Origin: a virus
DNA: 42,161 bases
Reading direction: 5' to 3' (one strand)
Virus record (IMG/VR): IMGVR_UViG_3300027963_000125
Location: 1-42,161 of that record
The notes under the pieces were generated by a model, which did no database searches, had not been told where the DNA came from, and saw only the letters and a program-made list of their open reading frames with translations. The translations under genes were made by a program, and so were the position numbers. Every line of letters starts with the position of its first letter. Positions within the stretch are counted from its first letter, which is position 1. Shown in pieces: positions 1 through 42,161 of the stretch.

Positions 1-534
1 GCTACCATCTATTCCACTTGTTCCTGAAGAACCATCTGTTCCGTTGCTACCACTAGTTCCTGAGCTACCATCTATTCCACTTGTTCCTGAAGAACCATCT
101 GTACCATTAGAACCTGAAGTTCCTGAAGTACCATCCGTACCATTAGAACCCGAAGTTCCGTCTGTACCTGAGGTTCCATCTGTACCATTTGAGCCTGAAG
201 TTCCTGAAGTACCATCTGTTCCGTTAGAACCTGATGTGCCGTCTGTTCCATTAGAACCAGAAGTACCATCTGTACCATTAGAACCCGAAGTTCCTGAAGT
301 ACCATCTGTACCATTAGAACCCGAAGTTCCTGAAGAACCATCCGCACCATTTGTACCTGAAGTTCCTGAAGAACCATCTGTACCATTACTACCACTTGTT
401 CCTGAGGTTCCGTCTGTACCGTTTGAACCAGATGTACCATCTGTCCCTGAAGTACCGTCGGTACCGTTAGAACCTGAAGTTCCATCTGTACCATTAGAAC
501 CAGATGTTCCACTTGTACCTGATGTACCACCTGT
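1..534 (-). repeat. Gly-X-Y collagen-like coding repeat
   Basis: Nine-base units encoding Gly-Thr-Ser, Gly-Thr-Asp, Gly-Ser-Asn and similar triplets run without interruption from about 534 to the window edge. The opposite strand reads as a long Pro-every-third-residue frame, which is a by-product of the GGN codons. Units vary at the third codon position, so the array is protein-driven rather than a simple DNA satellite. Confidence 0.85.
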
Positions 535-1374
535 TATAGTTACTGTAATATTTCCATTTAAATTATTTGTTACGGTTGCACCATTAAAAGTGATTCCAGA
601 TACTGGACTAACTGTCGTTGTACCATCACTAACTTGTAAAGCCGAACCAGAACCTGAAGTAATACCTGTAACTGATACCGCAGTACCATCACTATTATTT
701 AAAGTTAAAGTTGAGCTTCCACTATTATATGTTCCACCTGTTACAGTTCCCGTAAATCCTGTTATAGATAACGTACCTCCTGTATTATTGAATAAATTTA
801 AAGTTGTTGTTCCACTATTATATGTTCCTCCTGTAATTTGCCAGTCAGTACCATAAAATATTTTCCATCTTGCAGTTGCATGTGTAGCCCCACTAACACC
901 TTCAACTGATGAGTCAAACCAAGCATTAACAAAGTTTGTACCCGCAACGGTATCATCATAACACTGATAACCTCCACCAACAGGAACCAAAGAGCCTGCT
1001 GTTTCCGCAGCATTCCATAATGCAACGTAGTTGTCAATCACATATTGATAAACTAAATCTACTTCAATTACATAAACAGACATACCCAATCTTCTTCTAC
1101 CTGAAGAGATTTCGTCACTGTTAATTGTAACCGCATTTGGTGATAACAAAGGCACACCATATTGGTAGTTTATTGGAATGGTATTCCCTGAATACAGGAT
1201 AGTTCCTGAATCTCCAGGAGGAATTACGAAGTCTAAATCGCTTACCGAGAAGACTTCCATGTATCCACCAATTGAATACACGCTAAAATTTGTTCCCGTA
1301 TTATTGTTTAATGCGACACTATCTGGTCCATTTAATACAACGTCGGATGTGGGGTTTTGATATTTGAAACTCAT
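1..1374 (-). CDS. Collagen-like tail fibre protein, partial (C-terminus beyond window)
   Basis: The frame opens with ATG at 1374 and stays open for 458 codons to the left edge, so the C-terminus is missing. Residues 1 to about 190 form a non-repetitive N-terminal region (starts MSFKYQNPTSD), probably the part that attaches to the virion. About residues 190-275 hold imperfect beta-type repeats built on GGTYNSG and TLNLFNN/TLTLNN. From about residue 280 onward there is an unbroken Gly-X-Y series made of GTS, GTD, GSN and GSS triplets, as in collagen-like phage fibres but with almost no proline. By family knowledge such repeats form trimeric rods that carry a receptor-binding tip, which would lie outside the window. 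It is the last gene of the adhesion block, 24 nt after the Thr/Pro-rich gene, with no promoter-like motif of its own. The call as a fibre rests on repeat type and position. Confidence 0.85.
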   Translation of the reverse strand, partial: MSFKYQNPTSDVVLNGPDSVALNNNTGTNFSVYSIGGYMEVFSVSDLDFVIPPGDSGTILYSGNTIPINYQYGVPLLSPNAVTINSDEISSGRRRLGMSVYVIEVDLVYQYVIDNYVALWNAAETAGSLVPVGGGYQCYDDTVAGTNFVNAWFDSSVEGVSGATHATARWKIFYGTDWQITGGTYNSGTTTLNLFNNTGGTLSITGFTGTVTGGTYNSGSSTLTLNNSDGTAVSVTGITSGSGSALQVSDGTTTVSPVSGITFNGATVTNNLNGNITVTITGGTSGTSGTSGSNGTDGTSGSNGTDGTSGTDGTSGSNGTDGTSGTSGSNGTDGSSGTSGTNGADGSSGTSGSNGTDGTSGTSGSNGTDGTSGSNGTDGTSGSNGTDGTSGTSGSNGTDGTSGTDGTSGSNGTDGTSGTSGSNGTDGSSGTSGIDGSSGTSGSNGTDGSSGTSGIDGS

Positions 1375-1398
1375 TTCTTAGTTTATTTTTTTTATTCT

Positions 1399-2889
1399 TT
1401 ATATTAATGTATTACCTTTGAAGTAAATATCGTTTACTGAACCGTTTATTCTAAATGTTGGTGATGTATATGTCGAGTAAACTCTATATACACCTGGAGG
1501 TATTGTTGAACCTGTATTTGAAACAGTTAGATTGTAAATTGATGATTGCATATTAACTGCAGTTAACGCATTCGGGTTACTTGCATTGTTATATCCAATC
1601 TGGCTTATTTTTTGTCCATTTGTAGAACCTGTAGGTACAATCCATGTATACCACGCATCTCCGTTAGTTGTTCCCGCAGAAACTTGATAAGTTTGGAATA
1701 GATATGCCGTAATTGGATTTCCGTAAGCATCATTTCCACCTGATACACTTGAAGTTATACCTGTTCCAATTGCTGGTGCATTTATTGTCCATCCTGAATA
1801 CTGAATGTAATTATTCATTTGTGTGTTGTATGTTACAGGATTACTTGAAATTGCAAGTCCATTAGAGAATCCACGGAATACACCAGGTGAACCAACTGAA
1901 AGGAACCAATTACTAAATTGCGTATTTGCAGATGTCGGCTCAATGAATAAGTAAGCTGGTAAAGCTTGAGGTGGTGTTGCAGACGGTGTTTGTGTTGGTG
2001 TACTTGTAACTGTTGGAGTCTGAGTTGGTGTACTTGTAACTGTTGGAGTTTGTGTTGCAGTATTTGTTGGTGTTACACTCGCAGTATTAGTTGGTGTATT
2101 TGTAGGAGTAGCGGTATTAGTTGGTGTTACACTTGCAGTATTAGTCGGAGTTACAGTCGCAGTATTAGTTGGTGTGTTTGTAGGAGTTGATGTGTTAGTT
2201 GGTGTTACACTTGCAGTATTTGTTGGGGTATTTGTAGGAGTACTAGTATTAGTCGGAGTTACACTCGCGGTATTTGTTGGGGTATTTGTAGGAGTTTCTG
2301 TTGGAGTACTAGTAGGAGTCTCTGTATTAGTTGGTGTTACACTAGCAGTGTTAGTTGGTGTTACAGTCGTAGTGTTAGTTGGAGTTGGAGTTGATGTTGA
2401 TGTATTAGTTTGTGTCGGAGTCTGAGTATATGTTGGAGTTTGTGTTGGAGTTGGAGTTTGAGTTGCAGTCGAAGTCTGAGTATATGTTGGAGTTTGTGTT
2501 TGAGTAGGCGTTCCTCCTGGTGTTCCTGTGTTTGTAGGAGTAGGTGTTGGAGTCGAAGTTTGTGTTGGACTAAAACTTGGCGTTTGGGATGGTGTCGGAC
2601 TGTTACTTGGTGTTTGTGTTGGAGTTGTTGCTGGTGGTGTTACACTAGGTGTTGGCGTCACACAATCTAATGTTACAACAACACCATTTAACATTTCTGT
2701 TCTTGTCTGTGCCGAATAAATTGGAGTTGTTAATATTGAATCAACATAAACATTAAAAGGCCCAATAGCATTAGATGTTGAAGTTAATCTTACAATATAA
2801 GTTGAACACCCTGAAACAGTCAATTGCTGAGCAATTTCATTATTACACCCAGGAGCAGTATTGGTTACAATTATGGAATATGTTGACAT
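1399..2889 (-). CDS. Thr/Pro-repeat virion protein, probable tail appendage
   Basis: A 496-residue protein in three parts. Residues 1-76 form a small domain with three cysteines (C15, C28, C76) and the segment GPFNVYVDS. Residues about 77-305 are low-complexity Thr/Pro/Asn/Ser sequence built on units such as TPTNT, TNTASV and TPTQTP, likely an extended flexible or stalk-like spacer. Residues about 306-496 form a globular, Gly/Asn/Ser/Tyr-rich domain without cysteine that could be a receptor-binding head. No named family is recognised for either end. It lies between a Cys-rich small protein and the collagen-like fibre. A TATTTATTAA motif 13 nt before its ATG suggests that it starts a transcript that also carries the fibre gene. 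Role in adhesion is inferred from architecture and neighbours. Confidence 0.75.
1972..2661 (-). repeat. Thr/Pro-rich coding repeat
   Basis: This segment encodes about 230 residues made almost only of Thr, Pro, Asn, Ser, Val, Ala and Gln. A longer unit of roughly 14-20 residues (pattern [11 protein letters not shown] followed by STPTNTP) recurs several times with near-identical codons, so the DNA itself is repetitive and could expand or contract by recombination or slippage. Confidence 0.85.
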
Positions 2890-2902
2890 CCGCAGATTTT
2901 AT

Positions 2903-2912
2903 TTAATAAATA
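2903..2912 (-). promoter_or_regulatory. Candidate phage promoter motif TATTTATTAA
   Basis: Reads TATTTATTAA on the minus strand, ending 13 nt before the ATG at 2889. The same 10-mer at 13-14 nt also precedes genes starting at 9376, 17765 and 41246. Promoter function is inferred from recurrence and spacing. Confidence 0.55.
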
Positions 2913-2968
2913 CCACGGAATATTATTTAGTAGAAATTATTTAATTAAAAAAATGGTATATTATTTTT

Positions 2969-3340
2969 TTAAGTTTCAATTGAAAAAATGGAACATGCAC
3001 AAGATGAATCCTCAATGTTTAAGTTGAAAGTACAAGAAGCTTCTTGAATTGTAATATCAACCACACAAGATACAAGATTAACAGTAATTTCAAAAGAGCA
3101 TCCAAAAGTACAATCAAGAATTTTAAATATTTCACAACCATCCGCATCAACAAGTATCAACATTATTTGTGGTGCTGTGTTAAAAATAGTTGGAATCACA
3201 CTATTATATGAAACTGTCGGAGGAACAGGACCTGGGTCGATTGTTCCAAGCCATGACCTATTGTTTCCATAAACATCTGCTATGTAAACGCTAATTGGGT
3301 AACTCCCCCCTGTAATATAGTCAATTCTTACTTGTGTCAT
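2969..3340 (-). CDS. Small Cys-rich virion-associated protein of unknown function
   Basis: I chose the ATG at 3340 (protein begins MTQVRIDY, 123 residues) because it overlaps the upstream TGA stop as ATGA, a classic coupling junction; a GTG three codons further upstream is also possible. The C-terminal half holds seven cysteines in DGCE, LDCTFGC, VSCV, ASCT and SSCAC settings, suggesting disulfides or metal binding in an extracellular particle. The N-terminal part, with VRIDY...YPISVYIADV, resembles the N-terminal segment of the next gene (VRLTS...GPFNVYVDS), so the two may share a small beta domain. No family is recognised. Its place between the SprB-repeat and Thr/Pro-repeat genes suggests an adapter in the fibre assembly. 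Confidence 0.65.
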   Translation of the reverse strand: MTQVRIDYITGGSYPISVYIADVYGNNRSWLGTIDPGPVPPTVSYNSVIPTIFNTAPQIMLILVDADGCEIFKILDCTFGCSFEITVNLVSCVVDITIQEASCTFNLNIEDSSCACSIFSIET

Positions 3341-5484
3341 GTTAAGCACATAATGTCATAGTTAATAACTAGTTCAACAATAATTTCTTGACCATTCAAC
3401 GAATTATTACCCCTACTTGTTTCAATAGTTATTTGATTATTTAATTCATCTATTGTTACACGCCCAACACCTGTTATGCTAAGAAGTAAATTTCTAATAG
3501 TATTATACCATAAATTATCACTTGGTGCATTAATTAAAGATGTTGCAGTAAAGAATGAATTTGTAACAACAGTTCCTAAAGGTTGAACTGTTACTTTGGC
3601 TGTAAAAATAGCACTAACTAAATCACAATTTGTGTTTCCTGCGGTTAAATCACTGTAACCCTCATTCAACATTTGTAATAATCCCAATTTTGTTGGTGAT
3701 TGAACTTGGAAAACCTCAGACCCCATAACATAACTTTGATATGACGCATATGATTCGAAACAATCTATTGTCGCAGTTCTTTTCAAAGAACAACCATTAT
3801 CATCTACAATTGTCACACTATATGTTCCCGCAGTTAAACCTGTCACTTGTATTTGTTGTGGATTACTTGGTATATTATCTGACCAAGTAAATTTGAATGG
3901 TGGCGTACCTGACGAAATGAAAGTAGTTATTGAACCATTATTACCTGTACCACAAGAAGTTGAATAAACTGAAAAATCTAAATTAACACTTGGACTAACG
4001 TAAACTTGTTCTGTTTGTGTACATCCTGATGCATCTGTTACAGATATTGAGTGTTGTCCAGCAGCAACATTTGAGAAAGTAACTGCAGATAACGTAGTAT
4101 CATATACGTTAACCGCACCATTATCTAATGAATAATCAAAAGGAGATAAACCTCCAACAGATTTGGTAACTGTTATACTTCCATTATTTTGATTACAACT
4201 TGTATCAACTGTTGATGTAGTTATTGTAAAACTATCTGTTGTAAATAATGTTTTTTCTGTAATATAAGCACACCCTGTTGAATCTTCTGCCGCTATGGTG
4301 TAAGTACCTGAATATAAATTTGTAAACACGTAGGTTGTAAGAGAGTTACTCACTTTCAAGCTGTTTCCGTTAGGGTAGATTAGTGTATATACATAAGGTG
4401 CAACACCTCCATTAACCGTTATTGAAATTGAACCATTAGTACTTGAACAAGTTGACCCAACAGCACTTACATCTACTGAAGTAATTCCTGACGGTGCCAA
4501 TAAATTTGTTCCCACACTAAATGAACATAACCCAGCATCAGTCACTAAGAAATTATATTGTCCTGCAGGTATGTTTGATAACGTATATGTTTGAGAATAT
4601 GAAATTAATACATCACCTGTAGATGCCGAATAATAATATGGGGCAGTTCCTCCTGTTACTGTCAAACTTATAGAACCATCACTTGAAAAACATGTTGGCT
4701 GTGTTGAATTGAATACACCAAATCCTACGGGTGGTACATCAGTTACTGCAGTAGATTTTGTTAATGAACATCCAAGGCTATCTGTAACTTGAACTGAATA
4801 CGTTCCCTTTGTTAAACCTGTAGTAGTACTTCCTGTATCACCATTATTCCAAAGATATGTGTAAGGTAACAAACCTGTTTGTCCTGTCACAAATATCTTT
4901 CCAATTGGAGTACCTCCACAACTTGAATTTGGGACTGTATATAATCCAAAATCAAATGGCATTGACTCTTGAACAATAAAGTTAGACGTTTTAGCAGTAC
5001 AACCCCCTAAATCTAAAACTGTTATGTAATAGGTTCCTGCACTCAATCCGTTGAAATAGGCTTCAGCAACATTTGTGGTTGCCGAACTAATGAAAGTGTC
5101 AGCAGAATTAAATAAATAAAAATTTGTAGATGAATAATTTGATGTTGATGTTGCAGTTACAGCACCATTATCAAAACTACAAGTTGTATTTGCAACTCCT
5201 AAAATACTTCCACAAACACCACTTGATACAGGTATATTAATATAAAAGGAAGCGTTTGTTGGTAATGTGCTATCGTTTACCCTAACCGAGTAAGTTCCAA
5301 AGGGTAAATTTGTTTTTACATCTGGCTCTGTTGTAATTGTGTCTGTTGGAAACACTGGGTTTACCCATTGTACGGTATACGGTGGCGTACCTCCTGAAAG
5401 CAATATTGATATCGCTCCCGAGCTGTTGTGACTACAATCACCTGTTGTGTTAATATTATACCCGAATACTATAGGTGCCGCCAT
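3337..5484 (-). CDS. SprB-repeat tail adhesin-like protein
   Basis: A 715-residue protein with seven tandem repeats at about residues 8-85, 95-172, 183-248, 258-330, 340-412, 422-495 and 503-575. Most follow the pattern Cys-x(4-7)-Gly-(S/A)-I, then GG-(T/V)-(A/P)-P-(Y/F), then G-(T/Q)-Y and a closing D-x-x-G-C. That is the SprB repeat, known from the Flavobacterium gliding adhesin SprB and other Bacteroidota surface proteins. Residues 618-715 form a separate C-terminal module that closely matches the end of the preceding 994-residue protein. Its start overlaps the upstream stop as TAATG. No signal peptide is seen, as expected for a virion component. The likely role is a rod-like or host-binding appendage anchored to the wedge; the exact role is inferred. 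Confidence 0.85.
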   Translation of the reverse strand: MAAPIVFGYNINTTGDCSHNSSGAISILLSGGTPPYTVQWVNPVFPTDTITTEPDVKTNLPFGTYSVRVNDSTLPTNASFYINIPVSSGVCGSILGVANTTCSFDNGAVTATSTSNYSSTNFYLFNSADTFISSATTNVAEAYFNGLSAGTYYITVLDLGGCTAKTSNFIVQESMPFDFGLYTVPNSSCGGTPIGKIFVTGQTGLLPYTYLWNNGDTGSTTTGLTKGTYSVQVTDSLGCSLTKSTAVTDVPPVGFGVFNSTQPTCFSSDGSISLTVTGGTAPYYYSASTGDVLISYSQTYTLSNIPAGQYNFLVTDAGLCSFSVGTNLLAPSGITSVDVSAVGSTCSSTNGSISITVNGGVAPYVYTLIYPNGNSLKVSNSLTTYVFTNLYSGTYTIAAEDSTGCAYITEKTLFTTDSFTITTSTVDTSCNQNNGSITVTKSVGGLSPFDYSLDNGAVNVYDTTLSAVTFSNVAAGQHSISVTDASGCTQTEQVYVSPSVNLDFSVYSTSCGTGNNGSITTFISSGTPPFKFTWSDNIPSNPQQIQVTGLTAGTYSVTIVDDNGCSLKRTATIDCFESYASYQSYVMGSEVFQVQSPTKLGLLQMLNEGYSDLTAGNTNCDLVSAIFTAKVTVQPLGTVVTNSFFTATSLINAPSDNLWYNTIRNLLLSITGVGRVTIDELNNQITIETSRGNNSLNGQEIIVELVINYDIMCLT
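3760..5463 (-). repeat. Seven tandem SprB-type repeats (coding)
   Basis: The repeats are about 65-78 residues each, diverged in sequence but sharing a paired Cys framework and the GG-x-x-P-Y/F and G-x-Y motifs. The first repeat is atypical, ending in RVNDS without the closing Gly-Cys, and the second lacks the GG-x-x-PY segment. Confidence 0.8.
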
Positions 5485-8468
5485 TAGTTTTTACAATTTA
5501 TATTTAAGTTAATCCCCACATTTAAAGTAACACTTTCCTCTAAATTCTTCGGTTCACAAGTCATACTATTGATTGTCAAGTAATTACCTTGTAGGTAATA
5601 GTTGAAACCAAAATCATATAAGTTTGGTAGATATCTAATTAGAGCGTTTCTCCAACGAGTATTTGTCGGAACATCAGTTAATCCATATCCCGTATAAAAC
5701 TCTTCAAATATGATTATATCTCCGTTTATTCTTAAGTCAACATACCATTGAGTTGATAGTGAATTTTGAACACAATCATTCAAAGTAAGCCCGCTTGAAG
5801 ATAAATAAGAATTTAATTTATTCATTAGAATACTACTAAAGTTAGAAACCGTAACGTCTCCGTTCAACCAAGGGTAGATATAAAAATCAACATATTCAGT
5901 TGAACAAGTATATTGGAATATATTTGCAATTATATAACAAGGGTCTACAGGGACAGGAATGAATTGACAGCCTCTTTGTCTTCTATAAACAAACTTTTGC
6001 TTTTGTAGAATTGAATTTTCAAACTTAACTCCTCCTTGCCAAATTGTTGTGGCAGGAATCATTTGTTCAACAAGTTTTGTCCAATATGGACCGATACCTT
6101 CTACATAATCAATTAGTTTTTGATAAGTGTATTTGTTATTTGGTAAACCTACGGTCTCTTCAGACTCAATATACTTCCACCATAAAGATTGTAGTGTTGG
6201 ATATCCTCCTGTCTTACCATCAGTTATATATTGTCTGTTTCTAACATTAATCATGTTTTCCCAAAATGTTTGAGAGAACTCGAAGAATGTTTTTTTCTTT
6301 GGCTTAGGGTCAACATAAGTCCAGTCAACTCCACCTGGTACAGGATAACCAACAGTTAAACCTGATTCAGGAATCGGATAGTCATATTCTACGGATTGTG
6401 CCCATACATCATATAAAAGACCTTGACCAGGATTTAAGAATAAATCTACGTTTTTAACATTCAGGACTAATTTTTCATTATCAACGAAATAATACGCGTT
6501 ATAGTCACCATCAGTCGACACTCTTATTTTATTGTCTTCTTCTAACCATGATTTTTTATTATCCGTAATTTTTCTAAGTTTAAACCCTTCTGTCATATAA
6601 GGGAAATCTCTATATCTATTCAAATATGTTTGTCCATATGTGAATGGTTGTAATTGATTTTGTATGTCATAGTTTTGTCCCGTATAAACTAATCCAGTAA
6701 CTTGTACAGCATCTGGACTTCTGTGTTGTGGCGTTGTTTCATACCAACCAGAACCTATTTGGAAAAAGTATGTTTCAGTATCAACAGGGGCTTTAGGATA
6801 TCCTAATGCATCCATAGGATAATTCTCCAATGTTATGTTAACATCTTGATAAGTTGAGTTTGTTGTAAATGCTGTAAAGGTTTGTCCTTTTACTTTATAG
6901 GTTCCCCCAATTTGATATGCTGGTTGTACATCAACATATGTACCTCCTGAAATTTGTACCCATTGTGAGTAGAACTGGTCCAAATTAATTCTTTGGTCTG
7001 CAAGGTAAATGTGTTCATTATATTCAATCAAAGAATCAGGTGCACCTATCATTCTTAAAATAAATTCAACTGACCTTCTTGTACCTTTAGATTTAAAAAG
7101 GTAAGCTGCATTCAAAATTAAATTTCTGTAGAAGGCGTAGTTTAATTCTGTCGGAGTCAAAGCTCTAGCATAACCAGGATAAGTTGGTGTTGATGTGTTA
7201 CCAAAAACAGAACTTAAAAAATCTTCGTTCGTAATTGGTGAAAAGTTTGAAGTCCATCCCAAAGTTTGTGATAGATTAACTAAAAGTTGTGATGGAATAT
7301 CATTTGATGGATTATAGTTTACGGAGTTCATATACGCCAAAGCATCAATGAATTGTTTTACTTGGTCGAAACTTCTACCATATATTTGAAATATTTTTTC
7401 AACCTTTCTTCCTAACGTATCAAACTCTTTTAATGAATCACTTATCAAAAATCTTGATATTAGATTTGTCTTGAATGAATCAAGATTTACCGCAATTGCT
7501 TCCAATTGAGTTAAGTAATCATCAAACAAAAATGACCTAATATCTAAATTCCATCCGCCGTCTTTCGGCCAAGTTACTTGTTGATATGCAGTATAAAACT
7601 GACCATACTCATTTTGTTGTGGTACTTGGAATATTGCAGTGTATTCTGGTCTAACTAATCTATTAACAAGAAATTGTTCTACCTCATCAAAGCTTTCAGA
7701 GAAAACTTTGTCAACGACTAAATCATTTGGTCTTATTTCATATTGGTCAATTGTCGTACTTGCCGTTGTTCCAAACGGGTCTCCCGAAACTGTAAGAGAT
7801 ATCTTACCACTACTTAAGGTGGTTGATGGTGCAAAACCTACAACTTTGTAAATGTTATCATTTATACTAACACAGTAGTCTAAAAAAGTATTATATAAGT
7901 TTCTATATGGAGAAACTTGAATCTCTCTGGCATTTAAATTAGTTGCTGCACTTATTGAATAATCAATGTCGAATGGATTAAGTAATCTATCAACTGAAAC
8001 ATCAAAAAAGGTTTCATCTAAATCTTTACTATAAACAATGTTTTCCGCTGTGTATCCTGTTGAAAACTCTTGGTTTGTATACACCACATCCAAAGCCGCA
8101 GGAAAATAATTAATTATTTTTGTTACCGATACTTGAAATCTTTTTGACAACGAACCATACATTGAAAAGTTAAGAACTTGTGATACATCATAGTTAGGAT
8201 AAACCCTAAATTGTGTAGCCATGATTCTTCTACTCTCAGCTAAATCTTCAATACCCATCGCATCCAATGTCATTGGTTCAGAAAACGCTCCGACATTAAA
8301 TTTTCTATTAACCTTTTCGGTAACTGATGTTGTAAACTCAAAGTTACCTTGTGTCAATCCACCACCTTCAACAGTTTGTAAACCTACAATGTTGTCAAAG
8401 GCAGTTGCCGCTCCACTACCAGGTCTTGGAGGATAAAAATATTTGGTTGATTTTAACGTTGTCGGCAT
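5484..8468 (-). CDS. Baseplate wedge protein, tail protein I / gp7-like
   Basis: A 994-residue protein. Around residues 385-475 it has the signature of the tail protein I family (P2 gpI and relatives): a LSQTLGW segment followed about 45 residues later by a helix with RNLILNAAYLFKSKGT and VEFILRMIGAP. In P2-type tails gpI joins gpJ (gp6-like) in the wedge and links to fibres; in T4 gp7 plays the matching part. The long N-terminal region (1 to about 380) and the Tyr/Trp-rich region 480-850 are not recognised. Residues 897-994 form a C-terminal module shared with the next gene product. It starts at a TAATG junction with the upstream gene and ends in a TAATG junction with the SprB-repeat gene, tying wedge and adhesin synthesis together. 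The family call is good; the equivalence to gp7 is inference. Confidence 0.7.
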   Translation of the reverse strand: MPTTLKSTKYFYPPRPGSGAATAFDNIVGLQTVEGGGLTQGNFEFTTSVTEKVNRKFNVGAFSEPMTLDAMGIEDLAESRRIMATQFRVYPNYDVSQVLNFSMYGSLSKRFQVSVTKIINYFPAALDVVYTNQEFSTGYTAENIVYSKDLDETFFDVSVDRLLNPFDIDYSISAATNLNAREIQVSPYRNLYNTFLDYCVSINDNIYKVVGFAPSTTLSSGKISLTVSGDPFGTTASTTIDQYEIRPNDLVVDKVFSESFDEVEQFLVNRLVRPEYTAIFQVPQQNEYGQFYTAYQQVTWPKDGGWNLDIRSFLFDDYLTQLEAIAVNLDSFKTNLISRFLISDSLKEFDTLGRKVEKIFQIYGRSFDQVKQFIDALAYMNSVNYNPSNDIPSQLLVNLSQTLGWTSNFSPITNEDFLSSVFGNTSTPTYPGYARALTPTELNYAFYRNLILNAAYLFKSKGTRRSVEFILRMIGAPDSLIEYNEHIYLADQRINLDQFYSQWVQISGGTYVDVQPAYQIGGTYKVKGQTFTAFTTNSTYQDVNITLENYPMDALGYPKAPVDTETYFFQIGSGWYETTPQHRSPDAVQVTGLVYTGQNYDIQNQLQPFTYGQTYLNRYRDFPYMTEGFKLRKITDNKKSWLEEDNKIRVSTDGDYNAYYFVDNEKLVLNVKNVDLFLNPGQGLLYDVWAQSVEYDYPIPESGLTVGYPVPGGVDWTYVDPKPKKKTFFEFSQTFWENMINVRNRQYITDGKTGGYPTLQSLWWKYIESEETVGLPNNKYTYQKLIDYVEGIGPYWTKLVEQMIPATTIWQGGVKFENSILQKQKFVYRRQRGCQFIPVPVDPCYIIANIFQYTCSTEYVDFYIYPWLNGDVTVSNFSSILMNKLNSYLSSSGLTLNDCVQNSLSTQWYVDLRINGDIIIFEEFYTGYGLTDVPTNTRWRNALIRYLPNLYDFGFNYYLQGNYLTINSMTCEPKNLEESVTLNVGINLNINCKN

Positions 8469-9376
8469 TAGCTAGTTATATTTGTAAAGTTTTTACTGAA
8501 ATCAATATTATTACCTCTACTTTGTCTAACCTCATACAACAATGCGTTAAATTGGTCTCTAATTTCATATAAGTTGTATTGTCTGTATATGTTATTAGCT
8601 GAGTCGTAGATTGTATAGATACCATCATCCATAGATTTAGTTTGATTACCGTAAAGTGCAATCGCAAGAGATGATATATCGTATTCAACCATATCAATTT
8701 CTAATGTAATAGGATTGAAAAAAGTATTAGATATAATAATATCTTGGTCTGGCTGTCCAATATATGGTGTCGCGTTTGGTTTGTTTGTAGGTGATGATGA
8801 TGGTGATAAAGTTAAAAATATTAAATTCGCATCTCCATCAACATATCTATATCTTATCGCTTTTTGAGTCGTGTTTACTTGGTTTGTAACTACTGGTTCA
8901 CAAAAGAAACAAGATGTAACAACTCTGAAAAAGTTTGGTATTTTAGAACCATCAGGATTCAAATATTCAACTCTGAATCCAACTAATCCTTGAGGTACAA
9001 ATTTGTTTTGGAATTGAGTTGGTACATTGTTAATGTCAATTACAATTCCTTTTACATTTGGTAGTGCACTTAAAACACCACAATCGGTAATAACTGTTCT
9101 TATTTGGGCTGGTCTTAAATATAATGTGTAGATTCCAAGTGCATTGAATTGTTCGGCTGGTAAAGTTAGATTATATAATCCACCTAAAACTTCAACTCCT
9201 GAATTACCACCTGTTTCAGTGTTATTGAAGTATGGTTTAAGTAATGTTTGAGCATCAAGTGTTGTTAAGACGAAAGCATCTGTAACATCTCTAGTTGGTG
9301 TGTAATTCATGATGATTTCAACATCTTCTGGTGAAACATCACTTGGTCTTATGGTACCGTATGAACCTATTGCCAT
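8468..9376 (-). CDS. Conserved-looking tail/baseplate protein, function unknown
   Basis: A 302-residue protein beginning MAIGSYGTIRPSDVSPEDVEI, rich in beta-type sequence with Asn, Thr and aromatic residues. There is a close Cys pair (SCFFCEP near residue 167) and one further cysteine (TDCG, near residue 98). The C-terminal third has an amphipathic helical segment (YEIRDQFNALLYEVRQ). No family is recognised by eye. A TATTTATTAA motif lies 13 nt before its ATG, and its stop overlaps the start of the tail-protein-I-like gene, so it probably opens a transcript for the wedge and adhesin genes. A wedge or fibre-connector role, like T4 gp8 to gp10, is plausible from position only. Confidence 0.65.
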   Translation of the reverse strand: MAIGSYGTIRPSDVSPEDVEIIMNYTPTRDVTDAFVLTTLDAQTLLKPYFNNTETGGNSGVEVLGGLYNLTLPAEQFNALGIYTLYLRPAQIRTVITDCGVLSALPNVKGIVIDINNVPTQFQNKFVPQGLVGFRVEYLNPDGSKIPNFFRVVTSCFFCEPVVTNQVNTTQKAIRYRYVDGDANLIFLTLSPSSSPTNKPNATPYIGQPDQDIIISNTFFNPITLEIDMVEYDISSLAIALYGNQTKSMDDGIYTIYDSANNIYRQYNLYEIRDQFNALLYEVRQSRGNNIDFSKNFTNITS

Positions 9377-9389
9377 AGTTTGTTATTTT

Positions 9390-9399
9390 TTAATAAATA
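9390..9399 (-). promoter_or_regulatory. Candidate phage promoter motif TATTTATTAA
   Basis: Preceded by AAAC on the minus strand exactly as in the copy before 17765, and ending 13 nt before the ATG at 9376. It sits in the 25-nt gap after the PKD-domain gene. Confidence 0.55.
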
Positions 9400-9401
9400 G
9401 T

Positions 9402-10487
9402 TTAAGCTTTATTTTCAACATTAAAGAATCCATATCCATAATTAATCATATCTCCAAGATTATCAACTTCTCCAAGTCTTTGAACTCTTTCGTATGCACT
9501 GTTTTTTCCTCTTTCAACAAATACATCAGATTGGATTTGAGGTTGGTCTATAACTCTTAATAAAACCTCTTCTTTTGTGATTGGAACTGCAGTTAAATTA
9601 TATTCTGTGAATCCTGATGATGGTTCAAAAAATATTGTTGTCCCATCATTGTAATCATAATAGTTTATTTCTGTAATTGTATACGCGGTATAAACATCGT
9701 TTATATCCGTTACAGCACCCCATATTTGACCGTTAGCAACTACAGGTACCCCAACTTGGAATTTTGGTTCTCCGTATTGTTTTAACTCTTGTATTCTCGA
9801 TTTGGTTATCCCTGAAATTGTATATGGTACCGTGACATAATTTTTTGATGTTTGTGGTTCAACAAGGTTTACCGCATCTCCTGAAAATATGTAATCATAA
9901 CTTACAGGTGTTTGTAACCAATTACCACCTGAAGGAGTGAAAAAACATTCTCCATTTGGGTTATTAATTACCACCTTAGTGTAAGGTGTTGTTATTGTCT
10001 TAGAAACATTTGTTATTCCCCAAGGATTTGTTTGTTGTAGTGTTATGGTATATTGTTTGCTTGCAGTTGGATATGTATGACTTAAGGAATTTGGTGTATA
10101 TCCTGTAATAACTTGTTTTGCAGAACCATCACCCCAATCAACAACATATGCAGATAGTTCCAAAAACTTTTGAAATTCACTTGATGTATTGTATATGTTA
10201 TACACATAAGGATTTTCAGTTGTCGATGAAAATATAAAATTTGTTACAACATCTTTTTGTAATACAGCACCATCAAATGGTGAATAATAACCTACATCAT
10301 ATGCCGTTTGTGTTATTAAAAAAGTAAGTGTCAAACCTGTTAACAATGATGTACCTCTCGGTCCACTCGAAACCAATTGACTCATTCCTGAATAAACCCC
10401 AACTGGCACACCTCTATAGTCAACAACTGTTAAATCAGCTTCAACATTTTCAGGTGATATAATGAATTTGTAGTAATCTTGTGACAT
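9402..10487 (-). CDS. Structural protein with PKD-like domain
   Basis: A 361-residue protein. Residues about 80-168 form a PKD-like beta-sandwich: YVVDWGDGSAK, then SHTYPTASKQYTITL and a closing strand with VSKTITTP. The WGDG and HTY motifs are diagnostic of PKD domains, common in extracellular proteins and in tail proteins that bind surface glycans or other proteins. The N-terminal 75 residues and the C-terminal 190 residues are unassigned. It starts 1 nt after the stop of the preceding gene, so it belongs to the transcript descending from the 1595-residue gene. A baseplate-peripheral or appendage role is inferred. Confidence 0.75.
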   Translation of the reverse strand: MSQDYYKFIISPENVEADLTVVDYRGVPVGVYSGMSQLVSSGPRGTSLLTGLTLTFLITQTAYDVGYYSPFDGAVLQKDVVTNFIFSSTTENPYVYNIYNTSSEFQKFLELSAYVVDWGDGSAKQVITGYTPNSLSHTYPTASKQYTITLQQTNPWGITNVSKTITTPYTKVVINNPNGECFFTPSGGNWLQTPVSYDYIFSGDAVNLVEPQTSKNYVTVPYTISGITKSRIQELKQYGEPKFQVGVPVVANGQIWGAVTDINDVYTAYTITEINYYDYNDGTTIFFEPSSGFTEYNLTAVPITKEEVLLRVIDQPQIQSDVFVERGKNSAYERVQRLGEVDNLGDMINYGYGFFNVENKA

Positions 10488-10488
10488 A

Positions 10489-11313
10489 CTATGGGTTTAC
10501 ATATTCAAACCATTTTATGGGTATTGTTGTCCCTACTCTTTGGTCTTTGGTATTAAAAACTTGATATGTGTGGTTCACATAATCTAGTTCAACTCTATAA
10601 TAGAAATATTGTGTACTATCAAAAGAATACTTATCTCCACTAATAAGAGCCTGTGGACCATTTGTTAAATCCACTGGGTCCGTTGTTTTACCTGTCATCA
10701 TTTTAGTAAACTGACCTGTCTTAGCATTGTAAAATTTGGCAGTCATATAAAATGTTTTGATATCCAAAAAGTTTCTTTTCTTTAACCAATAGATAAAAAA
10801 CCCTTCTTTGTCACCAACATAATTCAAAACAAACTTCGGCTTCTTAATTGTAACAGGCGTTCTTTGCATCATCGCATCCATCTTCAATCCCTGTTGTGTT
10901 GGTAAAATTATTGTGATATAATTGTTCTGTCTTTTTTCATCAAACGTGTCATACAAATCAAGTTTAAAGAATGAATTGGTATAATTGTTTGTGTAATAAT
11001 AAATTTCTTGAGTTGTAAATCCTTCACTTCTGTAGTCCAATCTCCAGTTACTCAACGTATCTAAAGAACCACCAGAGTAGAAATAAAACTCATAATTAAC
11101 TTCTGTTGAATCTGTAGACCCTGTTGCTGGTGCGTGGTCAAATCTTGTTACTTCAAAGTCTCTACCAACACCAATTACTTGCGTAATCACTTCACCCTCA
11201 TATTCATCAATAGCCATGTCCAAACCCAAATAATCCCACTTTAGTTCAACAGGTATTGTAAGTTGTTTGTCAGTAAACGCGTCTCTTCTTAGTTGAATCT
11301 TATTCACACTCAT
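10489..11313 (-). CDS. Structural protein of unknown function in the baseplate block
   Basis: I chose the ATG at 11313 (protein begins MSVNKIQLRRD, 274 residues); a TTG directly in front is in frame but less likely. It overlaps the end of the upstream gene by 14 nt. The protein is rich in Tyr, Phe, Asp and Thr with many short beta-type segments and no cysteine, signal peptide or membrane segment. Nothing in it matches a family I know. It sits among tail genes that overlap one another, so it is most likely a virion or assembly protein made together with them. Confidence 0.6.
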   Translation of the reverse strand: MSVNKIQLRRDAFTDKQLTIPVELKWDYLGLDMAIDEYEGEVITQVIGVGRDFEVTRFDHAPATGSTDSTEVNYEFYFYSGGSLDTLSNWRLDYRSEGFTTQEIYYYTNNYTNSFFKLDLYDTFDEKRQNNYITIILPTQQGLKMDAMMQRTPVTIKKPKFVLNYVGDKEGFFIYWLKKRNFLDIKTFYMTAKFYNAKTGQFTKMMTGKTTDPVDLTNGPQALISGDKYSFDSTQYFYYRVELDYVNHTYQVFNTKDQRVGTTIPIKWFEYVNP

Positions 11314-12985
11314 CAATCAATGGTTTAATGGATTGGTTAACTCCAAGTAAATTAGAGTTAAAGTTTATTCCTTCAGGTATTAATCTAAATACAAAATCTT
11401 TGAAAGGATATTGGGCACTATTGAAAAAAGGATAGTTAACTCCTCTACCAAGGTTATCAATGAATCCGTAGGTATACAAATCTCTCCATCTAAATTGTTC
11501 ATCAGACTTAGAATAAAAAGAATAACTTGGAACATTATCCACAGAATTTGCGTCCGCAGTTTCAATATAATCAGAAAATACTCTAATTGTCATTGAATTG
11601 TGTGGGGTATAATAAAACCCTGGCGAGTTAGTACTAATTGGTGATGTTGTTTGAAATATATCTTGATTATATTTTATCTTTTGATAATAAGGTGAAACAA
11701 CTCTTTCAATTTGTTCATAATCATTCCACTCACAAAAATCTCCATCGAGAACATCATCCCTTTTTAAATCTAAATTAAAGTAAAATATCCTATTTGATTT
11801 TGTATATGAAGATACTGATATGTTTGTATTCGAATCAATATTATTTTGGTCCCACCAAGTACTTGATTTTTTATTCAAATTGAACTTCCACCCTTGTTTC
11901 AATCCAATACCATTGTAAGGTTGGTTAAAATAACCAGTATAACCTTTATTGATTACTGTTAAAAATAATTCACTTACAGGTCTTTTTTGGTTATCAAGTA
12001 TATTTTTTAAATCCAAATCGTAATTAACCGTGAAGTCATAAGCATTACTACTTGTCAATTGGGAAACTCTAGAAACGTTATTTGGAGTTAAGGAACTAAA
12101 TTCAAATTTCTTTAATTCATTAAATACATTTTTTTCAAAACCAGCCCTTGTAACAATTACATCATCCACATTTGTAAGAACTTTGTGCTCTCTTACATAG
12201 TACTTTGATTTTGTTTCAAGTATGTTATCAGGATTAATAATTCTTTTGAATGTACCTGTAATATTGTTTGCAAAAGTATTACCAGTATAACCTACATTAT
12301 ATATGTTAAAAATGTATTCATCACTTTCAGTTAGTCCATTACCTAAAGAATCAACTTGGAAAATGTTTATTTTTCCATAATAAATTGATAGTTCTACATA
12401 TTCACCAGGCGTCAATCCATGTGGTGAAATGCATTGAAATGAAATTAATCCGCTACCGTTTTTGGTATAATTATTAATTGAAAAAGGTATCCCATCTGAT
12501 GCAACCCAATTGAAATTACTATTATTAAGTGTTGCAGATAGTTTTGATTCATAGTTGTTTTTATACGCATATGTGATATAGTAAGTCCAATTGTACGTGT
12601 ATGCACTTTTAGCTTTATATACTATATGTTGGTCAGAAACATCGGGTCTGAAAAAATCAAATTCATAGTATTGAGGTAACCCAACCCATGTTTTACTTGC
12701 TGTTGATTGTAACGCATTAGCATAATACAAGTTGTATTGAAATGGTAAATAAGTTGTTGTTCCTGTGTATGTATTTGCATATATGTATGTTGCCTTAAAC
12801 GTAGGTCTAAAAACCGTGCAGGCTTGTCTCTCATCATCAAAAACTTGAGCCAAACTAACCGTTTGACTTCTATCGAACTCAGTAATTTGAGCACTTTGTT
12901 CTTCGAGAGTTATTGAAATCTCTTCATCTACAGCTGGTGCCCCAATGTATCTTAATTGACTTGGTATGATAGTATAGTTATTCAA
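11300..12985 (-). CDS. Large beta-rich tail protein of unknown function, TTG start
   Basis: A 561-residue protein. The most upstream usable start is TTG at 12985 (reads MNNYTIIPSQLRYIG), overlapping the upstream stop by 8 nt; there is no in-frame ATG near the N-terminus, and a TAG closes the frame 9 codons upstream of the TTG. The sequence is strikingly rich in Tyr, Asn, Phe, Thr and Ser with regular alternating patterns, typical of beta-rich tail-fibre or baseplate proteins. Only two cysteines are seen (QACTVF near residue 56, and one near the C-terminus in DECE). No named domain is recognised. Its overlaps on both sides suggest coupled translation within the wedge block. Confidence 0.65.
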   Translation of the reverse strand: MNNYTIIPSQLRYIGAPAVDEEISITLEEQSAQITEFDRSQTVSLAQVFDDERQACTVFRPTFKATYIYANTYTGTTTYLPFQYNLYYANALQSTASKTWVGLPQYYEFDFFRPDVSDQHIVYKAKSAYTYNWTYYITYAYKNNYESKLSATLNNSNFNWVASDGIPFSINNYTKNGSGLISFQCISPHGLTPGEYVELSIYYGKINIFQVDSLGNGLTESDEYIFNIYNVGYTGNTFANNITGTFKRIINPDNILETKSKYYVREHKVLTNVDDVIVTRAGFEKNVFNELKKFEFSSLTPNNVSRVSQLTSSNAYDFTVNYDLDLKNILDNQKRPVSELFLTVINKGYTGYFNQPYNGIGLKQGWKFNLNKKSSTWWDQNNIDSNTNISVSSYTKSNRIFYFNLDLKRDDVLDGDFCEWNDYEQIERVVSPYYQKIKYNQDIFQTTSPISTNSPGFYYTPHNSMTIRVFSDYIETADANSVDNVPSYSFYSKSDEQFRWRDLYTYGFIDNLGRGVNYPFFNSAQYPFKDFVFRLIPEGINFNSNLLGVNQSIKPLIDECE

Positions 12986-15900
12986 GTATTGAGTATTTTC
13001 GTTTAAATGAATCTAATGCAGATTCACCTTTAACCGTACCAAAATAAAATTGATAAGGTGCACCAACCATAAATCTACTATTTGTTGCCGCTACTGAAGA
13101 ATATTGTCCTGTTCCGTTTACACTAAAAATGTACCCTCTTTGATAAGTGTCATTATTTGATGGAGCAGAATCACTTTGAAAATATGTTGGTTGAGTTCTT
13201 ATAGTCCTATCTAAAGATTGATAATATTGTGTGACAATATCACCTGTGCCTGTTGCCCAAGAATTATTTTGAGTACCAAAAATAGATGGTTTTTGTGGGT
13301 TAGTAACTTGTTGCCATTGATAGAATGGAACTTGTTGTGATTTTATTCCATATGGATACGGAATGTAATTAGCATTATCATTCAACCTAAAATCAATTCT
13401 ACCAGGTGTTAGATAATCTTTTGTTTGTAAATTTTGAGTTGTTGATGAAAACCAAACAGCAATGGCTGGGTCACCAGCATTACCTAAAATAGTTGTAGGT
13501 ACAAAATAAGTGTCACCAACAGGAGCTGGAGCATTAGGTGGAATGTCATAATATTCTGGTGAAAATTTAATAACACCAATTTCAGAATTTATAGACATCA
13601 TTTGAGCCAAATCTCCATCGATTCTTTTTTCTGGTCTTGAAAATAATTGATTCAACGAGTTATCACCAAATTGTAATATTTGAGCTAAAAATGATTCATC
13701 GGTCATTCTTGAAATTGCAAATAAATTTACTAAGTCAGAAGTATCACCATAACTTGTGGAATCTAATTCTGTCATGATATAGGCATTTGTACTTGCATCA
13801 AATGTTATTTCTCTATAAAAATAATCTTTCATTCCCAAATTAATTATTGTTGTTGGGAATAATAGGTTAGTTTTATTCACTGCTTTAGTTTGTGTTGCAC
13901 TTTTCCCAATAAATCTATTTTGAGTATCACTGTACGGACTACTTCTATAATAAAAGTTTGTTGTTTTTTGGTCGTAGTATATTATATCAAGACAATAATT
14001 AGAATATGGTTTATTCTGTTTATCATAATACGTGTCAACTTGTATTGGAAACGCATATAAACTACCATTCACCCAATTATTTACGAAGGATTGGGCAAGA
14101 ACTCCTCTACATAATCCATAGAAAAATCTAAATCTGAATCCCCACTCCGCAAAATTACCTAAGTCTTTCTTTAAATCCGTCAATGGTTGTCTAACAAAAA
14201 CATAACATCCATTTTCAACCGCATCTTTAGTAGTACAATCTTGATTAATTTGGAATTGAGAACCAAATCCAGTGTAACAATCTAATCCAACCATTTTCTC
14301 ACAGTTGAAACTTTCCAATACACTCACTGAATTCGCCAAACCTTCAATGTCAGGTGTTACTTGTTCAGCTCCTGTTGTGAATGCAACCGATGTTATATCA
14401 CCACCTGAGGTATCTATTAAATACATTCCAAAATTTATGTTTTGTTGTAATATACTTGGGTTGTTGTCCCAACTACCTCCATCAAGAAGGTCAGAACTAG
14501 GTAGTCTATCTGTCCTCATGACATTCAAAGATGCATTATTAATTAGAAAAGGATTGGATTGTATTTGAGGTAATAGAACTTTAGTATAATAATATTGCCC
14601 AAAATTATTGTAAGGTGCTCTTGCAACTACATTAGGATAATCACCTATCTTCATAATTCCCATTCCAGAAACATCTTCACTAATATCATACGTTGCACTG
14701 TTTTGAGCATTATCATAATATCCACTTGAAGATAAGCTAACTACCGTATTTGAATAGGTTGCCATGTATGATGGATTATAGTTTGAAGCGTCTAGTGAAC
14801 CGTAATATCCAACCAACGTAGTATTAAAACCTGAATACTGATATCCTGGTGTTGTGCTACTAGCAATACCTGGACTAAAGAAATAGGATTGATAATAGAT
14901 ATCAGTTTGACTATTAAAAGGTTGAACAGATATTGAAGGGTTTGTCAACTTTTGAATAGGTATATTTATCCTTGTAGTTGCGGTTACAACAAATTTAGGG
15001 TCATTTTCGTTACTACCAAAAATATTACCTAAATTATATTCATTTGTATATAAAGGTGAGTATGGGTCTACCCCTCTTTGTAATATCAAAACATATTGTT
15101 CGTTAAATCCTTCAAAAACGTCCGCAACTTTAATTGAATCTGTTTTAAATATTTTTCCACCAATTCCTAAGAGAAGTTTCCACCAATCAGTAATCATAGG
15201 AGTGTCTATTACATTAGGAAATTTTTGTGGTGAAGAAGTATTCCAAATTTTAACAGCATCTGAAATTGTTATTGCCGTAACTACCTGAAAATATTCCACA
15301 TCTGAAGGGAATTTGTAGTTTGTTTCTGTAGAACCATAGGGTAAACTATATGTCACCGATGTATCAGAGTATTGTCCTGTTGCATAAGTTAGATTTATTG
15401 ATGTTGACCCACTACCATTGTAGGTGGTACCGCTAATACCTGTTACAGGACCTGTAGGTGTGTTAGCACTATAGGACCAGTTTACGTCTGTAGTACCTGT
15501 TGGATTGACTGTTGTTAATAAATCTCCCGCGGCAAACTGTTGATTTGATAACAATGTAATTGTATTGTCAAAGTGAAAATTATTAACGTTTGAATCTTTT
15601 GCAAAAGTTACTTTAATTTTATTGACACCTGAAAAATAACTACTCCTTTGATTGAACAAGTTAATTCTTTCACCCAACGGAAGTGTTTTTGATGAAGCAA
15701 AACATTTTACTAATAAGTCACTAGGTAAATCAGTTATGTTGGATACGGTATTTTTATATATTGCTGAGTTACTAATAAATGCTTTACCCGCAAAACCAGC
15801 AGTTGCTTCACTAAGATTTGTTGCTATAGTGACAATATTTTCTTGTGGTTCACCTGACAAAATAACTTCAAATCCCGCCTGATAATAATTTGGTGAAGAT

Positions 15901-17765
15901 AAATAAGTTAATATACCATTACCTCCAGAATTTTCTTGTCTACTTGGAGTAGTAGTAACATTTTGTGAACATTCGCAAGCCTGACATTCAGGGTAAGTTA
16001 TCATTGGTAACTTAAATTTTGGGTTTTCTTTACTACAATATTTTTTCCACCTCCTGAATGGATACCAAGTGATTGCTATGATACTAAATCCAATTCCAGA
16101 TAGCCAACATAAAAAATCATAAAATAGATTTCTTATGAAATATATTACATGAGCAATGATTAAAACAATCATTCCAACTGGTTGTAGTATTGTAAAAATT
16201 AATGAAAACAGGAAAAATAAAAAATCAAAATTTCTAAATCCGTCGTTAACAGGAAATTTGTTTACACTTGCTGAACAATCATCACTATCAATTTCTTTGA
16301 TGCCAATGAATCTTCCTTTATTCCCTTTTTTGTATTCATCAATTAATCCTGCAACAGTATAAACTCTATTGAATTGGAACTCATAGAATGTATCTTCACA
16401 ATCTATTGCGGTATTAAGTTTATCTAGTTTAAACTGTCCACTAAATCCATTAGTATATCCACTCCAATCTAATCCAAAATAATAAGAACTAGAAAGTTGT
16501 TTGTTTGCTGTAGTACCTGTTGCTTGATAATTTGGGTCACTAGTTGTTGAAGTCCATCCGTACTCTCTAACATTTGGAACTAAAAAATACCCTCTTCTAA
16601 CTGATTCCGTTAACGTTGGTGGTTGTTGCCATTTAACTTTAAATCTATATTTGGCTTTGGTTGGAACTCCAACGTTTGGGTCATTGGATAATACTTTTTC
16701 ACCGAACTCATTTGTATAAATGTAATCCAAATTCATGGGTAATTCGGTCAACCATACTCCATTACCATCAATTATATTACCCGCTTGCTCTAATTCATAT
16801 TGTTCCAAAACAGGGTTACCTTGTGCATCTTGTCCAATTGTTTGTCTAATTGCTAAGATTTGTCCAGGTCCTGATTGTAAGGAACACATATTACCCATAT
16901 TATCTCTTGGTTTACATCCCGCAACAGAAAATATTCCTGCATATTTAAAACCTGGTCTAATCCTCATATTATCAGGTGATGAATATAATGAACCCATGAA
17001 AGTAGATGTTGGTTGAATATCAATATTAGCATCATTTCTTAAATCAAAATCAACTCTATTAATTGCTAGTTGACATAATTCAGGGTCACCCCAAAGAGGT
17101 GAAACATCCACATATTTTGTAAGAGAAACTATTTGTGGTAGTGAATTTAAATCTGTTGATGTTCTAAATTTATTTCCTGAAACTTGAGCTTCTGTTGCTC
17201 TACCCATTCTAATTAAATCTTGAGGTGTTAATGAAAACTCACCAATATCAGAAAGGTCTACATCCATTACTAATTGTTGAGCACCTTGAGGTACTCCCAT
17301 AATCATGTAGTCACCACTCTCGTTTGTTTTAGAACTAAATTTATAGTACTTGTCAAATATCTCTACCGCAGTTGAACCTGTTAAAGCGTCGTTTCTTGTT
17401 GGTAATGTTCCTGTCGCAGCGTGTTTTGAGTATGATTTTTCGTAAGGTAATAAATTGTATCTATATCCGTCTTCGTTTTTATCAGCTGGAGATTTGTAAG
17501 GATATATACTTGAAATAATCGGGTTTGATTCATCAATACTACTAATAGGTATAAAAACAGAAATTCTAGCATTCGGAAGTCCTAATCCATTGTTTGCTGT
17601 AACCCTACCTACAATCACACCATAATCCGCACAACTTTGAGGGTAGATATCTGCTTGTTGGATTGCCAATGACAATATCTCCAAAAAATCGTACTCTTGG
17701 TCTAATTGGACGTTGATAGTTTTATTGACACCCTGTTCTGTTCTTATTCTGTATGATTGACCCAT
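12978..17765 (-). CDS. Giant baseplate-associated protein with internal membrane segment
   Basis: A 1595-residue protein just downstream of the gp6-like gene. Near residues 48-73 and 140-170 it has patterns like a carboxypeptidase-regulatory/Cna-B type beta-sandwich (GVIVGRVTANNGLGLPNA, then TNESGDYMIMGVPQG). About residues 511-568 are strongly hydrophobic, enough for two or three membrane-spanning helices, with short breaks at LQPVG, IRNLFYD and SGIG. This is followed at 572-601 by a basic stretch and a Cys cluster (YCSKE, PECQACECS). The remaining thousand residues are beta-rich and unassigned. Membrane helices inside a huge virion protein are unusual and suggest insertion into a host membrane during infection. 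A TATTTATTAA motif 13 nt before its ATG, with AAAGGA between, suggests its own promoter. T4 gp7 has the same neighbour position but is about 1030 residues. Confidence 0.75.
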   Translation of the reverse strand: MGQSYRIRTEQGVNKTINVQLDQEYDFLEILSLAIQQADIYPQSCADYGVIVGRVTANNGLGLPNARISVFIPISSIDESNPIISSIYPYKSPADKNEDGYRYNLLPYEKSYSKHAATGTLPTRNDALTGSTAVEIFDKYYKFSSKTNESGDYMIMGVPQGAQQLVMDVDLSDIGEFSLTPQDLIRMGRATEAQVSGNKFRTSTDLNSLPQIVSLTKYVDVSPLWGDPELCQLAINRVDFDLRNDANIDIQPTSTFMGSLYSSPDNMRIRPGFKYAGIFSVAGCKPRDNMGNMCSLQSGPGQILAIRQTIGQDAQGNPVLEQYELEQAGNIIDGNGVWLTELPMNLDYIYTNEFGEKVLSNDPNVGVPTKAKYRFKVKWQQPPTLTESVRRGYFLVPNVREYGWTSTTSDPNYQATGTTANKQLSSSYYFGLDWSGYTNGFSGQFKLDKLNTAIDCEDTFYEFQFNRVYTVAGLIDEYKKGNKGRFIGIKEIDSDDCSASVNKFPVNDGFRNFDFLFFLFSLIFTILQPVGMIVLIIAHVIYFIRNLFYDFLCWLSGIGFSIIAITWYPFRRWKKYCSKENPKFKLPMITYPECQACECSQNVTTTPSRQENSGGNGILTYLSSPNYYQAGFEVILSGEPQENIVTIATNLSEATAGFAGKAFISNSAIYKNTVSNITDLPSDLLVKCFASSKTLPLGERINLFNQRSSYFSGVNKIKVTFAKDSNVNNFHFDNTITLLSNQQFAAGDLLTTVNPTGTTDVNWSYSANTPTGPVTGISGTTYNGSGSTSINLTYATGQYSDTSVTYSLPYGSTETNYKFPSDVEYFQVVTAITISDAVKIWNTSSPQKFPNVIDTPMITDWWKLLLGIGGKIFKTDSIKVADVFEGFNEQYVLILQRGVDPYSPLYTNEYNLGNIFGSNENDPKFVVTATTRINIPIQKLTNPSISVQPFNSQTDIYYQSYFFSPGIASSTTPGYQYSGFNTTLVGYYGSLDASNYNPSYMATYSNTVVSLSSSGYYDNAQNSATYDISEDVSGMGIMKIGDYPNVVARAPYNNFGQYYYTKVLLPQIQSNPFLINNASLNVMRTDRLPSSDLLDGGSWDNNPSILQQNINFGMYLIDTSGGDITSVAFTTGAEQVTPDIEGLANSVSVLESFNCEKMVGLDCYTGFGSQFQINQDCTTKDAVENGCYVFVRQPLTDLKKDLGNFAEWGFRFRFFYGLCRGVLAQSFVNNWVNGSLYAFPIQVDTYYDKQNKPYSNYCLDIIYYDQKTTNFYYRSSPYSDTQNRFIGKSATQTKAVNKTNLLFPTTIINLGMKDYFYREITFDASTNAYIMTELDSTSYGDTSDLVNLFAISRMTDESFLAQILQFGDNSLNQLFSRPEKRIDGDLAQMMSINSEIGVIKFSPEYYDIPPNAPAPVGDTYFVPTTILGNAGDPAIAVWFSSTTQNLQTKDYLTPGRIDFRLNDNANYIPYPYGIKSQQVPFYQWQQVTNPQKPSIFGTQNNSWATGTGDIVTQYYQSLDRTIRTQPTYFQSDSAPSNNDTYQRGYIFSVNGTGQYSSVAATNSRFMVGAPYQFYFGTVKGESALDSFKRKYSILE

Positions 17766-17778
17766 TAAAGTCCTTTAG

Positions 17779-17788
17779 TTAATAAATA
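17779..17788 (-). promoter_or_regulatory. Candidate phage promoter motif TATTTATTAA
   Basis: Preceded by AAAC on the minus strand and ending 13 nt before the ATG at 17765. It lies in a 92-nt gap after the gp6-like gene. This is the only one of the four full copies with a Shine-Dalgarno-like AAAGGA between motif and start. Confidence 0.55.
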
Positions 17789-17857
17789 GTTTATGTGGAA
17801 TTTTTAAAGAAACCTACACCCTTAAAATATAAACTAAAAGAGAAAATAATAAACCTG

Positions 17858-19696
17858 TTAAGATAAAGTAACTGATTGGAAGTTCTTAACTGAAACTCTA
17901 ATGTCTTTAGAAGGATATCTTACTTGATATACTTGTGATGGTTGAGCGAAGATTGTATCATCAATTGGACCGATTAATTTGGTTTCAGGGTCTGAATATT
18001 CCATTGATGTTTCAGCCGATGAATATTGTCCTCCAACTTCATTGTAAACATCAATATTAGCTACGGTTAAAACACCATTTGTATTTTGAATAATACTACT
18101 TAATTCTGATAGATATACGTTCTGTCCAAGTTGTCTTGTTTGTGGATTTAAGTATGTTGATACTTTATCAATAACGTCTGAAATAACTTGTCCTGAATTT
18201 TGTGCTGAGTCCAACACAATAGAAACATCCATACTCAAATCAATAACCTCTGCAGTCAATATTGAAATATAGTCATTCATCATTCTATAGTTAGAAAGAT
18301 AATTAGCAATATTTTGTCTCAAAGTATTTGACACAATACTTGTTAACTTACCTGAAGAATCATAAGATAATATTTGAATTAATATCTTATTGTCGTTTTC
18401 AGTGATTGAAACTTTTGCAGGTGCCCCAAATTCTGATGGCATGTTTCTTATTATGGATTCATAGTCCTGAACAGTAACGGCTCTTTTTTGTGCTGAAAAG
18501 TTAAAAGAAACATAGTTTCTAATTTCTTCCAATGAAGGTACACCAGCACCTCCAATCGCAGCAGTAACGTTATTACATCTTAAAGAATTGACAACAGCTG
18601 AGTTTGTAATTTCTGATGGTCCATTAACAAAGAACGAAACGGTACCAACTTGATTGATAACATTTGTTCCCAAGTTAGTTGCTAAACCACCACCAACTCT
18701 ATACTGAATGAATAATGTAGAGTTTGGAGTCAATGCTGAACCTAATGAAAAGTTGTTTGAGTATCTTTGTAAATCAAGAGTTGCTCCAACTGTTGTAAAT
18801 TGGTCTAAGGCATCTTGTGCTGTGTTTGTTCCCCCGCCAAAAGTCATTTTCTTAAATCCTTCAGGTGTATATTCTGTAATAAATCTATTTTGAGTTTGGA
18901 TGTATCTTCCAACTTTAATACCTGGTTGGTCTGATACTTTTGTTGGGTCTTCAACAAAAACTCTATCTTCGGCTAAGGCATCTACTTCATACCACCTATT
19001 TGAAGCCCCTAAAAATTCTGCAGTTGTTGGTACATTTGTATAATCAGTTCCACTCTTTAAAAGTACACTTGTGATACCTAACACATTCTTTTCAGGTAAA
19101 AATAATTCGAAGAAAGGTTTAACATCATTTGGAGTAATAACTCTCTTGAATACTTTTGTAATACCATTAACAACAACTTCTCTCTTTGTAATTGTATAGT
19201 TAACTAAAACGTTGTTTGCATTGAAGTTTGGTATTTTAAGTCTATTTGGAAAACCTTGGGCGTTATATGGTGAAGTGAAATCAACGTCGTAAATGTTTTC
19301 AAATACTATACCCGCTCCAACAACTTGAGAACCTCTTAATAAAGTTCCAAGATATCTTTCATCTTCTTTATCTCCAAAAGCTGGTACTGTGATAGAAAAA
19401 TCAACCAAAGACACTGATGGCCTTTGTCCTGGCAACTTCAAACCATATGTTCTAGCAATGTTGTAGATTGATGACCTTTGTTGTGCATATTGAAGAACAG
19501 TTTCTTGAATACTTCTATCAATATGATAGTGTAGGTTATCGGCTACAGCGGCGTTTAAATCAATAAAAACAGAAAAAACAGAAGCGTCATTAAAATCTTG
19601 AATTAAATCAGGATAATATGTTTTGGCATAATTTAATAATTCAGTTCTTATTGCCTGATAATCTCTGGTAGTATATGATATTTTACGATTCGCCAT
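17858..19696 (-). CDS. Baseplate wedge protein gp6-like (gpJ family)
   Basis: A 612-residue protein matching the gp6/gpJ baseplate family. The N-terminus has the typical opening YTTRDYQAIRTELLNYA, then DFNDASVFSVFIDLNA and DNLHYHIDRSIQETVL, followed by RSSIYNIARTYG. The central part has an INQVGTVSFFVNGPSEI-type strand set and EEIRNYVSFNFSAQKRAV, VQDYESIIRNMPSEF. In T4 two gp6 copies clamp each wedge and form the inner iris of the baseplate. T4 gp6 is about 660 residues, so the length fits. It lies 5 nt after the gp25-like gene, the same order as in T4-like and P2-like phages (gp25/gpW then gp6/gpJ). Confidence 0.9.
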   Translation of the reverse strand: MANRKISYTTRDYQAIRTELLNYAKTYYPDLIQDFNDASVFSVFIDLNAAVADNLHYHIDRSIQETVLQYAQQRSSIYNIARTYGLKLPGQRPSVSLVDFSITVPAFGDKEDERYLGTLLRGSQVVGAGIVFENIYDVDFTSPYNAQGFPNRLKIPNFNANNVLVNYTITKREVVVNGITKVFKRVITPNDVKPFFELFLPEKNVLGITSVLLKSGTDYTNVPTTAEFLGASNRWYEVDALAEDRVFVEDPTKVSDQPGIKVGRYIQTQNRFITEYTPEGFKKMTFGGGTNTAQDALDQFTTVGATLDLQRYSNNFSLGSALTPNSTLFIQYRVGGGLATNLGTNVINQVGTVSFFVNGPSEITNSAVVNSLRCNNVTAAIGGAGVPSLEEIRNYVSFNFSAQKRAVTVQDYESIIRNMPSEFGAPAKVSITENDNKILIQILSYDSSGKLTSIVSNTLRQNIANYLSNYRMMNDYISILTAEVIDLSMDVSIVLDSAQNSGQVISDVIDKVSTYLNPQTRQLGQNVYLSELSSIIQNTNGVLTVANIDVYNEVGGQYSSAETSMEYSDPETKLIGPIDDTIFAQPSQVYQVRYPSKDIRVSVKNFQSVTLS

Positions 19697-19701
19697 TTAT
19701 A

Positions 19702-20172
19702 TTAAATATTAATAATCACAAAATCACTTTGTGCAAATGCAGAATTAGTTACAGCATAATCTATTCTAACTTTTGCTGTATATTCTGAAGTTCCCTTTCC
19801 TGGTACACGATAAATTGAAGATTCTCCACTTCCAATTATGTTTTGGCCTGTGGCAATATCAATTTCTTCTTGTGGGTCGGCTGGTTCTATTGTTAAGTTA
19901 TTGATTAAAAGATTTGGCATAAATTGTTGAACCGCGTCTCTTATATCCGATTCTATCGCACTGAAAGTTAATCCATCAAAAGGTTCAAATAAAAACTCAT
20001 ACAATCTTGTTCCAAAGGCAGGTAAAAAATATCTCGAACCCTTTCTTGTTAATAATAAGTGTATTAGGTCTGCCTTTATTTCTTGTTTTTCTAGTTCAGT
20101 GAGTTGTAAGTAATCACCTTTTCTAGAATCCCTAAATGGAAAGTTTAATCCGTATGTCAGTCCTTGTGCCAT
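19702..20172 (-). CDS. Baseplate wedge protein gp25-like
   Basis: A 156-residue protein of the gp25/gpW family. It shows the usual core: EIKADLIHLLLTRKGSR, then PAFGTRLYEFLFEP, then an IESDIRDAVQQFMPNL helix leading into beta strands ending in DFVIINI. In T4 gp25 joins the sheath to the wedge and triggers sheath contraction; the family has a lysozyme-like name by history but acts structurally. The segment 105-128 (IDIATGQNIIGSGESS) appears to be an insertion between the final strands. It directly precedes the gp6-like gene. The ATG at 20172 is 6 nt from a TATTTAT box, so a transcript starting there would be nearly leaderless. Confidence 0.9.
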   Translation of the reverse strand: MAQGLTYGLNFPFRDSRKGDYLQLTELEKQEIKADLIHLLLTRKGSRYFLPAFGTRLYEFLFEPFDGLTFSAIESDIRDAVQQFMPNLLINNLTIEPADPQEEIDIATGQNIIGSGESSIYRVPGKGTSEYTAKVRIDYAVTNSAFAQSDFVIINI

Positions 20173-20178
20173 ATTCAG

Positions 20179-20185
20179 ATAAATA
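20179..20185 (-). promoter_or_regulatory. TATTTAT box before the gp25-like gene
   Basis: Only the TATTTAT core of the motif family is present (followed by CTG) and it lies 6 nt from the ATG, closer than the other copies. It could be a promoter for a leaderless message or a chance match in AT-rich DNA. Confidence 0.25.
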
Positions 20186-20193
20186 TACTTGCT

Positions 20194-20418
<225 letters not shown>

Positions 20419-20438
20419 CTAAATTATCTCTCATGATT

Positions 20439-22301
20439 TTATACCAGTGTGACTTCACAAGCTCCACCCGCGCATGCTACCTCTCCACTCAAATCGGTAT
20501 CATCATCCATTTCAACAATTTTTGATAAATCAACATCATGAAGAGTCTTCATTAATTCTTCGTATTTGTCTTTTGTACAATCTTCAAATGGTGCTTGAAT
20601 ATATGTTCCACCATCATAAGGTAACACTGAAAGACCGTTGTAATATTCTTTATTTTCCCACATCCACTCACCAACTGCTGGCCACTCATGTTCTCTAATT
20701 GAGATTGTTGCCGATACGTTGTGAGCATTTGAACCACTTCTGTGTCCTGGTTTAATCCATTCTTGTTGAACTTTTTTCACTCTCTCCAATAATTGGATTG
20801 GTGATTCGTTTCTTAAGATTGACCCTTCAGGTGCTTTTTGTGGAATACCAATAACTGCAGTATCATGTGGTCTGAAATATTCATCTTCAACTAATTCAGG
20901 ATGATTATTTTTCAAGTGTGAATAAATCGCTTCGTTCTTACCAACTCTCACTCTTCTAACATAATATTCATTATGCCAAGCATGAATACCTGATGACGTA
21001 CCTAAAGTTAATGATGTTGTTCCCGCAGGTTTAACAGTTGTTGTTCTTGCCGCCGCATTAATATTTAATAATTCAGCCACTCTTTTGTTTTCTTCTTTCA
21101 CCACTTTAGACGCCGATTTCATATTCAAATTTAATACAGCTCCTGAACCGATACCTGTCATTGAAATTCCAATTAACGCATCCTTTTCAGTTGTTCTTTG
21201 CCAAATTGGTCTTAAGTAGTGGAAATTAGTATATCCTGCCTGTAATGTTCCAATGAAAGAAGCCGCTCTAACTCTATCTTCATAATCTTCTTGGGATACT
21301 ACGTTTGATACGTTAACCTCTGTAAGATTACAGAATTGGAATGGTCTTAAAGCAATTTCACAACAAGGGTTAGTTCCCCAATCTTTATCGTTACTTAAGT
21401 AGATACCAGGTTCACCAGCTCCACTTGCTTCAATTCTCTTCCATAAATCCATGAAGTAATCTTTAGTGATTTTGTGTCTCATCAAAACTGCAGAGTTATT
21501 AGCTCTACCTCTTTGTGGATTTGTTTCCCACCAAGCTCCACTCTTACATCCAATCATTTCTTCGTCAGTCGCTGAGAATAATGAGATAAGAGCCGCTCTT
21601 CTGATACCACCAGCCAATACTGCGTCTGCAATATGACAAACAATATCATGTACTTCAATTGCTCTTAATTTATCACCATCTTCTTTTGAATCGAAAACAC
21701 CTTCTAACTTAATCAAACACTCTTTAAGTGGTTGAGGTCCAGGTGCTTTACCACCTGATGTTACAAGTCTTGCCCCTTTAGGTCTGATATCACTAAAATC
21801 AAATTGAATGTGTGAACCACCAAAAAAGTAAGATTTAACTAATACTTTGATAGCGTCTGCCCATCCTTCAATTGAATCTGCAACTAACCATCTTCTTCCT
21901 CTTTCTTTGGAAGGTTTTCTAATTTCAGGTAAAGCATCTACGTGATGTTTTTGTACTGAATATCCTACACCCGTTCCTCCTAAAAGTAAAAACATAATTT
22001 CAGAGAATACTCTCCAATCATCAATCGGTGCGAAAGCACAGTTGTAAATTCTATTTGGTGAGATTTCAATTGGTTTTCCTGCGAACTGCATTGACCTCAT
22101 TGAGGGTAATACTTGTTTTCTGAAAACATACATGTAATTCTCACGAATTTCTTTTTCTAATTTAGGGTAATGCTTAATATGCATTTCCATGTTTCTTGTA
22201 ACTAGCTCTTGCCAAGTTTCTCTTCTCTTTAGTTCTGAAATATACTTTGCGTATTTCATATACACTGTAATATCCGATAAAATTCTGTTTGAAATGTCCA
22301 T
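20439..22301 (-). CDS. nrdJ: Class II (B12-dependent) ribonucleotide reductase
   Basis: I chose the ATG at 22301 (begins MDISNRILSD, 620 residues); the frame runs 25 codons further but that stretch is AT-rich leader holding a promoter-like box. Class II features, numbered from this start: first redox Cys C88 (RIYNCAF), the radical-site motif NPCCE at 311-315 (thiyl C313, E315), second redox Cys C324 in FCNLTEV, and a C-terminal Cys pair C610/C615 (ACAGGACEV) that would re-reduce the active site. The GGTGVGYS loop (108-115) and TTTVKPAGTTS (421-430) are also typical. It would reduce ribonucleotides to deoxyribonucleotides with adenosylcobalamin, without a separate radical subunit, resembling the monomeric Lactobacillus leichmannii enzyme but shorter (that one is about 740). 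It sits after the helicase gene in the replication block. Confidence 0.92.
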   Translation of the reverse strand: MDISNRILSDITVYMKYAKYISELKRRETWQELVTRNMEMHIKHYPKLEKEIRENYMYVFRKQVLPSMRSMQFAGKPIEISPNRIYNCAFAPIDDWRVFSEIMFLLLGGTGVGYSVQKHHVDALPEIRKPSKERGRRWLVADSIEGWADAIKVLVKSYFFGGSHIQFDFSDIRPKGARLVTSGGKAPGPQPLKECLIKLEGVFDSKEDGDKLRAIEVHDIVCHIADAVLAGGIRRAALISLFSATDEEMIGCKSGAWWETNPQRGRANNSAVLMRHKITKDYFMDLWKRIEASGAGEPGIYLSNDKDWGTNPCCEIALRPFQFCNLTEVNVSNVVSQEDYEDRVRAASFIGTLQAGYTNFHYLRPIWQRTTEKDALIGISMTGIGSGAVLNLNMKSASKVVKEENKRVAELLNINAAARTTTVKPAGTTSLTLGTSSGIHAWHNEYYVRRVRVGKNEAIYSHLKNNHPELVEDEYFRPHDTAVIGIPQKAPEGSILRNESPIQLLERVKKVQQEWIKPGHRSGSNAHNVSATISIREHEWPAVGEWMWENKEYYNGLSVLPYDGGTYIQAPFEDCTKDKYEELMKTLHDVDLSKIVEMDDDTDLSGEVACAGGACEVTLV

Positions 22302-22333
22302 TTTTTTAAATTTTTGGTGTAGCTTTTTTATTA

Positions 22334-22350
22334 AAAAATCGTTGATTTTT
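22334..22350 (-). other. AT-rich hairpin in the reductase 5' leader
   Basis: A perfect 7-bp inverted repeat (AAAAATC, loop AAC, GATTTTT) sits between the TATTTAT box and the reductase ATG. It is followed by a short T run. It may be a weak terminator/attenuator or mere AT-rich symmetry. Confidence 0.25.
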
Positions 22351-22353
22351 ATG

Positions 22354-22360
22354 ATAAATA
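22354..22360 (-). promoter_or_regulatory. Candidate promoter box before the reductase gene
   Basis: TATTTAT followed by CATAA on the minus strand, 52 nt before the chosen ATG at 22301. It lies in the 133-nt gap after the helicase gene, the longest non-coding gap in the window, consistent with a new transcript start. Confidence 0.4.
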
Positions 22361-22362
22361 TG

Positions 22363-22383
22363 TGGTCGACAACCAAGCGACCA
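22363..22383. promoter_or_regulatory. Inverted repeat upstream of reductase promoter box
   Basis: TGGTCG and CGACCA are separated by 9 bases, and the repeat ends 2 nt from the TATTTAT box. It is the only GC-containing palindrome in an otherwise AT-rich gap. It could be an operator in the -35 region; it lacks the U-run expected of a terminator. Confidence 0.3.
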
Positions 22384-22434
22384 ATAAATTTTATTAAAAA
22401 AAATAAGTTTTTTTTTGAAAAAGTAGATATTTAA

Positions 22435-23817
22435 TTAAAGTGTTTTTTTCTGTGCTTCTCTTTCTTTTCTTTTTTCAAGAAGCTCCTTAACTCTATCTCT
22501 TTTTCTTTCCTCTTGTTGCTCCTCAAAGCCCAAGAATGTAACTGATGATTCAGTATCTATTTCAAGAAGTTCGTTGTTGAACTTACAATTTTCAAAGACA
22601 ACTCCGTCTTTACCAAGACGTGACTTTGTTATGGCAATCGTTGCTAAATTCATCTCCTTTTGTGTTAGAGTTTTAGCTACCGTGATGATTACGTGTCCAA
22701 CTTGAGCTTTCTTAATTGAACCTCCCATTTGGTCAGTTGTTACAACTTCAGATGAAATTGAACTTCTATTACCTTGGGTTGCAGTCCAACCAACAAGATT
22801 AAGTTCATGACACATCGCCTCAAAACCTCTCATTACAGAACCCTCAGCTTTCCATTCATCTTTTGCACTTGATTCAGGTAATACACAATCAATGTAATCT
22901 AATAAGATTAAATCAATCTTGTTTCCGTCAGCAATCATTTTTCTAACTTGATTTTTGATTTGACCCATGGTTGTTGTATCAGAAGCAAGTTTCTTAAGGA
23001 TTAACTTATTCTTCATTGTTTCTTGAATCTCTGTAATCTTACTCAACACTTCTTCTTTATGAAGTGCTAAATTATCGGGTTCAATACCTGTCCATATTGT
23101 AAAGTGCTTTCTTTGAACAATCTTTGGATTATCCTCAAAAAATATTTGAAGTACGTTATACCCCAAGTTGAAAGCAGTGTTAGCAATTTTGGTAAGGATT
23201 GTGGTTTTACCAACCCCCGTAGGAGCCAATATAACCCCAATCTCACCCTTGGCTAAACCACCCTTAAGTAGATTATCAATACCTGGTATTCCCATCGGAA
23301 TTGGGTGTCTATAGTCCTCATCCAACACGGTATCAAGTCCCATGAATATGTCTGTGACATCTTTCTCGACCTCACCTACCTGAAGGGCTTCTCTAACAAG
23401 TCCTTCTACTTTGTCATAAGATTCAAAGTCACCTTCGGTGATAATCTTTTGAGCCTTATCCATAGCTTTTTGAAGTTCCTGTTGTTTACAGAATTTCAAG
23501 GCTTTCTCTTGTACGAAAACCGTCCCTTCAAATGGTGCGTCTTTTATTTGTTTTAGGGTATCCAAAACAATCTTTGCAACCAATTCTTGTGTAATTTCAG
23601 ACTTAACAATTTGTTCCAAAGTATCAAAGTTAGGACAAGATTCATATTTTACATAATACTCTTTAATCATCTGTAGAATGATTTTAAAATACTTGTTGTC
23701 AAAATATGAACTTTCAATCACATCAATAATTGATGATGCGAAATCTTTGTCCTCAATAATTTGGTTAATTAATTGTAATTGAAATGTGTTCCCTAAATAA
23801 TCAAAATTTTTATTCAT
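22435..23817 (-). CDS. DnaB-type replicative helicase (gp41-like)
   Basis: A 460-residue RecA-fold helicase of the DnaB/T4 gp41 type. The N-terminal 150 residues are helical (primase/loader-facing domain). The ATPase core has GIPGIDNLLKGGL (177-189), Walker A APTGVGKTT at 198-206, the acidic FFED segment at 226-229, Walker B LILLDYID at 303-310, and a sensor segment TATQGNR at 345-351. In T4 this hexamer unwinds the fork 5' to 3' and partners with primase; no primase gene is visible in the window. The C-terminal 30 residues are very rich in Lys, Arg and Glu. It lies between the 150-residue unknown gene and the reductase gene. Confidence 0.9.
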   Translation of the reverse strand: MNKNFDYLGNTFQLQLINQIIEDKDFASSIIDVIESSYFDNKYFKIILQMIKEYYVKYESCPNFDTLEQIVKSEITQELVAKIVLDTLKQIKDAPFEGTVFVQEKALKFCKQQELQKAMDKAQKIITEGDFESYDKVEGLVREALQVGEVEKDVTDIFMGLDTVLDEDYRHPIPMGIPGIDNLLKGGLAKGEIGVILAPTGVGKTTILTKIANTAFNLGYNVLQIFFEDNPKIVQRKHFTIWTGIEPDNLALHKEEVLSKITEIQETMKNKLILKKLASDTTTMGQIKNQVRKMIADGNKIDLILLDYIDCVLPESSAKDEWKAEGSVMRGFEAMCHELNLVGWTATQGNRSSISSEVVTTDQMGGSIKKAQVGHVIITVAKTLTQKEMNLATIAITKSRLGKDGVVFENCKFNNELLEIDTESSVTFLGFEEQQEERKRDRVKELLEKRKEREAQKKTL

Positions 23818-23852
23818 AGTCTTCTATCATACCCCCCTGTATTATTAAATAC

Positions 23853-24305
23853 TTACTTGTTTAGTTCGAATTCCAAATATTTGTGAGATAATTGACTATT
23901 TGAAAAAATGTCAGTTAACTCACGAAGAACATCTTTAATAAATGGTCTTACATCCACTGTATAACGAACTTTTGGTGGAAATTTTTTTCCGTCAAAAACT
24001 CTATGACATAATGTCTGTTCGCCAACTTTAATAAAAAGATTAAAAATTTCTGGTCCCTCAGTAAATGAAGTTTCCATAATTTTTGGGTCATGAATAATTG
24101 AGTCTTGGTTATCCATCATATAGATAACTGTCTTCATTTTAAGGTAATACTCTAATTCTTCTTTTAGACCTTTAACATACTCATACAACTCTAAAGAGTT
24201 TTTTGCCCTTGGGTTGTAACCTCTAACATTAAAGAATCTTTGAACAACGATATTATCGTTGAGTGTCAAAAGGAACTCCATTTTCGTACTGTCCTGTTCT
24301 TTCAT
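23853..24305 (-). CDS. Replication-cassette protein of unknown function (150 residues)
   Basis: Begins MKEQDSTKMEFLLTLN; an internal Met at residue 9 is an alternative start. It has an early strand-rich part (FLLTLNDNIVVQRFFNVRGY), a helix (SLELYEYVKGLKEELEYYLK) and a C-terminal half with KVRYTVDVRPFIKDVLRELTDIFSN. No membrane segment, and one Cys (TLCHRVF). I do not recognise the family. It lies 4 nt after the 5' nuclease gene and 35 nt before the helicase gene, so it is very likely made with them, and may serve at the fork or in recombination (for example a loader or UvsY-like mediator), but nothing in the sequence proves this. Confidence 0.65.
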   Translation of the reverse strand: MKEQDSTKMEFLLTLNDNIVVQRFFNVRGYNPRAKNSLELYEYVKGLKEELEYYLKMKTVIYMMDNQDSIIHDPKIMETSFTEGPEIFNLFIKVGEQTLCHRVFDGKKFPPKVRYTVDVRPFIKDVLRELTDIFSNSQLSHKYLEFELNK

Positions 24306-24309
24306 AGTT

Positions 24310-25305
24310 TTAATTTTTGTTTGTTTTTCGTTTTTCTTTTCTTGTTAATTTCATAAATGGTTTTAGGAAGTTTACCCAAGCTTCGTCATTTTTGGGTAGA
24401 TACTTAAAGAGACCATCCTCTATCATCATTCTCATTAAGTTTTTGTAACCTCTATTTGTGGGGTCAATTGTATCTGTATAGATTTGTTCAACTAATGTTT
24501 TTCCATCATCTGTAATTAATGGGTTTGTGAGGTCAACAATTTTTTTGTTTGTTATATAAAACTCTTCTCCAAGTATAGTTGATTTTGTCTTACCTGTCAA
24601 AAGATTTACTAATGTTTTAATAGGTTTCTTTTGCGGGATATTTCGTGCAATATCGAGTAATTCTTCCACAGTGCATGGTTTTTCCTGCACTTGAGGAAAG
24701 TATTTTATTAAGGTCTTTTCTCCAAGCCCTTCAATACCATCAATATTATCTGATTTATCTCCTGTAAAGATTTTACAGAGTAATACGTTGTAATGTGGAA
24801 TGTTAACCTTATTAATGACGATATTATCCCCATTACCGAAGTATTGTTTTGAGATGGGAGAATACACACTAATGTTCTCGTTAATCAACTGGGTAAGGTC
24901 CTTATCAGCTGAGAAGATGATTATTTGCTCATCGATAGCAACTTTACAATAATAAGCAATAAGGTCATCAGCCTCATTATCAATTACCTCAACTTGTCTT
25001 ACAAAAATTTCTTCAAGGTATTCTTTAACTCTTACTTGTTGGTTAAGATATGATTCGTACTTATACTCGTTCATATCTTGCCTTCTGTTAGCCTTATATT
25101 GTGGGTAGATAGACTTTCGAATAGATGAATTGGAATCCCAAAATACAACCACTTTATCGTGGTCATGTTCATCTAAGAATTTTCTAAGTATGTTTATAAA
25201 GTGATAGATTCCACCTAAATGGTCTCCATCACTATATAAATCTTTTACTCCGTGAAATCCTATTTTAAATAAATTGTTTCCGTCTACTAAAAGTGTCTTA
25301 GTCAC
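24310..25305 (-). CDS. 5'-3' exonuclease / flap endonuclease (RNase H type)
   Basis: A 331-residue member of the FEN/PolI 5'-nuclease family, to which T4 RNase H belongs. Acidic metal-binding residues sit in the expected order: LLVDGNNL (D8), VVFWDS (D57), EADD (E111, D113, D114), FSADKDL (D134, D136) and GDKSDNI (D183, D186). The YKANRR segment at 70-75 is the conserved basic arch region, and IEGLGEKTLIKYF after residue 190 is the helix-3-turn-helix that binds duplex DNA. It would remove RNA primers and flaps from lagging-strand fragments. The C-terminal 20 residues are strongly basic. It follows uvsX by 32 nt. Confidence 0.9.
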   Translation of the reverse strand: MTKTLLVDGNNLFKIGFHGVKDLYSDGDHLGGIYHFINILRKFLDEHDHDKVVVFWDSNSSIRKSIYPQYKANRRQDMNEYKYESYLNQQVRVKEYLEEIFVRQVEVIDNEADDLIAYYCKVAIDEQIIIFSADKDLTQLINENISVYSPISKQYFGNGDNIVINKVNIPHYNVLLCKIFTGDKSDNIDGIEGLGEKTLIKYFPQVQEKPCTVEELLDIARNIPQKKPIKTLVNLLTGKTKSTILGEEFYITNKKIVDLTNPLITDDGKTLVEQIYTDTIDPTNRGYKNLMRMMIEDGLFKYLPKNDEAWVNFLKPFMKLTRKEKRKTNKN

Positions 25306-25337
25306 TTTATTAAATTAGATGTGATAAAAATTGTTTC

Positions 25338-26324
25338 TTACTCACTGATATCATCAGTCGTTTCTTCTAAAGTCAACTCTCCTGTTCCTGATAAAATACC
25401 ATTCCAATATTGTGAATACTCTTTTTTGTAAGATTCTAATGCTTCTTTAGTGTCCTCAATATATCCTTGTGGTACTGCAATTAACTTTCCATCATTATAT
25501 CCTAAACCATTTACGTGGTTTTTCAATATTGAAATCTTAGTTCTGATTGCATATCTCACAGTTCTTCCTCCTTTAGTTGCTGTGATGTGATTAATACCCG
25601 CGCTTGCTTGATTACCGAATAAGAATACTAATGAAGATGCTAACCATAATGCCTCACCACCTTTTGCCTTGATTGTTGGTTGTCCAAATGGATTGTCGGG
25701 AAGAGCAACCCAAGGTTGATTAACTACAACTAATGTGTTGTAATACGCATAATCTTCTTTCTTCGATTTAGAAATTCTTGAGTGAACTCCCATACCAATT
25801 TTGTCGGCAAGTGTTGCTGCGTTATGTTGTTTACCACCCTTACCATCAAATGTCATCTTACAAGGAATTGAACCTACAGAATCCCAAAGGAATAAAATAG
25901 ATTGTTGTATCTCACCTTTCTCTTGAGCATCTAATACTTCATTAATAAAATCTGTTACTTGTTCAATATAGTCAAAACTATCGTTAAAAATAAAATCACC
26001 GTCCCACTCACCATCAGAATTCTTTTTAGCATCCAAACCTAGCTCAACCGCGTGTTCCCAACTCCATTTCTTTTCAGTAATGATAAAGACAGGTAAATGA
26101 CCTTTCTTTTGAGCATCAGCAGCAGCTAATATCATAGCAGTTGTTTTAGAACTATTACTATGCCCTAAGAACATATTAATACCTCCCATAACAGGACCTG
26201 GTAATCCACTAGCACTTAAGAAAGCATCACCACAAAAGTAGTAGCTTGTTTCTTTATATTTTGTTTTGGTTGAGAACTTATCTTTAAATCCTCCGCCGCC
26301 TTCTTTTTTTTTAATTCCCGCCAT
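25338..26324 (-). CDS. uvsX: UvsX/RecA-like recombinase
   Basis: A 328-residue RecA-family ATPase. Walker A at 54-61 is GHSNSSKT, with Ser in place of the usual Gly before Lys, as T4 UvsX also departs from the bacterial motif (GPSKSFKS). Walker B is ILFLWD at 143-148. NTLVVVNQPW near residue 196 corresponds to the strand leading into loop L2, and GGEALWLASSLVFLF follows. The N-terminus is basic and Gly-rich (GIKKKEGGGGFKDK) and the C-terminus acidic (EETTDDISE). It would coat single-stranded DNA for strand exchange and recombination-dependent replication, working with the gp32-like protein encoded two genes upstream. It overlaps the 98-residue gene by 14 nt. Confidence 0.9.
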   Translation of the reverse strand: MAGIKKKEGGGGFKDKFSTKTKYKETSYYFCGDAFLSASGLPGPVMGGINMFLGHSNSSKTTAMILAAADAQKKGHLPVFIITEKKWSWEHAVELGLDAKKNSDGEWDGDFIFNDSFDYIEQVTDFINEVLDAQEKGEIQQSILFLWDSVGSIPCKMTFDGKGGKQHNAATLADKIGMGVHSRISKSKKEDYAYYNTLVVVNQPWVALPDNPFGQPTIKAKGGEALWLASSLVFLFGNQASAGINHITATKGGRTVRYAIRTKISILKNHVNGLGYNDGKLIAVPQGYIEDTKEALESYKKEYSQYWNGILSGTGELTLEETTDDISE

Positions 26325-26607
26325 CTTCTATTTTTTTAATGTTTGGTAATTTATTCTGTTTTGGTCCTTTATAAAATGTTTCGTCTTGTTCATACAAAAC
26401 TCCAACTTCTTCTTCGTGAAAAGTGATTAGACTAAATGTCATTTGACCATTGTCGTCTACTTCTTTCATCATACCAAACAAAACTGTATCACCAATTTCT
26501 TTACTTCTACCTGAGAAGTAATTTTTATCTTTAAGTTGACTTAGGAATTCATAAGACAGCATTTTATTGTCTTTCAACTGTAAGTCAATTTCTTCTTTAA
26601 ATGTCAT
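26311..26607 (-). CDS. Small protein of unknown function between gp32-like and uvsX genes
   Basis: A 98-residue, Lys/Glu/Asp-rich protein beginning MTFKEEIDLQLKDNK. It has a helical N-terminal third, then a strand-rich part (IGDTVLFGMMKEVDD, MTFSLITFHEEEVGVLY), and a polar tail. No Cys, no membrane segment. No family is recognised. Its ATG lies 16 nt after the terminator-like hairpin that follows the gp32-like gene, and its end overlaps uvsX, which suggests that it and uvsX are made together at a lower level than the binding protein. In T4 the genes near 32 include 59 (helicase loader) and 33 (late-transcription factor), so such roles are conceivable but untested. Confidence 0.6.
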   Translation of the reverse strand: MTFKEEIDLQLKDNKMLSYEFLSQLKDKNYFSGRSKEIGDTVLFGMMKEVDDNGQMTFSLITFHEEEVGVLYEQDETFYKGPKQNKLPNIKKIEDGGN

Positions 26608-26615
26608 ATAATAAA

Positions 26616-26644
26616 TTAAAAAGGGTGGAGTATTACCTCCACCC
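26616..26644 (-). terminator. Intrinsic terminator/attenuator after the gp32-like gene
   Basis: On the minus strand an 8-bp GC-rich stem (GGGTGGAG with CTCCACCC, 6-nt loop) is followed by TTTTTAATTT. It starts 7 nt after the stop codon at 26652. Downstream genes on the same strand follow at once, so it probably lowers read-through rather than ending the operon. Confidence 0.8.
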
Positions 26645-26651
26645 GTATAAA

Positions 26652-27512
26652 TTAGAATGGTAAATCTGAATCTACTTCAGCGTCTGCTTGTGGGTCAACA
26701 ACCTTTGTAGGTGCAGCCTTTTTGCTACCACCAAAACTTTCTTCAGCCACTGTTGCGTCACCATAAACGTATCCACCTTTTTCAGTGTCCCATTTTGGTG
26801 TCTCACCTCTTGCAATTGCCTCAAGGTATTCAACAGGTTTTTTAGAATAAACATCCAACCAAGTCAACTCATCGTTAATCCATGCATTTGCTTGCTCTTT
26901 TTCTGCGTGAACAGGAGCTTGGTCTTCGTACATAATTGTTGATACACTTGTGTACTCTTTACCTGCAGGTGTTTTAGATTTTGTTAACTCAATGATTAAA
27001 TCACGTCCTGTTGTAGGGTCAGTGATATCACCTTTGTTTCTCCAAATTGGAATGATTTTGTCCAAGATACCATCGTTCTTGTAATTGTGTTTGAATCTCC
27101 AAAACTTTGGTCCGTCTTCTTCACGGTCTCTGTCGATTACTTTTACGATATAGAACTTACGAGACTTATATTGTTTCGCCAATTCTTTATCTGATTCCTT
27201 ACCAGTTGACATCAACTCTTCGTAAACCTCGTTTAAAGGTGAACGCTCGTTGTCATTCTTTCCTGGGTCATAGAACTTCTGCCATTGTCCACCAACTTGA
27301 ATTTCGTGGTACCAAGCTTCTTTAAACGGTGATGAACCGTCTTGAGTAGGAAGGATTCTTACTCTTCTTTGTCCTGATTTCTCTTTATCTCCAAGGATTA
27401 AAGCGAAATACTTTTTCATTCTTTCGTCTTGCGACATTTTACTTTGGGCCCCGCCCGATGCGTTTTGCGATTTCTCATACTGTGCCAATACGGCGTCTAA
27501 TACATTACTCAT
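26652..27512 (-). CDS. Single-stranded DNA-binding protein (gp32-like)
   Basis: A 286-residue protein with the T4 gp32 plan: short N-terminal cooperativity segment with basic/helical residues (1-35), an OB-type core opening with RRVRILPTQ (49-57) and PFKEAWYHE, FYIVKVIDR (120-128), KFWRFKHNY (136-144), and an acidic C-terminal tail. It has no cysteine at all, so the zinc-binding motif of T4 gp32 is absent. The last residues DSDLPF resemble the DDIPF tip of bacterial SSB, the docking site for partner proteins. It would protect single-stranded DNA and organise replication and recombination factors. It is first in the replication cassette, with a promoter-like box 43 nt before its ATG and a terminator right after it, fitting high-level expression. 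Confidence 0.85.
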   Translation of the reverse strand: MSNVLDAVLAQYEKSQNASGGAQSKMSQDERMKKYFALILGDKEKSGQRRVRILPTQDGSSPFKEAWYHEIQVGGQWQKFYDPGKNDNERSPLNEVYEELMSTGKESDKELAKQYKSRKFYIVKVIDRDREEDGPKFWRFKHNYKNDGILDKIIPIWRNKGDITDPTTGRDLIIELTKSKTPAGKEYTSVSTIMYEDQAPVHAEKEQANAWINDELTWLDVYSKKPVEYLEAIARGETPKWDTEKGGYVYGDATVAEESFGGSKKAAPTKVVDPQADAEVDSDLPF

Positions 27513-27555
27513 TTTTTGTAGATTAAATTATTAAAGTTGTTTATTAAATATAACT

Positions 27556-27562
27556 ATAAATA
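27556..27562 (-). promoter_or_regulatory. Candidate promoter box before the gp32-like gene
   Basis: TATTTAT followed by AGTTA on the minus strand, 43 nt before the ATG at 27512 and just after a strong terminator. Position makes a promoter here likely; the exact box is a guess from the motif family. Confidence 0.4.
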
Positions 27563-27572
27563 ACACCTATGT

Positions 27573-27603
27573 CAAATAAAAAAGGTCACCGAAGTGACCT
27601 TTT
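27573..27603 (-). terminator. Strong intrinsic terminator with UUCG loop
   Basis: A perfect 10-bp stem (AAAAGGTCAC with GTGACCTTTT) closes a TTCG tetraloop on the minus strand, giving the very stable C(UUCG)G form, followed by TTATTT. It lies 20 nt after the stop of the Pro-rich gene and separates the structural block from the replication cassette. Confidence 0.9.
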
Positions 27604-27623
27604 CAAATTTTATTTTTAATCAA

Positions 27624-28286
27624 TTATCTTTTAAATTCATTGTCATATGAATCACCACCACCTGGTTGGAATGAATTTTTAACATCATTTACATTCATAT
27701 CAGTAACTTCGTCTGATGTCAAAACATAATCATGTTTTCCTGTTTTTTCCATCTCTTCTTGTTTGTCATCAAAAAATTGTGATAACTTTTGATTGAATGG
27801 ATATGAATCATAAGTTCTTAATTCAAGTTTTTCTTGAGGAGTTTTTTCTCTGTATTTTTCAATCTTATTCTCCAAAGAATTTAACTTGTTCATAATACCA
27901 TCCATTTCAGATAACTTAGCTTCAAGTTTTGAAATGTGACCAAATAAGTTTTCAAAATATTCCTCTTGTTTCTTTTCAATATTTTTTTGTGAATCAACAA
28001 GTTCGGTAATATCTAATTCTTCAGTATCTCCGCCTTTTTCATTTGATTCTCCGTTGTCATCAAGTTTCTCAACGTCAGGGTCGTTTGCAACATCAATAGG
28101 TTGAGCTCCTGCTGGTGGTAATGCACCACCTGGAGGTGGAGGAGGAACCGCACCCGCACCTGGAGGAGGTGGAGGAGGAACCGCACCAGCTGGTGGTGGC
28201 GGTGGTGGAACCTCTTGTTCCGTAATATAGTTATTGATACTTCTGTATCTTTCTATTTCACTTAATATCTTTTTTTCTAAACTCAT
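27624..28286 (-). CDS. Polyproline and coiled-coil protein, probably virion-associated
   Basis: A 220-residue protein. Residues 1-24 are helical; 25-62 are low-complexity Pro/Gly/Ala with runs of five to six prolines (VPPPPPP, AVPPPPPPG); 63-95 are acidic; about 96-150 form a coiled coil (heptad-like stretch around EEYFENLFGHISKLEAKL and MNKLNSLENKIEKY); the tail is Asp/Glu/Gly-rich and ends in EFKR. No enzyme motif, signal peptide or Cys is seen. It follows the 74-residue gene by 4 nt and closes the operon before the strong terminator. Pro-rich linkers with coiled coils occur in phage structural and scaffold-type proteins, but the role here is not known. Confidence 0.65.
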   Translation of the reverse strand: MSLEKKILSEIERYRSINNYITEQEVPPPPPPAGAVPPPPPPGAGAVPPPPPGGALPPAGAQPIDVANDPDVEKLDDNGESNEKGGDTEELDITELVDSQKNIEKKQEEYFENLFGHISKLEAKLSEMDGIMNKLNSLENKIEKYREKTPQEKLELRTYDSYPFNQKLSQFFDDKQEEMEKTGKHDYVLTSDEVTDMNVNDVKNSFQPGGGDSYDNEFKR

Positions 28287-28290
28287 TTTA

Positions 28291-28515
28291 TTATCCGTTT
28301 AATAATTGTTTTATTCCTCTTGATGTTTCAACTCTAACTTTTCTATTGGCAGTTGTTTGATGACCCGCTCTTTCAATAAGACCGTCTCTTTCTCTGATAG
28401 TATAACAATCACCTGTGTCTAAATCACAAACTTGTTTAGTACCATCTCCATTATCTTCTTCAGAATATCTAGTAGATTTTCCAAGATAATTGTCTAATGC
28501 TGATTTAATATTCAT
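28291..28515 (-). CDS. Small protein of unknown function (74 residues)
   Basis: Begins MNIKSALDNYLGKSTR. It is polar, with two cysteines spaced five apart (QVCDLDTGDCYTI) and a basic C-terminal half (ANRKVRVETSRGIKQLL). The KQVCDLDTGDCYTIRERDG part reads like a small beta hairpin. No family is recognised. A TATTTATATA box lies 11 nt before its ATG, so a transcript may begin here and continue through the Pro-rich gene to the terminator at 27573-27603. The tight context supports it being a real gene. Confidence 0.6.
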   Translation of the reverse strand: MNIKSALDNYLGKSTRYSEEDNGDGTKQVCDLDTGDCYTIRERDGLIERAGHQTTANRKVRVETSRGIKQLLNG

Positions 28516-28526
28516 AAAAATCTTTT

Positions 28527-28536
28527 TATATAAATA
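28527..28536 (-). promoter_or_regulatory. Candidate phage promoter motif, variant TATTTATATA
   Basis: Eight of ten bases match TATTTATTAA, ending 11 nt before the ATG at 28515, slightly closer than the 13-14 nt of the full copies. It lies in the 47-nt gap after the 2431-residue gene. Confidence 0.4.
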
Positions 28537-28562
28537 TACTGTTATGTATAAATGTCCTTTGT

Positions 28563-31500
28563 TTAATACTCCGCAAATGTAAAGTTAAATGACTGTGTTA
28601 CTGATTGTGGATATTTTACTCTATCAACTGGTTGAGCGTTTAATGTGAATCGTAATAAAACAGTATCTCTAGCATTTATTGGACTTGTATTAAATGGCGG
28701 TATTGGATAATTGATTAGTAAATTAGCCACATCTTTGTAGGTAACCTTAAACACATTGTTAGTCACTAAATTATCTCTAACAGAAGTTGCGGTTTGAACT
28801 AAAGTCTTTTTAACAACATTATTTTCAACAGTGTTGTTGTAAACTGAAACTTCCATTATTACAGCAGTACTTATTATCGCAGGAGGAGTATTTGGGTTCA
28901 TATAAACAATAAGTTCATCTGTAAGATTTCTAACAACTTTGGTTTCAGTACTAATCATTGTTGGCGCACCTGTTTGTTGTGGTTGTGTATTTGGTGGGGC
29001 TGGTATTGTTTGTGATTGAGTTGAATTTGTTGTTGGTGCGGCAGATGATTGATTTGGTACATTTGGGTTATACGTGAAATCAGTCTTACTTTCTGTTGTA
29101 CCATAAAGTGTTGTTAATTTAATTTTACCTTTAGGTGTTGGTATTGTACTAACATCAATCGTAGGTACTGCAACTCTAACGTTTTTATTGTCAATAATCA
29201 CAATAGTTTTAGTATCCGCGGTTATATTCAAGAATGTAATCTGTTTAGTTGTTTCTAAATCAGTTCCTTTAATAACAATAATTTTACCAGAAGGTCCATC
29301 TATCGGTGAGAATGATGTTATTGTTGGTGGTAAACATTTAACTGTGGTTGTTGTACCAGATGTTGTTCCTGAAGTTATAGTTGTACCTGATGTTGTTCCT
29401 GATGTTGTAGTTGTTCCAGTCGATGTTCCAATTTTTTTCAATCCAACTGATTGTGCAGATTTTTGAGCTTGAACAAAAGATTGTGCTGTTTCATCAAACA
29501 ACGATTTATTTGCATCATAATAAGATTCACTTACATCGCTTCCAGTCCAAAAACATACATAGTATTTTAAAATACCAATATTAATAATTTGAGAAACTCT
29601 TGGTGATAATCTTGAAGACATAAAATCAATAAACGTATTTAAATCTGCAAAGTTGGCAATAGGTACAACAGGTGAGTTCGCCTTTAATGATAAACAACTC
29701 CACTGTTTTTGGAATTTATCTATTGTTGCACCATAGTTGTTATTTAAAGTAATTGTTGCAAAATTATTATTGAATCCGTTGAAATTTCCTTCTTTTGTGT
29801 TTGAATTTTTTTCAAAGGTTCTTACATAACAAATTTCATAGATGATTGTTTGTAAATCAGTATTATTAGGTATTCTCGCTTTAATAGCATCTGCTAACGT
29901 TTGTGGCGTTATTGAAGTCAATGTTGCATCAACTCCTTGATAACTTCTTGATTTATATACATCTAAAACTCCCGCCTCACAACTATTTGGAGCTGCTTTT
30001 TGGTTATTTGCTTTTTGTACCACTTGAGTACTCTTAACATTATCAGTTGTTGCTTTACCACTTGTCTCATCTTTTTTTACCTTTAACAATTCTTCAATCT
30101 TTGTTAACAAGTTTTGATTCATACTTTGTAAGAAGTTATCAATTGCTGGCAAATCAAATACCCCTTGTCTTGTTCCCGTAAATGTTGTTTGGAATTGACC
30201 TGGTGTTATTGAATGTGAAACGTCTTGAATCAAATACGGACCGTTAAACATTGGAACATGTCTCAGGTTAAAGTACATCATTGGTTGAAGCATTGCGTTT
30301 CCTAATGATGTTACCGAACATTTGTAGCTTCTTTGTTTATATAGATTATATAAGCTAACGTTCTGTGTTGCAACGCTTCTTCCTGACGCTTGGTCTACCA
30401 TGTCTAATTGAGCTTGTATCGATTCAGAAGTCGCTTTACCAGCACTTTGGTCAACACTAAAAGAATAAAATATGTTTTGATTTCTAATTCCTATATCAAC
30501 TGTAAATCCAACACATCTATTTGAAACAGACCAATCTTTTTTGTTTTGAACATCTTCAATCAAAGGATTTTCTGACGCTCTTCTCATTTCAAATGCATCA
30601 TCTCTAAATCTAAAATTACCTTTAGGTAAATCCAAATATTGTGATGGTTTTCCAACATAGAAACAAATCATTTTTGGTCCTGAATTTCTATAATCAACAT
30701 TCAAATAAGTTCCCCACATACTATTGGCAAATTCCAAAGAACCTTCAGGTTTTGGTGTTGTAAGTCCGTCTACGTCTTGAACATTGTAAAAGTTAACATA
30801 TGCTGGTAAGTTCATTACCGTAAAGTTGTTTTTAATCAAGAATCCTGAAATGAATGTAAAGACACTCATACTCATATTCAATTTTTCAGGATTTGCCGTA
30901 CTCAACATATTCTTCATTTCAAATATGTCTACTAACAAAACATCACCAATATTTCTAGATGCTCTATCTAAAAACATCATGTCTTCAAACAATGTTTTAG
31001 ATTTAAAGTCTGACCCAGCAATCCATTTGTCATTTAAAGCTTTGAAGACTTCATAGTTCTCAATTTTACTTTGTTCACCACTAATAACTGATTGTATTGC
31101 TTTTTCAGGTAATTGTTGTTGGTTAGGTAATTTTGCTCTAACCCTATCCATAACACCATTCAAAATATTGTTTTGTAAGTCAGTACATTGATTTTGGTAG
31201 TTACTTAATCTTTGTTTAAACTGTGAACTTGTCAATGTAGGTGTCAATAATTTTTGTGTAGCATACATCTTAATAAGTGGTGCCAACAATGTTATATTAT
31301 CTACAGCGAATTCAATATCATTATCAATAAAGAAATCGGTAATATAAGAACCATAGTTAGAATATTTTACGTTATCAATTGTTGAAAATCCAACTTCCAA
31401 TTCTAAAGTTCTCCAAGGTAAAGGATATGTCGATTGTGATTGAGATAAAGTCACAGAACCTGTTTTAGAAGGTAAACTACCCTTAACATATGGTTTAAAC

Positions 31501-34500
31501 TGAATTGGGTCTGTTATGACAGGTGCAGTATTATATGATAAATAAGAATCAAAAATTCTTCTTCTAAAATTAGATGGATTACCATATCTCAAAATAACAT
31601 CATATTGCATGAAAGATTGAATTGTTGTAGTAAAGTCATCAAATTGGCTGTTGATTGAATTTAAAAAATATTCACTTTCTGATTGACTTGCAGTCTTAGC
31701 GGGTATTGTCATTAATTGTTTAAACAAAGATTGGAAGTTTCTATATACCGCATTTGTATTAACTGTTGATGTATAGAAGGTTACTGTCTCTAACCCTGAA
31801 TTTGAATCGGTCATTGCTCGGCTAAAATTAAGAAACTCCGCCTCAAATTTATCTAATATTGGCTTTTCAAAAACAGAGAATATTTCTTCTATTCTTGAAT
31901 ACTCATCTTTATTTAAAAGTTTGAATGGTGATTGAGTATTTCCTGTAACAATTGTATTAACATATGAATATACGTCAGGTTTTACAACTTGGGCATTGTC
32001 AAAATATCCGTAGTTTGGAGCAGACCATAAAAGTCTAACCGAACCATTATATACTTCAGGGTTATTTGTAATTGGTAGTATTGTCAAATTATTTGATGTA
32101 CAAAGTTCTTTTGATTGATTAAATGTAGAACCAAAAGATGGTACCATAAAATATCCATCCCCGCCAGATACCGCATTTGGAACACAAACATTTGAACTTA
32201 CTACTGTATCTTCAATTGTGTCTTTTAATAAAACAGACCATGTTTGAAGTGTTAATGGTTTTATACCTTGGTTAACAGTATAGTTGGATGTTTCAAAATT
32301 ATATAACTTCAAACCATTATTAATACTTGACTGTATTTCTTGGTCTGTATAATTAACATATAAATCATATCCATTATAGAAAACATTAAAGTCATTAATT
32401 ACTTTTGGATAAAACCCAACGTTCATTGTTATTTTATCTGCCTCTTCTTTTTGCAACACCATATTAATTTTCTGTGGGTTGTTGTTGGCTACTGATGGAG
32501 GTATTGTTATTGAATATTCTTGTGTGGTAGAATTTAATTTTGGACTATAGTTTTTGGTATAATCAAAATTCTGCCAAGCTGTTGTTAATATATCAACATT
32601 GGTTTCTTTAAATTTCTTATATCTATGCCAAATTGACCCATACTTCAATATCCAAGCGTAAGGCATTTTATGTATTGCACCATATTTTTTGAAACAAGAT
32701 GAAATATAATCCAAATCACTTTTATCTTGTGATTGATATCTTTCTCTAAGTGAGGCTAATGGTAAAGAATTAATAAAAAGATATGCAGCTTGAACATACG
32801 GATTTTTATTACCTTTCCTCCATTCGTAAACACCATTCAAAATTGCATTAACGAAGTAAGGTGTGTTAAGAATTGATGTTGTTGTTCTAACAGGATAAGT
32901 TGAAATTATGTTTGTCGCTGTCGGTGGCAAATAACTTACATACCCTTCGGTTGGTATGAAATTTTTCGGTTCTCTTGTTTCATAGAAAGCCCTCAAACTT
33001 GTTATTGGATTTATATTGTTTGTAACATTACCTTTAACTGGATTTTCAACATTTAAAAATGAAAAATTAGTTACGGGTCTATTTGTGCTATAGTTGTAAA
33101 CATCTTGGAAATTAGAAATAACATTTCTTGGTTTAAAAACCTGTAAAACATTATTTGTATTATATACCGCATCTCTACCATTTTGAGATGATAATGCCAT
33201 ATTATTCCTAACCCAAGTAGGGTCTGTATACGGAATCGTATCAACTATTAATGGTGTATTGTTAGTACCTTTTACCAAGTTTTCTAAACTTAAACTGTTT
33301 GTTCCTAATTGTGGTATTTTCCCTAAGTCATCTGCATTTAAAACTGTAAATGAATTTTCAGTAATACCTTTCAAATATGGTGTAACATAGAAATCTCTAA
33401 TATAATCTTGATAAGCTCGTCCTGTTCCTGTATTGGATATGTTTTTAAGAAATGTACTATAGTTTGCCGCAGTTAAATCATAATTTTTTAACTTCAGTGA
33501 AAGGTAAGGTGCACTAATATTAACACTTGTAAAAATGTTACTAGATTCTATTTCATAATTCAATCTTAATAACTCATCTATTTGATTTTGTTGTGCCCTA
33601 ATCAATCCACTATAATGTGATGTTATATATTGTCTTTCCCATATCTCATAAAAAAACTTAATCTCTTCTTTGTTTGCATAAGCCAACCCATTAGATGGAA
33701 ACTCAATCGCATTAATATTAAGAATGTTTGTGTTTGCCTCGCTATCTATTGGAGGTTGAACAATAGGAGGATTAAATTTTTGTGTTAATCCTTTCATATA
33801 CTCTTCAACAAACTGAACTTCGGGCCATTTATCATACAAGTATCCTTTTGTTAAATTAACAACTGAAGGGTCACCAATGTACTTGAGTTGGAATCTTCCC
33901 CTTTTGTCTTGTGGTGTCTCAACAAAAAACTGCGGCCAAGGATAGACAGGTATTTGTGCGGTACCAATTCCTTGATTTGCTTGTTCAGCTGATTTAGACA
34001 ATTTCACGTCATCCCTTGTCTCAGGACTTGGAGCCGAAGATGGGTTATCTAATATGGCATTTTTTCTTATTGGGTCGTATTTAACATCCCAAGCATTTGT
34101 ATGAACATCATCTAACAATCTGATAAATCCTTCAGCGGATGCCATGATTACCGCTAACATATTCCTAACGGTTGGCTTAAATCCAATACCTGTTGCCGAG
34201 TCTTCAAGTTTATTTGCTAAGTCTGCAGTTATCTTAGTTTCAAATTCAGATAATTTTTTATTTGCTTGTGTTTCAAGACTAGCAATTTCTTCATCAAATC
34301 TTGAACTCCCTTCAAAAACATAAACTTTTGTTTTCTCATTTTTCAAACTTGTCAATCCTTGTGTTACATCAAACGTTGGTAGAAATAGTTTACCATACCC
34401 TTGAATGACTTTATTAATATCGTCTTGCGTTGGAGATAAAATACCTGTTTGTTGTAATGTTGTTTGTTTCCAATCAATTTCACCGAAGTTCAATTGTATT

Positions 34501-35858
34501 TCAACCCAATCAAATTTAAGTGGATTTGGAATTGGAGCAGTTCCTTTTAAAGTACCTAAGGTTGGATTTTCCGATAATTTTTTATTATTGTCAGTAATAT
34601 ATCCTTCAAGTTGAGCTCTAGCTTTTGACTTGGCGTCAGCATCTAAATTTTCTTTGAATGTATAACAGAATCTACCATTGTTCAAAACTAACGCTTTTGG
34701 GCTCATGTACGTATTAAACCACGAAGTTTGAGACCCTCTTACAATGTTGAAATATGTTTTAACATTTTCTTTATATGTTCTTATGTTTGTTAATGGCTCT
34801 ACATTAACTTTAGGGTAAGAATTAACAATAGATTGTTCAAAGGTTTCCAACTTATTCATTAGCTGAACTAAAGTTAATTCTGGAAAATCAGGTGGTATAA
34901 GCCCTTTTGATTTGTATTCACTATAGACTTCAACAATCTTTTGATATCCTTTTTCCGATACCAAACTTGTTGTTACTTGATTATTACTGTTTGATGCGTT
35001 CGTAGTTTTTTGACTTTCTCCCAATGGTTGTCCACCTGTACTCGAAGCTTTTGTTTGTACATCCGTTGTAGCTTGAGAAACATTGAAGGTTTGACTATAC
35101 ATGTGTGGTACAGCAAACAAGTGACCTAAAGCAATTTCATTTAGAATGTTGAATTTATATCCTTTGAATTTTAATTCTACAGAATAGTTTCCACTATATG
35201 AATTAAATCTAGCATTGAATGTCTCCAAGTTCAATTGATATCTAATTGCCTGTCCATAATAACCTTTTAGTGTTAAATAAAATGGGCAATATGGAAGATT
35301 AAAAAACGCAGAATATGGTGAATTATTTCCAAGTTGGAATAAAGCTTTTCCCTGAACATCTTCTAAGTTGATTGTTACTGTTGGAACAAAAGAAGTACTT
35401 GTTTGTATGTTTATTGAAGTAATACCTAACAATCCATTATCAATTACGTTTGTTTCATCCGCAACACTATTTCTATAATATGGCTTATTTTTACTATCGT
35501 GATTAACAGTTTCTTTGGGTTGGTTTACCGCTTGATACTTTGTTGAGTTTTCTCCTGTCATCTCATCATAGTATCCTGTATCTAAAAAATTGTTTTTGGT
35601 TGGTTTTAAGAAATTGATTTTTGCAACCGAAATTGTTCTAATTCTATCTTCAGGACTACCACCTACGGAAAGTTTTGTTCTTGGGACAACTTCAGCTTCC
35701 AAGTTGGCATACATTACTAAATTTTCCGCATCAACTAATCTTTCAGATATTTTACCAAAGGCATCAATTGTCTTATTTGGGTCAACCACAATAAGATTGT
35801 TGTAGTCAAACTCAACTAAAATGTTACCACTATTGTCTGCCTGTAAATTACCTGCCAT
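28563..35858 (-). CDS. Giant baseplate hub-like protein with IPT/TIG domain
   Basis: A 2431-residue protein. Residues about 130-250 form a beta-rich domain with LKGYYGQAIRYQL and FNARFNSYSGNYSVELKFKG. About 1700-1900 resemble the end of hub proteins of the gp27/gpD kind: LGNAMLQPMMYFNL, FNGPYLIQDVSHSI, then a TTFTGTRQG closing strand. About 1980-2110 form a helical domain with GNFNGFNNNFATITL and ADLNTFIDFMSSRL that may have a lysozyme-like fold (inference). A Thr/Ser/Gly linker (2145-2177) leads to an IPT/TIG domain at 2178-2266 (PTITSFSPIDGPSGKIIVIKG), then a Pro/Gln/Thr linker and a final beta domain. It overlaps the gp53-like gene by 11 nt. The hub call rests on the 1840-1890 pattern and on position; size is far above T4 gp5 or gp27, suggesting fused functions. 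Confidence 0.65.
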   Translation of the reverse strand: MAGNLQADNSGNILVEFDYNNLIVVDPNKTIDAFGKISERLVDAENLVMYANLEAEVVPRTKLSVGGSPEDRIRTISVAKINFLKPTKNNFLDTGYYDEMTGENSTKYQAVNQPKETVNHDSKNKPYYRNSVADETNVIDNGLLGITSINIQTSTSFVPTVTINLEDVQGKALFQLGNNSPYSAFFNLPYCPFYLTLKGYYGQAIRYQLNLETFNARFNSYSGNYSVELKFKGYKFNILNEIALGHLFAVPHMYSQTFNVSQATTDVQTKASSTGGQPLGESQKTTNASNSNNQVTTSLVSEKGYQKIVEVYSEYKSKGLIPPDFPELTLVQLMNKLETFEQSIVNSYPKVNVEPLTNIRTYKENVKTYFNIVRGSQTSWFNTYMSPKALVLNNGRFCYTFKENLDADAKSKARAQLEGYITDNNKKLSENPTLGTLKGTAPIPNPLKFDWVEIQLNFGEIDWKQTTLQQTGILSPTQDDINKVIQGYGKLFLPTFDVTQGLTSLKNEKTKVYVFEGSSRFDEEIASLETQANKKLSEFETKITADLANKLEDSATGIGFKPTVRNMLAVIMASAEGFIRLLDDVHTNAWDVKYDPIRKNAILDNPSSAPSPETRDDVKLSKSAEQANQGIGTAQIPVYPWPQFFVETPQDKRGRFQLKYIGDPSVVNLTKGYLYDKWPEVQFVEEYMKGLTQKFNPPIVQPPIDSEANTNILNINAIEFPSNGLAYANKEEIKFFYEIWERQYITSHYSGLIRAQQNQIDELLRLNYEIESSNIFTSVNISAPYLSLKLKNYDLTAANYSTFLKNISNTGTGRAYQDYIRDFYVTPYLKGITENSFTVLNADDLGKIPQLGTNSLSLENLVKGTNNTPLIVDTIPYTDPTWVRNNMALSSQNGRDAVYNTNNVLQVFKPRNVISNFQDVYNYSTNRPVTNFSFLNVENPVKGNVTNNINPITSLRAFYETREPKNFIPTEGYVSYLPPTATNIISTYPVRTTTSILNTPYFVNAILNGVYEWRKGNKNPYVQAAYLFINSLPLASLRERYQSQDKSDLDYISSCFKKYGAIHKMPYAWILKYGSIWHRYKKFKETNVDILTTAWQNFDYTKNYSPKLNSTTQEYSITIPPSVANNNPQKINMVLQKEEADKITMNVGFYPKVINDFNVFYNGYDLYVNYTDQEIQSSINNGLKLYNFETSNYTVNQGIKPLTLQTWSVLLKDTIEDTVVSSNVCVPNAVSGGDGYFMVPSFGSTFNQSKELCTSNNLTILPITNNPEVYNGSVRLLWSAPNYGYFDNAQVVKPDVYSYVNTIVTGNTQSPFKLLNKDEYSRIEEIFSVFEKPILDKFEAEFLNFSRAMTDSNSGLETVTFYTSTVNTNAVYRNFQSLFKQLMTIPAKTASQSESEYFLNSINSQFDDFTTTIQSFMQYDVILRYGNPSNFRRRIFDSYLSYNTAPVITDPIQFKPYVKGSLPSKTGSVTLSQSQSTYPLPWRTLELEVGFSTIDNVKYSNYGSYITDFFIDNDIEFAVDNITLLAPLIKMYATQKLLTPTLTSSQFKQRLSNYQNQCTDLQNNILNGVMDRVRAKLPNQQQLPEKAIQSVISGEQSKIENYEVFKALNDKWIAGSDFKSKTLFEDMMFLDRASRNIGDVLLVDIFEMKNMLSTANPEKLNMSMSVFTFISGFLIKNNFTVMNLPAYVNFYNVQDVDGLTTPKPEGSLEFANSMWGTYLNVDYRNSGPKMICFYVGKPSQYLDLPKGNFRFRDDAFEMRRASENPLIEDVQNKKDWSVSNRCVGFTVDIGIRNQNIFYSFSVDQSAGKATSESIQAQLDMVDQASGRSVATQNVSLYNLYKQRSYKCSVTSLGNAMLQPMMYFNLRHVPMFNGPYLIQDVSHSITPGQFQTTFTGTRQGVFDLPAIDNFLQSMNQNLLTKIEELLKVKKDETSGKATTDNVKSTQVVQKANNQKAAPNSCEAGVLDVYKSRSYQGVDATLTSITPQTLADAIKARIPNNTDLQTIIYEICYVRTFEKNSNTKEGNFNGFNNNFATITLNNNYGATIDKFQKQWSCLSLKANSPVVPIANFADLNTFIDFMSSRLSPRVSQIINIGILKYYVCFWTGSDVSESYYDANKSLFDETAQSFVQAQKSAQSVGLKKIGTSTGTTTTSGTTSGTTITSGTTSGTTTTVKCLPPTITSFSPIDGPSGKIIVIKGTDLETTKQITFLNITADTKTIVIIDNKNVRVAVPTIDVSTIPTPKGKIKLTTLYGTTESKTDFTYNPNVPNQSSAAPTTNSTQSQTIPAPPNTQPQQTGAPTMISTETKVVRNLTDELIVYMNPNTPPAIISTAVIMEVSVYNNTVENNVVKKTLVQTATSVRDNLVTNNVFKVTYKDVANLLINYPIPPFNTSPINARDTVLLRFTLNAQPVDRVKYPQSVTQSFNFTFAEY

Positions 35859-36171
35859 AATAATAAAAATGATTTTCTAATGCCGCCTTGTAATCCTGTA
35901 AAGATGGTAGTAATGGAAAAGGAATAATCAATACCGCACCGTCATATATATTATTTTCTAAACCACCAAATTGTGGATTGGCTTGTAAAATCAACCATCC
36001 AAAATATGGTGAGTTGTAAAATTCTTGAGAAACCTTATCTAATCTACTCTGAGCAATTTTATAGATATAATTCTTGTCTGTTACCTTTGGTGTTATGTAA
36101 ACAAATGGCACAACGGTTTGTTCACCGTTGATAATAAAATCACTATATCTATTGTAATATTGATATGCCAT
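35848..36171 (-). CDS. Baseplate wedge protein gp53-like (LysM-like)
   Basis: A 107-residue protein. The core at residues about 37-85 reads YIYKIAQSRLDKVSQEFY, NSPYFGWLILQANP, then a DGAVLIIPFP strand. This is the LysM-like pattern seen in T4 gp53 (YGNPQLYWVLLMCN) and in tail protein X of P2-type phages. In T4 gp53 clamps neighbouring wedges together around the hub. The protein is shorter than T4 gp53 (about 196 residues). It starts at a TAATG junction with the 1691-residue gene and overlaps the hub-like gene, so all three are tightly coupled. Confidence 0.75.
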   Translation of the reverse strand: MAYQYYNRYSDFIINGEQTVVPFVYITPKVTDKNYIYKIAQSRLDKVSQEFYNSPYFGWLILQANPQFGGLENNIYDGAVLIIPFPLLPSLQDYKAALENHFYYYGR

Positions 36172-39100
36172 TAGTTAAGTTTTGCTTTTGATACATATGC
36201 CCCTGTTCCAATTGACGTATTCCATGTGTTAGGGTCTGTATTAAGATTGGTTTGCGCTCCCAATCCTTTTATTAGACTTTCTTGGTTTTTCTTTTCTGAC
36301 GCACCTGCACCGTTTTCCGTTGTAAATTTAAACACTCTTTTCTTCTTTTCAAAAGGTGTATACTTCAAAAAGTCTTTTAATTTTTCTGCCCTCATGTTGT
36401 CAATAAACGCTTTTGCAATATTATTTTCTTCTAAGAAAACTGGTCTAGCTTTAGTTATCCAATACGCATCGAATTCTTTTTCAATATCATAATTAGAGTC
36501 TTTTCCAATAATAGCTTCATTACCAATTATATTACCAATTAAAGCTTTTTTAAATGTTTCATATTTTTTACTATCAACAACATCATCTGAAGTTATCATA
36601 TATTGTCTCCTGAATGGATAACTATCAACATTATCACTGAACAATGGATTTTTACTAAATGGTATGAAAACTTGTTCCGTAGTAATATTATTTTCAGGCC
36701 CAAGTTTTCCTTGATTATTAACTTCAAGAACTAATCTTCCACTATATTCTTTTTTATCACCTGGATAATTAAATTTATTATTAGCCCAAACTATTTTGTT
36801 AAACTCCGAGATATTTGTTTGAACTTTTCTAATATCATTTTTTAATTCGACAAATGTATCCGCAGCACCATTTGAACTTGTGCTTACATCACTCGTTCCT
36901 GATAACACATAAATAATAACATTACCATTCTTCTGTTGGAATCCATCAGTCCCTCTACCAGATGTACCCTCATATGGTATAACATTAACTCTTGATAAGG
37001 TTTGTAGATATGATTGTTCTATTGTTGTCATGTCTTGAATAATCTTACTCACAGCGCTTTGGTAAACTCCCTTTTTATTTTTCACATAATTTATGAAATT
37101 GTCCTTTACAGTTTTTTTCAATCTATCTGAAAAATTTCTTTGTTTTTCACTAATAAATTTGATGAAATCATCATTTCCCGCATCAATATCTGATTGATAC
37201 TTTGAAAATATTTCATCTGTTCTTTTTTCAATTCCATTTGGCTTTCCAAATAAAACAACTGGTAACTCAGCAACATTAAAGTTTCCAAGAGTGTAGTTTC
37301 TGTTTACCATCCATTGTTGTCTCATAGCGTTATTATATTGTGACAAAGCTTCTGAGTTTTTATTCACAACATTTGTAAAATATGTTTGAGTTTCCGTTAC
37401 AAACTTACTCATGAAATCAGCATAACTTATTGTTCCTGTTTCAAACGTATCTATAACACTTGTTAAAACTTGTCCTATTGCACTATTATTGTTTTGACCA
37501 TTGTTATTTTGAGTTTGATTAACTGTTGGTGGTGGTACTGTTTGACCAATTGCCGCTAAGAATTCAGCATCAAATACTTTGATATCTTTACCTCCTGTTT
37601 GAGTATCTGTCACATCTGCCCTATCATCCCACATTTCAGCATTTGCATAGTAGTTGAATGTTAATGCATTTTGTAATTTATCTACAGATTCTTTAAGGCC
37701 GCTACCTCCAACAAAATGGAATGACAATGTAACATTTGCAATCATGGGTTGAACCCCAATACCTTCAGGATTTATATCCAATTGTTCATAAGTAATCGCT
37801 AAGTTAGTTGGGATAATCTTTGTATTGTAAAAATCACCAATTCTTAACACACAAACAGGTGGAGCACCAAATGCAGTATTAACAGCATTATTATACTGTA
37901 ACTCGTTTTGTTGCCCAATACCTTTGATTGTTGGTATTGTATTACCTGGTCTCATACATTGTTGCAAGAATGTCAATCTTGTATTCAAACCTTCTGGTGT
38001 CATTGAATGAAAAGCTGGTTGGAAAAACTTAAGCTTGTCTCTCAAATTATCAAAAACCATTGGTGTTTCGGCTTTGATTGTTTCAAAATAATCACATTCT
38101 GATAACAAAGCTCTCAATACTCTTTTAGTAATATTATCTCTTGGTACTGTTTGTTCAGTAACTACTTGTTCGTTATATGTTTCTGTAACCACGTTTCCAA
38201 CAAGAACTCCTTGAGATGTACTTTGTGTTGGTGGTTTTGCTGTTGGTTGTTTTGGAGCTTGATTCAATTTTGGTAAAATGTCTTTAATAACTGCTCTTCT
38301 ACATGCCATAGCATTTGTAGTATAAACTTCAGTAGAAACCGCTTGAGCGTCACCACCCACAGCTTTACCATCATTGTCAGTACAACTAATCGCAGTTCCT
38401 GATTTGAAAGTTTTTGTTTGTTCGTCAAACTGTTGAACTTGAGCACTTTCCCCAATAGCATCACCCTTAACTAATAAAACTTTACCATAATATTTTTTAG
38501 TAAACTCATTATTTTGAAAAAAGTTTTGAGCCGCTTGAAGTCTTCTCTTTGATAATTCTACATTATATCCTGTAGTGGCTGGAGCAGAACATGAAGCCTC
38601 CAAAATAATTTGTATTGTACCTGGACTATTTTTATCTGATTGTTCAATTTGCTTTGCAATATCTTTAGCTAACGCAGTCATTTCATCGTAATTTGCTGTT
38701 ACAACGTTGTTAAAGAATGTTTGTGTTTGAGCAGCGTTTGATTGTTTAGAATATGTTGATACGATTCTACCCTTATAGTAATCATATTCTTCTTGAAAAT
38801 TATATGCTGAACTCGCTTTCTTTGGAATATCATTATCAAAATAAAACCCTTTTTCTTTATATTTTCCCCAATTAAATGTTGGTGTTGTATCTTTTGAACC
38901 TGATGTTACTTGGTCAACTCCTCCTGTTGAATCTTTACCTGATTGAACTGTTTTTACAGAATATTCCAAAGTTTCTCTGCTCATTTCTTTTGAAGAAATT
39001 GCCTGTTGAATTTGGAATAAATCATTTGGGTTGATTGTATAATATTTTTTGGCTAATTCATATAAATCGTACTTTCTACATCCAGCAAAAAACGATTCCA

Positions 39101-41246
39101 ATATAGAATCAATTCTTGTTTTGTTTGTTTCATTACCTAATACTTTATTTACAATAACATTCAAAACTGAAGGATGGTCAACAACAATCTTCCAACTTAA
39201 ACTTCCACCTCTGTTTGTATTTGTATAAGTGTATATTGGTTCAGGTCTACCAAGAAAATCTTGTCCTTTCCAGTTAGCAGATACGGTTTCACTGAAGGTT
39301 AAACCATAAGGTGGGAACCACATTACACGACCACCATTTGGTCCTCTCTCACAAATTGCTAAATCCGCAACAGAAAATCCTGGTGAATTTGATGTTCTCC
39401 AAGCTAAGTTTTCAATTGAGAACATGTACTTTTTAGCATATGCATTATTCGCGGTTCCTATTAAGTTTGAAGAATCTTGTCCTCCTTCTTGTTTGTTTGG
39501 AGCAATATTAAGATTGTATGTTTTATCTAAAACCGAATAAGAGAATCTTCTTCCTTCGGTAACAGTACCATCTTGTTTTTGTAAATCATTATATTGAAGA
39601 TACGGTATATCTTTGGCAAAAACTCTACAATATTCACTACCTACTTCTTGTCCAATAGCACCAACATAAGTTAAAACTTTTGAACCTTTTGTAAGTTCTT
39701 TGTAACCATCGTTGAATACTTTACTTACTTGGTCAATAGCGTTTCCTACGTGTTGTAATCTCTTACCTCCCTTCGGTTGACTATCAATTAATCTTTGTGT
39801 ATCATCAAGAATTGAACCTTCTCTAAACGTTCTATTTGTTGACTCCGTTGTATTATATGATGAAGGTTTGAAATCAGAATCTTGGTTTGTAATCAAACCT
39901 CCGATACCAACTTTTTTACCTGCATTATCTTTGTACTTTGGTGAAACCCATGTAAATCCACCTTCTATACCACCACCATCTGAGTACGTAGGTCCATTAG
40001 CACCAAGTCTAATTTCTTTACTACCAAGTCCTTCATATAACTGTGCAAGTTCACTAGGACCATATACTGGTGATTGTAACTCTTGTCCGTATGTGTTAGT
40101 CGGTAAATCACCACCAGGAGAAAATACTCTTGATGGGTCTGATGTTGTTGAACCTACATAGAAATTACCATTGTTTGTTGTTGAACCTGCAACAACTCCA
40201 GCAACTCTGTCAAATAAAGTTCTATCATAACTTGGCTTATACTTGTTGTAATCAATGTTATTAAACAATGAAGACTTTTGTCCACCCCCCATGTTGTTAT
40301 ACATGATTTGTGAACCTGTCTTATCAGCACCTAATAATCTTGTAAAGAATCCACCAACAGCTGTTTTCTTGAACGCATTTTCTAATTGTTGAATTGTTGT
40401 TGGTTGCTTCGTATTAATACTTGTATCCCAATAAGAACCTGGTATTGGTGATATTGGTATTGTACTTCCTGCAAGTCTTAACGCAAAATCAGTTGCTGCT
40501 ATAATAGGGTTTGAAGGAACTGTAATTGTCCAATTTGGTTCAATTAAAGGAACTCTTCCTGTTATTAAATTCAACACATCAGTACCACTTCTAACACTGA
40601 ATACGTTGGCCCTTCCAATTGTTTGTTGTCTTATTTGAGTCGCAATTCTTGTCTCAAATTCTTTACGAAGAGTTTTTGCACCTAAACGAGCAATAAATGA
40701 ATCTTGACTTAAAAGACCATCGCTACCTTGTGGGTCTGATGATAACAAGATTGAAACTGGCGAATATGAAGATGGATTAAAAGTTGTTGGGTATGGTTGG
40801 TTATTGTATACTCCTGTAGAGTTTGGTCCAACTAAATCAATACTATCAAAAAATGCGGCGGAATCTAATGGAGCTTGTCCTCCATTTGAAAAAGCATTAA
40901 TTGATTTCCATTTTTGAGATTCAGGAAGTGCTTGGTCTACAATATTAGCATCTTGAAATCCATACTGTCCCTCGTTAGATTTTGTATTTAACAAACCATT
41001 TGGGTCAGGCACTTGCTGATATCCGCCTTCACTACCCCATTGATTTAATGGGTATAACTTATTTGCGAACGATGGTTCATCAATTAATTGGTCAGGACTA
41101 TCTTGAACTGAAGTGTCAGATTGTATATATTCGTAGTTCGTTCCAATCGTAGGTCTGTTTGGCGCCTTAGCATAAGGGGTCAAATTTCTCGTAATGAGTT
41201 TCTTTCTAAACGCTTCTGAATTTACTAAATCTAAGGGACTTCCCAT
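36171..41246 (-). CDS. Giant tail/baseplate protein with OmpA-like peptidoglycan-binding domain
   Basis: A 1691-residue protein. Residues about 600-710 contain the pattern MWFPPYGLTFSETVSANW, FLGRPEPIYTYTNT and LSWKIVVDHPSVLN, which I take to be a tail-tube or hub-initiator-like beta domain. Residues about 845-985 look like an OmpA C-terminal (peptidoglycan-binding) domain: IQIILEASCSAPATTGYN, then VELSKRRLQAAQNFF and, after an insertion, NAMACRRAVI. About 1080-1230 hold another beta-rich structural region (MIANVTLSFHFVGGSG), and the C-terminal 450 residues are largely helical and charged. No signal peptide. A TATTTATTAA motif lies 14 nt before its ATG, so it probably heads the operon with the gp53-like and hub-like genes. 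A virion protein that contacts peptidoglycan is the best reading; the domain call is by eye. Confidence 0.65.
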   Translation of the reverse strand: MGSPLDLVNSEAFRKKLITRNLTPYAKAPNRPTIGTNYEYIQSDTSVQDSPDQLIDEPSFANKLYPLNQWGSEGGYQQVPDPNGLLNTKSNEGQYGFQDANIVDQALPESQKWKSINAFSNGGQAPLDSAAFFDSIDLVGPNSTGVYNNQPYPTTFNPSSYSPVSILLSSDPQGSDGLLSQDSFIARLGAKTLRKEFETRIATQIRQQTIGRANVFSVRSGTDVLNLITGRVPLIEPNWTITVPSNPIIAATDFALRLAGSTIPISPIPGSYWDTSINTKQPTTIQQLENAFKKTAVGGFFTRLLGADKTGSQIMYNNMGGGQKSSLFNNIDYNKYKPSYDRTLFDRVAGVVAGSTTNNGNFYVGSTTSDPSRVFSPGGDLPTNTYGQELQSPVYGPSELAQLYEGLGSKEIRLGANGPTYSDGGGIEGGFTWVSPKYKDNAGKKVGIGGLITNQDSDFKPSSYNTTESTNRTFREGSILDDTQRLIDSQPKGGKRLQHVGNAIDQVSKVFNDGYKELTKGSKVLTYVGAIGQEVGSEYCRVFAKDIPYLQYNDLQKQDGTVTEGRRFSYSVLDKTYNLNIAPNKQEGGQDSSNLIGTANNAYAKKYMFSIENLAWRTSNSPGFSVADLAICERGPNGGRVMWFPPYGLTFSETVSANWKGQDFLGRPEPIYTYTNTNRGGSLSWKIVVDHPSVLNVIVNKVLGNETNKTRIDSILESFFAGCRKYDLYELAKKYYTINPNDLFQIQQAISSKEMSRETLEYSVKTVQSGKDSTGGVDQVTSGSKDTTPTFNWGKYKEKGFYFDNDIPKKASSAYNFQEEYDYYKGRIVSTYSKQSNAAQTQTFFNNVVTANYDEMTALAKDIAKQIEQSDKNSPGTIQIILEASCSAPATTGYNVELSKRRLQAAQNFFQNNEFTKKYYGKVLLVKGDAIGESAQVQQFDEQTKTFKSGTAISCTDNDGKAVGGDAQAVSTEVYTTNAMACRRAVIKDILPKLNQAPKQPTAKPPTQSTSQGVLVGNVVTETYNEQVVTEQTVPRDNITKRVLRALLSECDYFETIKAETPMVFDNLRDKLKFFQPAFHSMTPEGLNTRLTFLQQCMRPGNTIPTIKGIGQQNELQYNNAVNTAFGAPPVCVLRIGDFYNTKIIPTNLAITYEQLDINPEGIGVQPMIANVTLSFHFVGGSGLKESVDKLQNALTFNYYANAEMWDDRADVTDTQTGGKDIKVFDAEFLAAIGQTVPPPTVNQTQNNNGQNNNSAIGQVLTSVIDTFETGTISYADFMSKFVTETQTYFTNVVNKNSEALSQYNNAMRQQWMVNRNYTLGNFNVAELPVVLFGKPNGIEKRTDEIFSKYQSDIDAGNDDFIKFISEKQRNFSDRLKKTVKDNFINYVKNKKGVYQSAVSKIIQDMTTIEQSYLQTLSRVNVIPYEGTSGRGTDGFQQKNGNVIIYVLSGTSDVSTSSNGAADTFVELKNDIRKVQTNISEFNKIVWANNKFNYPGDKKEYSGRLVLEVNNQGKLGPENNITTEQVFIPFSKNPLFSDNVDSYPFRRQYMITSDDVVDSKKYETFKKALIGNIIGNEAIIGKDSNYDIEKEFDAYWITKARPVFLEENNIAKAFIDNMRAEKLKDFLKYTPFEKKKRVFKFTTENGAGASEKKNQESLIKGLGAQTNLNTDPNTWNTSIGTGAYVSKAKLN

Positions 41247-41260
41247 TTACACTTTTTATA

Positions 41261-41270
41261 TTAATAAATA
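41261..41270 (-). promoter_or_regulatory. Candidate phage promoter motif TATTTATTAA
   Basis: Preceded by AACC on the minus strand and ending 14 nt before the ATG at 41246. It lies in the 40-nt gap after the possible tape-measure gene. Confidence 0.55.
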
Positions 41271-41286
41271 GGTTAACTATTATTTT

Positions 41287-42161
41287 TTAATTGCCATATG
41301 ATGAAGATACTGGAGCTCCAGTTTCTTTTTGTTTCGTTGTTAAGTTAACAATATATTGTTTAAAATCTGGCGTATTAACAAATGAATCCATCATTTGTTG
41401 AGTTATTGTTACGTTAGGTGGTGCCTCAAATTTAACCGTAATTGTTCCCCCAACATCAACATTAGCGTTTGCAACCAATCCTGTTGTAGTTGTTGTAGTA
41501 CTTTTACCACCATATTTTTCATCCGCAGTACTCACTCCACCATATCCATCAATTGATGGGTCATAGGCTCTTGCTTTTTCTTTACCTGTTATTTTTTCTG
41601 ATGGTCTTGCCCCTAATTTTTGATACCCACTTCTTAACGCTCTTTCAAATGCTGTTGAATCTTTTGAACCTTCATATGCCGTTTGAACCATATCTTGCAA
41701 ACCCTTTTTACTTTTTTCTTCAATACCTGAAAATTGAGTTTTCATTTTGTCAAAAAATGTTGAAAAATCTTCTTTTGTTCCTCCTGGCTTTTTAAGGTCT
41801 TTGAACAAATCAACCATTGATGTGATTGCAGTTTCAGTTTCTTTTCTTACGGTAGACGGTTTTGCAAATTCTTTTGATGCCGTCCCTGTTAAATTTCTAA
41901 CCCCTCTGTCAAATCCTGTTACAGTATTCAAAATTTGACCAGCAGAAGCAACTCCACCAACTAATTTTTGCTTAATAGCCGCAACATCAGCGTTAACACT
42001 GGTACTTAAATCCAACTGAGCTTTGGCAAGTTCCTCCATTGTTTTAGGTCCATCTTTTTGTTCTTTGATTAACTTATCAAACTCTGTTTGTGAAATTTCA
42101 GAAAGTTTTCTAATTTGTTGGATTCCTTGGTCATCTTTAATTTTAACCTCGTATTCTCCAC
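41287..42161 (-). CDS. C-terminal part of a tail protein, possibly tape measure (partial)
   Basis: The frame is open to the right edge, so the N-terminus is missing; the Met at 42039 is internal, since about 40 more codons upstream continue in frame (including QQIRKLSEISQTEF). The visible part of about 290 residues is helical and Lys/Glu/Ser-rich for 200 residues, with a short Gly/Ala stretch (VGGVASAGQILNTVTG), then a Thr run (STTTTTTG) and a small terminal domain (VDVGGTITVKFEAPPNVTI, TQQMMDSFVNTPDF). Long helical bodies ending in a small beta domain fit tape-measure proteins, and the position just ahead of the hub and baseplate genes agrees. This is inferred from layout and composition. 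Confidence 0.5.
   Translation of the reverse strand, partial: GEYEVKIKDDQGIQQIRKLSEISQTEFDKLIKEQKDGPKTMEELAKAQLDLSTSVNADVAAIKQKLVGGVASAGQILNTVTGFDRGVRNLTGTASKEFAKPSTVRKETETAITSMVDLFKDLKKPGGTKEDFSTFFDKMKTQFSGIEEKSKKGLQDMVQTAYEGSKDSTAFERALRSGYQKLGARPSEKITGKEKARAYDPSIDGYGGVSTADEKYGGKSTTTTTTGLVANANVDVGGTITVKFEAPPNVTITQQMMDSFVNTPDFKQYIVNLTTKQKETGAPVSSSYGN

Follow-up and report, generated by a model that had tools for sequence, protein, structure and literature searches.

We identified a single gene encoding SprB-type repeats in the window, by which we mean the whole 42,161-nucleotide stretch of viral DNA analyzed (IMG/VR record IMGVR_UViG_3300027963_000125). The ORF, at 3337-5484 on the minus strand, starts with ATG and encodes 715 residues; its coordinates are those of the initial annotation. 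The gene start is overlapped by one base (TA followed by ATG) by the stop of a gene for a 994-residue protein (5484..8468, minus strand). Hhalign aligned about 100 residues of this neighbor, at a probability of 90, with a 1336-residue protein of Microcystis phage Mel-JY01 that is encoded three genes after gp6, and gave weaker matches to large post-gp6 proteins of an uncultured huge phage and of Flavobacterium phage immuto. Databases also contain A0A6J5L8T1 (44%), a diverged relative of the neighbor. The AlphaFold2 model of the neighbor is poor, with a mean pLDDT of 40 and a best PDB row of Z 5.8. From the partial, single-domain hhalign match, it is plausible that the 994-residue protein is a baseplate wedge protein. 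The earlier description of the repeat gene as coupled to a baseplate wedge gene is upheld for the coupling, through the one-base overlap, and holds with moderate confidence for the wedge identity, the match being partial.

PHROG matches place a gp6-like wedge gene at 17858-19696 and a gp25-like wedge gene at 19702-20172 (E 9e-23 and 1e-16 for the pair), both on the minus strand and in the same block and orientation as the SprB gene. Further upstream are genes for a DnaB-type helicase, a UvsX-like recombinase, a gp32-like protein, a ribonucleotide reductase, and a gp53-like protein. This gene set, with the wedge genes, identifies the window as part of a T4-like phage.

Downstream of the SprB gene, the order is small protein, Pro/Thr-repeat protein, collagen-like protein, all on the minus strand. 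The small protein (126 residues, 2969..3349) overlaps the end of the SprB gene and is the next gene in most relatives. The ORF translation and the relatives indicate a fibre-like Pro/Thr-repeat protein at 1399..2889, the C-terminal part of which is non-repetitive. The collagen-like (GTSGTSGSNGTDG) protein, also fibre-like, is read in minus-strand frame 0 and runs off the window edge (1..1382). A 270-residue ORF in this region is spurious, being the antisense of the collagen-like GTSGTSGSNGTDG gene (window 1-1382).

Detection and predicted fold of the repeats

The Pfam SprB family (PF13573) matches the 715-residue protein with 114.3 bits (E = 1.7e-33), against a curated cut-off of 28 bits, and six stretches pass singly. 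Across the whole 42-kb window record, the SprB signal is confined to this ORF, and it occurs in none of the 14 control genomes. Pfam misses repeat 2, which is divergent. A full-repeat HMM built from seven distinct full repeats, taken solely from Bacteroidota genomes, recovered the second half of repeat 2 with an i-E of 2.4e-5 and the other six repeats with values from 1e-5 to 6e-17. This HMM scored the whole protein at 208 bits. The best of 500 shuffled sequences reached 6.9 bits (E 0.17), and the runner-up protein in the window and three related phages reached 2.4 bits. Given this distance from the noise of shuffled and other proteins, the seven repeats are genuine and not a chance resemblance. 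The protein is a confirmed member of the SprB repeat family, and the earlier count of seven repeats is correct, six being found by Pfam and all seven by the Bacteroidota-derived HMM.

The repeats run from the N-terminus along the minus strand. Repeat 1 (residues ~12-95, 5200..5451) is supported by the SprB profile, the Bacteroidota-derived HMM, and the repeat tree described below, and repeat 2 (residues ~97-171, 4972..5196) has two conserved cysteines in addition to its HMM match. Repeats 3 (residues ~184-247, 4744..4935) and 7 (residues ~505-573, 3766..3972) have i-E values of 6e-17 and 8e-16 with the same HMM. Repeat 4 (residues ~259-328, 4501..4710) scored 43.9 bits in the SprB scan; like repeat 4, repeats 5 (residues ~340-412, 4249..4467) and 6 (residues ~424-496, 3997..4215) were found by both the SprB scan and the HMM. 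The remainder of the protein (residues ~590-715, 3340..3717) has no Pfam match and is an alpha/beta domain according to the AlphaFold2 secondary structure.

The AlphaFold2 model, built with 41 sequences, has a mean pLDDT of 83 and consists of many consecutive beta strands arranged in repeating units, followed by the alpha/beta domain, with a low-confidence hinge at residues 576-589. Its pTM is only 0.34, so that the arrangement of the domains relative to each other and the overall shape of the chain are undefined. The predicted domains are beta sandwiches in a row, of the generic Ig/fibronectin-like fold class. The top PDB fold rows are the GhpA grappling-hook protein of Aureispira (PDB 9flp, 9flv; Z 12.5 and 12.0). 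Since fibronectin-type chains are only about 1-2 Z below these rows and the GhpA rmsd is large, the match indicates a fold class and not a specific kinship. GhpA, too, is built of beta-sandwich domains in tandem and belongs to an appendage on a bacterial surface; it differs in belonging to a cell, and the likeness is at the fold level only, with 14-15% identity.

A single-sequence PDB search with the 715-residue protein returned nothing meaningful. The huge-phage and Cecembia repeats gave mostly weak Ig-like matches to solved structures; one match in that search, at E 6e-5, was to the "Immunoglobulin-like domain protein" chain. The C-terminal domains of the 994- and 715-residue proteins have a similar helix/strand order in the predicted models. 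Homology between these two domains obtained just E 0.006 and a probability of 6 in hhalign and remains a lead.

The SprB label could be incidental if ordinary phage Ig-like domains had arrived at the SprB motif by convergence. In favor of this, the fold class is a generic one, and the family profile, searched against PDB sequences, weakly matched just two phage Ig-like proteins (the gp24 neck whiskers and a decoration protein) at E ~0.02. Several results make such convergence very unlikely. The 208 bits come from a profile of cell-genome repeats alone. Both cysteine positions of the repeat agree with those of cell repeats, being present in 162 of 176 cell and huge-phage SprB repeats, so that a cysteine pair per repeat is common to the phage array and the cell SprB repeats. 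The PHROGs gave no significant match, the best being phrog_25660 with an E of 0.061, and a tblastn search of 50,697 phage records with SprB repeats matched only two huge-phage records. No SprB Pfam match was found in six tail proteins of Flavobacterium phage immuto.

Conservation of the array among relatives

A scan with the 994-residue protein yielded 232 relatives, of which 80 were kept, and a scan with the SprB alignment yielded 519 in IMG/VR, of which 80 were likewise kept. Sixty-nine of the first 80 loci continue for over 2.3 kb beyond the wedge-like gene and could be tested for an orthologue. All 69 have a near-full SprB orthologue within the tail gene block, mostly of 709-719 residues. 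Aligned with the window protein, 46 non-identical orthologues cover 708-711 residues and have 57-65% identity.

All 17 cysteines of the protein, two per repeat plus three, are 98-100% conserved among the orthologues. In the internal alignment the cysteine pair is in register in six repeats; in repeat 1 the second cysteine is displaced to residue 91. A tree of the repeats from 13 phages had each of R1 to R7 as a separate clade, with support of 0.98-1.0. The window repeats resemble cell repeats (39-53% identity) about as closely as they resemble repeats at other positions in the same phages (37-45%). The position-specific clades and the conserved cysteines indicate that the array is fixed, and the clades further indicate that the seven-repeat order is older than the sampled clade. 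In the structural library, A0A6J5LD72, a 714-residue "SprB repeat" protein of an uncultured Caudovirales phage known solely through its automatic database label, matched over its full length at 34% identity. It has the same length and is very likely a diverged orthologue of the 715-residue protein, and the match suggests that the fixed order goes deeper than the sampled clade. The cell genome G061 contains six consecutive SprB repeats (C1:3446317-3448953) with identical bit scores. Together with their 228-base spacing, the identical scores suggest a recent expansion, unlike the fixed phage array.

Six of 68 full-length SprB proteins exceed 730 residues. Their extensions start past the C-terminal domain and contain Pro/Thr repeats. 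Two of the tips share about 30% identity and have "YNPTNNKIYV"-type repeats, propeller-like as judged by eye; a third tip matches neither. Pro/Thr linkers occur at the C-termini encoded by the SprB genes of loci L023, L038, L039, L042, and L070, with further tip modules in four of them. At L037 the next ORF, a separate one, contains a tip-like sequence, perhaps as the result of a frameshift.

The 715-residue protein could itself be the receptor-binding protein, its SprB domains binding a surface glycan or protein directly. This would suit the 62 of 68 relatives of 730 residues or shorter, which have no C-terminal tip. It would also suit the median identity of 62% among orthologues, which several other proteins encoded in the block exceed (90, 79, 72, 68, and 67%), although a 1595-residue protein of the same block is lower at 56%. 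The distribution of the variation speaks against it: conservation extends over the C-terminal domain as well as all seven repeats, the length hardly varies, and the 25-residue identity profile, which ranges from 0.43 to 0.78, contains no hypervariable patch. The variable parts are the Pro/Thr tips and the downstream genes. We consider direct receptor binding by the repeats unlikely.

A proposed baseplate stalk

We propose that the 715-residue protein is a tail structural component, most likely a stalk (short fibre) attached to the baseplate, with its C-terminus outward and presenting adhesion modules; we assign this reading a probability of roughly 0.7. The stalk would consist of the seven SprB-type Ig-like beta sandwiches, set in a fixed row, and then the alpha/beta domain. 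Its base would be held by the baseplate complex, as suggested by the gene position beside the 994-residue gene. The outward direction of the C-terminal end is suggested by the extensions, which were seen as sequence; most relatives are uninformative on this point, since only 6 of 68 exceed 730 residues. In some lineages the stalk C-terminus would continue into a Pro/Thr linker with an exchangeable tip, and in the window phage the Pro/Thr-repeat fibre would be a separate gene product, encoded just downstream of the stalk gene. In this role the stalk would keep adhesion modules at a distance from the baseplate, and one disulfide per domain, probably formed outside the reducing cytoplasm, may harden it. 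At some stage the repeats were probably drawn from the Bacteroidota SprB pool, to be passed on as a fixed set from then on.

The initial annotation had called the gene product a phage virion protein. Its place in the tail/baseplate gene block agrees with this, and the virion location is suggested by gene position and conservation. The proposal that the repeat had been borrowed as a rigid stalk fits the fixed architecture, the AlphaFold2 row of beta sandwiches, and the C-terminal tip modules of some relatives; the mechanical role is one that we infer. The protein is real, conserved, and of a recognizable kind, a tail protein of tandem Ig-like domains from the repertoire of the host phylum. It appears that an abundant group of T4-like phages, with Bacteroidota as probable hosts, made a fixed baseplate stalk of seven cysteine-paired domains out of the repeat found in the surface adhesins of gliding Bacteroidota.

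SprB adhesins of the Bacteroidota surface (PF13573) have the same repeat sequence, the same two cysteine positions per repeat, and a tandem layout. Unlike them, the phage protein is encoded in a tail gene block and has a fixed number of seven repeats and an additional alpha/beta C-terminal domain; it also has no type A or type B sorting domain of the type IX secretion system (T9SS), and no signal peptide is visible on reading the protein by eye, repeat 1 starting near residue 12. Neither the window record nor two larger relatives, 183 and 326 kb long (records G000, G003, and G004), gave any match to a T9SS sorting domain, whereas two cell genomes had from 13 to 128 matches each for the two T9SS sorting-domain families.

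An uncultured phage of 642 kb (LR756502.1) encodes a 1670-residue SprB protein (L168:12274-17286) with 13 SprB stretches, a PKD domain, a signal-peptide-like start, and a T9SS type B sorting domain; its record has two additional type B matches and one type A match. It shares phage-encoded SprB repeats with the window protein and differs in its length and export-type signals, and judged by its sequence it is a phage-encoded, export-type adhesin of the host kind. With this precedent, the 715-residue protein might be displayed on or secreted by the host and not be carried on the virion. The window protein begins directly in repeat 1, has no sorting domain and, by eye, no signal peptide, and its gene lies in the tail gene block in every testable relative. 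We regard display or secretion by the host as scarcely credible.

The stalk might also mimic or dock onto the host gliding-adhesin system, with its SprB filaments and T9SS-driven track, as the initial annotation had suggested. The repeat family is common to the adhesins and the phage protein, and a 2026 paper on Cellulophaga phages raises SprB and RemA as possible phage receptors (PMC13288928). A wide variety of Bacteroidota proteins contain SprB repeats, with 145 matches in a single genome, so that the kinship with gliding is not specific, and T9SS sorting domains are missing from the window record and its two larger relatives. No support was found for this suggestion, and we hold mimicry of or docking onto the gliding system to be a very remote prospect. 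Equally improbable in our estimation is a more specific form, in which the stalk would bind host SprB-type adhesins homotypically and virions would ride them along the T9SS-driven track over the cell surface. A directed search of the open-access literature for gliding or sprB mutants and phage resistance found nothing.

A parallel to the proposed stalk in the literature is the BACON array. According to a study of crAss-like and related gut phages, tandem BACON repeats are associated with tail proteins and arose via domain duplication or the transfer of separate domains (PMC6949934). BACON is likewise a Bacteroidota-associated domain family occurring in tandem in phage tail-associated proteins. 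It is a different family, absent from the Pfam matches to the 715-residue protein up to E = 1, and the SprB arrays differ in having a number and order fixed over the sampled clade. In the part of the open-access literature that our search covered, no description of a phage SprB-repeat virion protein was found. SprB would be the second Bacteroidota-associated repeat family, after BACON, in phage tail-associated proteins. With over 500 relatives in IMG/VR, the clade could be recognized by a fixed, cysteine-rich stalk at a constant place, which would serve as a marker gene for this uncultured group. Structural studies of SprB domains would gain a defined object in the stalk, which would also allow a concrete test of whether gliding-adhesin parts are exploited by phages or merely borrowed.

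Host and sequences upstream of genes

The initial annotation had taken the repeats to point to the host phylum. Among 61 Bacteroidota genomes sampled, 12 had SprB; the 14 controls had none. A Shine-Dalgarno core was found in just 2 of 486 upstream regions of the relatives (loci L008-L087), and a near-absence of such cores is expected for Bacteroidota. Both results are consistent with a host in the Bacteroidota. The named phages nearest by gp6 infect Flavobacterium and Microcystis, with near-equal identity, and given this split a Bacteroidota host is likely but not proven for the window phage. The phage collection that was searched contained no close relative. A scan of genome contigs found two Bacteroidota genomes with SprB-repeat proteins, and in that search there was no orthologue of the entire phage protein.

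The sequence TTATTAA occurs about 19-21 bases before the minus-strand starts at 2889, 3349, 9376, 17765, 19696, 28286, and 41246 in the window. In the relatives, it lies no more than 45 bases from a start 31 times, 30 of them at -21 to -17. This sequence is possibly a late promoter or an initiation signal.
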